The position numbers and the translations under genes were made by a program. The notes beneath the pieces were generated by a model. The model did not search any database. It was given only the letters and a program-made list of their open reading frames with translations, and was not told the origin of the DNA. 64,000 nt of DNA from NCBI RefSeq assembly GCF_007859635.1, contig NZ_CP042306.1, positions 1,674,001 through 1,738,000 on the forward strand. Direction: 5' to 3'. This document shows, one piece after another, positions 1-64,000 of this stretch. Position 1 is the first letter of the stretch; the number at the start of each line of letters is the position of its first letter. The stretch comes from Sphingomonas panacisoli. GTDB taxonomy: Bacteria; Pseudomonadota; Alphaproteobacteria; Sphingomonadales; Sphingomonadaceae.

Positions 1-135
1 ACGGCGCGCGATGCGCCGGCGGTCGTGTCGGAAGCGTTCGGCGATCAGAACATGCTGGGGATGAGTTTTCTGTCCAAGCTCAAATCCTGGCGGGTCGAGG
101 GGAAGATACTCATACTCACCCCCGCACAGGAATAG
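1..135 (+). CDS. Retropepsin-like aspartic protease, C-terminal end only
   Basis: The first 135 bases read open to a TAG stop and encode the last 44 residues of a gene that begins before the window. The segment contains NMLGMSFLSKL and a final WRVEGKILIL strand. This matches the C-terminal end of the bacterial retropepsin-like family (clan AA, TIGR02281 type), where a LLGMSFL motif follows the second half of the protease fold. The catalytic DTG would lie upstream and is not visible. Proteins of this family are usually membrane-anchored with the protease domain in the periplasm; that cannot be checked here. Family call from motif recognition. Confidence 0.7.
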   Translation, partial: TARDAPAVVSEAFGDQNMLGMSFLSKLKSWRVEGKILILTPAQE

Positions 136-142
136 ATTTTAC

Positions 143-156
143 ATAATGTATATTAT
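143..156. promoter_or_regulatory. AT-rich palindrome upstream of mazG
   Basis: ATAAT-GTAT-ATTAT is a perfect inverted repeat, and the overlapping TACAT-A-ATGTA at 140-150 is another. The stretch is strikingly AT-rich against GC-rich surroundings. It lies about 40 bases before the mazG start, so it could be a promoter -10 region, a regulator site, or both. No regulator is named because the motif was not matched to a known consensus. Confidence 0.35.
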
Positions 157-177
157 CAATCTGACATGTGGTGCGAT

Positions 178-192
178 AGGGGGTCTCCCCCT
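178..192 (+). promoter_or_regulatory. Short hairpin just before the mazG start codon
   Basis: AGGGGG-TCT-CCCCCT is a perfect 6-bp stem with a 3-base loop ending 3 bases before the ATG at 196. The only purine-rich ribosome-binding candidate (AGGGGG) is in the left arm, so the hairpin would hide it. This may throttle translation; the role is inferred from position only. Confidence 0.3.
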
Positions 193-195
193 TCG

Positions 196-954
196 ATGAA
201 CGCCACCGGAATCGACCGCCTCGTCGCGATCATGGCGCGGTTACGCGATCCCGATCGCGGTTGCGAATGGGACACGGTCCAAACGTTCGCGACGATCGCG
301 CCATATACGATCGAGGAAGCCTATGAAGTCGCCGACGCGATCGAGCGCGCCGACATGGCCGACCTCAAGGACGAACTCGGCGACTTGCTGCTTCAGGTCG
401 TGTTCCACGCGCGCATGGCCGAGGAAGCCGGCGATTTCGCGTTGAACGACGTCGTCGAGGCGATCTGCGACAAGATGGAGCGCCGCCACCCGCATATATT
501 CGGCGACGCGGCCGAAGGCGGCCATTATCTGTGGGAGCAGATCAAGGCCGACGAGCGCGGTGCCAAGGGTGCCGACAGCGCGCTGGACGGCGTCGCAATC
601 GGCCTGCCGGCGTTGCTGCGCGCCGAAAAGCTCCAAAAGCGCGCGGCGCGAACGGGCTTCGACTGGCCCGACCCAAACGGCGCCCGAGCCAAGATCGACG
701 AGGAACTCGCCGAGGTCGAGGCGGCAACCGACGATGAGCATCGCGCGGAGGAAATCGGCGACCTGCTGTTCGCCGTCGTCAATTGGTCGCGTAAGCTCGG
801 CGTCGATCCCGAAGTCGCCTTGCGCGCGGCCAACGCCAAGTTCGAACGACGATTCCGCCACATGGAAACCGAGGCCGGCGACGCCTTCGCCGCGCTGGAT
901 CTCGAGGCCAAGGAACACCTTTGGGTACGCGCGAAGGCCAAGCCCCTGCCCTGA
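196..954 (+). CDS. mazG: Nucleoside triphosphate pyrophosphohydrolase MazG
   Basis: A 252-residue MazG enzyme that hydrolyses (d)NTPs to the monophosphate and pyrophosphate, a house-cleaning and alarmone-modulating function in the cytoplasm. Two MazG domains are visible: residues about 25-110 with the metal-binding helix DELGDLLLQVVFHARM, and about 165-235 with EEIGDLLFAVVNWSRK. Both carry the EExxD-type acidic residues. The start is taken at the ATG at 196, because family members begin at MNATGIDRLV; an in-frame ATG at 166 would add ten unlikely residues. The gene converges on hflX with 28 bases between stops. Length is normal. Confidence 0.93.
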   Translation: MNATGIDRLVAIMARLRDPDRGCEWDTVQTFATIAPYTIEEAYEVADAIERADMADLKDELGDLLLQVVFHARMAEEAGDFALNDVVEAICDKMERRHPHIFGDAAEGGHYLWEQIKADERGAKGADSALDGVAIGLPALLRAEKLQKRAARTGFDWPDPNGARAKIDEELAEVEAATDDEHRAEEIGDLLFAVVNWSRKLGVDPEVALRAANAKFERRFRHMETEAGDAFAALDLEAKEHLWVRAKAKPLP

Positions 955-982
955 CAGAACGCCCAGTTCGTGCTCTGTTCCC

Positions 983-2269
983 TTATCGCTGCTCGAAGCG
1001 ATCGTAATCCGCGGGCGACATGCGCACGTCGTAGATCGCCGTATCACCCTGGGTATCGCTGCCCAGCACTTCACCATGCTGATGCAGCCAGGCGGCCGCA
1101 GCACCGTCGCCGGCGTCGAGCCGGATCGTGTAGCGCCGGTGGCCCGCGGTCAGCTTCGCCGCCACTTCTCGAACGAGGACATCCACCCCTTCCCCGGTCA
1201 TCGCGGATAGCGCCACGACATCGTCGCGCCGTGCCGCATCGGCCGTCGCGTCTGCGCGGGCGTCGTCGTCGAGCAGATCGAGCTTGTTCCACGCCTCGAA
1301 CCGCGGTGTCGTTTCCGACACGCCGATCTCGGCCAACACGGATTCGACGTCGGCCCGCTGCGCCTCGGTATCCGGATGCGCGATGTCGCGGACATGGATC
1401 AGCAGGTCGGCCGACACGACCTCTTCGAGCGTCGCCTTGAACGCCGCGACCAATTGCGTCGGCAGTTCGGACACGAATCCCACGGTGTCCGACAAGATCG
1501 CCTTGTCGATTCCCGGCAACGAAATCTGCCGGAGAGTCGGATCGAGCGTCGCGAACAGCAGGTCTTCCGCCATGACGTCAGCACCGGTCAGGCGATTGAA
1601 CAGCGTGGACTTTCCGGCGTTGGTGTAGCCGACGAGCGCAATGATCGGCCACGGTGCACGCTGACGGCGATCGCGGTGGAGGCCACGCGTACGGCTGACC
1701 TGATCGAGTTCCTTGCGGAGCCGCGCCATGCGGTCGCGGATCAAGCGCCGGTCGGCTTCGATCTGGGTTTCGCCCGGGCCGCCGAGGAAGCCGAAGCCGC
1801 CGCGCTGGCGTTCGAGGTGAGTCCAACTCCGCACCAGCCGGCCGGCCTGATAGTCGAGATGCGCGAGTTCGACTTGCAGCCGCCCTTCCGCGGTCGCGGC
1901 GCGCTCGCCGAAGATTTCCAGGATCAGCCCGGTGCGGTCGATTACCTTGGCTTCGAGCGCGGTTTCGAGGTTGCGTTGCTGGACCGGCGTCAGCGAGCCG
2001 TCGATCACAACCAGCCCCGCTTCCTCCATTCGCACCTGCGCGGCAAGCTGCTCGACTTGCCCCGATCCGATCAGCGTCGCGGGCTTGGGCGCGCGGACAC
2101 GGAAAGCGATCTTCTCGACCACCTCGACGCCGATCGCCAACGCAAGCCCCGCCGTCTCCGCGAGCCGGGCATCGGCATCGCGGCTGGCATTGCCCTGATC
2201 GGGCAGCACGACGATCGCCCTCGCCCCGCGGGCGAAGTCGTCGCGATCACGTTCGAATCCCGTGGTCAA
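983..2269 (-). CDS. hflX: GTPase HflX
   Basis: A 428-residue ribosome-associated GTPase that splits or rescues stalled ribosomes, notably after heat stress. The N-terminal HflX domain is followed by the glycine-rich [14 protein letters not shown] linker, then the G domain with G1 [10 protein letters not shown]3 DTVGF and G4 NKLD. The chosen start is the TTG at 2269, whose bases overlap the hfq stop in TTGA; the protein then begins with [14 protein letters not shown] as homologues do. The open frame continues upstream, but only as a shadow of hfq. The overlap implies translational coupling to hfq in the dusB-ntr-hfq-hflX operon. Confidence 0.92.
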
Positions 2270-2757
2270 TCTTCGGTCGAATCGCTTGAATCTTCGGCCA
2301 AATTCAGCGGACGCGACGGCTGAATGGTCGACACGGCATGCTTGTAGACCAATTGTGCCATGCCTTCGCGTTCGAGCAGCATACAGAACAGGTCGAACGA
2401 CGCGATATGTCCCTGGAGCATGACGCCGTTGACCAGGAACATCGTCACGCTGTCCTCGGACTTGCGAACGGCGTTCAGGAAGATTTCCTGGAGCAAAAGC
2501 GCCTTTTTCTGCGCTTCGCCCACGGCATCGACGATCGCGCCGATATCGATCGGGTTCGACGGCATGATGGTCGAAATGGCATGCTTGTAGATCAGCTGCG
2601 ACTGACCGTCGCGGCGCAGCAGCACGCTGAAATTGTCGAACCACGTGACGATGCCCTGCAGCTTGACGCCCTTGACGAGGAACATCGTCACCGGGGTCTT
2701 CGATTTGCGCAGCGCGTTGAGGAAAAGGTCCTGAAGCGAAGTCTGTTTTTCGGCCAT
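2266..2757 (-). CDS. hfq: RNA chaperone Hfq with two tandem Sm domains
   Basis: Hfq binds small RNAs and mRNAs as a ring. This 163-residue protein is twice the usual size because it holds two complete Sm domains, residues about 5-68 and 86-149, offset by 81. Domain 1 has SLQD (7-10), FDNF and YKHA (57-60). Domain 2 has LLQE (88-91), FDLF and YKHA (138-141). Proximal-site Gln, both Phe and Lys-His are kept in each, while the lateral rim differs (RKSK versus RKSE). An acidic tail follows. A weak hairpin at 2795-2813 lies in the leader. Tandem Hfq has, to my recollection, been noted in sphingomonads; the assembly state is unknown here. Confidence 0.95.
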
Positions 2758-2886
2758 TATTCGGTCCTTGGTCTTGGCGGGCCCTCCCCCGCTAGGCGCC
2801 GTTTTCCGGCGTCGAACACGTGCGCCCGTTCGGCGCCCGCGCTACCAATGTATGGTGACGCGGCCGTTACGTCCAGCGCAGGAAAA

Positions 2887-4257
2887 TCAGTCTTCGCGGC
2901 TGTCGGTGATACCGAGCAGCTTGAGCTTTCTGTGCAAGGCGGAGCGTTCCATGCCGATGAAGGTCGCGGTGCGCGAAATGTTGCCCGAAAAGCGCCGGAT
3001 CTGGACGCGGAGATACTCGCGTTCGAACGTCTCGCGGGCTTCGCGCAAGGGGGCGCCCATCATCGCCGACGCGCCGACGCCGTCGCCGTTCCCGCCCAAA
3101 ACCTCCGCAGGAAGCAGATCCACATCAATCCGGCCAATCCGGTCGCCTGGGGCGAGGATGATGGTGCGTTCGACGACGTTGCGGAGCTGGCGGACATTGC
3201 CCGGCCATTCGTAGCTCTGGAGCGCGACCATCGCGTCGTCGGCGACCTCGGGCGTCGGGACGCGGCGCTCGCTGGCATAATGCGCGACGAAATGCTCGAC
3301 CAGCGACGGAATGTCCTCGCGGCGATCGGTCAGCGGTGGGATCGTGACGGGCACGACGTTGAGGCGGTAATAGAGGTCCTCGCGGAATCGACCTTCGGCG
3401 ATTTCCTCGGTCAAGTCGCGCGCGGTCGCGGAGACCACGCGGACGTCGACCTTGACCATCCGCTGGCCACCGACACGCGTGAAGCTCTGATCGGTCAGCA
3501 CGCGCAGGATGCGGCCCTGCGTCGCGACCGGCATGTCGGCGATCTCGTCGAGGAACAACGTGCCGCCGTGCGCCTGTTCGAGCAGGCCGGTACGGACCAG
3601 ATCGCCATTCTCCTCGACGCCGAACAGCTCCTCCTCGACCCGCTCCGGGGTCATCCGCGCCGCGCTGACGATGACGAACGGTCCCTGCGCGCGCTGGCTC
3701 CAGCTGTGCAGCAGCCGCGCGGCGACTTCCTTGCCGACACCGGCCGAGCCCATGATCAGCACGCGGCTGCCGGTGCCGGCGACGCGCTTCAACGTGGCGC
3801 GGACGGTGTTGATGGCGGCGGAATTGCCGGTGAGGTCGGTGTCGCGACCGATCGAGGCGCGCAGCGACGCGACTTCCTGGCGCAACCGCTCGGTCTCGGT
3901 CGCACGCGCCACCATCAGCAGCAGACGGTCGGCGTTGAACGGCTTTTCGATGAAATCGACCGCCCCGCGACGAATCGCGGCGACCGCGGTGTCGAGATTG
4001 CCGTGACCGGAAATCACGAGCACCGGGATCGACGGATCGCGCCGCTTGATCTCGTCGAGCAGATCGAGCCCGTCGAGCCGCGAGCCCTGCAGCCACACAT
4101 CGAGCAGCACCAGACTGGGGCGCCGCACCGCGATCGCCTCGAGCGCAGCATCGCTGTCGCCGGCGGCGCGGGTCTCGTACCCTTCGTCCTGGAGCACGCC
4201 CGCGACGAGTTCGCGAATGTCCTGCTCGTCGTCGACGACGAGAATATCGAGGCTCAT
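2887..4257 (-). CDS. ntrX: NtrX response regulator, AAA+ type without GAFTGA
   Basis: A 456-residue partner of the kinase NtrY; in alphaproteobacteria the pair responds to nitrogen, redox or envelope state. The receiver domain has the acidic pair D9-D10 and phospho-acceptor D53 (LLDVWLQGS). The AAA+ domain has Walker A GSAGVGKE and the B-like sequence GGTLFLDEIADMP. A Fis-type helix-turn-helix closes the protein (NISRTATFIGMERSALHRKL). Where sigma-54 activators carry GAFTGA, this protein reads FGVEENGDLVRTG, so direct sigma-54 activation is unlikely, as is usual for NtrX. The ATG at 4257 overlaps the ntrY stop by 4 bases. Confidence 0.95.
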   Translation of the reverse strand: MSLDILVVDDEQDIRELVAGVLQDEGYETRAAGDSDAALEAIAVRRPSLVLLDVWLQGSRLDGLDLLDEIKRRDPSIPVLVISGHGNLDTAVAAIRRGAVDFIEKPFNADRLLLMVARATETERLRQEVASLRASIGRDTDLTGNSAAINTVRATLKRVAGTGSRVLIMGSAGVGKEVAARLLHSWSQRAQGPFVIVSAARMTPERVEEELFGVEENGDLVRTGLLEQAHGGTLFLDEIADMPVATQGRILRVLTDQSFTRVGGQRMVKVDVRVVSATARDLTEEIAEGRFREDLYYRLNVVPVTIPPLTDRREDIPSLVEHFVAHYASERRVPTPEVADDAMVALQSYEWPGNVRQLRNVVERTIILAPGDRIGRIDVDLLPAEVLGGNGDGVGASAMMGAPLREARETFEREYLRVQIRRFSGNISRTATFIGMERSALHRKLKLLGITDSRED

Positions 4258-6478
4258 GGTTTCTGTCCGGTTCTGGTGAGCATGGCGAGTGCGCCCTCGC
4301 CCTGGCTGGTTTCTGTCAGTTCTGGGCCGTCTTCGAGCATTGCCTGAAGCGCTGCGGTATCGAACACGATCGTGACGACGGTGCCGCCGCCCGGCCGGTC
4401 GGCGAAGGCGATGGTGCCGCAATGTTCCTCGATGATCTTCTTGACGATCGCGAGGCCCAGGCCGGTGCCGCGCGCGCGGGTCGTCATATAGGGCTCGACG
4501 ATGCGGTCGCGCTCGACGGGTAGGCCGATGCCATCGTCAGCGACTTCGACGGTCGCGTCGCGTTCGCCGAGCGCCAGCGTTACCGCGACCATGCCGGCCA
4601 ATCCTTCGCCGCGCGCCTCGATCGCCTCGACCGCGTTCTTGACAATATTGGTCAGCGCCTGGCCGATCTGGCGACGGTCGCACACCAGCGGCAGCGTGTC
4701 GGGCGCCGACAGCGAGAAGCGGATCGCCGGGTGCGCGACTTCGTGCAGGAACAGGGCCTGGCGCGTCAGGTCGATCAAGGATTCCTGATGGAATACCGGC
4801 TTGGGCATGCGCGCGAACGACGAGAATTCGTCGACCATCCGGCGCAGATCGCCGACCTGCCGGACGATCGTGTCGGTCAACTGGCCGAAAATCGTGTCGC
4901 CTTCCTCGATCGCCTTGCCATAGCGACGCTGGAGTCGCTCGGCGGCGAGTTGGATCGGGGTCAGCGGGTTCTTGATCTCGTGCGCGATGCGGCGGGCGAC
5001 GTCGGACCAGGCGGCGCGGCGCTGGTCGAGCAATTGCTGGGTGATGTCATCGAAGGTCAGCACGCGCCCGTCATCGTCGGCGGTAACGCGCACCGCGAGC
5101 GTGCGCTTCTCTCCAGCGGCGGTGAGCTCCACGATCCCCTCGCGTGCGTCGCCCGCAAGCATTTCGGCAAGGTCGGGCGAAATGTCGTCGAGTTGCGCCC
5201 CGACCGCCGTTTCTTCTTCGAGCTTGAGGAGGTTCGCCGCCGACGCGTTGATCAGCCGGATCGCGCCGTCGCCGCCGACCGAAATGACACCGGCGCTGAC
5301 CCCCGACATCACCGCCTCGATAAGCGCGCGGCGGCTCTCGAGCGCGCCGGTCTGGGCAGCGAGACGACTGGTCATCGCGTTGAACGCGCGGGCGAGTGTA
5401 CCGACTTCGTCCTCGGCGCGCGGATCGGGTACGCGCGCGGTAAGATCGCCGTCCGCAACGCGCCGCGCCGCGCCGACCAATTGGTTGACCGGCCGCACCA
5501 GCCGATCGGCGACCACAAGCGCGATCCAGACGGCGATCGCGATGATCAGCAGCGATATGACGAGCAGCGCAGCATTGAACTGCAGCTGGATCGCGCGCGA
5601 CCTGGCGCGGAGCCCGTTATAGTCGGCCACGGTGCGGTTGGCCAAAGTGAGCCGCTTGGCCATCTCGGCCGCGCCGCCCTCGCGCGTCGAATACAGCAAC
5701 AGATTCGTGTCGGGGATGACGGCCAGCGAATAAGTGCGTTGGCTGTTGGTGCCGCGCACCGGCTGGCCGGCCGCGACCCGTTTCACGTCTTCCGGCAGGA
5801 TCTTGTCTTCGAACTGATCCGAATTGACGACGCGATCGCGGAACAGGATTTTCCCGTCCGGCTCGACCGAGAAGATGATCGAATTGGACAGGCTGCGCTG
5901 ATAGACATCGCGTAAGTAGTTTTCGTGGAAATCCGGACTGCCGACCGCCCATTTCTTGGTGAAGATCATCAGGTTGATGTCGCTGGCCATCGCGACATTC
6001 TCTTTGTCGACATAGCTGACCAGCTCGCTGTACGACGCTTCGGCCAGGTTCTTACTGTTCTCGATGACGTCGCGAACGCGGCCCGACGACCAGAATTCGG
6101 CGCCGTATTGGAACAGGACCGACGCAATCACCGCAAGCAGGATGGTCGGCACGCTGGCCAGGATCGAGAAGATCGCGACGAGGCGGACGTGCAGCTGCGC
6201 GCGGCCGCGAGCGTCGGAAATGACCGAGCGGCGCCGCGCGATACGGCGACCGAACAGCACGATCAGGCTGCCACAGCAAACGAGGTTGGCGACCAACAGG
6301 CTCGCGACGAGTGGTGGCGTCAGCAGCTGTTGCGGCGCCTGTCCGCCGCGGACGATAAAATAGGTGGCGATGGCAACGCCAATGGCGAGCGCGAGCAGCC
6401 CGAGCTCGATCGCGGGATTGATCCGAAGGCGCCGGCCCCAGATGCGGGGGTCTCGGCGGTGGTCGCCTCACCATTCAT
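4254..6478 (-). CDS. ntrY: NtrY sensor histidine kinase (5' end appears frameshifted)
   Basis: Membrane histidine kinase phosphorylating NtrX. Visible parts: transmembrane helices near the N terminus, a periplasmic domain, another membrane helix (ALLVISLLIIAIAVWIAL), HAMP, PAS, the H-box [11 protein letters not shown] and an ATPase with GTGLGLAIVKK. The uninterrupted frame is open only from a TTG at 6296, yet in-frame coding clearly continues upstream (RLRINPAIELGLLALAIGVA, the first helix) to a stop at 6468. The plausible start is the ATG at 6478 (MNGEATTAET), in another frame. Adding one base to the G5 run at 6446-6450 joins them into a normal 741-residue NtrY. Otherwise a shortened protein starts at 6296. 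Confidence 0.85.
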
Positions 6479-6547
6479 CGTTGCAGGATTACAACGCGTT
6501 TGTGGCCGAGAAAACACATAATTAAGGCTAAGTGTCGCGCTTAGGCC

Positions 6548-7974
<1,427 letters not shown>

Positions 7975-7978
<4 letters not shown>

Positions 7979-9051
7979 TCGCCCCTCGCCAGCAGGATAC
8001 GGAACACAGTCATTTCGGGCGCCCCCTCGCGCGCATATTGCACTACGCCGCCCATGTCGCGGACCAGCTTCTCGACCAAGGCGAGGCCAAGCCCCTGCCC
8101 TTCGGGCTTGCCCGACACGAACGGATTGAACAGGTGATCGGCGATATCGGCGGGTGCGCCGGGTCCGTTGTCCGCAATGCACAGTTCGATCGGCAAGCGA
8201 CGACGGGGCTGACCGGGCCCCGCATCGACCGCCAGCCCGTGGCGGTACGCCGTGCTGATCAGAATACGCGGCGCCTTGACGTCATCGAGCGCTTCGGCGG
8301 CGTTTTTCAACAGGTTGATCAAAATCTGCAGCAACGCATCGCGGTCGATCAACACCGGCGGCAGCGAAGGGTCGAAGCTCTCCTCGATGCTGACATGGCG
8401 CGCGAAGCCGGTCTGCGCGACACGACGGGCATGATCCAGCAAGGGGTAGATATTTGCGGGCTCGGTGGTCAATGGCCGGCGATCGGTGAAGTCCTGCATC
8501 TTGTCGATCAGCGCGGCGATGCGATCGACCTCGGTCGTGATCAGCGAGGTCAGTTCCTCCCCCGCCCCCTCGCCTGCCAGCAACTGCGCAGCGCCGCGAA
8601 TACCCGACAGCGGGTTCTTGATTTCGTGCGCCAGCATCGCCGCCGCACCGATCGCCGCGCGCGCGCCGCCCCGCTCGGCAGATTGCCCGACACGACGCGA
8701 GTCGCCCGACGGATGCAGCGCGATCGCACGCCAGCCGGGCCGGTCGGCGATCGCTGTGTCGTAATAATCCACCCGCAGCCGGCCGGTGCGATCGGTGCCG
8801 ATATCGATGTCGAACGCAGATACCGCGCGGCCATCTCCGGCATTCGGCGGCGACTTTAGCACGCTGTCCAACGGCATCATCCGCATCGCACGTTCGGATA
8901 GATTGAGCAGCACCTCGCATTCGCCATTGGCACTGGCGACGCGTCCCGCCGGGTCGATTACCAGGATCGCGATCGGCAGTCCCGCGAACAGTTCCGCGAA
9001 ACTCGGCGCATCCCGCGCCTCAAGCGGCAGCGCGGTGTCGCCAGGGGGCAT
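7975..9051 (-). CDS. ntrB: Nitrogen sensor kinase NtrB
   Basis: A 358-residue soluble histidine kinase/phosphatase controlling NtrC, normally governed by PII proteins. It shows an N-terminal PAS domain ([16 protein letters not shown]), the H-box [15 protein letters not shown], an N-box [13 protein letters not shown] and the G-box [11 protein letters not shown]. No membrane helix is present. The start is set at the ATG at 9051, inside the end of dusB (32-base overlap), because homologues begin shortly before the PAS domain. The dusB-ntrB-ntrC order is a classic alphaproteobacterial nifR3-ntrBC operon. Confidence 0.94.
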
Positions 9052-10018
9052 AGAATTCGGCGAGCATCGCCTTGACCCGGTTGGGATCGGCTTCCTGGTT
9101 GACGGTGTTGCGGAACGCCGCCGAACCATCGAGACCCTTTGTGTACCAGCCGATATGCTTGCGCATCATGTTGACGCCGACTTCGATGCCGTAGTGCGCG
9201 AGCATTTCGTCATAATGCCCTGCAATCACGTCATATTGCTCGCCGATCGTCGGATCGTCGATCGTCCGACCCGACGACAGGTGTGCCATCACCTGGTTGA
9301 GCAACCAGGGACGCCCATAAGACCCGCGCCCGATCATCACGCCGTCGGCACCCGATTGCGCGAGCGCGGTGTCGGCGTCCTCGGGCGAGCAAATGTCGCC
9401 GTTGACGATAACCGGGATCGTCACCGCTTCCTTGACCGAGCGGACAAACGCCCAGTCGGCCTCGCCTTTGTACATCTGGTTGCGCGTGCGGCCATGGACG
9501 GTAACCATCTGGCAGCCCAGGCTCTCGGCAATGTGCGCAAGCTCGGGAGCGTTCAGGCTGTCGAGATCCCACCCCATCCGCATCTTGAGCGTGACGGGCA
9601 CTTTCACCGCCTTCACGCACGCATCGACGATCGCGCTCGCCAGCTTCAGGTCCCGCATCAGCGCCGACCCGGCATCGCCATTGGTCACCTTGCGGACCGG
9701 GCAGCCCATGTTGATGTCGACGATCGCCGCGCCCTTGTCCTCGGCGAGCTTGGCCGCTTCGCCCATCTCGTAGGGCGTGCAGCCGACGAGTTGCATCGAC
9801 ACCGGCTCCTCGATCGCGTCCCACATCGCCTTCTGGATCGACTGGCGCGTTTCGCGGATCGCGGCCTGGCTGGCGATCATCTCGGTAACGTTGAGCCCCG
9901 AACCGAAGCGGCGCACGAGGCGACGGAACGGCAAATCGCTCACGCCTGTCATCGGCGCGAGGATCACGGGGGTCTCGATCCGGACCGGACCGACCTGGAT
10001 GGGGGCGAGTTTGCTCAT
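9020..10018 (-). CDS. dusB: tRNA-dihydrouridine synthase DusB (NifR3)
   Basis: A 332-residue FMN- and NADPH-dependent enzyme that reduces specific uridines of tRNA to dihydrouridine. It is a TIM barrel with [13 protein letters not shown] near the N terminus, the family signature MGCPVRKV with the catalytic cysteine, K and H residues in TLKMRMGW and TVHGRTR, and the FMN phosphate site [10 protein letters not shown] / [16 protein letters not shown]. The start at 10018 ([10 protein letters not shown]) is preferred over a much longer open frame. It is the first gene of the ntr operon and diverges from ispDF across 78 bases. Confidence 0.96.
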
Positions 10019-10096
10019 GTGCCTAAAAATCGGGCAGCGCCTACAGGGATCGGGTTGCCGCTGGCAAGGTTTGCGCAGGTTCGCTAGGCGCGCGGC

Positions 10097-11227
10097 ATGG
10101 CAAGTTCGGATACCGTCGCGTTGATCGTCGCCGCCGGCAAAGGCGAACGCGCGGGCGGCGATGTGCCCAAGCAGTTTCAGTTGCTTGGCCGCGTACCCCT
10201 GGTCGAGCATGCGCGACGCGCGTTTGCTGGTCATCCCGCGATCCAGTCCGTTCTGACGGTTGTCGCGCCGAGCCAGGAGGCGTCCGTGATGGGCGCAAGC
10301 GTTGCCGGTGGCGAGACACGTCGCGAGTCCGTGCGCAATGGCCTGGAAGCAATCGCGGCAACCGGTGGTGCAGCGCGGGTCTTGATCCATGACGCGGCTC
10401 GACCGACCATACCGAAAGCTATTGTCGACCGTCTGCTCGAAGCGCTCGACAACGCGCGGGGCGCTGTGCCGGTCCTCCCCGTTGCCGACACTCTAGTACG
10501 GGGCGGTGTTCGGATTGGCGATGTTATCGACCGATCGACACTGGCGCGCGTCCAGACGCCGCAAGCGTTCGATTTCGCCGCGATCCTCGCTGCGCATCGG
10601 GCATGGCCTGAGGGCGAGGAGGCGACCGACGATGCGCAGATCCTGCGCCGCGCGGGGTACGACGTCGTCAGTGTCGTGGGCGATCCGTTGCTCGACAAGA
10701 TCACCTATCCCGGCGACCTTGCGCTCGCCGAAGCACGATTGGAGGCAAGCATGCGCGTGCGGACGGCGATGGGGTTCGACGTTCATCGGCTGGTCGAGGG
10801 CGAGGAATTGTGGCTCGGCGGCGTGCTGATTCCGCATGACAAGGGGCTGTCGGGGCATAGCGACGCCGATGTCGCGCTGCATGCGATCACGGACGCCGTT
10901 CTCGGGACGATCGCGGCGGGCGATATCGGAACGCATTTCCCGCCCAGCGATCCGCAATGGCGTGGCGCGGAATCGGGGCAGTTTCTGCAGCACGCGGCAT
11001 CGCTGGTGGCCGCGCAGGGCGGTGTGATCGACTTCGTCGACCTGACGATCATGTGCGAGGCGCCCAAGATTGGGCCGTGGCGTGAACCGATTCGGGATCG
11101 CATCGCGGCGCTGTTGGGACTTGCGCCCGATCAAATTAGCGTCAAGGCGACGACGACCGAGCGGCTGGGCTTTACCGGGCGCGGCGAAGGGATTGCGGCG
11201 CAGGCTGTCGTGACCACTAGGGTATAA
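10097..11227 (+). CDS. ispDF: Bifunctional IspD/IspF isoprenoid enzyme
   Basis: A 376-residue fusion catalysing two non-consecutive MEP-pathway steps: CTP-dependent formation of CDP-methylerythritol (IspD) and cyclisation to MEcPP (IspF). Residues about 1-217 are IspD, with the CTP loop [13 protein letters not shown] and RVQTPQAF. From residue 219 the IspF part begins ([14 protein letters not shown]), with zinc ligands in DVHRL and [11 protein letters not shown] and the [11 protein letters not shown] segment. The IspD-IspF fusion is common in alphaproteobacteria. ispE, the step between these activities, is also in the window at 61988. Confidence 0.96.
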
Positions 11228-11236
11228 GGGCGTACG

Positions 11237-11773
11237 ATGAACAAGACGATGCGCGCGACTATCGCGCTGTGGATGGGCATGGCGGCGACGACCGCGCAAG
11301 CGGCCGAAACGAAGCCGTGCCTGACCGACGCCGAGGCGCAAAGCGTATTCCTGGCGTTAGCGCCCGATACGATCCGCGCGGTTGCGACCAAGTGCACGCC
11401 GTCGTTGCCCGAAACGGCCACGTTACGCAGCGGGCTCGCGGCGTTCGTCGCGCCTTACGACGCCGCCGCCACTGCCGCATGGGCGACCGCCTTGCCGGTG
11501 ATCGGCAAGATGGCTGGCCCCGACATGAAGGGCATGGACCCGGCGGCGCTCAAGCCGATGATGGGACCGATGGTCGGCGCGATGGCATCGGAGAAGCTCA
11601 AACCGGCGGACTGCCTGACGATCGAGCGCGCAGTGTCGCTGGTCGCACCGTTACCGCCCGCCAACGTCGCAGGACTCGCTGCGTTGGCAGCGGCGAGCGG
11701 GACGAAGGGTGGTAAAGGGCCGTTCGCGATCTGCCCGGCGGCTACCGCTGCCATGCCGCCCGCACCCAAGTGA
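11237..11773 (+). CDS. Secreted protein of unknown function
   Basis: The 178-residue product has a clear Sec signal peptide (MNKTMRATIALWMGMAATTAQAAE, residues 1-23, with cleavage after AQA), so it is probably periplasmic. The mature part is alanine-rich and largely helical, with four cysteines (in KPCLTD, TKCTPS, ADCLTI and AICPAA) that could form two disulfides, and a methionine/glycine-rich middle (KMAGPDMKGMDP). No family was recognised. It starts 9 bases after ispDF and its stop overlaps the pncC start in GTGA, so it is probably co-transcribed with both. Confidence 0.75.
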   Translation: MNKTMRATIALWMGMAATTAQAAETKPCLTDAEAQSVFLALAPDTIRAVATKCTPSLPETATLRSGLAAFVAPYDAAATAAWATALPVIGKMAGPDMKGMDPAALKPMMGPMVGAMASEKLKPADCLTIERAVSLVAPLPPANVAGLAALAAASGTKGGKGPFAICPAATAAMPPAPK

Positions 11774-12291
11774 CCGACACCGTCCTTCCCGCCGAGCTGG
11801 TCGATGCCGCGCGCCGCGTGGTGGAGGCGAACCGTGCGCTCGGCCGCCGCTTCGCGCTCGCCGAGAGCTGTACGGGTGGTCTTGTAGCGGCAGCGATCAC
11901 CGAAATACCGGGGTCGTCCGAGGTCTTGCTGGGCGGGCTCGTGACCTATTCGAACGAGTCGAAGCACGAATTGCTCAAGGTCAGCAACGACGTGCTCGAC
12001 ACGTTCGGCGCGGTGTCGATCGCGACCGCCTGGTCGATGGCGCAGGGCGCGCTGGAGGCGACGCATGCCGATATCGCGGTGGCGATTACGGGCATTGCCG
12101 GGCCGGGCGGCGGGAGCGACAAGAAGCCGGTCGGTACGGTCGTCTTCGCCCGCGCCGAGCGCGATGCCGATCCGTCCGACGTGATCGCCGACCGCAAGGA
12201 TTTCGGTGACCTTGGGCGCGGCGGGGTGCGGCTTCAGGCCGCGCTCGTCGCGCTCGAACTGTTGATGCCGCGCGAGTTCGACGGCGAATAG
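11770..12291 (+). CDS. pncC: Nicotinamide-nucleotide amidase PncC (CinA C-terminal family)
   Basis: A 173-residue single-domain CinA-family protein that deamidates NMN to NaMN in pyridine nucleotide salvage. Family motifs are intact: AESCTGGLVAAAIT, GGLVTYSNESKHELL and ITGIAGPGGGSDKKPVGTV. The N-terminal MoCF-like domain of long CinA is absent, as in E. coli PncC. The GTG start overlaps the preceding stop. At the 3' end it overlaps the convergent ratA-like gene by 58 bases. Confidence 0.93.
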   Translation: MTDTVLPAELVDAARRVVEANRALGRRFALAESCTGGLVAAAITEIPGSSEVLLGGLVTYSNESKHELLKVSNDVLDTFGAVSIATAWSMAQGALEATHADIAVAITGIAGPGGGSDKKPVGTVVFARAERDADPSDVIADRKDFGDLGRGGVRLQAALVALELLMPREFDGE

Positions 12292-12710
12292 AGCGCCGCC
12301 GCGCGATCTTCGAACGCGCCGATCATCTTGCGTAGCGCTTGGCCGAAGACCTGCCCGGCCAGCATCTCGAACATCTTGTTCTTGAACGCGAAATCCACCG
12401 CGAAGTCGACCTCGCACCCGCCGGGCGCAGGGCGGAACGTCCAGTCGTTGGTCAGGTATTTGAGCGGACCGTCGAGATAGTCGACATGGATCGTATCCGG
12501 CCGGGTCTTCTGCACTTTCGACGTGAAGGTCTCGCGCAGCCCCTTGAAGCCGACGATCAGGTCCGCAACCATCTCCGTCGCACCGTTCGACCGGATCCGC
12601 ACCGCCGTGACCCAAGGCAGAAATTCGGCATAACGGCCGACATCGGCCACCAGATCGAACATCTGCTCCGGCGTGTAGGGAAGCCGACGAGTCTCAGCGT
12701 GCCTGGGCAA
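12234..12710 (-). CDS. ratA: START/COQ10-like RatA family protein
   Basis: A 158-residue polyketide-cyclase/START-like protein of the RatA/Coq10 family. It begins [20 protein letters not shown] and has the characteristic [24 protein letters not shown] and [13 protein letters not shown] segments. Members are annotated either as ubiquinone-binding chaperones or as the E. coli RatA toxin; next to lipA in an alphaproteobacterium a quinone/lipid role is more likely. The start lies inside the lipA 3' end (17-base overlap). The last 18 serine-rich residues are encoded in the overlap with pncC. Confidence 0.88.
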
Positions 12711-13617
12711 TCTTCGCGTCCCGCGCTGCCTTCATCTTCGCGAAATCGTCACCCGCGTGATAGCTCGACCGCGTGAGCGGCGAACTCGCGACCAGCAGGA
12801 AACCCTTCGCCCGCGCGATCGCGGCATAGGCGTCGAACGCCTGCGGGCTGACGAAGTCCATCACCTTCGTATGGCGCGGCGTCGGCTGAAGATACTGCCC
12901 CATCGTCAGGAAATCGACGTCGGCGGAGCGCATGTCGTCCATGACCTGATGCACTTCGAGGCGTTCTTCGCCGAGGCCGAGCATAACGCCCGACTTGGTG
13001 AAGATTGACGGGTCGTGCGTCTTCACGCTCTCCAGCAGGCGCAAAGATGCGTAATAGCGCGCGCCCGGGCGGATCGTCGGGTACAAACGCGGCACGGTTT
13101 CGAGGTTGTGATTGTAGACGTCCGGCCGCGCCTGGACGATCGATTCGACCGCGGCCTGCGCCTTGTTGCGAAAATCGGGCGTCAGGATCTCGATCGTCGT
13201 GTTCGGCGTGTTGCGGCGCAACGCCTCGATCACCTTGACGAACTGGCTCGCGCCGCCATCGGGCAGATCGTCGCGGTCGACCGAGGTCACCACGATATGC
13301 TCCAGCCCCAGCTCGGCGGCGGCGACCGCGACATGTTCGGGCTCGAGCGGATCGACGGCGCGCGGCATCCCCGTCTTCACATTACAGAACGCGCAGGCCC
13401 GCGTGCAGGTGTCGCCCAGGATCATCACCGTCGCGTGCTTCTTCGTCCAGCACTCGCCGATGTTCGGGCACGCCGCTTCCTCGCACACCGTCGCCAGGTT
13501 GAGGCGGCGCATCAGCGCCTTCGTTTCGGCGAACGCAGTGCCGCCCGGCGCCTTGACGCGAATCCAATCGGGCTTGCGGACGCGCGGCTCGCGGGCGACA
13601 GGCGAAATCTCGTTCAT
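12694..13617 (-). CDS. lipA: Lipoyl synthase LipA
   Basis: A 307-residue radical-SAM enzyme inserting two sulfurs into octanoyl groups on lipoyl-domain proteins such as PDH and OGDH. Both iron-sulfur sets are present: the auxiliary cluster motif C-x4-C-x5-C ([12 protein letters not shown]) and the radical-SAM motif CTRACAFC. The C-terminal RSSYHAGD supplies the conserved serine ligand. The gene is first in a lipA-ratA pair and diverges from the carbonic anhydrase gene across 65 bases. Length is typical. Confidence 0.97.
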
Positions 13618-13682
13618 GAGCGCGCAGATAGCGATCCCGCGCCGCCCTTGCCACCCCTTCTCCGCCTTGGCAGAGACGCGCC

Positions 13683-14312
13683 ATGACCGATTTCAGCGAC
13701 CTGATCGACGGCTATCGCCGCTTTCGTACCAGCGAGTATCGCCGCCACCGCAGCCGGTGGGAGGAATTGACCGAGGGCCAGAGCCCGCAAGTGATGGTCA
13801 TCGCCTGCTCCGACAGCCGAGTCGATCCGGCTCAGATCTTCGACACCGTACCCGGTGAAATCTTTACCGTGCGCAACATCGCCAACCTGGTCCCGCCGTT
13901 CGAGACCGGCGGCGGGCGCCACGGCGTATCGGCCGCGGTCGAGTTCGCGGTGACGCAGCTCGAAGTGCCGGAGATCGTCGTCATGGGCCACGGCTCGTGC
14001 GGTGGCGTGAAGGCGTCGCTGACCGGGGTGTTCGACGGCGCGGCGCCGGGCGAAGGCGGATTCGTCGCGCATTGGGTCGACATGCTGCAGGACGCCCGCG
14101 CGCAGATCGTTGCGGAACACGGCACGGGTCCCGAGGCCACGCGCGCCCTGGAAATGGAAACGGTGCGCGTCTCGATCGCGAACCTCCGCACTTTCCCCTT
14201 CGTCGCCCAGCGCGAAGCGGCGGGTACGCTGGCGCTACGCGGGGCGTACTTCGCGATCGCTGACGGGGTGCTGCACATCATGGACAAATCAGGCGAGTTC
14301 GCACCGGCCTGA
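13683..14312 (+). CDS. Beta-class carbonic anhydrase
   Basis: A 209-residue zinc enzyme interconverting CO2 and bicarbonate. The zinc ligands are C42 (ACSDSRVD, with the D44-R46 dyad), H103 and C106 (MGHGSCGG). No signal peptide is visible, so it is cytoplasmic. It stands alone, divergent from lipA and convergent with the FAD oxidoreductase gene. The 127-base gap after it has no strong terminator hairpin and no gene. Confidence 0.95.
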
Positions 14313-14439
14313 GCGGCGCTAAGGTGACACCAGGGTTACACTAACGCGGTCGGTTTGGGCGGGCCGGTATTGGCGGCTTGTGATCGAACGTGCTGGCATC
14401 CGTTGGGCCTGTCAGACGAAATCCAACATTTCCAGCAAA

Positions 14440-15792
14440 TTAAAGCCCCTCGCCCCCAACCCACTGCGCGTTCGACAAGCGCCGCGCGAGGTTCCACGTC
14501 TGTTGGCGGATGTCGGGGACCGCGACGATTTCCCAGAACGCACCGCGCGTCATCGGACCGAGTGCATAGAGCCATTCGTTGGGCTCGCCATTGGCCGCGA
14601 TCGTCCGCGCGCAGCCGTCGACATCGAGCCCCAGCCGCGCGGGATCGGCGCGCACGACGCCGCGCTGCTGCAACGTCGCGAGCAGCGGCTCGGTCGTGCG
14701 CGTCAGGTCGCCCTGCGGCCCGGTGCAGTTGATGATGCGTTGCACGACCAACGTCTCCGGTGAGTCGCTGCCGCGGCGGCGCCATGTCACGGCGATGCCA
14801 TCCGGCCCCTCCTCGGCGGCAATCGTCTTGCCGGCGACAACCTCCAGTTGCCCGCGCGCCTGCATTGCCGCGAGGCGATCGGCGACCTGCGGCGCGAGGC
14901 GGTGGCGGTGGACGTCCCACCATGGCCGCAAATGACGCAGGAAGCGCTGGCGTTCGGCATCGGTGCCGTTGGCCCACATTGCCTGGGTATAGGGGCGCAA
15001 TTCGTCGACCGCGCTGCGCCAGCCGATCTCCTCGCCCCGCCCGCGCACCATCGCCACGAGTTCGGACGGTGGCGCGACCGGACGCTCGGCCAGCTTGGCG
15101 TGCATCGGGCCAGGCGCGTCGTGGCGGTGCGGCAGCAGCCCACGCCGCGACAGCGCGACGATCCGCCCCTTGAACCCGCTCGACTCGAGCAACAGCGCGA
15201 TGTCGACCATCGTGAGGCCCGTGCCGATCAACAGCACGGTGTCGTCGTCGCTTAAGCCCAGCGGCACGCTGCGGTCCCATGGGTCGCTCTTGTAACGATC
15301 GGCCGACAGCGAATCGCCGAAACCGGGCGGATCGTGCGGCGGCAGGTTGCCGACCGCGAGCACGGCGGTATCGGCCGCGATCGTCCGGCCGTCGGTCAGC
15401 GTGACCGCTGCCCCCACGCCCGTCTGCTGCACATCGCGGACGTCAGCCTTCACCACCGTCAGCCGGTCGCCCGACTTGGCGAGCGCCTCGTTCAGCTGGT
15501 CGCGCAGATAGGTCCCGTACGTCACGCGCTGAACGAACGTCGCGCCGGCATCCTCGCGCCCGTTCGCCGCCAGCCAGCGGACGAAGTGGCCCGGATCGTC
15601 GGGCAGCGCGCTCATGTTCGACGCGCGAACGTTGAGGACGTGGTCGGGATAGGCGGCGCCATAGGCCAGTCCCTTGCCGGGCTCGTCGGCGCGCTCGATC
15701 AGGGTTGCGCGCGGGCCGTCGTGGCGCAGCAGGTTGATCGCCTGGAGCGTGCCGGAAAACCCCGCCCCGATGATCGCGACATGACGAATCAT
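14440..15792 (-). CDS. FAD/NAD(P)-binding oxidoreductase, uncharacterised
   Basis: A 450-residue flavoprotein with an N-terminal dinucleotide-binding motif (VAIIGAGFSGT), a second glycine-rich motif LLIGTGLTMVD near residue 190, and the INCTGPQG segment typical of the FAD-NAD(P)-binding family PF13454. These proteins resemble lysine/ornithine N-monooxygenases and siderophore hydroxylases, but the substrate cannot be read from sequence. No biosynthetic partner genes are adjacent. The start is 3 bases from the DUF6356 stop, so the two are probably co-transcribed. Confidence 0.82.
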   Translation of the reverse strand: MIRHVAIIGAGFSGTLQAINLLRHDGPRATLIERADEPGKGLAYGAAYPDHVLNVRASNMSALPDDPGHFVRWLAANGREDAGATFVQRVTYGTYLRDQLNEALAKSGDRLTVVKADVRDVQQTGVGAAVTLTDGRTIAADTAVLAVGNLPPHDPPGFGDSLSADRYKSDPWDRSVPLGLSDDDTVLLIGTGLTMVDIALLLESSGFKGRIVALSRRGLLPHRHDAPGPMHAKLAERPVAPPSELVAMVRGRGEEIGWRSAVDELRPYTQAMWANGTDAERQRFLRHLRPWWDVHRHRLAPQVADRLAAMQARGQLEVVAGKTIAAEEGPDGIAVTWRRRGSDSPETLVVQRIINCTGPQGDLTRTTEPLLATLQQRGVVRADPARLGLDVDGCARTIAANGEPNEWLYALGPMTRGAFWEIVAVPDIRQQTWNLARRLSNAQWVGGEGL

Positions 15793-15796
15793 CGCG

Positions 15797-16063
15797 TCAG
15801 ATCTCGTATTCGAGCTGCCAATCGGGTTCGGTGAAGGCGGGCGGTCGCTCGGCGAAATTGGGCTGGCGCGATTTCATCCGGCCGTAGAGCGTCTTGACCG
15901 TGTTGCTAGCCGTCCGCGTGCAGAGCGACGGAAACACGCCGTGGATCATCGCGGCGATCCCGCCACCCATCATGCGGATGCCGAAGCCGAACGCGGTCGC
16001 GGCGTGTTCGGTATAGGTCTCACCCACGCTGCGCGGGTGGCTGAGGAAGTAGCGGTCGATCAT
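15797..16063 (-). CDS. DUF6356 family small protein
   Basis: An 88-residue protein beginning MIDRYFLSHPRSVGETYTEHA, a pattern recognised from the sphingomonad family DUF6356, with a hydrophobic central segment (FGFGIRMMGGGIAAMIHGVF) that could be one membrane helix. The C-terminal third is specific to this protein (RQPNFAERPPAFTEPDW). Function unknown. It is upstream of the FAD oxidoreductase on the same strand. Confidence 0.75.
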   Translation of the reverse strand: MIDRYFLSHPRSVGETYTEHAATAFGFGIRMMGGGIAAMIHGVFPSLCTRTASNTVKTLYGRMKSRQPNFAERPPAFTEPDWQLEYEI

Positions 16064-16111
16064 GGCGGCGTTCTAGCGCCGCGCGGCGCCGAAGTGAACC
16101 TGCCGCCAGCG

Positions 16112-16519
16112 TCAGGCCGGCTTGCGCGCGACCTTCACGATGCCGGCGCCCACCAGCCACGGCAACGCGAGCGCCGCGACGAACGCGCAGCGGATCAAGC
16201 CGATGATATCCGGGCGGATAATCGCGACGCGTCCGGCGCCGAGATAGCCGAGCGCCAGGCAGATCGCGACGATCAGCGCGACGAGATGCGCCGACGATAT
16301 CGACTTCTTCGCCATCGACGCGATCGCCGCGGCGACGAGATCGATCACCAGCATGCCCGGGCCGACCAACGTGACGATCGTCGTCGCCAGGAACGGCCAG
16401 GTCAGCGGATTGGCGCGCGGATCGAACAGCACGATCAGCCCCATCAGCACCGCGCCGAAGAGCAGGATGGAAACGACGGCGTTGACCAGGCCGAGGCGGA
16501 TGGCGGAGGCGAGCGACAT
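16112..16519 (-). CDS. Four-helix integral membrane protein, unknown function
   Basis: The 135-residue product is almost entirely hydrophobic, with four predicted membrane helices: LVNAVVSILLFGAVLMGLIV, the ATTIVTLVGPGMLVIDLVA region, ALIVAICLALGYLGA and IRCAFVAALALPWLVGAGI. Short polar loops carry lysines (MAKKS, VARKPA). No family was recognised. It lies 34 bases from the aspS stop on the same strand and could be read through from aspS. Confidence 0.65.
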   Translation of the reverse strand: MSLASAIRLGLVNAVVSILLFGAVLMGLIVLFDPRANPLTWPFLATTIVTLVGPGMLVIDLVAAAIASMAKKSISSAHLVALIVAICLALGYLGAGRVAIIRPDIIGLIRCAFVAALALPWLVGAGIVKVARKPA

Positions 16520-16553
16520 GCCCGCCTCTTACCGTCGCCGAGTAAACGCGCGG

Positions 16554-18389
16554 TTAGCCCGCGGCGGGATCGACGGCTTCGGCGATCGGCGCGGCCTTCG
16601 CCGCACCGGCCTGTTCGACCAGGCGGATGTTGAGCTCGCGCAACTGCTTGTTGGTCGCGAAGTTCGGCGCGCCCATCATCAGGTCTTCGGCCTTCTGCGT
16701 CATCGGGAAGACGATTACCTCGCGGATGTTGGGCTCGTCGGCCAGCAGCATGACGATGCGGTCGACGCCGGGGGCAGAGCCACCATGCGGGGGCGCGCCG
16801 AACTTGAACGCGTTGATCATGCCGGCGAAGTTGGTGTCGACATCGGCTTGGGTATAACCCGCGATCTCGAACGCCTTGTACATGATCTCGGGCCGGTGGT
16901 TCCGGATCGCGCCCGACGACAGCTCCACGCCGTTGCAGACGATGTCGTACTGATACGCCAGGATATCGAGCGGGTCTTTCGTGTTCAGCGCTTCCAGCTC
17001 GCCCTGCGGCATCGAGAACGGGTTGTGGCTGAAATCGACCTTCTTCGCGTCCTCGTCATATTCGAACATCGGGAAATCGACGATCCAGCAGAATTCGAAG
17101 CGGTTCGCGTCGATCAGTTCGAGCTGTTCGGCGACACGCGTGCGGGCGAGACCGGCGAGCTTGGCCGCTTGGCCTTCCTTGCCGGCCGCGAAGAAGATGC
17201 CGTCGTTCGGGCCGAGGCCGAGCGCGTCGGCGATCGCCTTCATGCCCTCCTGCCCGTGATTGTTCGCGATCGGCCCGCCGAACACGCCGTCCTTCTGCGT
17301 CGCATAGCCGAGGCCGGGGAAGCCCTCGCCCTGCGCCCAGCTGTTCATATCGTCGAAGAATTTGCGCGATTTCTCGGCGGTGTTCGGCGCCGGCAGCGCG
17401 CGGACGACGTCGCCCGCTTCCACCATCGACGCGAAGCGGCCGAAGCCCGAGCCCTTGAACTGCTCGGAGACGTCGGTGATCAGGATCGGGTTGCGCAGAT
17501 CGGGCTTGTCGGATCCGTACTTGAGCATCGATTCCCGGTACGGGATGCGCTTGAACGGCAGCGGGCTGACGGTGCGGCCCTTATCCTGCCAATTCGCGAA
17601 TTCCTCGAACACGCCGTGCAGCACCGGCTCGATCGCCGCGAACACGTCGTCCTGCGTGACGTAGCTCATCTCGAAATCAAGCTGATAGAACTCGCCGGGC
17701 GAACGGTCGGCGCGCGCATCCTCATCGCGGAAGCACGGCGCGATCTGGAAATAGCGGTCGAACCCGGCGACCATCAGCAGCTGCTTGAACATCTGCGGCG
17801 CCTGGGGAAGCGCGTAGAACTTGCCCGGATGGACGCGGCTGGGGACCAGATAGTCGCGTGCGCCCTCGGGGCTCGATGCGGTCAGGATCGGCGTCTGGAA
17901 TTCGGTGAACCCCTGATCGACCATGCGGCGGCGCAGGCTCGAAATGACGTTCGAGCGCAGCACGATATTGGCGTGGAGCTTCTCGCGACGGAGATCGAGG
18001 AAGCGGTAGCGCAGGCGGATATCCTCGGGATAATCTGCCTCGCCCGCCACCGGCAGCGGCAATTCCTGCGCCGCCGACTGGATCGTGACGCTCTTTGCGA
18101 ACACTTCGATTTCGCCGGTCGCGAGGTTGGCGTTTGCCGTGCCCTCGGCGCGCGCCTTCACCGTGCCGTCGATCGTAATAACCGATTCCGCGCGCAACCC
18201 TTCGAGGATCGCCAGCGCCGGGCTGTCGCTGTCCGCCACCACCTGGGTGATGCCGTAATGGTCGCGCAGATCGACGAACAGCACGCCGCCATGGTCGCGC
18301 TTGCGGTGCACCCAGCCCGACAGTCGGACGTCCTGTCCGACCTCTGCAGCGGTCAGGGCGGCGCAAGTGTGCGAACGATAGGCGTGCAT
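16554..18389 (-). CDS. aspS: Aspartyl-tRNA synthetase, probably non-discriminating
   Basis: A 611-residue class II aminoacyl-tRNA synthetase. The OB-fold anticodon domain is followed by motif 2 ([19 protein letters not shown]), a bacterial GAD insert, and motif 3 [14 protein letters not shown]. In the anticodon domain the sequence is RKRDHGG with His33. A His at this position (His31 in Pseudomonas aeruginosa) is known from non-discriminating AspRS that also charge tRNA-Asn, so Asn-tRNA would be made through GatCAB. The start is the ATG at 18389 (MHAYRSHTC). About 15 extra Ala/Pro-rich residues extend the C terminus. Confidence 0.95.
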
Positions 18390-18493
18390 GATCTCTACTC
18401 GGTGTGTTGGAAACGGCACAGGGCCGGAAAGCCGATGCGCTTTGTCGCCACACCGCCCTTTGTCAAGCGCGCGCACCTCGCTATGGGGTCAAG

Positions 18494-19672
18494 ATGCATA
18501 TCCATGGTCTGATCGAGGACAGCGCCGCCCTCGCCAATCTCTGCACGCGGCTCGCCCAATCTCCGTTCGTGTGCGTCGACACCGAATTCATGCGCGAGAG
18601 CACGTTCTGGCCGGAGCTTTGCCTGATCCAGATCGCCGACGAGAACGAGGCCGCGGCGATCGATCCGATGCTGCCGGGGATCGATCTGCAGCCCTTGCTC
18701 GACCTGTTGGTGAACAACGAGGACGTGCTCAAGGTCTTTCATGCTGGCGGACAAGACATTGAAATCATCTATAATCTAACCGCGAAAACGCCACATCCGC
18801 TGTTCGACACGCAGATCGCGGCGATGGCGCTGGGGCAAGGCGAACAGATCGGGTATTCGAACCTGGTCGATAGCTGGCTGGGCATTCAGGTCGACAAGGG
18901 CGCCCGGTTCACCGACTGGGCGCGGCGGCCGCTCGAGACGCGCCAGGTCGATTACGCGATCGGCGACGTCACGCATCTCGCCAAGATTTTCCCCAAGATG
19001 CTCGCGCGATTGAAGACGACCGGGCGCGGCGCGTGGCTCGATCAGGAAATGGAGCGGATCGCCGATCCCGCCAACTACGCCAACGATCCCGACCTGGCGT
19101 GGAAACGCGTGCGCATCGCGGGTCGCAAGCCCGAGGTGCTGGGCCGACTGAAGTCGCTGGCGCGGTGGCGCGAGATGGAAGCGCGGGGCAAGAACCTGCC
19201 GCGCGGCCGCATCGTCAAGGACGAGACGCTGGCCGACCTCGCCAGCCACCCGCCGAAGAAGCAGAGCGACCTCGCGCGTGTCCGCGGGCTGTCGGCGACC
19301 TGGGCGGGCAACGATATCGGCGGACGGCTGATGGCGGCGCTCGAGGATGCCAAGCCGCTCGGCTCTGCCGAAATGCCGCCGCGCGACGACCGTAAGCCCG
19401 GACTCGGCAAGGACGGTGCGCTGGTGGCGGACTTGCTGAAGCTACTGCTCAAGATCCGTTCGCGCGACATCGACGTCGCATCGCGCTTGCTCGCGCGGTC
19501 GGAGGAGCTGGAGGCGCTGGCTGCCGGGCAGCGAGACGGGCTCTCGATTCTCGAAGGCTGGCGCTACGACCAGTTCGGCCACGAAGCGCTCGATCTGGTC
19601 GAAGGACGGTTGGCCTTCGCGGTGGTCAACGGCAAGCTGCGGATGACGCGGACGGAGGAGACGGCATCGTGA
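18494..19672 (+). CDS. rnd: Ribonuclease D
   Basis: A 392-residue 3'-5' exoribonuclease of the DEDDy type acting in tRNA 3' maturation. ExoI is VCVDTEFMRE, ExoII is VFHAGGQDIEI, and ExoIII is RQVDYAIGDVTHL with the diagnostic tyrosine. An HRDC domain follows (RWREMEARGKNLPRGRIVKDE). The start is set at the ATG at 18494 (MHIHGLIEDS), since upstream in-frame codons are not conserved-looking. Divergent from aspS; the stop overlaps the following lipoprotein GTG. Confidence 0.94.
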   Translation: MHIHGLIEDSAALANLCTRLAQSPFVCVDTEFMRESTFWPELCLIQIADENEAAAIDPMLPGIDLQPLLDLLVNNEDVLKVFHAGGQDIEIIYNLTAKTPHPLFDTQIAAMALGQGEQIGYSNLVDSWLGIQVDKGARFTDWARRPLETRQVDYAIGDVTHLAKIFPKMLARLKTTGRGAWLDQEMERIADPANYANDPDLAWKRVRIAGRKPEVLGRLKSLARWREMEARGKNLPRGRIVKDETLADLASHPPKKQSDLARVRGLSATWAGNDIGGRLMAALEDAKPLGSAEMPPRDDRKPGLGKDGALVADLLKLLLKIRSRDIDVASRLLARSEELEALAAGQRDGLSILEGWRYDQFGHEALDLVEGRLAFAVVNGKLRMTRTEETAS

Positions 19673-19947
19673 AGGCAATCGCTCTCGCAGCCCTATGTCT
19701 GGTCGCGTGCGCGCCGCAGCCGCCATTGGCCGACACATCCGATAAGAAGTGCACGACCGCGCGGCTGGACACATTGGTCGGCAAGAAATTGACGGTCGAC
19801 CTGATCCACGAATCGATGAAGCGCGCCGGTGTCAAAGACAGTCGCGGTATTCGTCCTGGCCAAGCGGTGACGATGGATTATCGCGAGGATCGGCTCAATA
19901 TCTACACCGATGCGGACGGCATCATCACGCGCTTTACCTGCGGCTAG
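19669..19947 (+). CDS. I78-family peptidase inhibitor lipoprotein
   Basis: A 92-residue protein with a lipoprotein signal (lipobox LVAC, Cys about residue 14) and an I78-type domain: the GKKLTVDLIHESMKRAG helix and the GQAVTMDYREDRLNIYTDADG segment match the serine-protease-inhibitor family I78. It probably protects the envelope against proteases. The GTG start overlaps the rnd stop (GTGA). The 3' end overlaps the convergent ppx gene by 4 bases. Family by motif recognition. Confidence 0.78.
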   Translation: MKAIALAALCLVACAPQPPLADTSDKKCTTARLDTLVGKKLTVDLIHESMKRAGVKDSRGIRPGQAVTMDYREDRLNIYTDADGIITRFTCG

Positions 19948-21448
19948 GGTTCGCCCGTCAACAGCGGTTGGCGGTCACAGGCCGCAGCCAGCGCCGTATG
20001 ACGCTTTTGTACTGCCTCGCCATATAGCGCGAGGTCGTTGCCGGCGAGGTGCAACGTCAGTGCGGTACCGTCCTCCCCCAGCGTCGATCGCTCGAGCGGC
20101 CCGGCGACGCCGCCAGACAAACGCTGGCCCAAACGCATGGCGAGACCCCACAATATCGCGCGCTTGAGATCGGCCGGAGCGGCAAGCTGGTCGAGCCCCG
20201 ACGGCGTACCCGATCCGCCACCGAGCGACGTCCACAAGGCTTGCGCGATGATCGCCCGCCCGCGCGCGTCCACCGCTACCCAATTGCCGTGCAGCGCGAT
20301 CTCGACACCGCGTTCGGCGCGGAACTCTGGATTGGCGTGCCAGCCGACATCGGCCAACAGGCACGCGGCGTGACGCAGCCGCGCCATGGCGGCGGAATCC
20401 TCGAACAACGGCGCGATCCACCGGTCGAGCAAGTCGCCATGTTCGGGAAAGCGGCCCAGGCGCTGGCCGTCGGCGCGCGCGGACACGATCAACGGATCCT
20501 GTTTCCGAGTCTCGGTATCGAGCGCCTCGTACAACAATCCTTCGCGCAGCCCGAAGCTCGACACGATCGTGCGTTCGCTCTTGAGGTGTCGAAGCAGCGA
20601 CGCGAGCAACGCCGCCGCATCGTTGAGCATCGGCGCGCGCTGCGAGGAAATGCCGGGAACGTCCTTCAATCGCCCCTTGCCGACATGGCTGACCGTGCGC
20701 ACCAGCCGCGCGATCGACGCCGGCGACATCGCATATTGCTGGATGACGGGTAACGGATAGCGTTTCAGCGTCATGTCGAGCCGCCCGAGGCTGCGCCACG
20801 AGCCGCCGACCAGATAGAGCGGCAATCCCTTACCTTTCCCCGACCAACCGGCCTGATCGAGTAGTTTCGCGACACGGCGGTCGATCGCGCCCCGGCCCTT
20901 TTCGCGCAAGGCCGCGACGCGCAGCACGCCGAGCGGGAACGACACGCGGTCGCGAATCTCGCCTTTCTTGACGCGCACCAGCTCCAAGCTGCCGCCGCCG
21001 AGGTCGCCGACGATCCCGTCCGCGTCGGGAATGGCGGACAGCACGCCCATCCCGGCGGCGATCGCTTCCTGTTCGCCCGTCAGTAGTTCGACCGGCAACC
21101 CTATCCGCGCCGCAGCGTCCAGCAGGACGCGGCCGTTAGGGCGTCGCGCACGGCAGCGGTGGCGACCGTGCGCAGCGAGGTGACTTCCATTTCATGCGCC
21201 AGGGCCGCGAACCGTTCCAGCGTCTCGGTCGCCAGTGCGATCGCGTCTGGCGCAAGTTTGCCGTTCTGCGCCAACCCCTTGCCGAGCCCGGCCATGACCT
21301 TTTCGTTGAACAGGGTCGCGGGCAGCCGCGCCGGACCTTGATAGACGACGAGACGGATCGAGTTCGAGCCGATATCGATGATCGCCGTCCGCGGCGGCGC
21401 ATCCGCCGCGGCGTCGGCGCGGGGCTTGTTGAACAGGAGCGTTGCCAT
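19944..21448 (-). pseudogene. ppx: Exopolyphosphatase Ppx, split by a one-base frameshift
   Basis: Ppx/GppA enzymes remove terminal phosphates from polyphosphate. The 5' part (21101-21448) carries the first ATPase motif IDIGSNSIRLVVY and runs to TVATAAVRDALTA before going out of frame to a TAG. The 3' part resumes with GRVLLDAAARIGLPVELLTG and continues through DLGGGSLELV to the normal C terminus at 19944. Adding one base near 21139-21141 (a GGG run on the + strand) gives VRDAPNGRVLLDAAAR and restores about 500 residues. The remaining sequence is well conserved, so this is either a recent mutation or a base-calling error. ppk1 is directly upstream. Confidence 0.88.
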
Positions 21449-21456
21449 GCGAAACG

Positions 21457-23628
21457 CTAACGCCGCCGTGCCAGCGATAGTTTCGGGACCGCCCCGCCCT
21501 CCAGCGCCGCGCCGCGCCCGCTGAGCGACGGATTGGTCATGAAATAGCGGTGTAGATTGAACGGCTTGGTGCCGGGTTCGAGACGATCGTAGCTGCCGTC
21601 CGCATTGAGCACCCAGCTCTGTTCGGTATCGATCAGATTCGCGACCATGACTTGATCGAGGATCTGGTCGTGCACGGTCGGGTTGAGGATCGGCAGCATA
21701 TATTCGACGCGTCGGTCGAAATTGCGCGGCATCCAGTCGGCCGAGGAGATGAAAATCTTCGCGCCGTCATTGGGCAATGCCTTGCCGTTGCCGAAGCACC
21801 AAATGCGGCTGTGTTCGAGGAAGCGGCCGATCACCGACTTGACGCGGATATTCTCCGACATACCGGGGACGCCGGGGCGCAGACAGCAGATGCCGCGGAT
21901 GATCAGGTCGATTTCGACTCCCGCGTTCGATGCTTCGTAGAGCTTTTCGATAATCGCCGGGTCGACGACAGAATTCATCTTGGCCCAGATCGCGGCGGGC
22001 TTGCCGGCATCGGCGTTGGCGATCTCGGCGTCGATCAATGCGGTCAGCTTGGGTCGCAAGTCGCGCGGCGAGATGCCGACGCACTTCAGCGTCGGCTCGA
22101 CATAACCGGTGACGTAGTTGAAGATCTGTGCGGCATCGCGGCCGATATCGGGATCGGCGGTGAAGAAGCTGAGGTCGGTGTAGATGCGCGCGGTGACGGG
22201 GTGATAATTGCCCGTGCCGAAGTGGCAGTAGGTCTTGTATTCGCCCGCCTCGCGCCGGACGACCATCGAGACCTTGGCGTGGGTCTTCCAGTCGAAGAAG
22301 CCGTAGACGACCTGCACGCCCGCGCGTTCGAGTGCCGAGGCCCAGAGGAGGTTCTGCTCCTCGTCGAACCGCGCCTTGAGTTCGACGACCGCCGTCACCG
22401 ACTTGCCCGATTCGGCCGCGGCGATGAGCGCGTTGATCACGGCGGACTGCTTGCCGGCGCGATAGAGCGTCTGCTTGATCGCGACGACATCCGGATCGGC
22501 GGCGGCTTGTTTCAGGAATTCGATCACCACCTCGAACGTTTCGTAGGGGTGGTGGACGACGATATCCTTGGCCTTAATCGCCGCGAAACAGTCGCCGCCG
22601 AATTCGCGGATGCGCTCCGGAAAACGCGGCGCGAAAGGGACGAACTTCAGATCGGGGCGGTTCTCGTCGATGATCGCTTCGAGGTCGTGGATGCCCAGGA
22701 ACGCGCCGCTTTCGGTGACGAATGCGTCGCCGCCCGCGAGTTCGTCGCGCAGTACGGCGCCCAGTCCTTCGGGCATGCCCGATTCGAGTTCGAGCCGGAT
22801 CACCCTGCCCCGCCGCCGCCGCTTGATCGCGTTGGCGAAGTAGCGGACCAGGTCCTCGGCATCCTCTTCGATCTCGATATCGCTGTCGCGCAGCACGCGG
22901 AACTCGGCGGCGCCGCTGACCGCGTAGCCGGGGAAGATGATCGAAGAGAAGCGCTTCACCAGCGATTCGACCGCGACGTACCGCGCCGGCTCGCCCGGCA
23001 AGCGCACGAATCGCGCCATCGGTGCGGGCAGCATCACGAGCTCGCGAATCTCCTCGCCGTCCGACGCGCGGACGAGGTCGAAGATCACCGCCAGCCCCTT
23101 GTTCGGCATGAACGGAAACGGGTGCGCGGGATCGAGCGCCTGCGGGGTCAGGATCGGGAAGATCTGGTCACGGAAATGCGTTTCCAGCCAGGCCGCGTCC
23201 TCCGCGCTCACCGCTTCGTCGATCTGGCGCGATCCGAGCACGTGGATGCCGACCTCGGCCAGATCGCGGCGCAAATCGCGCCAGACCGAGCGCTGATCCT
23301 CGACCAGCGCGTCGGCGGCGGCGATGATCGCGGTCAGCTGCTCGCGCGTCGTCAGGCCGTCGGCGGAGCGGCGCTCGACCTCCTGCTTCTGCTGCCCCAT
23401 CAGCCCGGCGACGCGGACCATGAAGAATTCGTCCAGGTTGGCGCCGGAGATCGACAGGAATCGCACGCGTTCGAGCAACGGATGCGCTTCGTTGCACGCC
23501 TCCTCCAGCACACGGCGGTTGAACGCCAGCCAGCTCAGCTCGCGATTGAAGTAACGTTCGCCGCTATCGGCGCGATCGAACTCCTCGTCGTCGTTGGCGA
23601 GACGAGCGATATGCGCGGGCCGAGTCAT
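21457..23628 (-). CDS. ppk1: Polyphosphate kinase PPK1
   Basis: A 723-residue enzyme making long-chain polyphosphate reversibly from ATP. The N-terminal region (RYFNRELSWLAFNRRVLEEA) and the two phospholipase-D-like domains are present. The autophosphorylated histidine lies in CHFGTGNYHPVTARIYTD and the second catalytic histidine in LEHSRIWCFGNG. Its start overlaps the hdaA stop (ATGA) and its stop is 8 bases from ppx, so polyphosphate synthesis and breakdown are in one operon with hdaA and a DUF2066 gene. Confidence 0.97.
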   Translation of the reverse strand: MTRPAHIARLANDDEEFDRADSGERYFNRELSWLAFNRRVLEEACNEAHPLLERVRFLSISGANLDEFFMVRVAGLMGQQKQEVERRSADGLTTREQLTAIIAAADALVEDQRSVWRDLRRDLAEVGIHVLGSRQIDEAVSAEDAAWLETHFRDQIFPILTPQALDPAHPFPFMPNKGLAVIFDLVRASDGEEIRELVMLPAPMARFVRLPGEPARYVAVESLVKRFSSIIFPGYAVSGAAEFRVLRDSDIEIEEDAEDLVRYFANAIKRRRRGRVIRLELESGMPEGLGAVLRDELAGGDAFVTESGAFLGIHDLEAIIDENRPDLKFVPFAPRFPERIREFGGDCFAAIKAKDIVVHHPYETFEVVIEFLKQAAADPDVVAIKQTLYRAGKQSAVINALIAAAESGKSVTAVVELKARFDEEQNLLWASALERAGVQVVYGFFDWKTHAKVSMVVRREAGEYKTYCHFGTGNYHPVTARIYTDLSFFTADPDIGRDAAQIFNYVTGYVEPTLKCVGISPRDLRPKLTALIDAEIANADAGKPAAIWAKMNSVVDPAIIEKLYEASNAGVEIDLIIRGICCLRPGVPGMSENIRVKSVIGRFLEHSRIWCFGNGKALPNDGAKIFISSADWMPRNFDRRVEYMLPILNPTVHDQILDQVMVANLIDTEQSWVLNADGSYDRLEPGTKPFNLHRYFMTNPSLSGRGAALEGGAVPKLSLARRR

Positions 23629-24251
23629 TGGTCATCCTGTGATGAAGGCAGGGCGATGATTCCCGCCGCCGCCAGTGTGGCCCGTGCGCGCGGAATGGAC
23701 AAGCGCTTGCGGTGTTCGAGCACGTCCTGGTCGAGGACGTCGACCGCGCGCTCGACCGCAACGAAATTGCGGTCGAGCCGGGCGATCAGCCATTCGATCA
23801 GGTCCGGCCGCGCGTCGAGATGCCGGCGCAGGAACTGGCGTTCGAGCAACGACCGCATCAGCGCGTCGTCGGGCGGACCGATCCGCGCGACCGGGCTAGC
23901 GGCGAGGCGCGAGCGCAGATCGGGAATCGCGATGCGCCAATCGGGCGGTGCGCTTTCGGCGATGAACAATTGCGGCCGGCGATCGGCCTGCGCCGCATTC
24001 CAGGCGTGGAACAGATCCTTTTCGGCGCGACGATCGGCATCGTCGACGAACGTCCCACCGCTACGGCTGGCGAACACGCGCGCGAGCACGCTGCGTCCCG
24101 ACTTGCGCGGCCCGATCAGCAATGCGGTCATCACCGGCCAGGTCGCCCAGCGTTCGAGCAAGTGGAAGGCGTGACTGTTCGACGCGGTCACCAGGAATTC
24201 GTCGTCGGCTGGACCGGGTGGCCAAGCCAGCGGCAGGCCGAGCTGGCTCAT
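23625..24251 (-). CDS. hdaA: DnaA-related ATPase of the Hda/HdaA type
   Basis: A 208-residue protein resembling the AAA+ domain of DnaA. It begins [13 protein letters not shown], contains a P-loop-like LLIGPRKSGRSVLARVF, sensor/box sequences (PDLRSRLAASP) and the lid region LLERQFLRRHL. It lacks the DnaA DNA-binding domain. By analogy with Caulobacter HdaA and E. coli Hda it would stimulate ATP hydrolysis by DnaA and limit re-initiation of replication. The P-loop (GPRKSGRS) is atypical, lacking the usual GKS/T end, so nucleotide use is uncertain. It overlaps both neighbours by 4 bases. Confidence 0.82.
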   Translation of the reverse strand: MSQLGLPLAWPPGPADDEFLVTASNSHAFHLLERWATWPVMTALLIGPRKSGRSVLARVFASRSGGTFVDDADRRAEKDLFHAWNAAQADRRPQLFIAESAPPDWRIAIPDLRSRLAASPVARIGPPDDALMRSLLERQFLRRHLDARPDLIEWLIARLDRNFVAVERAVDVLDQDVLEHRKRLSIPRARATLAAAGIIALPSSQDDQ

Positions 24252-25489
24252 TCGCCCGGCGCTGGCTCCGCGCGGCGGATGCGGAGCGTGGTGCCGTTGC
24301 GTCCGACCTGGAACCCGCGCGACTGGAGCGAGGTGCGCAGCACTTCGGGATCGCCGCTGTAGTTCAGCCGCATCACCGACACGCCGCCGATCGCCATGCT
24401 GGTGGTCGATGCGCCGGTCACGCCGGGAACGCCGCGCACCGCCGCTTCGATCGACGACACCGAACCGGCGGTCGGCGTGTCGAACTGGATCGTCATCGAC
24501 GCGGTACCCGTAGTCGCCGTCGGCGTTTCGGACGTGACGATCGTATCGCCGGGCGTGTCGGTAGCCTCGGGAGTCGCGGTCGGCGTCGGCATCGGCGGCG
24601 CGATGTACGCAAGACTCGGATCGTAGGCGAGGCCCCCGCCCTTCAACGCGTTCTGATAGATCGTGTCCATCCGCTTGACCCCGGCGTCGAGCAACGCGGT
24701 CAGGCCGTCCTCGCTCTCTACCCGCAAGGTGAAGCGGGCGAGCACATGATTGTCGGCGCCGTGCCGCGCCTCGAACACGCCGATCACCGGACCGCCGGGC
24801 CATTGCCGCGACAGCGTCACCACCGGCGTCAGGACATCGGATGCGGCATATTGATCGAGCACGCTCCGCCACCAGCCACGGTCGCGGCGACCGATCTGGC
24901 CTTCGTTGAGCAACAGCGAATCGGGACCGGCGCCGATCGGGCGGACATAATCGACCGCGCTGTCGCCGGCGCGGAAGCGTCCCCAGGCATCCTGCCACGC
25001 CGTCTTCTGTTCGAACGCCGTCGCCGCCCCGCCCGACCACTGGATCGGCACAAGGACCATCGGCTGGGACCGCGTCCCCTCGCCGCCGACGCCCAGCATT
25101 CCGCCGATCTTGCCCCGGCTGAACAGCACGCCCAGTTTCGCGATGTAGCGATTGGGGCCGATTTGTTCGTTCTCGATGACGATACCCGTCACCATCGAAT
25201 CGAGCACGCTGTCCGACGGCACGCCGCCCGCGGTGCCCATCTTCTTGGCGAGCATCTGATAGCCCTTGCGCTGGGCGACGCGCCACCCGGCGTAGCGCGC
25301 GGCCTCGGCATTCGGCCCGGTCACGTCGACCATCACGCCGTCGATCTGATAGCTGCCCGAGGCGTCGACCGGCGCGTTGGTGTCGATCGTGTCGGTCGGG
25401 GTCGATTGCGCCGCGACCATCCCGGCTGCCCCGGCGAGCGCCAGAGCCGCGACGATGGCGGAAGCATGGAATAAGCGGGCGCGGAGCAT
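24248..25489 (-). CDS. DUF2066 family exported protein
   Basis: A 413-residue protein with an N-terminal signal peptide or anchor ([23 protein letters not shown]) followed by a DUF2066-like domain containing [22 protein letters not shown] low-complexity Thr/Pro stretch (about residues 310-340) separates a C-terminal domain with [19 protein letters not shown]. Function unknown; in sphingomonads this gene commonly precedes hdaA, as here. The start is set at the ATG at 25489, giving a normal signal sequence. It diverges from purM across 64 bases. Confidence 0.78.
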
Positions 25490-25553
25490 GTCGGGCGCCC
25501 TTTTGGCGAAGCAAGCGTGGAAATCCAAGCGCGATATCGCTAGGCGGCATCGC

Positions 25554-26660
25554 ATGAGCGACACCGACCGCCGCAACAGCCCCTACACTTATGCCGATGC
25601 GGGGGTATCGATCGCCGCCGGCAACGCGCTGGTCCGGGCGATCGGGCCGTTGGCGAAAGCCACGCGGCGACCCGGCGCGGATGCCGATCTCGGCGGGTTC
25701 GGCGGGTTCTTCGACCTGAAGGCGGCGGGGTTCGTCGATCCGTTGCTGGTCGCGGCGAACGACGGGGTCGGCACCAAGCTGAAGCTCGCGATCGACAGCG
25801 GGCAGCACGACGGCGTCGGGATCGATCTGGTAGCGATGTGCGTCAACGATCTGATCGTGCAGGGCGCGGAGCCGCTATTCTTCCTCGATTATTACGCGAC
25901 CGGGAAGCTGGACAACGATGTCGCGACGCGCGTGGTGGCGGGGATCGCCGAAGGGTGCCGGATCGCCGGCTGCGCGCTGATCGGCGGCGAGACGGCGGAG
26001 ATGCCGGGCATGTATGCGGCGGGCGATTACGATCTCGCGGGGTTCTGCGTCGGCGCGGTCGAGCGTAATCGTGTACTGACAGGCAAAGATATCGCGGCGG
26101 GCGACGTCGTGCTGGGACTCGCGTCGTCGGGGGTGCATTCGAACGGCTATTCGCTCGTTCGACGACTGGCGGCGGACAAGGGCTGGAAGCTCGACCGCCC
26201 GGCGCTGTTCGATAGCGACGTGCTGCTGATCGACGCGCTGATGGCGCCGACGCGTATCTATGTGAAGAGCCTGATGCCGCTGATTGCGGGGGGACGGATA
26301 AAGGGCCTCGCGCATGTTACCGGTGGTGGCTTGCTCGAGAATATTCCTCGCGTACTCCCTAACGGCGCGCATGCCCGGATCCATGCCGATGCGTGGCCGC
26401 AAACTCGGCTGATGGCATTCCTGCAGGCGCAGGGCGCGATCGAGCCCGAGGAAATGGCGCGCACGTTCAATTGCGGCGTCGGCATGGCGGTGGTCGTGGC
26501 GGGGGATCAGGCCGATGCGGTCGTCGCCGCGCTCGAGGCAGCCGACGAAACCGCGTTCCGGATCGGCGAGATCGTCGCGGGCGAGCGGGGCTGCACCGTT
26601 TACGGCTCGACCGAAACTTGGAGCGCCCGCGCCGACTGGTCCGCCACGCACAATGCCTAA
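25554..26660 (+). CDS. purM: Phosphoribosylformylglycinamidine cyclo-ligase
   Basis: A 368-residue AIR synthetase, step 5 of purine synthesis (FGAM plus ATP to AIR). Motifs: [10 protein letters not shown] near the N terminus, [12 protein letters not shown], the [12 protein letters not shown] segment and [16 protein letters not shown]. The start is the ATG at 25554 ([10 protein letters not shown]), rather than an in-frame start further upstream that would enter the divergent gene. It overlaps purN by 8 bases. Confidence 0.97.
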
Positions 26661-27210
26661 ATCCGTCGGTATTCTGATCTCGGGCCGCGGTTCGAACATG
26701 ATGGCGCTCGTCGAAGCGGCGAGCGACGCGTACGAAGTCGTCGTCGTGGCGTCGGACAATCCTGCGGCGCCTGGCCTTGCCTGGGCGCGCGAGCATGGCA
26801 TTCCGACCTTCGCATTGTCGCCAAAAGGGATCGGCAAGGCTGCCTATGAAGCGGCGGTGACTGGCGCGTTGCGGGAAGCCGGTGCGGAGATCGTCGCGCT
26901 CGCCGGGTATATGCGGCTGCTGTCCGACGAGTTCGTCGCGACGTGGCGCGGGCGGGTCGTCAACATCCACCCTTCTCTATTGCCCAAGTATAAGGGGCTC
27001 GACACCCACCAGCGCGCCATCGACGCGGGCGATTTGGAAGCCGGGTGCTCGGTCCATATCGTCACCGAGGAACTCGACGCCGGCGAGCTGCTCGGCCAAA
27101 CGACCGTGCCGATTGAGCCCGGCGACGATGCCGAAACCCTTGCCGCCCGGGTGCTCGCCGAAGAGCATCGCCTTTACCCGCGCGTTCTGGCAGACTTCGC
27201 GGCACGATGA
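26653..27210 (+). CDS. purN: Phosphoribosylglycinamide formyltransferase
   Basis: A 185-residue GAR transformylase using 10-formyl-THF in purine synthesis. The [11 protein letters not shown] phosphate loop, the [13 protein letters not shown] segment, catalytic [16 protein letters not shown] (Asn, His) and the downstream Asp of [11 protein letters not shown] are present. The start at 26653 lies within the purM end (8-base overlap). With fhs (10-formyl-THF synthesis, 52272) the window covers both the donor and this consumer. Confidence 0.96.
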
Positions 27211-27584
27211 GTCCCGATTACGAGTCCGACCTCGCCCGCGTTCGCGCGATCTGCATGGCTTACCCGGAGGCCGCCGAGAAACTCTCGCACGGCTCGCCCG
27301 CCTTCTTCATCGAGAAGGGCAAGGTCTACGCCTATGTCTGGCACAACCATCACAATGACGGGCACACCGCGGTGATGGTGAAGACGAGCGGTCGCGAAGA
27401 GCAGGCGATGCTCGTCGAGATGGACCCCGATTTCTACCACGTCCCGCCCTATCTCGGCCCGTCGGGCTGGATCGGGATGGAACTGAACGGCGACGCCACC
27501 GACTGGGACCGGATCGAGGATCGCATAGCGATCAGCTGGGAAATGGTCGCGCCACGGCGCTTGCTGGAGGCCGGTGGACGATGA
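27207..27584 (+). CDS. MmcQ/YjbR family protein
   Basis: A 125-residue protein of the YjbR/MmcQ family (cyaY-like fold, suggested DNA-binding). It shows LPEAxE-like AYPEAAEKLSHGSPAFFIEKGKVYA split over the N-terminal half, and YLGPSGWIGMELN near the C terminus. Biochemical role unknown. It overlaps purN by 4 bases (ATGA) and is followed by another 4-base overlap, so it is an operon member. Confidence 0.85.
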   Translation: MSPDYESDLARVRAICMAYPEAAEKLSHGSPAFFIEKGKVYAYVWHNHHNDGHTAVMVKTSGREEQAMLVEMDPDFYHVPPYLGPSGWIGMELNGDATDWDRIEDRIAISWEMVAPRRLLEAGGR

Positions 27585-28204
27585 GCGAGGACAGCAGGAT
27601 CGAGGTCGCCGCGACCGAAGCCGTCGCCAAGGCCGAAGCCGCCGCGACGCGCCGCCGTTGGATCAATCTGGGCGAGTTCGTCGCCGTCGCCGGGCTGATC
27701 ATCGCCGCGGTCGGCCTATGGCTGACGTATCACGATCGTCAGGCCGACGAGGCCGACAAGCAGGCGGAGAAGAAAGCGGAGGCGAGCGAGCGCGCGACGT
27801 ATGTCGTCAAGAGCTCGATGCGCGGCAACGACGTGGTGATCACGCCCGACGACCGCCACGCGCTCGGCGACATCGCGGTGACGTTCCCGACCGCGCTCGG
27901 CGTGTCGTCGCAGACCAGCCCGACCCAGACGATTCCGGCAAGCTGGTTCAAGAGCGCGCTGCTCAAGGCGACCGATGGCGGGGCGGACGATCAGGAGGGC
28001 AAGCTGCCCGTTCTGCTCACCGTGAATTACATGGACGACGATCAGCAGCGATCGACCACCGGCGTGTACGACATCGTGTGGCGGACCAAGGGCGGCGGGC
28101 TGATCGGCGGACGGTCGTTGAAGGTCGTCGGCATGCGCCTGCACGAACGCGGCGGCTCGCAGAAGCGTATCGATACGCTGTGGGCGATGAAAGCCAAGCA
28201 GTAA
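27581..28204 (+). CDS. Single-pass membrane protein, unknown function
   Basis: A 207-residue protein with a charged, Ala/Glu-rich N terminus, one membrane helix (FVAVAGLIIAAVGLWLTY, about residues 31-48), a short Glu/Lys/Ala coiled region and a soluble domain with beta-rich segments (VVITPDDRHALGDIAVTFP, LPVLLTVNYMDDDQQR). The domain is probably periplasmic by topology of the N-terminal helix, but that is uncertain. No family recognised. Last gene of the purM-purN-yjbR run. Confidence 0.7.
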   Translation: MSEDSRIEVAATEAVAKAEAAATRRRWINLGEFVAVAGLIIAAVGLWLTYHDRQADEADKQAEKKAEASERATYVVKSSMRGNDVVITPDDRHALGDIAVTFPTALGVSSQTSPTQTIPASWFKSALLKATDGGADDQEGKLPVLLTVNYMDDDQQRSTTGVYDIVWRTKGGGLIGGRSLKVVGMRLHERGGSQKRIDTLWAMKAKQ

Positions 28205-28213
28205 CTCAAAACC

Positions 28214-28294
28214 CGTCATGCCGGACTTGATCCGGCATCCCGCTTCTTTTTCTATGGCCAAAAAGCGGGACCCCGGCTCAAGGCCGGGGTGACG
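28214..28294. repeat. Miniature composite palindrome (81 bp)
   Basis: Layout: CGTC; hairpin ATGCCGGA-CTTGA-TCCGGCAT; arm CCCGCTT; a 17-base loop; arm AAGCGGG; hairpin ACCCCGGC-TCAAG-GCCGGGGT; GACG. The terminal CGTC/GACG and the two arms are mutually complementary, so the whole folds into a three-way-junction shape. It lies 9 bases after the membrane-protein stop, between that gene and convergent ndk, where it may also terminate transcription. It has the same plan and polarity as the copies at 53941 and 56278. Confidence 0.9.
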
Positions 28295-28329
28295 GAGGAA
28301 GAATGGACCGGGTTTTCCGGCCCACGAAA

Positions 28330-28752
28330 TCAGCCGACGATTTCTTCGGGCTTGAAGAAATACGCGATCTCGATCGCGGCATTCTCGTCCGAGTCCGACC
28401 CGTGCACGGTGTTCGCCTCGATCGATTCGGCCAGTTCCTTGCGGATCGTGCCGGGCTCGGCGTTCGCCGGGTTGGTCGCGCCCATGATGTCACGGTTGCG
28501 CTGCATGGCGTTCTCGCCCTCGAGCACCTGGACCACGACCGGGCCCGAGATCATGAAATCGACCAGCTCGCCGAAGAACGGACGTTCACGGTGGACCGCA
28601 TAGAAGCCCTCCGCCTGGTCGCGGGTCATGTGGATGCGCTTCGACGCGACGACGCGGAGACCCGCTTCCTCCAGCATCTTGGTGACCGCACCGGTGATGT
28701 TGCGGCGGGTGGCATCGGGCTTGATGATCGAAAACGTGCGTGTGGCGGCCAT
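28330..28752 (-). CDS. ndk: Nucleoside diphosphate kinase
   Basis: A 140-residue enzyme balancing NTP pools by gamma-phosphate transfer. [14 protein letters not shown] at the N terminus, the [20 protein letters not shown] segment and the catalytic histidine in NTVHGSDS are intact. Normal length. It lies leftward of holC by 78 bases and probably has its own promoter there. Confidence 0.98.
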
Positions 28753-28830
28753 GGCGGTCGCTCGCTCCTCTTTGTTGCAGGCTGTGGAAAACTGCGCGCC
28801 CTCTAGTCGTGGCAGGCTGACGGCGCAACC

Positions 28831-29271
28831 CTAAGCCGCCTGCTCCCACTTGCCCGCATCATCCTGTTTCCAATAGCGGCGCTCGACTCCGTCGCGATCC
28901 GCCAGCACCTTCCACGCGGCGCGCGCTTCCTGGATCCGGTCGCCATCGAAGAAATGGAACGCGCGTTCAAAGTCCAACGCCGCATCGCGCCATTCGCCGT
29001 CGATCAAGGCAATGTTGGCGGCTTCGTTGGCCGGGGCGACATCGGCGGCGATCAGCACCGGCTGGCTAGCGTCGTCATCGCCGCCCGCCTGGCCATGCGG
29101 CAGGAAACTTTCGGGCGAATAGCTCCACAGCAGCCGGTCGATCGCCCCGCGCTGCCCCTCGTCGCCGCTGACGATCAGCAACCGCCCACCGCCCGCCACG
29201 ATCCGCTGCGCGATGCTGGGCAGCGCGCGTTCGAGCGGGGTGGCGGTCAGATGGTAGAAATCGACCTGCAT
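28831..29271 (-). CDS. holC: DNA polymerase III chi subunit
   Basis: A 146-residue HolC protein, the clamp-loader accessory subunit that contacts SSB. It begins MQVDFYHLTATPLERALP and shows the HolC pattern RLLIVSGDEGQ, LLWSYSPESFLPHG and PVLIAADVAPANEA. The ATG at 29271 is used. It lies 13 bases after pepA on the same strand; pepA-holC pairing is a widely conserved arrangement. Confidence 0.92.
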   Translation of the reverse strand: MQVDFYHLTATPLERALPSIAQRIVAGGGRLLIVSGDEGQRGAIDRLLWSYSPESFLPHGQAGGDDDASQPVLIAADVAPANEAANIALIDGEWRDAALDFERAFHFFDGDRIQEARAAWKVLADRDGVERRYWKQDDAGKWEQAA

Positions 29272-29284
29272 CGGCACCTTGGCA

Positions 29285-30742
29285 TCAGCCTTCGAAATTG
29301 TCCGCGACGAAGCGATCGAGCAGGCGCACGCCGTATCCTGTCGCGCCCTTGTCGTAGGTCGTGCCCGCCTTGTCGGCCCAGACCATCCCGGCAATGTCGA
29401 GATGCGCCCACTTCACCCCGGCATCGACGAAGCGACCGATGAACTGCGCCGCGGTGATCGACCCGGCCCCGCGCGGACCGACATTCTTCATGTCGGCGAT
29501 CGGGCTGTCGATCAGCTTGTTATAGGTATCCGACAACGGGAAACGCCACAGGAGATCACCCGTTGCCTTTCCGGCCGCGAGCAATTGGTCGGCGAGGCCG
29601 TCGTCGTTCGCAAACAGTCCGCCATGCTCATTGCCGAGCGCGATGATCATCGCACCAGTCAGCGTCGCGAGATCGACGATGGTCTTCGGGCGGTGGGTCT
29701 GCTGCACCCAGGTCACGCAGTCGCACAGCACCAGCCGCCCTTCGGCGTCGGTGTTGAGCACTTCGATCGTCTGGCCAGACATGCTGGTCAGGATATCGCC
29801 GGGACGGATCGCATTGCCGTCGGGCATGTTTTCGACCAAGCCGCACACGCCGATCACGTTGGCCTTCGCCTTGCGCGTCGCGAGCGCTTTCATCGCGCCG
29901 ACCACCGCGCCCGCGCCGCCCATGTCCCACTTCATGTCTTCCATGCCGGCGCCGGGTTTCAAGCTGATGCCGCCGGTATCGAACGTGACCCCCTTGCCGA
30001 CCAGCGCGAGGTCGGGATCGCCCTTCCCCTTCCCGCTCCACTTGAGCGCGAGCAGCCGGCCTTCCTTCGCCGATCCCTGCGCGACACCCAATAGCGCGCC
30101 CATGCCGAGGTCGCCCATTTCCTTCGGGCCGAGTACGGTGATCTCGAGGTCGAGACCCTCGACCGACGCCTTCACGCGATCGACGAAGCTGGCCGGATAG
30201 ACGATGTTGGGCGGTTCGGACACGAGCGTACGGGTCAGGTCGAGACCGGCGGTCACCGCATCCTGGTTCTTCCAGACCCCGTCGATCCCCTCCGGGGCGC
30301 CCGCGATCGTCACCGCGGCGAGTTGCGGCTTCTGCTTTTCGGGCAGCTTCGTACGGTAAGTATCGATCCGCCAGCCGCGCTGCGCGATCGCGCCGGCAAA
30401 ACGCGAGGTTGCGGCAGGCGTCGGCTTGGCGCCCGACAGATCGACGGCGACATTCTTGGCATTGGTCAGCAAGCGCACGGTGACCGCGCCGCCGGCCTTC
30501 TCCCAATCCGCGTCAGAGTTATCGCCCACGCCGACCAGCAGCGTGCGCTGAACCGTATCGCCATCGCCGACGAACGTCTCGACCACGCCCCCCGCTTCGC
30601 CCTCGAACTTGGCGGCGGCAGCCGCGGCGGCGAGCGTCGTTTTGGCCTTGTGCGTACCGATCGCCGCGTCGAGCGCGCCCTTGGCGACGGGCAGGATCAG
30701 CGCGTCGGTGGTGGACGGAACCGGGGCGAAAACGATCTTCAT
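29285..30742 (-). CDS. pepA: Leucyl aminopeptidase (M17)
   Basis: A 485-residue cytosolic leucyl aminopeptidase with two catalytic metals. The catalytic lysine lies in LVGKGVTFDTGGISLKPG, and the family signature NTDAEGRLVL is present with the remaining metal ligands. The N-terminal third is the usual more variable domain. The start at 30742 (MKIVFAPVPS) is chosen over an in-frame start 7 codons upstream. Operon with holC; divergent from lptD across 166 bases. Confidence 0.97.
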   Translation of the reverse strand: MKIVFAPVPSTTDALILPVAKGALDAAIGTHKAKTTLAAAAAAAKFEGEAGGVVETFVGDGDTVQRTLLVGVGDNSDADWEKAGGAVTVRLLTNAKNVAVDLSGAKPTPAATSRFAGAIAQRGWRIDTYRTKLPEKQKPQLAAVTIAGAPEGIDGVWKNQDAVTAGLDLTRTLVSEPPNIVYPASFVDRVKASVEGLDLEITVLGPKEMGDLGMGALLGVAQGSAKEGRLLALKWSGKGKGDPDLALVGKGVTFDTGGISLKPGAGMEDMKWDMGGAGAVVGAMKALATRKAKANVIGVCGLVENMPDGNAIRPGDILTSMSGQTIEVLNTDAEGRLVLCDCVTWVQQTHRPKTIVDLATLTGAMIIALGNEHGGLFANDDGLADQLLAAGKATGDLLWRFPLSDTYNKLIDSPIADMKNVGPRGAGSITAAQFIGRFVDAGVKWAHLDIAGMVWADKAGTTYDKGATGYGVRLLDRFVADNFEG

Positions 30743-30908
30743 GGTAAGGCAAACCTCAATCAATGTGCGCTAATCGGCGCTGGACGCATCCCTCTAGGCC
30801 GCTATTGCCGCACAGGCAAAGCGCCGATTGCGGTTGAGCGACGGCGATGCGATACGGTTGACAGGCCACGCCGGATCAGGACGGACGTGGCCGCGAAAAG
30901 GGTGTTTG

Positions 30909-33152
30909 GTGAACTTCACGCGTTCCGTTTTCCTGACCGGCTCGGCGATGCTGTTCGCGCTCGGCGCCACTGGTTCGGCGAGCGCGCAGGACCTGCAGGA
31001 TCGCGAGGCGACGCCCCCGCCCCCGATCGGCACCGCGCCGCCGACCGATCCCGACCAGGTGCAATTCTCTTCGGGTACGCTCGAATACGACCAGGACACC
31101 GATATCGTCACCGCGACCGGCGACGTGCGGATGTACCGTCAGGGCAACAAGCTGCGCGCCGATCAGGTCGTCTGGAACCGCAAGACGGGCAAGGTCATCG
31201 CGACCGGTAACATCGCGGTCACCAATCCGCAGGGCGACGTCGCCTATGGCGACAAGATCGACCTGACCGACTCGCTGAAGGACGGCATCGTCGACAACAT
31301 GCTGGTCGTCCTCCAGCAGGGCGGGCGGCTGGCGGCGGTCAAGGGCATCCGCGACGAGGACGGCGTGGTGACCTTGCGCACCGCGGCCTACACCCCCTGC
31401 GCGGTGACCGATTCGGGCGGCTGTCCGAAAAATCCTTCGTGGAAGATTACGGCGGTAAAGGTCGTCTATCGCCCCGATCGCGAGCGCATCTATTACACCG
31501 GTGCGCGCTTCCATCTGTTCGGCTTCGCGACGATCCCGCTGCCCAAGCTGTCCAACCCGGTTGGCGATGCCGCCGACAGCGGCATCCTCAGCCCCGATAT
31601 CCGCTATAGCCGCACCAACGGGTTCGAAGTCGCGGTGCCGTATTATTTTCGCCTCGCGCCCAATCGCGGGCTGACGGTGACACCACATGTCTACAGCAGT
31701 GTCGCCCCGATGGCGCAGGCGCAGTACGAGACGCTGACGACGAAAGGCGCCTACAAGATTTCGGCCTATGCGACGGTGTCGCCGAAAACCGATTTCCTGT
31801 CGGTCACGCCGAACGCGACCAAGAGCGCGTTTCGCGGGTATATCGATGCCATCGCCCGGTTCCAGCTCGATCCCAATTGGTCGATATCGGGGTCGCTACG
31901 GATCACCACCGACCGCACCTTCCTGCGCCGTTACGACATTTCCAGCGACGACCGGCTGCGGTCGACGGTCAGCGTCGAACGGATCGACCTCAACAGCTAT
32001 CTGGGGATTACCGGCTGGGCGACGCAGACCTTGCGGCTCGGCGATCGCCAGGGGTTGCAGCCCGTCGCGCTGCCCGAGATCGATTATCGCCGCCGGATCG
32101 ACGACGTCCTGGGCGGTCGCGTCGCGCTCCAGCTCAACACGCTCGGGATCACGCGGACCGCCGGCCAGGACACGCAGCGCGCGTTCGCCAGCGCGCGCTG
32201 GGACTTGCGGCGGCTCACGCCCTGGGGCCAGGAAGTTACGCTCACCGCCTATGCGCGCGGCGACGTCTACAATGCCGACGACGTGCTGGCGACGACCGTT
32301 CCCAGCTATCGCGGGCGGAGCGGCATCCATACGCGCGGCATCGCGGCGCTCGCGCTCGACGTGAAATGGCCCTTGGTCGGCGCGTTCATGGGCGGCACCC
32401 AGCGCGTTACGCCCCGTTTCCAGATCGTCGCCTCGCCGCCCGCCGGTAATCTGTCGGTGCCGAACGAGGATGCGCGCGCGGTCGATCTCGAAGATTCCAA
32501 CCTCTTCGCGCTCAACCGCTTCCCCGGCTACGACCGTTGGGAGGATTCGACGCGCTTCACGATCGGCGTCGATTACGCGCTCGACCTGCCCGGCGTCGCA
32601 ATCAACGCGACGATCGGCGAGAGCTACCGCCTGTCGAGCAAGCCGACAATCTTCCCCGACGGCACCGGCCTGACGGATCGCTGGTCGGACATCGTCGGCC
32701 GGACCGAAGTCCGCGTCCGCGACTTCGTGTCGTTCGTCCACCGCTACCGGCTCGACAAGGACAATCTGGCGATCCGCCGCAACGAAATCGACGCGACGAT
32801 CGGATCGAAGAAGACCTACATCCTGCTCGGTTATTTGCGGTTGAACCGTAACATCGCGCCGACGCTGGAGGATTTGCGCGATCGCGAGGAAGCCCGGGTG
32901 GGCGGCCGCGTGGCGTTCGCGAAATTCTGGTCGGTGTTCGGCTCCGCCACGATCGACCTGACGGACCGCGCAGAGGATCCTACCTCATTGGCCGATGGGT
33001 TCGACCCCGTGCGCCATCGCCTGGGCGTGCAGTACGAAGACGACTGTCTGCGTCTCGGCCTGACCTGGCGGCGCGACTATCAGACCACCGGCGACGCCAG
33101 GCGCGGCAACAGCTTCCTGTTGACGCTGGCCTTCAAGAACTTGGGTCGCTAA
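30909..33152 (+). CDS. lptD: LPS-assembly protein LptD
   Basis: A 747-residue outer-membrane beta-barrel that inserts lipopolysaccharide into the outer leaflet. After a signal peptide ending GSASA, an OstA/LptA-like jellyroll (SSGTLEYDQDTDIVTATGD, residues about 45-150) precedes the barrel. Disulfide candidates are the two cysteines near residues 165-175 (TPCAVTDSGGC) and one in the last strands (EDDCLRLG). The GTG at 30909 is used: an AAGGG lies about 7 bases upstream; the adjacent TTG at 30906 is an alternative. It leads the lptD-surA-pdxA-rsmA cluster. Confidence 0.94.
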   Translation: MNFTRSVFLTGSAMLFALGATGSASAQDLQDREATPPPPIGTAPPTDPDQVQFSSGTLEYDQDTDIVTATGDVRMYRQGNKLRADQVVWNRKTGKVIATGNIAVTNPQGDVAYGDKIDLTDSLKDGIVDNMLVVLQQGGRLAAVKGIRDEDGVVTLRTAAYTPCAVTDSGGCPKNPSWKITAVKVVYRPDRERIYYTGARFHLFGFATIPLPKLSNPVGDAADSGILSPDIRYSRTNGFEVAVPYYFRLAPNRGLTVTPHVYSSVAPMAQAQYETLTTKGAYKISAYATVSPKTDFLSVTPNATKSAFRGYIDAIARFQLDPNWSISGSLRITTDRTFLRRYDISSDDRLRSTVSVERIDLNSYLGITGWATQTLRLGDRQGLQPVALPEIDYRRRIDDVLGGRVALQLNTLGITRTAGQDTQRAFASARWDLRRLTPWGQEVTLTAYARGDVYNADDVLATTVPSYRGRSGIHTRGIAALALDVKWPLVGAFMGGTQRVTPRFQIVASPPAGNLSVPNEDARAVDLEDSNLFALNRFPGYDRWEDSTRFTIGVDYALDLPGVAINATIGESYRLSSKPTIFPDGTGLTDRWSDIVGRTEVRVRDFVSFVHRYRLDKDNLAIRRNEIDATIGSKKTYILLGYLRLNRNIAPTLEDLRDREEARVGGRVAFAKFWSVFGSATIDLTDRAEDPTSLADGFDPVRHRLGVQYEDDCLRLGLTWRRDYQTTGDARRGNSFLLTLAFKNLGR

Positions 33153-33230
33153 GCAACCGTTCATCCGATAGTGGGCAAGCGCGCGGGGATTTTCGGATGT
33201 TCCTCGCGTGTTCATGGGGTGTTTGACTAA

Positions 33231-34586
33231 GTGACAATTCTTTCGACGTCGTCGCGTATCGTGCGCGCTCTTGCCGGAACTACCATGCTCGTCGCGGCGG
33301 GCGTCACGCTCGCCCAGACGGTGCCTGATGCAACGGTGCCGGACACGGGCCTCAACATCCCGAGCAACTTGCAGATTTTCGGCAAGCTCGACCCCAACGT
33401 CCGCAAGCCGACCGCGATCGTCAACGGTACCGTTATTACCGGTACCGACGTCGATCAGCGGATGGCGCTGATCATCACCGCGAACCAGTTCAAGCTGAAA
33501 CCCGAGGAAGAGGACCAGCTGCGCCTGACCGTGCTGCGCGGGCTGATCGACGAGGCGCTGCAGATCCAGCAGGCCAAGACCGAGGACATCACGATCACCT
33601 CGGCCGAGCTCGACCAGGCATTTGCGAAGGTCGCGTCGAACTTCGGCAAGACGCCGGCGGAATTCGGGCCGTATCTCCGCTCGGTCGGATCGTCGACGCG
33701 ATCGATCCGCCGTCAGATCGAGGGCGAACTGGCGTGGCAGCGGTATCTCCGTCGTCGCGTCGAGCCGGGCATCAACGTCAGCGACGAAGAGGTGAAGAAG
33801 GTGCTCGACGCGCTGAACGCGGCGAAGGGCACCCCTGAATTCCATCTGCGCGAAATCTACGTCTCCGCGACCCCGGACCGCTTGGGTGCCGTCGCCGCGT
33901 CGCTGCGCCAGGCGATGGACGACATGAAGACCGGCAAGGCGCCGTTCGATTATTATGCCCGCACCATGTCCGAAGCGACCACGTCCAAGGACGGCGGCGA
34001 ACTCGGCTGGGTCCGCGCCGCCGCGTTGCCGACCGAATTGGCAGCGGCCGCCGCCGAGATGCAGGTGGGCCAGCTGGCCGGGCCGATCGAGGTGCCGGGT
34101 GGTTTTTCGATCCTCTATCTGCAGGACAAGCGCACCGTCCTCGGCGCCGACCCGCGCGGCGCTCGGTTGAGCCTGAAGCAAATTAAGGTCGCCTTCCCGG
34201 CCGGTACGACGCAGGAACAGACGCAGCAACGCGCCGCGGCGTTCGCCAAGACGCTGCAAAGCATCAGCGGCTGCGGCAGCGTCGCCAAGGCGGCCGCCGA
34301 TATCGGTGCCGAGGTCGTCGATAACGACCAGCTGACCGTGCGCGACTTGCCGCCGCAATTGCAGGACATGGTGCTGAAGATGCAGGTGGGCCAGGCGACG
34401 CCGCCGTTCGGGTCGCCCGGCGAAGGGATCAGTTCGCTCGTGCTGTGCGGCGTGACCGAAGCCACCGCGGGCAATCTGCCGAGCGCAGGCCAGATCCAGG
34501 GTCAGATGGAACAGCAGCGCGTCAACCTGCGCGCGGCCAAGATCCTGCGCGACCTGCGTCGCGACGCGATCATCGAATATCGCTGA
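33231..34586 (+). CDS. surA: Periplasmic chaperone/peptidyl-prolyl isomerase SurA
   Basis: A 451-residue SurA-like protein assisting outer-membrane proteins such as LptD. It has a GTG start, a signal peptide (IVRALAGTTMLVAAGVTLAQ), an N-terminal chaperone domain beginning NGTVITGTDVDQRMAL, and a parvulin domain (EFHLREIYVSATPD to KDGGELGWVRAAALP). A second, weaker parvulin-like region follows (LSLKQIKVAFPAG). It lies between lptD and pdxA, the classical order. Confidence 0.94.
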   Translation: MTILSTSSRIVRALAGTTMLVAAGVTLAQTVPDATVPDTGLNIPSNLQIFGKLDPNVRKPTAIVNGTVITGTDVDQRMALIITANQFKLKPEEEDQLRLTVLRGLIDEALQIQQAKTEDITITSAELDQAFAKVASNFGKTPAEFGPYLRSVGSSTRSIRRQIEGELAWQRYLRRRVEPGINVSDEEVKKVLDALNAAKGTPEFHLREIYVSATPDRLGAVAASLRQAMDDMKTGKAPFDYYARTMSEATTSKDGGELGWVRAAALPTELAAAAAEMQVGQLAGPIEVPGGFSILYLQDKRTVLGADPRGARLSLKQIKVAFPAGTTQEQTQQRAAAFAKTLQSISGCGSVAKAAADIGAEVVDNDQLTVRDLPPQLQDMVLKMQVGQATPPFGSPGEGISSLVLCGVTEATAGNLPSAGQIQGQMEQQRVNLRAAKILRDLRRDAIIEYR

Positions 34587-34599
34587 TCGAGGCCTGGAC

Positions 34600-35607
34600 A
34601 TGACGCTCCCCTCTCCGCTGGCGGTCGCGATGGGCGACCCCGCGGGGATCGGCCCCGAGATTATCGCCAAGGCCTGGGCGCGACGCGCGCAGGAGCAACT
34701 CGCGCCGTTCTTCGCGGTGGGTGATAGCCGGGCGATCGCGCGCGTGTGGGACGGCCCGATCGAACGGATCGGCGGCCCGGACCAAGCGGCAGCGGTGTTC
34801 GGCGACGCGCTGCCGGTGCTGACCGTCGAATGCGCGAGCGATGTCGATCCCGGTCACCCTACGCTCGAAGGCGCGCGTTGCGCGCTCCACGCCCTCGAGC
34901 TTGCTACCGGACTGACCAGCGCCGGCGCCGCTGCAGCATTGGTCACCGGGCCGGTGTCGAAGGCGCAGATGTACCAGATCGGCTTCACGCACCCGGGCCA
35001 GACCGAATTCGTGGCGGAGCGCGTCGGCGTCGCCGCGAGCGCGACTGTCATGATGCTGGCGGGGCCGACTCTGCGCGTCGTACCGGTTACGACGCACGTG
35101 GCGTTGGCTCGCGTACCCGAATTGCTGACGCCCGCGCTGATAATCGCGAAAGCACGCGTGACCGCGCGGGCGCTAGGCCGCGATTTCGGGATTGCCAGCC
35201 CGCGGTTGGCCTTCGCTGGGCTCAACCCCCATGCCGGCGAGCAAGGTGCGATCGGGCGCGAGGAGATCGACGTCATCGTCCCCGCGATCGAGGCGTTGCA
35301 AGCCGAAGGCATCGATGCCGTCGGGCCGCTCGCCGCCGACACGATGTTCCATGCGCGCGCACGGGCGACCTACGACGCGGCGATCTGCTGCTATCACGAC
35401 CAGGCGCTGGTGCCGCTCAAGACGCTGCATTTCGACGAGGGCGTCAACATCACGCTCGGCCTGCCGATCGTCCGCACCTCGCCCGACCACGGTACCGCAT
35501 TCGGCATCGCCGGGCAGGACCGCGCCGAGCCTGGCGCGATGATCGCCGCGATCCGGCTGGCCGCCGACGCCGCGCGCCGCCGCGCCGACGCGCTCGCCAC
35601 AGCGTGA
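34600..35607 (+). CDS. pdxA: 4-hydroxythreonine-4-phosphate dehydrogenase
   Basis: A 335-residue NAD-dependent enzyme of pyridoxal-phosphate synthesis. It has the N-terminal [19 protein letters not shown], a zinc-site [17 protein letters not shown], the [20 protein letters not shown] histidine and [16 protein letters not shown]. Normal length. The stop overlaps the rsmA GTG start (GTGA). Confidence 0.97.
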
Positions 35608-36425
35608 CGCCCCCCGAACTGCCGCCGCTGCGCGACGTGATCGCGCGGCATGGCCTGTCGGCGTCGAAAGCGTTGGGTCAGAATTTTCTGTTCGATGGGC
35701 AATTGCTTGGGCGGATCGCGGCGATTCCCGGCGATCTGGCGGAAGCCGAGGTGCTGGAGGTCGGCCCCGGCCCGGGCGGCCTGACTCGCGCACTTCTCGC
35801 TGCCGGCGCGAAAGTCGTCGCGATCGAGCGTGACCGGCGTTGCATGCCACCGCTTGCCGAACTTGCGGCCGCCTATCCCGGTAAGCTCGAGGTGATCGAA
35901 GGCGACGCGCTGGAGATCGACGCGCCCGTACTGTTCGCCGGCCGCCCGCACATCGTCGCGAACCTGCCCTACAATGTCGGCACCGCGTTGTTGGTGCGCT
36001 GGCTATCGGCCGACTGGCAGCCATGGTGGCAAAGCCTGACGCTGATGTTCCAGCGCGAGGTCGCCGATCGCATCGTCGCCGCGCCGGGCAGCGATGCCTA
36101 TGGGCGCTTGTCGGTGCTCGCCCAATGGCGATCGACCGCGCGGATCGCGATGAACGTGCATCGCTCGGCGTTCACGCCACCGCCGAAGGTGATGTCGGCG
36201 GTGGTCCACATCGTCCCGACCGACCCGCCCGATGGTGTGCGCTTTGCGATCCTCGAACGAGTCACCGCGGCGGCATTCGGCCAGCGGCGCAAGATGCTGC
36301 GGCAGAGCCTGAAAAGCGTGGCCGGCGCGATCGAAGCGCTCGACACGGTCGGCATCGACCCGTCCCGGCGCGCGGAAACGCTATCGGTGGCCGAATTCGT
36401 CGCGGTGGCGCGCGTGCTTACTTAG
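35604..36425 (+). CDS. rsmA: 16S rRNA dimethyltransferase RsmA (KsgA)
   Basis: A 273-residue SAM-dependent enzyme dimethylating A1518 and A1519 of 16S rRNA. Motifs: [14 protein letters not shown] loop [18 protein letters not shown] acid motif, and the catalytic NLPYNVG. The GTG start at 35604 overlaps the pdxA stop. A long open frame upstream in this phase is a shadow of pdxA. The last 8 bases overlap the convergent TPR gene. Confidence 0.97.
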
Positions 36426-36924
36426 CGTCAGGCGCTTCGGGAACCTTGGTCGCCGGCTCTGCGCTCGGCGGCGGACCCTTGGCGATCGTCGCGGTCAGCG
36501 ACACGGCATCGGGACACGGCTTCTTGCCGCACAGCTGCTTGATCTTCGCGAGGTTTTCGCGCGCCGGACCCATCGCGCCCTTGGCGACCAACGCCTCGCC
36601 CTGACCGCGCAACGCGGCGGGATCGTTGGGTTCGATCAGCAACGCCTCGCGATACAGCCGGATCGCCTTGCCCGGCAGCTGCTGACGCTCCGCGACCGCC
36701 GCGAGTTCGACGAACGCCGCGCGGTTGCGCGGATCGACCGCCAGCGCGGTTTCGATCAGGTCGGTCGCCTGCTCGAGATTGCCCGCCGCAGCCGCCGCGC
36801 GTCCCTGCGCGAGCAACGCCATCGATCGCGGATCGACCGGCGCATCGATCTTCTGCGCGCTCAGCGAGGTCGAAACACTCAGCGCCGCAAAAGCTAGGGC
36901 GAGCGCGGCGGGTAACAGGCGCAT
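36418..36924 (-). CDS. Exported TPR-repeat protein
   Basis: A 168-residue protein with a signal peptide ([24 protein letters not shown], cleavage after LSA likely) and two to three TPR-like helical hairpins ([57 protein letters not shown]). A CGKKPC pair may form a disulfide. Partner unknown. It follows rsmB on the same strand by 34 bases and overlaps rsmA tail to tail. Confidence 0.72.
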
Positions 36925-36958
36925 GATCGTCTCCGGACGGGGCACAATGGCTAGGCGG

Positions 36959-38139
36959 CTAGCATGGGCGGATGAGGCGCGCGACAAAAAAGCCGTCGGT
37001 CGCGTCGTGCAGCGGGGTCAGACGACGGCCGGGGCCGCGCTCGCGACCGAACGGGATCGGCTGTTCGGCGGTCCAATGGGAATGATCGGCCAGGAATCGC
37101 ACGGCTTGCCCCGCCCCTTCCTCGTCAAGCAGCGAACACACGATATAGACCAGCGCACCGCCGGGTTTGACCAAGGGCGCAGCGACGTCGAGCAATCGTT
37201 TCTGGGTCGCAACCAGCCGGTCGATCCGCGCGGGCGTGAGCCGCCAGCGCGCTTCGGGATTGCGTCGCCACGTACCGGTCCCAGAACAAGGCGCATCGAT
37301 CAGCACGACGTCCGCTCGGCCTGCCCAATCCGCGAGCGCAGCATCCTCTCGATTGGGATCGAGTAGCCGAGTCTCGACGATCGACACACCGGCACGGTCG
37401 GCGCGGGGCGCGAGCCGCGACAGGCGCCCCCGGTCGGTATCGGTGGCGAGGATCGCCCCGCGATTGTCCATGGCCGCGGCGAGTGCGAGCGTCTTGCCTC
37501 CTGCCCCGGCGCAGAGGTCGATCACCGCCATCCCGGGCTCGGCCTGCGCGGCGAGCGTTACCATCTGGCTGCCCGCGTCCTGCACTTCGATTTGCCCGGC
37601 GCGAAAGGCGTCGGTCACTTCGATCGCCGTACCCGACGGTAGGCGGAACGCATCGGGCAGGCCTTCGATCGGTTCCGGGCCGAGATCGCCCAATGCTGCA
37701 GGCGGGTCGCGACCCTTCAAGCGATTGACCCGTAAATCGAGCGGAGCACGCGAGACGAGGGCAGCAGCTTCGGCAGGATCGATATCCGAAGCTTTGAAAC
37801 GCTTGCCGATCCACGCCGGCGCGGTCCCCGCCTTTGCGGCCGGTTCGTCACCGACGATCGGCGCCGGGCCGTGTGCCGATCCGTCGAAGCCGATGGCGAT
37901 TGTCGCGTCGTCGCGGGCGAGCCCGACCATTGCCGCACGGCCGCTTTCCGGCACCTCGCCCGCGCGCCGGATCGCGGCATAGACCAGTTCGCGCACGGCC
38001 CGGCGGTCCTTCGATCCGGCATAACGGCGCTCGGCGAAATAGCGCGCGATCAGCGTGTCCGCTGCCGCCCCGCTCTCGCGTGCGGCGGCGATGATGCGAT
38101 CGAGCAATTCGATCGCAGCCTGAACGCGGGCCCCCGGCG

Positions 38140-38143
<4 letters not shown>
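36959..38143 (-). CDS. RsmB-family RNA (cytosine-5) methyltransferase
   Basis: A 394-residue RsmB/NOP family m5C methyltransferase, probably acting on 16S rRNA. A NusB-like N-terminal helical domain (residues about 1-130) precedes the Rossmann domain with SAM motif DLCAGAGGKTLALA, motif IV DAPCSGTG and the catalytic cysteine of motif VI, VYIVCSLL. The exact rRNA position (C967 in E. coli RsmB) is inferred by family only. It overlaps the upstream membrane-protein gene by 4 bases. Confidence 0.9.
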
Positions 38144-40244
<2,101 letters not shown>

Positions 40245-40354
40245 TCAAGACGTGTGACGCGCGCCAGTCCGCGCCGCCGGCAACGTCGCATTTCGCTATA
40301 ACGGCGCCGCGGTTCTGCTAAAGTGGCGGCGACACATAGCGTGTGGGGGATTAC

Positions 40355-41317
40355 ATGGGTCTCGTTATCGCAGGCTTGCTTCTGTTTCTGGCGTTCGTTT
40401 TCCTGCTCAGCAGCGTGAAGGTCGTTCGACAGGGCTATCAGTACACCGTCGAACGCTTCGGCAAATATACCAACACGGCACAGCCCGGCCTGACCATCAT
40501 CGTGCCCTTCTTCGACCGGATCGGCCGGCGCGTGAACATGATGGAGCAAGTGCTCGACATTCCGGGCCAGGAGATCATCACCAAGGACAATGCGATGGTC
40601 GCGGTCGACGGCGTCGTGTTCTTCCAGGTGCTCGACGCGGCGAAGGCGGCGTATGAAGTCAGCGACTTGTACGTCGCGATCATGCAGCTTTCGACGACCA
40701 ACCTGCGCACGGTGATGGGTTCGATGGACCTCGACGAGACGCTGTCGAAGCGCGACGAGATCAACGCGCGCCTGCTCGCGGTGGTCGATCACGCGACCGA
40801 GGCCTGGGGCGTCAAGATCACGCGCGTCGAGCTGAAGGACATCCGCCCGCCCGCCGACATCGTCAACGCGATGACGCGGCAGATGAAGGCCGAGCGCGAG
40901 AAGCGCGCCTCGATCCTCGAATCCGAAGGCGCACGACAGAACGACATCAACCGCGCCGAAGGCCAGAAGCAGTCGCAAATTCTCGAAGCCGAGGGCCGCA
41001 AGGAAGCGGCATTCCGCGACGCCGAGGCACGCGAACGCTCGGCGCAGGCCGAAGCGACCGCGACGAAGCTGGTGTCGGACGCGATCGAAGCCGGCAGCAG
41101 TCAGTCGCTCAACTATTTCATCGCGCAGAAATACGTCGAAGCGGTCAGCCAGTTCGCCACCTCGCCGAACGCCAAGACCATCCTGTTCCCGGTCGAAGCG
41201 ACGCAGTTGATCGGCACGCTCGGCGGGATCGGCGAACTCGCCAAGAGCGCGCTGGGCAACGGTGACGGCGGGGCACCGGGCGGCACCACCGTACCGCGCA
41301 CGCGGAGCCCGCAATGA
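40355..41317 (+). CDS. qmcA: SPFH/stomatin-like membrane protein QmcA
   Basis: A 320-residue SPFH (band 7) protein with one N-terminal membrane helix (GLVIAGLLLFLAFVFLLSS), the SPFH domain from VVRQGYQYTVERFGKY to about residue 190, and an Ala/Glu-rich coiled coil (KAEREKRASILESEGARQND). It assembles membrane microdomain scaffolds and usually works with NfeD. The ATG at 40355 follows a GGGGG run at suitable spacing; a GTG at 40343 is less likely. Overlaps nfeD by 4 bases. Confidence 0.93.
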   Translation: MGLVIAGLLLFLAFVFLLSSVKVVRQGYQYTVERFGKYTNTAQPGLTIIVPFFDRIGRRVNMMEQVLDIPGQEIITKDNAMVAVDGVVFFQVLDAAKAAYEVSDLYVAIMQLSTTNLRTVMGSMDLDETLSKRDEINARLLAVVDHATEAWGVKITRVELKDIRPPADIVNAMTRQMKAEREKRASILESEGARQNDINRAEGQKQSQILEAEGRKEAAFRDAEARERSAQAEATATKLVSDAIEAGSSQSLNYFIAQKYVEAVSQFATSPNAKTILFPVEATQLIGTLGGIGELAKSALGNGDGGAPGGTTVPRTRSPQ

Positions 41318-41766
41318 CGATCTTCGGTATCGATTTCAGTATGTGGTCGCTATGGCTTGCCGGGGCGCTTGTGCTGGCGATCATGGAAGTGATCGCACCC
41401 GGCTTCTTCATGATCTTCTTAGCGGTCGGCGCGGCGATCACCGGGTTCGTGATGCTGATCGCCCCCGACCTCCATCCGATCGCCCAGGCGTTGCTGTTCG
41501 CGCTTTTCAGTGGCGTCGCGGTGATGCTCGGTCGGCGCTGGTACCATCGCAGCCCATCGACCGCCGGCGTGCCGGGCATGAACGACCGCACCGCCAAACT
41601 GATCGGCCGTACGGTCGAGGTGTGCGAGCCGATCGTCGGCGGCGAGGGCCGCGTGAAGGTCGGCGACGGTGCCTGGACCGCGAACGGCCCAGACATGCCC
41701 GCCGGCGCGCGCGTGCGGATCACGGGCGCGGCCGGGAGCGTGTTGCTGGTGGAACCTTTGGCCTAG
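41314..41766 (+). CDS. nfeD: NfeD-family membrane protein
   Basis: A 150-residue short NfeD protein: two to three N-terminal membrane helices (LWLAGALVLAIMEVIAPGFF, IFLAVGAAITGFVMLIA, ALLFALFSGVAVMLG) followed by an OB-fold domain (LIGRTVEVCEPIVGGEGRVK). The long protease domain is absent. It forms a pair with the SPFH protein upstream, the family's usual partner. It overlaps the convergent YidB-like gene by 4 bases. Confidence 0.92.
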   Translation: MTIFGIDFSMWSLWLAGALVLAIMEVIAPGFFMIFLAVGAAITGFVMLIAPDLHPIAQALLFALFSGVAVMLGRRWYHRSPSTAGVPGMNDRTAKLIGRTVEVCEPIVGGEGRVKVGDGAWTANGPDMPAGARVRITGAAGSVLLVEPLA

Positions 41767-42092
41767 GCTTTCCCGCCGCCGAACAGACCACCGGCAAGGC
41801 CGCCGATCTTGTCCATGATGCCGCCGCCCTCGCCGCCGCCGTTGAAGATGCTGGCGAACTGACCCAGCGACCCTTCGCCGCCGATATGACCGACGATCTG
41901 GCTGAGGATGCCCGAATCGAGCCCTGTCGCGGCGGCGGCGGTATCGACGGTGTCGCCCTCTTGCGGATGCGCTTTGGCGAGCGCCGCGACCGCCGCTTCG
42001 GCCTGTTCGGGCGAAATGCCGACCTTTGACGCGAGGTTCTTGATATCGACGTTCGAGGTGACTTGGCTGAGAATGCCGTCGAGAAGCGACAT
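41763..42092 (-). CDS. YidB-like DUF937 protein
   Basis: A 109-residue DUF937 protein with the helical YidB-type core (MSLLDGILSQV, SKVGISPEQAEAAVAALAKA, TGLDSGILSQIVGHIGG) and a glycine-rich tail (GGGEGGGIMDKIGGLAGG). E. coli YidB function is not settled. It stands alone, convergent with nfeD. Confidence 0.85.
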   Translation of the reverse strand: MSLLDGILSQVTSNVDIKNLASKVGISPEQAEAAVAALAKAHPQEGDTVDTAAAATGLDSGILSQIVGHIGGEGSLGQFASIFNGGGEGGGIMDKIGGLAGGLFGGGKA

Positions 42093-42152
42093 GGGGCAGT
42101 CCTTTTCGTTGCGCGGGGGTGCGCCGTTACTGATTAGCGCGGCGTCGTGGCG

Positions 42153-42593
42153 CTAGGAAGTCAGATCGGGCACGACATAGTCCATCCGCGCGGCGACCGA
42201 GAACAATCGTTCGCGCGAATAGGATGTCAGCGGCCAGTCTCGGCGTCCCTCAGGTGCGGCGAGCAAGGCGTTGACTTTGTCGGCAAGTGGCATCGCCGGG
42301 TCGGTGCGCTGCAGAAAACCGCCGACTGCCGACAGATACGCCATCGTGATTGTGTGGTGGTACCCCTGCGTCTCGTCGTTCACGCCGCCGACCGACTCGT
42401 TGTAGCCCGAGATGATTGCCCGCAGGTCGCGCTCCGGATCTATGTCGGGACGCTCGACGAGCAGCCATAGGCACGAGGCGAGATGCGCCTCGTGCGTCCA
42501 TTCGGCGCGGGGCAAGGTGCGGGTGAGCAGTCCCTCCCCCACGTGGCGGACGGCAGCGTCATCGGCGAAGAAACGGATCTCATGGTCGGTCAT
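42153..42593 (-). CDS. Conserved hypothetical cytosolic protein
   Basis: A 146-residue soluble, mainly helical protein without signal peptide. The segment WTHEAHLASCLWLLVERPDID followed by GYNESVGGVNDETQGYHHTI, with several histidines, looks conserved in style and could bind a metal or ligand. No named family recognised. It is followed by pckA upstream on the same strand with 42 bases between, so read-through from pckA is possible. Confidence 0.6.
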   Translation of the reverse strand: MTDHEIRFFADDAAVRHVGEGLLTRTLPRAEWTHEAHLASCLWLLVERPDIDPERDLRAIISGYNESVGGVNDETQGYHHTITMAYLSAVGGFLQRTDPAMPLADKVNALLAAPEGRRDWPLTSYSRERLFSVAARMDYVVPDLTS

Positions 42594-42635
42594 GGTCGGG
42601 CTTTCCTGGGAAGGCCCGACGATGATCGGGCCGAA

Positions 42636-44255
42636 TTATGCTGAGGCGGTGGCGGCGCGGGGTGCGGATTGTCGCACTCCCTCGTCGACTTGATCCGCGA
42701 ATTGGGCGAAATTCTCGACGAATAGGTCGACCAGCGTCGCCGCCGTCGCATCGTATTCGGCCTTGTTCGACCAGGCCTCGCGCGGATCGAGGATCGCCGG
42801 ATCGACGCCCGGCACGCTGACCGGGGCCATGAAGCCGAAGTTCGGATCCTTGCGGAATTCCGCCGACTTCAGACTGCCGTCGAGCGCGGCGTTGAGCAAC
42901 GCGCGGGTCGCCTTGATCGGCATGCGCTTGATTCCCGGCATCGTCGCCTTGCCGCCCGACCAGCCGGTATTGACCAGCCAGCAATCGACGCCGCCCTTGG
43001 CGATCCGTTCCTTGAGGAGGTTGCCGTAGATCGACGGGTGGCGCGGCATGAAGGGCGCGCCGAAGCAGGTCGAGAATGTCGCCTCGGGCTCGGTCACGCC
43101 GATCTCGGTCCCCGCGACGCGCGCGGTGTAGCCCGACAGAAAGTGATACATCGCCTGATCCGGCGTCAGCTTGGCGATCGGCGGGAGCACACCGTAGGCA
43201 TCGGCCGTCAGGAAGATGACGTTGTTCGGCACCGGCCCCATATTCTCGGCCGAGGTGTTCGGGATGAAATCGATCGGATAGGCGCCGCGGCTATTCTCCG
43301 CGAGGCGATTGTCGTCGAGGTCGAGCTGACGGGTGACGGGATCCATCACGACATTCTCGAGCACCGTGCCGAAGCGCTTGGTCGTCGCGAAGATTTCCGG
43401 CTCGGCATCGGCCGACAACCGGATCATCTTGGCGTAGCAACCGCCTTCGAAATTGAAGACCGCCTCGTCCGACCAGCCATGCTCGTCGTCGCCGATCAAG
43501 GTGCGGCTGGCATCGGCCGACAGCGTCGTCTTGCCGGTGCCCGACAGGCCGAAAAACACCGCAGTATTGCTGCCGTCATGCGCCATGTTGGCGGAGCAAT
43601 GCATCGGCATCACGCCGTCAACCGGCAGTAGATAGTTGAGCAAGCCGAACACCGACTTCTTCATCTCGCCGGCATAGCGCGTGCCGCCGATCAGGATCAG
43701 CTTCTCGGTAAAATTGACCGCGATCACCGTTTCGGTACGCGTGCCATGCTTCGCCGGATCGGCGCGGAAGCTCGGCAGGTCGATGATCGTGTACTCGGCC
43801 TCGAACCCCTTCAGCTCGTGCGCCTCGGGGCGGACCAGCATCGTGCGGATGAACAGGTTGTGCCAGGCGAGTTCGGTCACGACGCGGACGTTGACGCGGT
43901 TTTCCGGCTGCGATCCGCCGAACAGGTCCTGGATGTACAGGTCTTCCTTGTCGCGCAGCGCGGCCATGAAATCGGCCTTCAGTGCGGCAAAATGCTCCGG
44001 CGACATCGCGCGGTTGGTCTTGCCCCACCACACGGTCGACTCGGTCTCGGCGTCGCGGACGATGAACTTGTCCTGCGCGGAGCGGCCGGTATGCGGACCA
44101 GTCTCGACGACCAGCGGGCCGTCGGCGCTCAACTTGCCTTCGCTGCGGGAAACCGCGGCATCGACCAGCCGCGCGGTGACGAGATTCCAGTGGAGGTCGG
44201 CACGGGTTTCGATACCCTGCGATTCGAGCCCGGCGTCCGGGATGCGCTCACTCAC
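42636..44255 (-). CDS. pckA: ATP-dependent phosphoenolpyruvate carboxykinase
   Basis: A 539-residue PEP carboxykinase (oxaloacetate plus ATP to PEP), entry step of gluconeogenesis. It has the substrate site [19 protein letters not shown], the P-loop [12 protein letters not shown], the IGDDEHGWS metal motif and the [10 protein letters not shown] segment. The GTG at 44255 is chosen because a GAGGA Shine-Dalgarno lies 7 bases before it; an in-frame ATG at 44303 lies inside a palindrome. Divergent from chvI; in rhizobia pckA has this same position next to chvI-chvG, and the regulators there control it. Confidence 0.96.
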
Positions 44256-44285
44256 GATGTTTTCCTCAAACGTTTCTGTTTTTAA

Positions 44286-44306
44286 CCATGCATTCGTATG
44301 CATTGG
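44286..44306. promoter_or_regulatory. Palindrome in the pckA/chvI intergenic region
   Basis: CC-ATGCAT-TCGT-ATGCAT-TGG is an inverted repeat of two ATGCAT half-sites with a 4-base centre. It lies 31 bases upstream of the pckA start and about 85 upstream of chvI. The placement suits an operator controlling pckA; the regulator is unknown. Confidence 0.4.
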
Positions 44307-44390
44307 CGCTGATCGCGCCCATATCCGTCACCCGACGGACCGTCAAACCGGGCATTGAGCGTTAACTCCCTTTCCTCTACCTCGTGTGGC

Positions 44391-45095
44391 ATGACGGCTA
44401 CGATCGCGCTCGTTGATGACGACCGCAACATCCTGACCTCCGTGTCGATCGCGTTGCAGGCGGAGGGGTTTCTGACCCGCGTCTATTCGGACGGCGAGAC
44501 CGCGCTCAAGGCGCTGATCGACAACCCGCCCGATCTCGCGATCTTCGACGTGAAGATGCCGCGGATGGACGGGCTGGAGCTGCTGCGGCGGCTGCGCGAA
44601 AAGAGCCATATTCCGGTGATCTTCCTGACCAGCAAGGACGACGAACTCGACGAAGCGCTGGGGCTCGCGATGGGTGCGGACGATTACATCGCTAAGCCAT
44701 TCAGCCAGCGCCTGCTGATCGCGCGCATTCGGGCGATCCTGCGCCGCACCGACGTCGCGCAGGCCGGTGCGGGCGAGGAAGCGGTCGCCGAGACGCTGAT
44801 CGAGCGCGGACGGCTGCAGATGGATCCGGCGCGGCACAAGGTTACATGGAGCGGCGACAACGTGACGCTGACCGTCACCGAGTTCCTGATCCTGGAAGCG
44901 CTCGCCCAGCGCCCCGGCGTGGTCAAAACGCGCAACCAGTTGATGGATGCCGCGTACCAGGACGACATCTATGTCGACGACCGCACGATCGACAGCCACA
45001 TCAAGCGCGTCCGCCGCAAGTTCCGCGAGGTCGACGGCGACTTCGACGCAATCGAAACGCTCTATGGCGCTGGCTACCGTTTTTCGGAGGAATGA
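44391..45095 (+). CDS. chvI: ChvI response regulator
   Basis: A 234-residue OmpR-family regulator. The receiver has D9-D11 and acceptor D53 ([12 protein letters not shown]) with K in [10 protein letters not shown]. The winged-helix domain ends with [16 protein letters not shown] and YGAGYRF. With ChvG it controls envelope, exopolysaccharide and acid responses in alphaproteobacteria. The start at 44391 ([11 protein letters not shown]) is preferred over an upstream in-frame start. The 3' end overlaps chvG by 32 bases. Confidence 0.95.
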
Positions 45096-46644
45096 CCCCG
45101 ACGAGGAGGGGCGCGATCTTTCTCTCAGGTGGTCCGGGCGCATCTCGCTCACCACGCGCATCCTGGCGCTTAATATCTTCGCATTGGCGCTGCTGGCGGG
45201 CGGGTTCTTCTACCTCGATTCCTATCGCAGCCGCATCCTCGACAGCCGCACCGCGCAGGCGAGCCGCGAAGCGCGGTTGATCGCCGCGGCGATGAACGCC
45301 TCCGCGGCCGATCATCGCGCGGCGCTGGCGCTGCAACTGGCGCGCGACACGGGGACGCGCATTCGCCTGTTTCGGGCGGACGGCGCGCTGGCCGGCGACA
45401 CGCGCGCCATGGGGCTGCGCAACGTGCAACTGATCGACCCGACGACGCAGGATTGGCGCCAGCAAGTCGCGCGGTTCCTCGACGCGATGATCGACACGGT
45501 GGTCAATTCGCCCCGCGCGCCGCTCTACCGTGAGCGGCCGGCGGGCAGCGAGTGGCCCGACGTCCACACCGCGCGGACGACCGCGAGCGCCCCCGCGACG
45601 GTGTGGCGCGCGCCCGATCGTACACCGGTCATCACCGCCGCAGCGGCATTGGGCGATGGCGAGATCGTCATGACCACGGTCAACGCGCGCGACATCACGC
45701 AGACCGTGCGCAGCGAACGGCTGCGGCTCAGCATCGTGCTGGGGATCGTGTCGCTCGTGTCGATCTTCCTCTCGCTGTTCCTGGCGAGGACAATCGTGCG
45801 GCCGTTGCGTCGGTTGGCCCGGGCAGCGGTGCGCGTCCGGCTCGGGCGCGCCCGCGAAGTGGTGGTCCCCCGCCTGCCCTCGCGCCGCGACGAGATCGGC
45901 AGCCTGGCGCGCGCGTTGAGCGACATGAGCCAGGCCCTGCGCGCCCGGATCGACGCGACAGAGGCGTTCGCTGCGGACGTCGCGCACGAAATGAAGAACC
46001 CGCTCGCCTCGATGCGGTCGGCGCTCGAAGGATTGGGATCGGTCAAGGACGCCGAACTGCGCGAACGACTGCTGGCGATCCTGCGCGACGATGTGCATCG
46101 GCTCGACCGGCTGATCACCGATATCGCCGAGGCCTCGCGCCTCGACGCACAGCTGAGCCGCGCCAAGTTCGACGAGGTCGATGTGCCCGCGATGATCGCC
46201 GGCCTGATCGCGCAACGCGGCGAGCGCGGGGTCGAGCGCGGCGTGCAGATCCGCTTCGACAATCAGGTCCAGGGCAGCCGCCCGGTAATGGCGGAGGGCG
46301 CGCGGCTGGAGCGCGTGTTCGAGAATTTGTTCGAAAACGCCGTGTCCTTCTCTCCCGACAACGGCCTGATTACCGTCGGCGCGACGGTCGAACGACGTGA
46401 GCTGGTCGTGCGGGTCGAGGACGAAGGACCAGGTGTTCCCGAGGAAGCGCGCGAGTCGGTGTTCGATCGCTTCCAGTCGATCCGGCCCGAAAGCGAAGAG
46501 TTCGGCAAGCATTCCGGCCTCGGCCTCGCCATTGCGCGGACCATCGTCGAAGGGCATCAGGGCACGATCGTCGTGGAATCGCGCGAGGATCGGTTGAGCG
46601 GCGCTCGGTTCGTCGTCCGCCTGCCGCTTTCGCCGGGCCGATAG
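45064..46644 (+). CDS. chvG: ChvG sensor histidine kinase
   Basis: A 526-residue membrane kinase partner of ChvI. Layout: N-terminal helix ([18 protein letters not shown]), periplasmic sensor of about 190 residues, second helix ([18 protein letters not shown]), HAMP, the H-box [14 protein letters not shown]-box LFENAVSF and G-boxes DEGPGVP and [12 protein letters not shown]. The ATG at 45064 lies inside the chvI end; no other start codon suits before the first helix. hprK follows closely. Confidence 0.94.
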
Positions 46645-46649
46645 GAGGC

Positions 46650-47092
46650 ATGTCATCGCCCTGCCCTCGTCCGAAACGCTCCACGCCACGAGCGTCGCGA
46701 TCGGCGACCGCGCGGTGTTGATCGAAGGTCCATCGGGCGCGGGCAAGTCCGACCTGGCGTTGCGGCTGATCGACCGCGGCGCGGTGCTGGTCAGCGACGA
46801 CTATACGGTGCTAGCTCGCGACGGCGACGTGCTCATCGCGTCCGCGCCGGATACGATCGCCGGACAGATCGAGGTCCGCGGGATCGGGATCGTTCCGATC
46901 GCGCATCGGGATGGGGTACGCGTCGCGCTGGCCATCCGCCTGACCGACTCGCCGGAGCGCATGCCGCCGAGCGACGAGAAGCGGAGCATCGCCGGCGTCG
47001 CGATCCCCGAGGTCGCGATCGACGCGCGATCGGCATCGGCGCCGATCAAGGTCGAGTTGGCGATCGAGCATCTGGCGGGGGCCGAGGTATGA
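46650..47092 (+). CDS. hprK: HPr kinase/phosphorylase HprK, short alphaproteobacterial form
   Basis: Catalytic domain of HprK, which phosphorylates HPr on serine. Walker A GPSGAGKSD, RGAVLVSDDY and the DEKRSIAGVAIPEV segment are present; the long N-terminal domain is missing, as usual in alphaproteobacteria. The start is unclear. The frame reads back through LHATSVAIGDRAVLIEG but has no ATG, GTG or TTG before a GTG at 46715, which would delete the first strand. An ATG at 46650 behind AGGAGG is in another frame; one added base, for example in CCC at 46659-46661, gives MSSPLPSSETLHATS. Overlaps rapZ by 4 bases. Confidence 0.85.
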
Positions 47093-48009
47093 ACGACGCG
47101 CGCGAAATCCTGCTGGTCACCGGCCTGTCGGGCGCGGGGAAGTCGACCGTGCTCAAGACGCTCGAGGATCTCGGCTGGGAGACGGTCGACAATTTGCCAC
47201 TCCGCCTGCTTGATCGCTTGCTCAGCTCGCCGCCGGCGGAAGGCGCGGAGGACGATCACCGCCCGCTCGCGCTCGGCATCGACGCGCGGACCCGCGATTT
47301 CGACCCCGACCGCATCGTCAAGCGGATCAAGAAGCTGCGCGACGATCACGCCTACGACATCGGCACCCTGTTCCTCGATTGCGGCGGTGCCGAGCTAGAG
47401 CGGCGCTATTCGGAAACGCGTCGGCGCCACCCGCTCGCGCTCGATCGGCCCGCCAGCGACGGTATCGCGCGCGAACGCGAGTTGCTCGCGCCACTGCGGC
47501 GGTGGGCGAACCGGTTGATCGACACGACCGATCTCAGCAGCAACGAACTGGCGCAGCAGGTGCGCGCGACGTTCAGCGGCGAAGGGCTCGGCGAACCGAC
47601 GCTGGCGGTCATGTCGTTCGGCTTCGCGCGGGGCGTGCCGCGCAACGCCGACCTGATGTTCGACATGCGTTTCCTGCGCAATCCGCATTGGGACGAGCAA
47701 TTGCGGCCCGGCACGGGGCTCGACGCCGACGTGTCGGCCTATGTCGCGGCCGATCCGGCTTATGACGCGGCGATGAGGCAGATCGAGGACCTGCTGCTCC
47801 TCCTGCTTCCGCGCTACCGCGCCGAGGGCAAGTCGTACGTCACGATCGCGTTCGGCTGTACCGGAGGGAGACATCGCTCGGTCCACGTCGCGGAGCGCAT
47901 CGCAGGGCGGTTGCGCGAGGCCGGGTTTTCGCCCACGGTTGCGCACAGGGATTTGGGGGCGGCGCCACAGGACTCGCTTGAGGGTGCGCCGCGAGCAAGT
48001 TTGGGATAG
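47089..48009 (+). CDS. rapZ: RapZ-family RNase adapter / nucleotide-binding protein
   Basis: A 306-residue RapZ (YvcJ/YhbJ) protein with Walker A VTGLSGAGKSTVLKTLED, the WETVDNLP motif, Walker B-like IGTLFLDCGG and the C-terminal FGCTGGRHRSV that in E. coli binds amino-sugar signal. E. coli RapZ targets GlmY/GlmZ small RNAs to RNase E; these RNAs are not expected here, so the target is open. Placed between hprK and EIIA, typical of PTS regulatory clusters. Confidence 0.94.
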   Translation: MNDAREILLVTGLSGAGKSTVLKTLEDLGWETVDNLPLRLLDRLLSSPPAEGAEDDHRPLALGIDARTRDFDPDRIVKRIKKLRDDHAYDIGTLFLDCGGAELERRYSETRRRHPLALDRPASDGIARERELLAPLRRWANRLIDTTDLSSNELAQQVRATFSGEGLGEPTLAVMSFGFARGVPRNADLMFDMRFLRNPHWDEQLRPGTGLDADVSAYVAADPAYDAAMRQIEDLLLLLLPRYRAEGKSYVTIAFGCTGGRHRSVHVAERIAGRLREAGFSPTVAHRDLGAAPQDSLEGAPRASLG

Positions 48010-48019
48010 TAGGGCAAGC

Positions 48020-48427
48020 ATGATCGGCCTGGTTTTGGTGACGCACGGACGTCTGGCGTCCGAATTCGTGACCGCAATGGAGCACGTCGTCGGCCCGCAG
48101 GAGCATGTCGAGGCGATCGCGATCGGTCCCGAGGACGACATGGAGGCGCGCCGCGCCGACATCGCCGCCGCCATCGCCAAGGTGGATATCGGTAAAGGCG
48201 TGATCCTGTTGACCGACCTGTTCGGCGGCACGCCGTCCAACCTCGCCATCTCGCTGCTCGAGCGCGGGCGAGTCGAAGTGATCGCGGGGATCAACCTGCC
48301 GATGCTGATCCGCCTGGCGTCGGCGCGCAAGACGATGAAGGTCATCGATGCCGTCGCCGCGGCGCGCGAGGCGGGACGGAAATACATATCGGTCGCGTCC
48401 GAAGTGCTCGGCGAGGCCGCCGCCTGA
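48020..48427 (+). CDS. PTS EIIA component, mannose family (regulatory)
   Basis: A 135-residue EIIA of the mannose/fructose superfamily; the phosphorylated histidine is in VLVTHGRLA and LLTDLFGGTPSN is the family loop. No EIIB/EIIC permease genes are nearby, so it is regulatory rather than for sugar uptake, as in the alphaproteobacterial EI-HPr-EIIA chain. The start at 48020 gives the usual N terminus. It overlaps ptsH by one base (TGATG). Confidence 0.92.
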   Translation: MIGLVLVTHGRLASEFVTAMEHVVGPQEHVEAIAIGPEDDMEARRADIAAAIAKVDIGKGVILLTDLFGGTPSNLAISLLERGRVEVIAGINLPMLIRLASARKTMKVIDAVAAAREAGRKYISVASEVLGEAAA

Positions 48428-48696
48428 TGCAGGTCAGCCGCAGCGTCCAGATCACCAACAAACGCGGCCTCCACGCCCGCGCCTCCGCCAAGTTCGTGAC
48501 GCTCGCCTCGGGCCTGCCGGTCGAGGTCATGGTGGTGAAGGACGGCTCCGGCGTCACCGGCACCTCGATCATGGGCCTGATGATGCTCGGCGCGGCGATG
48601 GGCGACACGATCACGATCAGCGCCGAGGGCGACGGCGCGGAAGGCGCGGTGGGCGCGCTGTGCGAACTGGTCGAGGCCAAGTTCGGCGAGGACTAA
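48427..48696 (+). CDS. ptsH: Phosphocarrier HPr
   Basis: An 89-residue HPr. The EI-dependent phosphorylation site His16 lies in RGLHARAS and the HprK site Ser47 in GTSIMGLMML. With HprK encoded 1.3 kb upstream, serine phosphorylation is likely active. Enzyme I, usually next in line in related genomes, is not found in this window. Confidence 0.95.
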   Translation: MQVSRSVQITNKRGLHARASAKFVTLASGLPVEVMVVKDGSGVTGTSIMGLMMLGAAMGDTITISAEGDGAEGAVGALCELVEAKFGED

Positions 48697-48707
48697 GGGT
48701 CCAAACT

Positions 48708-48905
48708 ATGCTCGAAGCCCTGCGCAACGCGTTGGCGAACAACAACAACGTGCTGATGGTGCGGATCTGCACCGCCGGGCAGAAGATCCCGAACGAACGC
48801 GCGATCATCGCCGTCGATGAGGTCGGCGTCGTCGTCCAGGGCGCGCATGATGGCGAGTTCTACGTCCAGCCGTGGAGCAACATCGCGTGGATCGCGGTGT
48901 CGTGA
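48708..48905 (+). CDS. Small hypothetical protein (65 residues)
   Basis: The frame from ATG 48708 encodes MLEALRNALANNNNVLM followed by strand-like segments (VRICTAGQKIPNERAIIAVD, GVVVQGAHDGEFYVQPWSN, IAWIAVS), suggesting a small beta-rich barrel. Codon use has the high third-position GC typical of real genes here. It lies 11 bases after ptsH and 18 before the SpoU methyltransferase gene, filling the gap. Family not recognised. Confidence 0.6.
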   Translation: MLEALRNALANNNNVLMVRICTAGQKIPNERAIIAVDEVGVVVQGAHDGEFYVQPWSNIAWIAVS

Positions 48906-48923
48906 GCCGCTAAGCGCTCGTCC

Positions 48924-49724
48924 ATGCCGCGTCAGATCACCGCCTTTTCCAATACGCTCGTCAAACGCGTCCGGTCGCTGCGCGACAAGAAGCATCGCCG
49001 CGCCGAAAGGCTGTTCCTCGCCGAAGGGCTGCGCATCCTGACCGAGGCGCGCGAGGCCGGGCGGTTGCCGGACTATCTATTCTTCACCGCCGAAGGGTCG
49101 CGGCATCCGCTGGCGGCCGCGCTGATCGACACGGTCGAGAACAATGGCGGCGAGGCGATCGAGACCAATCACGACATCCTGTCCAAGCTGTCGGGCAAGG
49201 ACAACGCCCAGGCGGTGGTCGGCGTGTTCCCCGAATTCACCACGCCGCTCGACCAGCTCGACCGCGGGGCCTCGCCGATCTGGCTGGTCGCCGAGCGGCT
49301 GCGCGATCCGGGCAATCTCGGCACGATCCTGCGCACCGGCGACGCGGTCGGTGCGGGCGGGCTGATCCTGATCGACGATTGCGTCGATCCGTTTTCGGTC
49401 GAAGCGGTGCGGGCGAGCATGGGCGCGCTGTTTACCGTGCCGATCGCGCAGGCGCGCTGGGAGGAGTTCGTGCCGTGGCTTCGATCGGGGCCTGGGCAAC
49501 TGGTCGGCCTCAGTCTCCAGACCGAATCGAGCTATCGCGATGCAGCTTATGCCTCTCCGACGTTTTTGCTGACCGGCAATGAAGCGCAGGGATTGCCCGA
49601 GGCGTACGAGGCCGAATGCGACCTGCTGGTCAAGCTGCCGATGCTCGGCAAGGCCGACAGCCTGAACGCCGCCGTCGCGACCGCGGTGATGGCGTACGAG
49701 GTACTCGCGCGATCGCGCGGATGA
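48924..49724 (+). CDS. TrmH/SpoU-family RNA methyltransferase
   Basis: A 266-residue SPOUT 2'-O-methyltransferase. An N-terminal substrate-binding domain (LRDKKHRRAERLFLAEGLRI) precedes the SPOUT core with motif 1 AERLRDPGNLGTILRTGDA, motif 2 LLTGNEAQGLPE and motif 3 LPMLGKADSLNAAVA. The rRNA or tRNA target cannot be read from the sequence. It ends 3 bases before the convergent TPR gene. Confidence 0.92.
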   Translation: MPRQITAFSNTLVKRVRSLRDKKHRRAERLFLAEGLRILTEAREAGRLPDYLFFTAEGSRHPLAAALIDTVENNGGEAIETNHDILSKLSGKDNAQAVVGVFPEFTTPLDQLDRGASPIWLVAERLRDPGNLGTILRTGDAVGAGGLILIDDCVDPFSVEAVRASMGALFTVPIAQARWEEFVPWLRSGPGQLVGLSLQTESSYRDAAYASPTFLLTGNEAQGLPEAYEAECDLLVKLPMLGKADSLNAAVATAVMAYEVLARSRG

Positions 49725-49727
49725 CGG

Positions 49728-50570
49728 TCACACCGTCAGTTTGCGCTGATCCTCGATATATTTGAGTTCGCGCGGCGAATCCTCGTCGTCGGGATTGATC
49801 GCCAGGCATTTGCGGTACGCCGCTGCCGCCGCGATAAGATCGCCGAGTTCCACCAGGTCGTAGCCGACGCCCTTGAGCGCGAGACACCGTTCTTCCTTGA
49901 CCCTATCGGGCGTCAGATCGGCGGCGGCTTCCGCACGGCGATAGGCGTCGAGCGACTCCTTCCACTTCTTCTGCTTCATGAAGATGTAGCCGAGCTCGTT
50001 GAGATAGCGCGCATTTTGTGGGGCGAAGCGGACCAGCCGCTCGAACGCGGTCTGCGCTTCGGCCAGCTTGTCGAGGTCGATCAGCGCATATCCCGTGACA
50101 TATTGCGCGCGGCACCAGCCCGAATCGACCGCCAATGCCGGGCGGTTCGCCTTCGCCGCATCGGCGAGGTAGCGGGACGATTGTTCGGGCGTCAGCGCGC
50201 AGAAGATGTCACGCTTCTCACCCGCATATTGGCGTTCGAAATCGGCCAGTACGGGACGCATGAGTTCGACCGCCTTACCCGGATTCTTGGCGCGGATCGC
50301 GGCCATGCCGGCGTCGTATTTGGCGTCGAACGCGGGCGAGCGAGTGCCGCGATTGCGCACCGCGACAGAGGGCCGGTCGTCATCGGAGTCGCGGCTGGGC
50401 GCGGCGCGCGACGATTTCACCGCAGTATCGTCGTCTTCGTCGTCGGGTGCCGAGCGTTCGACCGGATTGCCCGGCGGGCGTTGCCTGATCGTCTGCCCCG
50501 CCATTACCGGCGCCGCCACGGCCATCGCCGCCATCACGATCGTTGCGCGCCTCAACATCCCAAAACTCAT
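49728..50570 (-). CDS. Exported TPR protein
   Basis: A 280-residue protein with a signal peptide (RRATIVMAAMAVAAPVMAGQ), an acidic low-complexity region (residues about 35-75, DDEDDD and SRDSDDDRPS) and several TPR units in the C-terminal half (AQYVTGYALIDLDKLAEAQT, YLNELGYIFMKQKKWKES, LALKGVGYDLVELGDLIAA). Probably a periplasmic scaffold; partner unknown. It lies 19 bases after rmuC on the same strand. Confidence 0.78.
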   Translation of the reverse strand: MSFGMLRRATIVMAAMAVAAPVMAGQTIRQRPPGNPVERSAPDDEDDDTAVKSSRAAPSRDSDDDRPSVAVRNRGTRSPAFDAKYDAGMAAIRAKNPGKAVELMRPVLADFERQYAGEKRDIFCALTPEQSSRYLADAAKANRPALAVDSGWCRAQYVTGYALIDLDKLAEAQTAFERLVRFAPQNARYLNELGYIFMKQKKWKESLDAYRRAEAAADLTPDRVKEERCLALKGVGYDLVELGDLIAAAAAYRKCLAINPDDEDSPRELKYIEDQRKLTV

Positions 50571-50589
50571 CGTCCGTTACTCCGACGAA

Positions 50590-51945
50590 TCACGCTTCCG
50601 CCGAACGATCCGCTATCTCGCTGACCGACGCAAGCTTCACCAAAGGACGCGGCGTCTGCTCGACGATCGGCGGCGATTCGATCGAACGGCCCGCGGTGTC
50701 GATGTTGAATTCCTCGAACCGTTTGGCCTGCGTCAGGACCTGCGTCTCCAGGCTGCCGACGAACGCGTTATAGGCGTCGTTGGCCAGCCCGATGTTGCGG
50801 CCGAGCTTGGCGACATGACCGCCCATCACCGCGAGCCGCGCATAGAGTTCCTTGCCCAGTTCGGCGATCTGGCGCGCCTCGCCCGCCAGCCTCTCCTGCC
50901 GCCATACCGCCGCGACGGTACGTGCGATCGCGATCAGATTGGTCGGGGTCGCCAGCAATACGCGGCGATCGAAGGCGAAGTCCCATAGCGACGGGTCCTG
51001 TTCGAGCGCGGCGGACAGGAAATGTTCGCCCGGCACGAACATGATGACGTAATCGGGGGCGTCGTCGAACTGGCTCCAATACGCCTTGGCGCCGAGCGCG
51101 TTGACATGCGCGCGCATCGACGCGGCGTGGCGCTGCAGCCCGAGCGCGCGCTCGGCGTCGTCGATCGCGCCGAACGCGTCCTGATAGTCGTTGAGCGAGA
51201 CTTTGGCGTCGATCACCAATTGCTTGCCGCCGGGGACGTTGATGATGACGTCAGGGCGCAGCCGACCACCCTCGCCGTCGGCGACGCTCACTTCGGCCTG
51301 GAAATCGGCGACGTCCGACAGCCCGCAGCTTTCGAGGACATTGCGCAACTGCTGCTCGCCCCAGCGCCCGCGCGCCTTGGGGGCGTTGCGGAGCGCGTTG
51401 ACCAGTTTGGAGGCTTCGGCGCGGACCGACTCGCTGCCGACACGCATCGATTCGATCTGGCCTTTCAAGTCGCCGAACGCATCGCGGCGCTCGGCTTCGA
51501 CCTTGGCGACGCCCTGTTCGTATCGTTCGAGTCGTTCGTGAACAGGCTGCAGCAACGCCTTGAGATTCTGCCCACTTGTCGTTTCCGATTGCCGGAACCG
51601 CTCGTCGGCACGCTGGAGGAACTTGGCCTGAGCGTCGTCGAGCAATTTTTGCCCGACCTCGGCGAACTGGCTGGCGAGCGCATCCTTCGCCGCCATGAGT
51701 TCGACCATTCGCGCCTCGAACGCTTTCTCGCGCTCGGCCGTCGCCGCGCGGTGCGAATCGAGCGAGCGCATCGCCGTGTCGCGCTCGTCGGTCACTTCGG
51801 CGAGCAGCTTGCGCGTCAAATCGTGCTGATCGGCATGCACCTTCGCCGCCGCCAGTTCGCCGACGCCATGCCGCGACGCGAGCAGCCAGCCCAAGGCGGC
51901 GCCGAGGATCAGGGCGACGACGCCGACCAGAATCACGGCAGTCAC
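50590..51945 (-). CDS. rmuC: DNA recombination protein RmuC
   Basis: A 451-residue RmuC with an N-terminal membrane helix (AVILVGVVALILGAALGWLL), a long coiled coil (residues about 35-190) and a nuclease-like domain of the PD-(D/E)xK type with PDVIINVPGGKQLVIDAKV. RmuC limits inversion at inverted repeats and affects recombination. The GTG at 51945 is used because the helix starts right after it; the frame is open for 120 codons upstream but not protein-like. See the LexA-type motif at 52169. Confidence 0.92.
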   Translation of the reverse strand: MTAVILVGVVALILGAALGWLLASRHGVGELAAAKVHADQHDLTRKLLAEVTDERDTAMRSLDSHRAATAEREKAFEARMVELMAAKDALASQFAEVGQKLLDDAQAKFLQRADERFRQSETTSGQNLKALLQPVHERLERYEQGVAKVEAERRDAFGDLKGQIESMRVGSESVRAEASKLVNALRNAPKARGRWGEQQLRNVLESCGLSDVADFQAEVSVADGEGGRLRPDVIINVPGGKQLVIDAKVSLNDYQDAFGAIDDAERALGLQRHAASMRAHVNALGAKAYWSQFDDAPDYVIMFVPGEHFLSAALEQDPSLWDFAFDRRVLLATPTNLIAIARTVAAVWRQERLAGEARQIAELGKELYARLAVMGGHVAKLGRNIGLANDAYNAFVGSLETQVLTQAKRFEEFNIDTAGRSIESPPIVEQTPRPLVKLASVSEIADRSAEA

Positions 51946-52168
51946 GCGGCCACCCGCAAGGTTACAACGTTGACACCAGCACGATCGTTTTGGCCAAAAG
52001 CGTCGGGAAAGCCGCCGCAAAGCGCCAACGACGCGTCGCCTGCGCGCCGCACACGCCTCATCATGGTCACACTGTCGCGTCCGCGAGGGATCGCCGACGC
52101 GGCGGCGATGCCACGCCAATGCGACGTGCTGTGTCCAGTGATATACAAAAAAGAACGTGCCATGCGTG

Positions 52169-52183
52169 GAACATAGATCGAAC
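52169..52183. promoter_or_regulatory. Candidate LexA (SOS) box
   Basis: GAAC-N7-GAAC, which is GTTC-N7-GTTC on the other strand, is the consensus of the alphaproteobacterial LexA box. It lies 89 bases before fhs and 224 before rmuC; a recombination gene is the natural SOS target. About two such matches are expected by chance in a window this size counting both strands, so support is modest. Confidence 0.35.
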
Positions 52184-52212
52184 ACGTCATGTAGGACAAT
52201 GCTATTTTCGAC

Positions 52213-52242
52213 GGTCACCCCGGCACGAGGGCGGGGTGACGG
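52213..52242. repeat. Single hairpin of the palindrome family
   Basis: GGTCACCCC, an 11-base centre, then GGGGTGAC form an 8-bp perfect stem with inner pairs. The sequence resembles the ACCCC...GGGGT half of the composite elements, with the flanking GACGG kept on the right. No second half is present. It sits 30 bases upstream of fhs. Confidence 0.75.
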
Positions 52243-52271
52243 CAGATGGCATATGCGGCTAACGTCGTTGT

Positions 52272-53933
52272 ATGCTGTCCGACATCGACATTTCGCGCGC
52301 CGCAACGCTCCAACCGATCCAGGCGATCGCCGACAAAGCGGGGATACCCGCCGACGCGGTCGAACCCTATGGCCGCTTCAAGGCCAAGCTCACTCGCGAG
52401 CACCTCCCCGTCCCGCGCGACCTCGGCAAACTGATCCTGGTCACCGCGATCAGCCCGACCCCCGCCGGCGAGGGCAAATCGACCACCTCGGTCGGGCTCG
52501 CCGACGCGCTCAACCGGATCGGCAAGAAGACGATGATCGCCTTGCGCGAACCGAGCCTCGGCCCCTGCTTCGGCACCAAGGGCGGCGCAACCGGTGGCGG
52601 CTATGCGCAGGTCGTGCCGATGGAGGATATCAACCTCCACTTCACCGGCGATTTCCATGCGATCACCAGTGCGCACAATCTGCTCGCGGCGATGATCGAC
52701 AACCATGTCCATTGGGGCAACGCGCTCGACATCGACGTGCGGCGCGTGGTGTGGCGGCGCGTGCTCGACATGAACGACCGGGCGTTGCGCGACATCGCCC
52801 AGTCGCTCGGCGGGCCGGCCAACGGCTTCCCGCGCGAGAGCGGATTCGACATCACCGTGGCCAGCGAAGTGATGGCGATCCTGTGCCTGGCGGACGATCT
52901 GGAGGATCTGGAGGCGCGGCTCGGGCGGATCGTCGTCGCCTATTCACGCGACAGAAAACCGATCACCGCCAAGGCCTTGAAGGCCGATGGCGCCATGGCG
53001 GTATTGCTCGCGGAGGCGATCAAACCGAACCTGGTACAGACGCTGGAGGGCAATCCGGCGCTCGTCCATGGCGGGCCGTTCGCCAATATCGCGCACGGCT
53101 GCAATTCGGTGATCGCGACGCGGACGGCGCTGGGGCTGGCCGACTATGTCGTGACCGAAGCGGGGTTCGGCGCCGATCTGGGCGCAGAGAAGTTCTTCGA
53201 CATCAAGTGCCGCCAGGCCGACTTGAAGCCGTCGGCCGCGGTGATCGTCGCGACGGTGCGCGCGCTCAAGATGAACGGCGGCGTGGCAAAGGCGGACCTC
53301 AGTACCGAAGACGTCGAGGCCGTGAAACGCGGCGGGGTCAATCTGGCGCGGCATATCGAGAACGTCCGGCAGTTCGGCCTGCCGGCGGTCGTCGCGATCA
53401 ACCGCTTCCCCACCGACACCGGCGCCGAGCTGACCGAGGTGATCGCGATCGCCAAGGCGCATGGCTGCGACGCGATCGTCTGCACCCACCACGCCGACGG
53501 CGGCAAGGGCGCGGAGGGTCTGGCGAAGGTGGTCGTCGAACTTGCGGAAGCGCCATCGCAATTCGCGCCGCTCTACGACGACGATATCCCGCTGTTCGAC
53601 AAGATCAACACCGTCGCGACGCGCATCTACCGCGCCGAGCACGCCACCGCGGAGCCGAGCGTCCTGGCGCAGTTGAAACGATGGGAGGATGCGGGATACG
53701 GCCACCTGCCCGTCTGCATGGCCAAGACGCAATACAGCTTCTCGACCGATCCCGCCGCGTTGGGCGCACCGACCGGGCATAGCGTGCCCGTGCGCGAAGT
53801 GCGGCTGGCGGCGGGCGCCGGGTTCGTGGTCGCGATCTGCGGCGAGATCATGACGATGCCGGGGTTACCCAGGGTACCGGCCGCGGAGGGAATCAGGATC
53901 GGCGCAAGCGGGGAGATCGAGGGGTTGTTCTAG
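52272..53933 (+). CDS. fhs: Formate-tetrahydrofolate ligase
   Basis: A 553-residue 10-formyl-THF synthetase (formate plus THF plus ATP), feeding purine synthesis and formyl-Met-tRNA formation. Motifs: the P-loop [51 protein letters not shown] and the C-terminal [11 protein letters not shown]. Length is typical. It supplies the donor for purN (26653) and fmt (55540). It converges on the GIY-YIG/def side, with the composite palindrome starting 7 bases after its stop. Confidence 0.97.
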
Positions 53934-53940
53934 CCTTAGT

Positions 53941-54316
53941 CGTCACCCCAGCGAACGCTGGGGTCTCAGGCGGCTAGGCCAGTCGGTCGAACAAGTCCTC
54001 CCAATTCGGATTCATGCTTTCGATAAGTTGGATTTTCCATTCGCGTTTCCACGCTTTGATCGCCTTCTCGCGAGCGATCGCCGGCTCGATATCGTCGCTC
54101 GGTTCGGCGAACACCAGCTTGTCCAGATTGTACTGGCGGCAGAAAGCCGATCCCACCCCGCGACGATGTTGATCGACACGCGCTGCGAGATCGGCGGTCA
54201 CGCCTGTGTAAAGCACGCCGCGCGGCTTGTTCGTCATGATATAGACCCAGCCGCCCTTCGCCATGACGCGAGGTTACGCGATGCGGCCTGAGATGCCAGC
54301 TTGCGCTGGCATGACG
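53941..54316. mobile_element. Composite palindromic element carrying a GIY-YIG gene
   Basis: Left end: CGTC (53941-53944), hairpin ACCCCAGC-GAAC-GCTGGGGT (53945-53964), arm CTCAGGC (53965-53971). Right end: arm GCCTGAG (54286-54292), hairpin ATGCCAGC-TTGC-GCTGGCAT (54293-54312), GACG (54313-54316). Ends and arms are perfectly complementary. The inner space holds one gene, the GIY-YIG nuclease. Read on the minus strand it has the same polarity as the 81-82 bp copies at 28214 and 56278 (ATNCC hairpin first, ACCCC hairpin second). It fills all but 11 bases between the fhs and def stop codons. Mobility is inferred; no transposase or target duplication was seen. Confidence 0.7.
53974..54264 (-). 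CDS. Small GIY-YIG nuclease family protein
   Basis: A 96-residue single-domain GIY-YIG protein of the UPF0213/YhbQ-like type. VYI (7-9) and YTG (19-21) form the GIY-YIG motif; the catalytic Arg is R29 (ADLAARVDQHR) and the metal-binding Glu is E66 (AIAREKAIKAWKREWK). All key residues are present, so it may be an active endonuclease. No DNA-binding domain is attached. The gene sits entirely in the loop of a composite palindrome, downstream of def, with 21-29 bases from each end to the arms, and may be the mobility function of that repeat family. Confidence 0.9.
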   Translation of the reverse strand: MAKGGWVYIMTNKPRGVLYTGVTADLAARVDQHRRGVGSAFCRQYNLDKLVFAEPSDDIEPAIAREKAIKAWKREWKIQLIESMNPNWEDLFDRLA

Positions 54317-54320
54317 ATTG

Positions 54321-54845
54321 TTACGCCGCCTTCCGCAACTTCGCCAGCTTCTTCATCAGCATGTCGCGCTTCAGCTTGCTGATGTGATCGGTGAACAGCA
54401 CGCCGTTGAGATGGTCGATCTCGTGCTGAACGCACGTCGCCATCAGGCCGTCCAATTCCTCTTCGCGGCTCTTGCCGTTTTCGTCCTGCCACTTCACGCG
54501 ACAGCGTGCGGGGCGCTCGACCTCGGCATATTGCTCGGGGATCGACAGGCAACCTTCGTTGTAGGTTGAGGTTTCTTCGCTAACCGATAGAATTTCCGGG
54601 TTAATGAAGGTCATCGGCTTGCGCACTGGCTCGCCGTCTTCCTCTTCCGGCTCCTGCAGATCCATGACGAAGATGCGCTGTTCGATCCCGACTTGTGTCG
54701 CGGCGAGGCCGATGCCGCGCGCGTCGTACATCGTGTCGAACATGTCGGCGACCGTCGCGCGGACGGCGGCGTCGATCGTAACGACCGGCTTGGCGACGAC
54801 GCGGAGGCCGGGATCGGGAACTTCGAGGATGCTGAGAACGGTCAT
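54321..54845 (-). CDS. def: Peptide deformylase
   Basis: A 174-residue metalloenzyme removing formyl from nascent proteins. The three family motifs are [17 protein letters not shown] (metal Cys) and QHEIDHLNG (two metal His and catalytic Glu). Normal length. It and fmt, which adds the formyl group, lie close together but on opposite strands with recR between. Confidence 0.97.
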
Positions 54846-54889
54846 GGCGGTCAGCTAGAAAAGCCCCCGCCCCCCGTCAAGCGGACCGA

Positions 54890-55486
54890 TCAGGCGACGG
54901 GTCGTCGCGCCCGCATCGCCTGGGCCAGCGTGCCTTCGTCGAGATAGTCGAGCTCGCCACCGACCGGCAGGCCATGCGCGAGCTGGGTCAGCCGCACCGG
55001 GAATTGCTCGATCCGCTCGGCGATGTAGTGCGCCGTCGTCTGCCCCTCGAGCGTCGCGTTCATCGCCAGCACGACCTCGTCGATCCCGCCCGCTTCGACC
55101 CGTTGCACCAGCCGCGCGATACCGAGATCCTCGGGCCGCACGCCGTCGAGCGCCGACAGCCGCCCGCCCAGCACGTGATACCGCCCCGGAAACAGTCGCG
55201 AGCGTTCGAGCGCCCACAGGTCAGCGACTTCTTCGACCACGCAGAGGCTCCGCTGGTCGCGGCGCGGGTCCGCGCACACGCTGCAAGGGTCGCTGGTGTC
55301 GATGTTCCCGCACACCGAACAGGTCGCGAGCCGGCGATCGACCGCCTCCAGCGCCGACAGGAGCGGCGCCAAAGCCCCTTCCCGCTTCTTGAGCAGATGC
55401 AGCACCGCACGCCGCGCCGACCGCGGGCCGAGCCCCGGGAGCCGCGCGAGCGCCTGCGTCAACGCCTCTATTTCCTGCGATGCCAT
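54890..55486 (-). CDS. recR: Recombination protein RecR
   Basis: A 198-residue RecR acting with RecF and RecO to load RecA at gaps. It has the N-terminal helix-hairpin-helix ([20 protein letters not shown]), a four-cysteine zinc finger ([16 protein letters not shown]), a Toprim domain ([14 protein letters not shown]) and the C-terminal Walker-like ARGLPxGG region as [17 protein letters not shown]. Upstream of def by 44 bases on the same strand; divergent from fmt. Confidence 0.96.
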
Positions 55487-55539
55487 GACGGCACAGATAG
55501 GGGGTTGCCCTGCCTCCTGCCAAGCGGGATGAGCGAGCC

Positions 55540-56502
55540 ATGCGGATCGTCTTCATGGGAACGCCGGACTTTGCCGTCCCGACGCTCGACGCCTTGGTCG
55601 CGGCAGGTCATGAGGTCGCGGCGGCGTACAGCCAGCCGCCGCGCCCTGGCGGACGGCGCGGCCGCGAATTGACGCCGTCGCCGGTGCAGGCGCGGGCGGA
55701 GGCGCTGGGCATTTCCGTCAGGACGCCGACGAGCCTGCGCAACGCCGAGGCGCAAGCCGAATTCGCCGCGCTCGACACCGATATCGCAGTGGTCGCCGCC
55801 TATGGGCTCATCTTGCCGCAAGCGGTACTCGACGCGCCAAAACATGGCTGTTTCAACGTCCACGGTTCTTTGTTGCCGCGCTGGCGCGGTGCGGCACCGA
55901 TTCAGCGCGCGATCCTGGCCGGCGATGCCGAGACGGGCGTGGGCATCATGCGGATGGAGGCCGGGCTCGATACCGGACCGGTGATGTTCGAAGGGCGGAC
56001 GGGGATCGACGGCAAGACGGCTGGCGAACTGACCGACGAACTGGCGCAGATGGGCGCGCGATTGATGGTCGAGGTTCTCGGCGATTTGGCCGCCTTCCCG
56101 CCCCGTCCGCAGCCCGACGATGGCGTCACTTATGCGAAGAAGATCGACAAGGCCGAGACGCGGCTCGATTTCACCCAGCCGGCGGAGCAGGTCGAGCGTC
56201 AGGTCCGCGCGTTCAACCCGCCTGGCGCGTATATCGAAGTTGGCGGCGAACGCATCCGCGTCCTGTCAGCCACCATTCGTCATCCCAGCGAAAGCTGGGA
56301 TCTTGCGAAGCAGCGGGAATCGCTCATCGCCCGAGACCCCAGCTTTCGCTGGGGTGACGGCATTGTAGTCGGCGACGACCTCACCATCGCGTGCGGCACC
56401 GGCGCGATCCGCCCCACCCTAGTCCAGCGCGCGGGACGCGGCGTCATGACGTCAGATGAGCTGTTGCGGGGGTTTTCCCTGCCTCCCGGCACCCAACTGT
56501 GA
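55540..56502 (+). CDS. fmt: Methionyl-tRNA formyltransferase (with repeat-encoded insert)
   Basis: A 320-residue enzyme formylating initiator Met-tRNA with 10-formyl-THF. It begins [19 protein letters not shown]. The catalytic Asn/His lie in [18 protein letters not shown] and the Asp in GLDTGPVM. The C-terminal OB domain is interrupted at about residues 247-273 by [15 protein letters not shown] and [10 protein letters not shown], encoded by an 82-bp palindromic element; conserved sequence resumes at [15 protein letters not shown]. The frame is kept, so the enzyme is probably functional with an extra surface loop. The stop overlaps truA (GTGA). Confidence 0.96.
56278..56359. repeat. Miniature composite palindrome inside fmt (82 bp)
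   Basis: CGTC; hairpin ATCCCAGC-GAAA-GCTGGGAT (56282-56301); arm CTTGCGA; loop; partly complementary arm TCGCCCGAG; hairpin ACCCCAGC-TTTC-GCTGGGGT (56336-56355); GACG. It has the plan and polarity of the 28214 copy and of the nuclease-bearing copy at 53941. It is translated as part of fmt without stop codons. Confidence 0.9.
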
Positions 56503-57239
56503 CTCGGTTTGCACTGACGGTGGAGTATGACGGCCGCCCGTTCATGGGCTGGCAGCGGCAGGATCACGGGCCGAGCGTCCAAGCCGCGATCGAGCGTGCC
56601 GCCAATGAAATCACCGGCGAGACGATCACCGTCCACGCCGCCGGTCGTACGGACGCCGGGGTGCATGGGCTCGGCATGCGCGCGCATCTCGACGTCGCGC
56701 GGGCGATCACGCCGTTTCGACTGATGGAGGCGCTAAACGCGCGCCTGCGGCCCGATCCGGTTGCGATCCTGGCGTGCGAGGAAGTGGCCGACGACTGGCA
56801 TGCGCGATTCTCCTGCCTGGCTCGGCACTACGAGTACCGGATCGTCACGCGTCGCGCGCCGCTGACATGGGAAGCCGGGCTGGCGTGGCGGGTGCCGCAG
56901 GAGCTCGACGCCGCGGCGATGCACGATGCGGCGCAAGTACTCGTCGGGCGGCATGACTTCACGACGTTCCGGTCGGCGCACTGTCAATCGGACAGCCCCG
57001 TGAAGACGCTCGACCGCCTCGACGTCGTGGCGGCGGGCGATCGGCTCAGCGTGTTCGCCTCGGCGCGGTCGTTCCTCCATCACCAGGTGCGGTCGATGGT
57101 GGGGTGCCTGGCGCTGGTCGGGCAAGGGAAGTGGACACGCGACGACCTCAAGGCGGCGCTCGATGCAGCGGATCGCGCGGCGTTAGGCTTCAATGCGCCG
57201 CCCGACGGGCTGTATTTCCTGCGCGCCGACTATCCGTAG
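56499..57239 (+). CDS. truA: tRNA pseudouridine synthase TruA
   Basis: A 246-residue enzyme making pseudouridine 38-40 in the tRNA anticodon arm. The catalytic Asp lies in [19 protein letters not shown] and [11 protein letters not shown] are the other family segments. The GTG start at 56499 overlaps the fmt stop. It converges on the RlmD-like gene with 9 bases between stops. Confidence 0.96.
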
Positions 57240-57248
57240 TTCTTGGCG

Positions 57249-58430
57249 CTAACGGCTGAATCGTGCCGCCAGTTCGACATGCGTCGACCAGCGGAATTGC
57301 CCGACCGGCTGGACCCAATCGAGTGCGTAGCCGCCATCGCACAATGCGAGAGCATCGCGCGCGAAGCTGCTGGGATTACACGAAACATATGCGATGACCG
57401 GCGTCCGCGCCGAGGCCAAGGCCACGGCCTGATCGCGCGCGCCCGCCCGCGGCGGATCGAGGACGATCGCGTCGAAGCGGTCGAGCTCCTGGACCGTCAG
57501 CGGTCGGCGATAGAGATCGCGATGATCGGCGAAGACTTGTCGCCCCGCCTGCCCCGCCGCGCTCTTGAGCGACAGGATGGCGTCGCGCGCCGCCTCCGCC
57601 GCATAGACCTTGCCACCAAGCGACAGCGCGAACGTGCCCAGGCCGGCGAAAAGATCGGCGATAGTCGCCGCGCCTCCTACCGCCTCGCGCACCGCTGAGA
57701 CCAAAGCCGCCTCGCCGTCCGCGGTCGCCTGCAGGAACGCACCGTGTGGGAACGGCACCGGAACGCCGCCGAGGGTTACCGTAACCGGCTCGGGTTCCCA
57801 GCGCGTTTCCGGTCCCAAGCCGTCGTCGATCGCGAAGCGCGCTACGCCATTGGCCTGGCAGAAGGCGATGATCGCTTCCGCCGCCGCGAGCCCGTCCGCT
57901 CGCGCTCCGACCAGCAAGTCCACCCCTTGATCGCATGAAGTCATCTGGATGTCGGCACGCCGCTTCATCCCCAACCGCGCCAACAACTTGCGCAGCGGGG
58001 CCACGACCGCGAACAATTCCGGCGCGAAGACATGGCATTCCTGAATATCGACCAGCGCGTGGCTCGATTGCTCGGTAAATCCGATACTTACGCGACCGCC
58101 TTTGGCTTCGGCGTGAAGCGTCGCGCGGCGGCGGGTGCGCGGCGGCGACAGGATCGGCGCGCGGATATCGGTCTCCAGATCATGCGCCGCCAATGCGGCC
58201 GCGATCCGATCTGTGACGAACTGTGCGTAGGCGGCGTCATCCAGGTGCTGGAGCTGGCATCCGCCGCATATCGGAAAATGGCGGCAGGGCGGCGCCTGGT
58301 GATGCGGGCCTGGCGTTACCGACCCGTCGGCGTTCAGCGTATCGCCAGGCGCCGCCAATGCGGCATAGCGGCCATCGGCGGTAACGCCCTCGCCCCGTGC
58401 GACGACGCGCATGATCGTGTCGGCTTTCAT
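57249..58430 (-). CDS. TrmA/RlmD-family RNA uracil-5 methyltransferase
   Basis: A 393-residue class I SAM RNA m5U methyltransferase. It has the iron-sulfur cysteines C-x5-C-x2-C (CRHFPICGGC) and a fourth in QECHVF, the SAM motif DLFAGLGTFALSLG, DPPRAGA and the nucleophile in YVSCNPSSFARD. It lacks an obvious N-terminal TRAM domain, beginning close to the Fe-S region, so the target (23S U1939-type or other) is uncertain. Overlaps the nnr gene by 4 bases. Confidence 0.9.
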   Translation of the reverse strand: MKADTIMRVVARGEGVTADGRYAALAAPGDTLNADGSVTPGPHHQAPPCRHFPICGGCQLQHLDDAAYAQFVTDRIAAALAAHDLETDIRAPILSPPRTRRRATLHAEAKGGRVSIGFTEQSSHALVDIQECHVFAPELFAVVAPLRKLLARLGMKRRADIQMTSCDQGVDLLVGARADGLAAAEAIIAFCQANGVARFAIDDGLGPETRWEPEPVTVTLGGVPVPFPHGAFLQATADGEAALVSAVREAVGGAATIADLFAGLGTFALSLGGKVYAAEAARDAILSLKSAAGQAGRQVFADHRDLYRRPLTVQELDRFDAIVLDPPRAGARDQAVALASARTPVIAYVSCNPSSFARDALALCDGGYALDWVQPVGQFRWSTHVELAARFSR

Positions 58431-59839
58431 AGCGATGCCCTTACGGCGGAGAGTTCGCGGGCGAGGTCATCCGCGATGAACGATCCGCCCAGGCGCCGCG
58501 CCGCTTCGCCATGCATCCAGACCGCCGCGTCCGGCGCCTCACCCGCCGCAATCATGGCGCCAATCGCCCCCGCCAATACGTCGCCAGTCCCGGCGGTCGA
58601 TAGCCAACTGCTCCCGGCGGGCGCGACGGTGACGTCACCGTGCGCGGTCGCGATGACCGTATCCGGCCCCTTGAAGACCACGGTCGCGGCCGATCGGGCC
58701 GCCGCACGAAGCGAAGCGTCGATCTTGCTGCCGCTATAGTCGCCGAACACCGCCTTGAACTCGCCGGCATGGGGCGTGAGAATCGTGGCGCTCCGCCGTC
58801 CGGCGACCATCTTCAATCGATCGGCATCGAGCAAGTGCAGCGCGTCGCCGTCGATCACGAGCGGCATGTCCGTTTCGATCGCCGTGTCGAGCTTCCGCTC
58901 GGCCTCCTTCCCCCGTCCCAGGCCCGGCCCCACCACGATCGCCGCCGCCTTCTTGCCGTCGAGCGACGTGCGCAACGCGCTGGGCGACCATTTTTGACGC
59001 ACCAAGGCATGCGGCGGGTCTCCCGCCCCCGACTCATTGAACAGCAGGATATAGCCGGCCCCCGCCCGCATCGCCGCTTCCGCCGCCAGCGCACTCGCGC
59101 CGGGCATGTCGCCGCCGATCACCGCCACCAACCCGCGCGAATATTTGTGCGCGTCGGCGGGTGGCGGGCCGATGTCGGGCTTGGCCAGCACACGGTATGG
59201 GCTCAAGAGGTCGTGGAGCCCGATGTCGAGCACGCGGACCGCGCCACAGATCTGGGCAGCCGGCTCGAGCACATGGGCAGGTTTGAGCGCACCCAGCGCA
59301 AGCGTCAGCCGATAATGGCCCAGCGAGCGTGACAGCGCCGCGCCGCTGTCGGTATCGACGCCACTCGGCAGATCGACCGCGATCGGTAGGCGCGAACAAG
59401 CCACCAGCGAGCCCAACGTATCCGCCACGCGGGCATCCACCTCGCGCGACAGGCCGGTGCCGAAGATCGCATCGACCAATACCGGCGACTGTTTTTGTCG
59501 ATCGATCAGATCGACGCCGAAAGGCTCGACATCTAGTCCCAACCCTTCGCACGCTTTCCGCGCCGCGTCGGTCTTTGGATCGCCCATGGCGGCGACGCGC
59601 ACCTCGACGCCATTCTTGCGCAACACCCGCGCCGCGACATAGCCGTCGCCGCCGTTGTTGCCCGGTCCGCACAGGATCAGCACTGGCGATTCGGCGGCGA
59701 GGCGGCGAACGGCTTCGGCAACGCCGGCGCCTGCGCGCTCCATCAGTTCTTCGACGCTCGATCCCGCCGCGATCGCGCGGTCTTCCGCCGCGCGCATTTG
59801 GGCGGCGGTCAGGATCGGCTGGCCGTCGATCGGAGTCAC
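58427..59839 (-). CDS. nnr: Bifunctional NAD(P)HX epimerase/dehydratase
   Basis: A 470-residue repair enzyme for hydrated NAD(P)H. Residues about 1-210 are the epimerase (YjeF N-terminal type) with LCGPGNNGGDGYVAARVL and DAIFGTGL. The C-terminal ribokinase-like dehydratase has DGDALHLL, TPHAGEFKAVFGDY and the TGDVLAGAIGAM loop. The GTG at 59839 overlaps the upstream lipoprotein stop (GTGA), giving [21 protein letters not shown] longer frame upstream is a shadow. Confidence 0.94.
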   Translation of the reverse strand: MTPIDGQPILTAAQMRAAEDRAIAAGSSVEELMERAGAGVAEAVRRLAAESPVLILCGPGNNGGDGYVAARVLRKNGVEVRVAAMGDPKTDAARKACEGLGLDVEPFGVDLIDRQKQSPVLVDAIFGTGLSREVDARVADTLGSLVACSRLPIAVDLPSGVDTDSGAALSRSLGHYRLTLALGALKPAHVLEPAAQICGAVRVLDIGLHDLLSPYRVLAKPDIGPPPADAHKYSRGLVAVIGGDMPGASALAAEAAMRAGAGYILLFNESGAGDPPHALVRQKWSPSALRTSLDGKKAAAIVVGPGLGRGKEAERKLDTAIETDMPLVIDGDALHLLDADRLKMVAGRRSATILTPHAGEFKAVFGDYSGSKIDASLRAAARSAATVVFKGPDTVIATAHGDVTVAPAGSSWLSTAGTGDVLAGAIGAMIAAGEAPDAAVWMHGEAARRLGGSFIADDLARELSAVRASL

Positions 59840-60234
59840 TTGCCGTCCTTGGCTTTCACCGTCGCGGGCAGGCGATAGCGGTCGCCGCCGATCGCGACCT
59901 CGATCCGGCCGTCGCCGATCACCGTGACCTTGGCGCTTTCGGCACCATCGGCGGCGATCACGCCGCGGCCGTCGGTGACGACGAGGAGCCGGTGGAAGCC
60001 GTTGTCGGGGCGGCGAACGGTGAGGATCAAGCCCTCGGTCGATTGCGTCCGCTCGACGGTGCAGTCGCGCGCGAACGCCGTAGAGCCCGCCGCCGCGGCG
60101 CACTCGATCCGCTCGTCGCCGCCGGCAGCTGCTTGCGCGTTATCGATCGCGTTGGACATCGCACCGGGGTCGGCCGACTGCTGGCTGCATGCCGCCAGCA
60201 GCAGAGCCGGCAGGCCCGCGCTAGATATCCGCAT
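59836..60234 (-). CDS. Small lipoprotein, unknown function
   Basis: A 132-residue putative lipoprotein ([19 protein letters not shown], lipobox LAAC, Cys about residue 16). The mature part has one Cys pair ([15 protein letters not shown]) and a beta-rich domain ([39 protein letters not shown]). No named family recognised. Its start lies inside the ilvD 3' end by 14 bases and its stop overlaps nnr, so it is coupled to both. Confidence 0.75.
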
Positions 60235-61942
60235 AAACGTGCGTCTCCGCCGCGGCCCCGGGATGGGTGACGGCGCCTTGCGACGCGGGACCGACGTTTC
60301 GGGCATAGCGCCACAACGCGCCCGATTGATAGTCGTTCACGCGGTGTCGCCAAGCAGCGCGGCGCTGGGTGAGCACGTCGTCGGAAACGTCGAGATCGAT
60401 CGTTCCGGCCTCGGCATCGATGCGGATCCTATCGCCATCCTCGATCAGCGCGATCGGCCCGCCATCGGCGGCTTCGGGGCCGACATGGCCGATGCAGAAG
60501 CCGCGCGTCGCGCCCGAGAAACGCCCATCGGTGATCAACGCGACCTTCTCGCCCATGCCCAGGCCGTAGAGCGCCGCGGTGGTCGACAGCATCTCGCGCA
60601 TGCCGGGGCCGCCCTTGGGTCCTTCGTAGCGAATGACCAGCACTTCGCCCTCGTTGATCGATCGCGCCTCGACCGCGGCGAAACAATCCTCCTCGCAATC
60701 GAAACAGCGGGCGGGTCCTTCGAACTGCAGGCGGTGCATGCCGGCGACCTTGACGATCGCCCCATCGGGCGCGAGCGATCCGCGCAGGCCGACGACACCG
60801 CCGGTCGGGCTCAGCGGCGCCTTGACGTCATAGATGACCTTCTGATTGGGATTCCACGTAACTTCGTCGATATTCTCGCCCAGCGTCTTGCCGGTGACGG
60901 TCATGCACGAGCCGTCGAGCAGGCCGTTGTCGAGCATCGTCTTCATCAGCATGTAGACGCCGCCGGCCTCGTACATGTCCTTTGCGACATACTGTCCGCC
61001 GGGCTTGAGGTCGGCGATGTACGGCGTCGATTTGAACGCCTCGGCGACGTCGAACAGGTCGAATTCGATCCCCGCTTCGTTCGCCATTGCTGGTAAGTGC
61101 AGTGCCGCGTTGGTCGACCCGCCGGTCGCCGCCACCACGCGCGCCGCGTTGACGAAGGCGGCGCGGGTACAGATGTCGCGCGGGCGCAGGTTGCGCTCCA
61201 GCAAATCCATCACCTGATGCCCGGCAGCGACCGCGATCTGCTCGCGCGTGGTGTAAGGAGCCGGAGCCATATTGCTGTTCGGCAAAGATAATCCGATCGC
61301 CTCGCCGACGCATGCCATGGTATTGGCGGTAAACTGACCGCCGCACGCGCCGTGGCCGGGACACGCGACCTTTTCGAGCGCATGGACTTCGCTGAGCGGA
61401 CACGTCCCAGCGGCATATTTACCCACGACTTCGAACACATCGACGACGGTGACGTCCTTATCGTGGAACCGCCCGGGCAGGATCGACCCGCCATAAACGA
61501 AAATCGACGGGATATTGAGGCGGAGCATCGCCATCATCATGCCGGGCAGCGATTTGTCGCACCCGGCGAACCCGACCAGCGCATCGTAGCAATGGCCGCG
61601 CACAGACAGTTCGACCGAATCGGCGATGACCTCGCGGCTGACGAGCGAGGATTTCATCCCCTGATGGCCCATGGCGATGCCGTCGGTCACCGTGATCGTG
61701 TTGAAGCGGCGCGGCATGCCGCCGTTGGCGATCACGCCCTCGCGCGCGGCGTCGGCTTGGTCGTCGAGGCGGGTATTGCACGGCGCGCTATCGTTGCCCG
61801 CGGAGGCGAGCGCGACGAACGGGCGCGCGATATCCTCCTCGGTGAGGCCCATCGCGTAATAGTAACTGCGGTGCGGGGCGCGTTCCGGGCCGACCGAGAC
61901 GTAGCGGCTCGGCAGGGTCGATTTGTCGAAGCGTTGGGTCAT
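60221..61942 (-). CDS. ilvD: Dihydroxy-acid dehydratase
   Basis: A 573-residue Fe-S enzyme of valine, leucine and isoleucine synthesis. The cluster cysteines lie in [24 protein letters not shown] and [16 protein letters not shown], and the IlvD/Edd signature is intact. The size matches the shorter bacterial class. It is 45 bases downstream of ispE on the same strand and leads into the lipoprotein-nnr-methyltransferase run. Confidence 0.97.
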
Positions 61943-61987
61943 AGCGCGACCGCCTATGTCGCGAGACGGGTCTTTTGCGCAAGACTA

Positions 61988-62794
61988 TTACGCGAGGGTC
62001 GATTCAAGATACCACCAATCGGGGTGCATAGCGGCGATGGCGGCATGCGCGGCCCACCGCGCGGCGGCGTTGTCGAACAGCGCAAAACAGGTCGCGCCAG
62101 AACCTGACATGCGCGCCAAAGTGACGCCAGATTGCTCGGCCAGCTTGGACAACACCGCACCGATCGCCGGCGCAAGTTGGCGGGCGGGAGGCTCGAGATC
62201 GTTGCGGCTGTCCGCAATCTCCCCGAGCGCACCGCGATCGACTCCATCCCACCCGGCAAAAACCTTCGCAGTCGACACGGCAACGCGCGGATTGACCAGT
62301 AGGACCGGCGTATCCGCCAGCCCGTCGATCGGCGTCAGCTTCTCGCCCCGCCCTCCGCCGATCGCGCTCCTGCTGAGCAGGCAGGCGGGCACGTCGGATC
62401 CGAGCGACAGCGCAACGTCGAACATATCGTCGATCGCGACGCCTTGAAGTCGTCCAAGAGCGCGCAGCGTCGCCGCAGCATCGGCCGAGCCCCCGCCGAT
62501 CCCCGACGCGACGGGAAGGTGCTTATCGAGCGTGATCGCGAGCGATGGCAATGGGCCGAACGTCGCGGCGAACGCGTCGCGTGCCGCGATGACGAGGTTG
62601 TTTCCTTCTCCGGACAGCGCCGACGCGAAGGGGCCGCTGACAGCGAAACTGTCCTGCTCCGCCTCGGTAATCGTCACCGCATCACCATCGCGGCAGAACG
62701 CGAACAACGTCTCGATCTCGTGATAGCCGTCGGGCCGCCGCGCGCGGACGTGGAGCGCGAGGTTGATCTTGGCGGGAGCGGGTTCGGTGATCAT
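61988..62794 (-). CDS. ispE: 4-diphosphocytidyl-2-C-methyl-D-erythritol kinase
   Basis: A 268-residue GHMP kinase acting between the two activities of IspDF in the MEP isoprenoid pathway. PAKINLALHV and RPDGYHEIETLF mark the substrate site; the ATP loop is LPVASGIGGGSADAAATLR, followed by ARMSGSGATCFALF. Length is normal. A degenerate palindromic element lies just upstream of its start. Confidence 0.96.
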   Translation of the reverse strand: MITEPAPAKINLALHVRARRPDGYHEIETLFAFCRDGDAVTITEAEQDSFAVSGPFASALSGEGNNLVIAARDAFAATFGPLPSLAITLDKHLPVASGIGGGSADAAATLRALGRLQGVAIDDMFDVALSLGSDVPACLLSRSAIGGGRGEKLTPIDGLADTPVLLVNPRVAVSTAKVFAGWDGVDRGALGEIADSRNDLEPPARQLAPAIGAVLSKLAEQSGVTLARMSGSGATCFALFDNAAARWAAHAAIAAMHPDWWYLESTLA

Positions 62795-62800
62795 TGCTGT

Positions 62801-62865
62801 GCCCCGGCGAAGGCCGGGGTCCAGTTGCGACCGGCCCGAAGCTGGACTCCGGCCTCCGCCGGGGA
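62801..62865. repeat. Degenerate composite palindrome
   Basis: Hairpin CCCCGGC-GAAG-GCCGGGG (62802-62819), arm CCAG, loop, arm CTGG, and hairpin CTCCGGC-CTCC-GCCGGGG (one G-T pair). The order of parts matches the other composite elements, but the CGTC/GACG ends are lost. It fills the 75-base gap between etf dehydrogenase and ispE. Confidence 0.75.
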
Positions 62866-62869
62866 ACGG

Positions 62870-64000
62870 TTACATGTTGGGATAGTTGGGCCCCCCGCCT
62901 CCCTCCGGCACCACCCACACGATATTCTGCGTCGGGTCCTTGATGTCGCACGTCTTGCAGTGGACGCAGTTCTGGGCGTTGATCACGAACTTCGGATCGC
63001 CCTCTTCCTGACCGACGATCTCGTAGACCCCGGCCGGGCAATAACGCTGTGCCGGCTCGTCGTACATCGGCAGGTCGTAATCGACCGGGATGTTCGGGTC
63101 CTTGAGTGTCAGGTGGACCGGCTGATCCTCCTCGTGATTGGTATTCGACAGGAACACCGAGGATAGGCGGTCGAAGGTCAGTACGCCGTCCGGCTTGGGA
63201 TAAACGATCGGTGCGACCATGTCCTTGCGCCACAGGCTCTTGTGGTCGGGATGATGCTTCATCGTGAAAGGCATTTTGATGCCGAACGATTCGAGCCACA
63301 TGTTGATGCCGGCCAGCACCGTGCCGAATCCTTCGCCGAACTTCTCGACCAGCGGCAGGACGTTTCGGACGACCGACAGCTCCTTCTTCACCCAGCTGTT
63401 GTCGTAAGCATCTGTATAGGCGGTCAGTTCGTCGCCCTGGCGCTGCGAATGGACCGCGTCATAGCCGGCCTCGGCCGCCATCATGCCCGATTTCATCGCG
63501 GTGTGCGTGCCCTTGATCCGCGGCACGTTGAGGAAGCCCGCGGTATCGCCGATCAGCGCGGCGCCCGGCATCACCAGCTTCGGCACCGACTGATACCCGC
63601 CGTCGCTGATCGCGCGCGCGCCATAGGAAACGCGCTTGCCGCCCTCCAGGATCGCGGCGATCGACGGGTGCGTCTTCCAGCGCTGCATTTCCTGGAACGG
63701 AGAAAGATACGGGTTAGAATAATTGAGCCACGTCACGAAGCCCAAGGCGACCTGCCCATTGGCCTGGTGATACAGGAACCCGCCGCCGTTCGACCCGCTC
63801 TCGCTGAGCGGCCAGCCCTGCGAGTGGATCACGCGGCCGGCGGCGTGGTTCTCCGGCTTGATGTCCCACAATTCCTTGATGCCGAGGCCATAGACCTGCG
63901 GCTCGCAGTTCGCACGTAGGTCGAAGCGATCGACCAACTGACGCGTCAGATGCCCGCGCGCGCCTTCCGAGAAGAAGGTATATTTGGCGTGGAGCTCGAG
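62870..64000 (-). CDS. Electron transfer flavoprotein-ubiquinone oxidoreductase, partial
   Basis: The last 376 residues of ETF-QO; the gene starts beyond the right edge, at codons reading LELHAKYTFFSEGARGHLTR. The enzyme passes electrons from ETF (fatty and amino acid oxidation) to ubiquinone at the inner membrane. Visible are the FAD-domain part GDTAGFLNVPRIKGTHTAMKSG written in its conserved order (GDTAGFLN then KGTHTAMKSGMMA), the CPAGVYEI segment and the C-terminal 4Fe-4S cysteines CVHCKTCDIKDP. All four cluster ligands appear present. Confidence 0.95.
   Translation of the reverse strand, partial: LELHAKYTFFSEGARGHLTRQLVDRFDLRANCEPQVYGLGIKELWDIKPENHAAGRVIHSQGWPLSESGSNGGGFLYHQANGQVALGFVTWLNYSNPYLSPFQEMQRWKTHPSIAAILEGGKRVSYGARAISDGGYQSVPKLVMPGAALIGDTAGFLNVPRIKGTHTAMKSGMMAAEAGYDAVHSQRQGDELTAYTDAYDNSWVKKELSVVRNVLPLVEKFGEGFGTVLAGINMWLESFGIKMPFTMKHHPDHKSLWRKDMVAPIVYPKPDGVLTFDRLSSVFLSNTNHEEDQPVHLTLKDPNIPVDYDLPMYDEPAQRYCPAGVYEIVGQEEGDPKFVINAQNCVHCKTCDIKDPTQNIVWVVPEGGGGPNYPNM

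Follow-up and report, generated by a model that had tools for sequence, protein, structure and literature searches.

The central finding of this analysis is that positions 53941-54316 of the window, the whole 64,000-nucleotide stretch of Sphingomonas panacisoli DNA that was analysed, contain a small GIY-YIG nuclease gene (96 aa) framed by a head-to-head pair of CGTC-tagged palindromes (REPs); the unit stands in the gap between fhs and def. The unit is probably an autonomous palindromic mobile element with a nuclease matched to its REP, and the gene-less REP pairs of the same type are its likely non-autonomous derivatives. The pairing of the nuclease with REPs and the mobility of the unit are well supported. 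From this association, the co-evolution of the two partners, the fold and the conserved residues, we infer hairpin cleavage and insertion, with the nuclease itself as the mover, which lends support to the proposal of the sequence-only reading that the nuclease mobilises this palindrome family. A wider reading, which we favour with less assurance, is that stand-alone GIY-YIG nucleases constitute second, RAYT-independent REP enzymes across Pseudomonadota that cut folded palindromes, after which gene-bearing and gene-less copies spread by break repair. They would form at least two subfamilies with palindrome superfamilies of their own, one with CGTC- and GTG-tagged REPs (ten types by the typing used here) and a distant one with CGTTCG-type repeats.

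The REPs themselves are known, and it is their pairing with a nuclease that is new here. In the accessible text of Di Nocera, De Gregorio and Rocco (2013, PMC3733652), the CGTC-tagged superfamily has an 8-9-bp stem, a 4-5-nt loop, oppositely oriented neighbours and a mostly alphaproteobacterial distribution, and its members "apparently lack a dedicated transposase". That paper nowhere uses the term GIY-YIG, a word search of the main text of a 2025 REP survey (PMC12306157) returned no 'nuclease', 'RAYT' or 'transposase', and no paper linking GIY-YIG genes to REPs was found among the best matches listed in the open-access literature. Our results suggest that such nucleases are the missing enzyme of these widespread palindromes, which the same 2013 text leaves without one (PMC3733652). 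A dedicated nuclease would explain their origin, many sequence types and uneven abundance. It would also assign a function to a nuclease family that has had none and show that REP-type repeats are served by two unrelated enzymes. If true, there would be a class of mobile elements that depends on a single enzyme, a structure-selective nuclease devoid of strand-transfer chemistry.

The unit and its nuclease

The fhs gene ends at 53933 and the stop codon of def starts at 54321, leaving a gap of 387 bases, of which the unit occupies 376. Its left REP (53941-53965, plus strand, CGTCACCCCAGCGAACGCTGGGGTC) is of the CCAGC type, with a CGTC tag, an 8-bp stem and a 4-nt loop, and runs into an arm, CTCAGGC (53965-53971, plus strand), that is mirrored by GCCTGAG at 54286-54292 on the minus strand. 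Between the arms lies the nuclease gene (53974-54264, minus strand; PF01541 match, E 6.5e-13), and the right arm adjoins the right REP (54292-54316, minus strand, CGTCATGCCAGCGCAAGCTGGCATC), which is also CGTC-tagged. The left and right stems, ACCCCAGC and ATGCCAGC, differ in sequence, and each is fully paired. The tag is CGTC and not GTAG, the tags of the unit point outward, and an unpaired CGTC tag at one end of the stem-loop is present in the unit as well as in both REP types of the window. Both the placement of the gene inside the loop of a composite palindrome and the near-complete filling of the gap between the two stops, as first described from the letters, are thus confirmed.

In an alignment of 213 rows, Y8, Y19, R29, H33 and E66 are near-invariant, so that the catalytic residues are kept, and N85 is conserved in 211. 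A structure model of the window protein (pLDDT 94.1) gave as its top fold match, by VIA-align, Slx1, which is a nuclease of branched DNA. By sequence, the best PDB match is 1zg2 (E 1.1e-6). The family is under purifying selection and mostly present as one copy per lineage.

Palindromes elsewhere in the genome

The REP pattern has 71 matches in the 3.40-Mb genome and its backwards control none, and the REPs of the unit are therefore not a product of chance. A pattern search for the CCAGC type returned 60 REPs, the left REP of the unit among them. All 24 adjacent pairs of this type are head to head, and their starts are 38-66 bases apart in 23 pairs and 351 bases apart in the pair that holds the gene. 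Only one of the 60 stems is mismatched and three stem variants occur, with a search pattern that limits complementarity but does not force it; compensatory change that keeps the stem was found across these 60 copies. The two arms differ in stem in 22 of the 24 pairs of this genome, and random pairing of the stem variants would predict about nine identical pairs (P for two or fewer, 0.0013). Further, the CTTG-type pattern has 42 matches in the genome, and one pair of them, 374 bases apart, encloses another GIY-YIG gene (G000:C1:2183036-2183293).

The sequence-only reading had described two gene-less copies of the unit in the window, and this stands in part. The pair at 56278-56359 (left REP 56278-56302, plus strand; right REP 56335-56359, minus strand) is indeed of the CCAGC type, but the pair at 28214-28294 (left REP 28214-28239, plus strand; right REP 28269-28294, minus strand) has the CTTG loop and belongs to the type that flanks the other gene. 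The CCAGC pair is not intergenic and lies in frame within fmt (55540-56502), in the part encoding the C-terminal domain. A CTCC-type REP pattern had no match within the 64-kb window.

Flanking palindromes in paralogues and relatives

Five members of the GIY-YIG family were found in this genome (L001-L005, of which L001 is the window gene), and all five are bounded by inverted hairpin repeats of five different sequences. The tags are CGTC for L001 and L005, and the unit shares tag, stem, loop and opposite orientation with the superfamily as set out in the available part of PMC3733652; the pairs around L002-L004 do not match its tag, theirs being GTG-like or similar. Two hairpins stand on each side of L003 and L004.

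A flank test that assumes no REP consensus was applied to relatives, all of them within one phylum (Pseudomonadota), by scoring, for each gene, how well the 200 bases on its left match the 200 on its right in inverted orientation (best local match, threshold 14). A named set of 80 loci, mostly alphaproteobacterial, yielded 73 usable loci after seven with short flanks were dropped, and 57 of the 73 passed, the remaining 16 scoring under 14. In the order set (Sphingomonadales), which shares organisms with the named set, 116 of 133 genes among the matches listed passed and 17 were missed (5/5 in this genome, 24/29 and 87/99 elsewhere; one of the 99, L274, belongs to a distant subfamily). Beyond the order, and again among the matches listed, 12 of 13 genes in the rest of the class and 17 of 30 in the rest of the phylum passed. 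The association of small GIY-YIG genes with flanking palindromes, on which the first interpretation depended, is thus a repeated one.

Chance flanking is ruled out by the controls: none of 415 shifted windows in the same loci passed, and neighbouring ORFs passed in 3/253 and 1/40 cases, the first of these standing against the 57/73 of the named set. Among 12 RAYT-domain genes, some at loci cut by contig ends and all with flanks that start at the borders of the domain match, one passed. A strict search for a GTC[AG]-tagged hairpin on both sides was positive for 143 of 209 genes among the matches listed, compared with 3 of 358 shifted windows. Both nearest tags face outward in 105 of the 143 genes and are arranged otherwise in 38. 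When left and right flanks were shuffled between loci, 21.6% reached at least 14. Since REP types are common to several genera, this shuffle provides no clean null, and the shifted windows and neighbours were used instead.

The distant GIY-YIG subfamily (L274, L275 and L357-L369) carries inverted CGTTCG-type repeats (TGAGCTTGTCGAA or GAGCGAAGTCGAG variants). Twelve of its 15 genes score at least 14, and the three unflanked genes form a separate subgroup, which we take to be YhbQ-like. Two GIY-YIG genes stand about 0.6-1.3 kb apart at L194 (G021:C5), L097 and L085, and at L202, L262 and L268 the inverted matches are long, as if a complete REP pair stood on either side of the gene.

Palindrome type follows nuclease lineage

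It is evident that the type of REP tracks the protein tree of the nuclease, each lineage being matched to one type. Flanking REPs were sorted into ten types (170 typed and 16 not, among the matches listed), and a FastTree protein tree of 213 rows served to count how often the type changes. The 167 rows of the tree with a typed REP required 31 changes, compared with 98-114 in 200 global shuffles. A within-genome shuffle, which exchanges types only between paralogues that share a genome (85 rows in 28 genomes) and thereby removes the effect of genome relatedness, was made for the order set only; here 112 rows required 23 changes against 47-68 in 500 shuffles, none of which reached 23. When the type was guessed from the nearest protein neighbour, with the same site and genome barred, 125 of 170 guesses were correct. 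Shared descent of a single locus was rejected as the source of the matching, most same-type loci having no detected common neighbour (96 of 2282 same-type locus pairs have one). The matching also supplies ready-made pairs of nuclease and substrate, for instance in genome G108, whose six paralogues are flanked by six REP types.

Moreover, for both REP types tested, genomes that carry the matching nuclease lineage tend to have more copies. Of the 118 genomes of the order, 21 contain exact CCAGC REPs. With lineage membership assigned from protein neighbours only, the 18 genomes of the matching lineage hold 0 (six genomes), 3, 4, 4, 5, 8, 15, 18, 18, 49, 57, 60 and 66 of them, and nine of the 100 other genomes hold any (1, 1, 1, 2, 4, 4, 7, 13 and 15). 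The corresponding P is 2.5e-10, or 5.6e-10 after removal of two REPs per gene, both uncorrected for the species tree. Among the nine, L273, a truncated gene flanked by CCAGC REPs, lies in the genome with 15, and one of those with four has a decayed gene beside a CCAGC REP (L370). CTGAAC REPs occur in 31 of the 118 genomes and match their lineage with a P of 3.2e-10, or 1.5e-6 after the same removal, again uncorrected for the species tree. Within the 56 genomes that yielded genes, P is 2.2e-5 for CCAGC and 1.8e-5 for CTGAAC with no REPs removed and no correction for the species tree.

Empty sites, multiplication and decay

The family is patchily present, in at least 61 of the 118 genomes of the order. 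Among 30 def loci of the genus, drawn from 100 genomes with def, fhs adjoins def in ten. Two of these, this genome and G155 (72% protein identity), carry the gene with REPs of the same type, and eight do not. The empty sites that an insertion between fhs and def would leave in relatives were therefore found, two of the eight being nearly bare, with 39-54 bases between the aligned gene ends. Three others hold other sequence, and in each of the remaining three stands an inverted hairpin pair of another type with no gene; the detector picked up one of these pairs, and two were recognised by eye. The flanks of L002-L005 were sought in four relatives. The L004 site is without gene or REP in G143, the nearest relative, and carries a gene-less CCAGC pair in G155 and a different gene-less pair in G199. 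At the L005 site, G143, G155 and G204 have no gene and, by eye, no REP; at the L003 site the same three lack the gene, and two of them, G143 and G204, hold a pair of another type that encloses no gene. The L002 gene is retained in G143 (82% identity) and was not found beside a matching flank in G155 and G204. Divergence of the relatives blurs the exact insertion borders, where a target-site duplication would stand. Given these mixed contents, units with and without the gene appear to have inserted independently at favoured intergenic sites.

Recent multiplication is seen in Erythrobacter sanguineus (G496), where ten left ends of one unit stand in differing flanks; seven copies are complete, two are cut by a contig end inside the gene and one before it. 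Four compared copies are 93-97.5% identical. All ten are in one orientation within another dispersed repeat (by eye). In G078, units of 371, 371, 371, 373 (with a stop), 270, 254 and 141 bp share their outer flanks, a similar repeat, so that intact, stop-bearing and deleted units coexist in one genome. The relation of a full element to MITE-like derivatives, proposed earlier from the gene-less copies, is borne out by this series from 371 down to 141 bp.

The elements in E. sanguineus (L371-L380, L387) and in G078 (L276-L282) are nested in a second dispersed repeat with the signature gcggac(a/g)tt, in one orientation (by eye). L387 is a copy of the E. sanguineus dispersed repeat that lacks the insert, and L381 has at 1440-1640 a single CGTC-stem-loop-stem-GACG palindrome in the place that the nuclease element takes in other copies of the repeat.

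Mechanism and alternative explanations

We propose that the nuclease would recognise the folded hairpin of its own REP and cut there, much as Slx1 cuts branched DNA. The break could then be rejoined with loss of the unit, or its repair could copy the unit into new places; homing-type gene conversion, end joining or another enzyme are candidate routes of re-insertion. Repair copying is favoured by the Erythrobacter copies, which all lie the same way round within another dispersed repeat. The solo palindrome at L381 is the product expected from joining the two outer hairpin halves, although replication slippage would leave the same.

An unlikely but not negligible alternative is that the REPs came first and spread by other means, the GIY-YIG gene being a homing parasite of REP pairs and break repair copying it from one pair to another. 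However, within a lineage the REP type stays the same even at unrelated sites, and REPs are more abundant where the matching lineage is present; moreover, the L004 site is empty in the nearest relative and holds different-type gene-less pairs in two others, with no pair of the same type. We give rather less credence to a housekeeping role, in which a housekeeping or domesticated Slx1-like nuclease maintains the genome by trimming REP cruciforms, uses the REPs beside its gene as regulatory sites of its own and moves only incidentally. The purifying selection and the mostly single copy per lineage would suit such a role, as would the repair function predicted for prokaryotic Slx1 in the accessible text of PMC1564403, but the patchy presence, the empty sites and the many copies in one genome are the behaviour of a mobile element, and the three genes of a different subgroup are unflanked.

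That a RAYT or another transposase moves the CGTC REPs, with the GIY-YIG gene as passenger, is very improbable. RAYT-domain genes do occur in 24 of the 118 genomes of the order, including the CCAGC-rich G004, G030, G088 and G095, but they are absent from the likewise CCAGC-rich G090, G033, G078 and G106 and from this genome (no PF01797 match), for which RAYT as the mover is rejected, as it is unlikely in general. The best flanking match of the 12 RAYT genes, some of them at loci cut by contig ends, was never a CGTC REP, and a passenger would not give the matching of lineage to REP that the within-genome shuffle revealed. Finally, REPs might simply accumulate after genes, such that any small intergenic gene would look flanked; they do lie mostly between unidirectional and convergent ORFs, according to the available text of PMC3733652, but the neighbouring ORFs and shifted windows refute this explanation and leave it next to no probability.

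Relation to known systems

The mobile nuclease-REP unit that we favour shares its plan with the REPtrons and REPINs of RAYT HUH enzymes, in which the enzyme gene lies between REPs of its own type, gene-less pairs occur elsewhere and the enzyme lineage is matched to the REP type, as it is here. The enzyme there is an HUH Y1 transposase and the tag is GTAG, whereas here the fold is the unrelated GIY-YIG and the tag is CGTC; unlike REPtrons, the gene-bearing GIY-YIG unit sometimes multiplies itself. MITEs and their parent insertion sequences likewise comprise a full element and internally deleted derivatives, but the ends of the GIY-YIG unit are hairpins and no transposase was found in it. Compared with GIY-YIG homing endonucleases such as I-TevI, the window protein has no DNA-binding extension or intron, is bounded by palindromes and has a fold nearer to Slx1. 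The prokaryotic Slx1 or UPF0213 cluster (PMC1564403; PDB 1zg2, 1ywl) is likewise a stand-alone minimal GIY-YIG domain, with a predicted role in double-strand-break repair and no mention of gene-border repeats in the text accessible to us. The same text describes that cluster as lacking a C-terminal Asn (PMC1564403), with which the conserved N85 of the window family may not fit.
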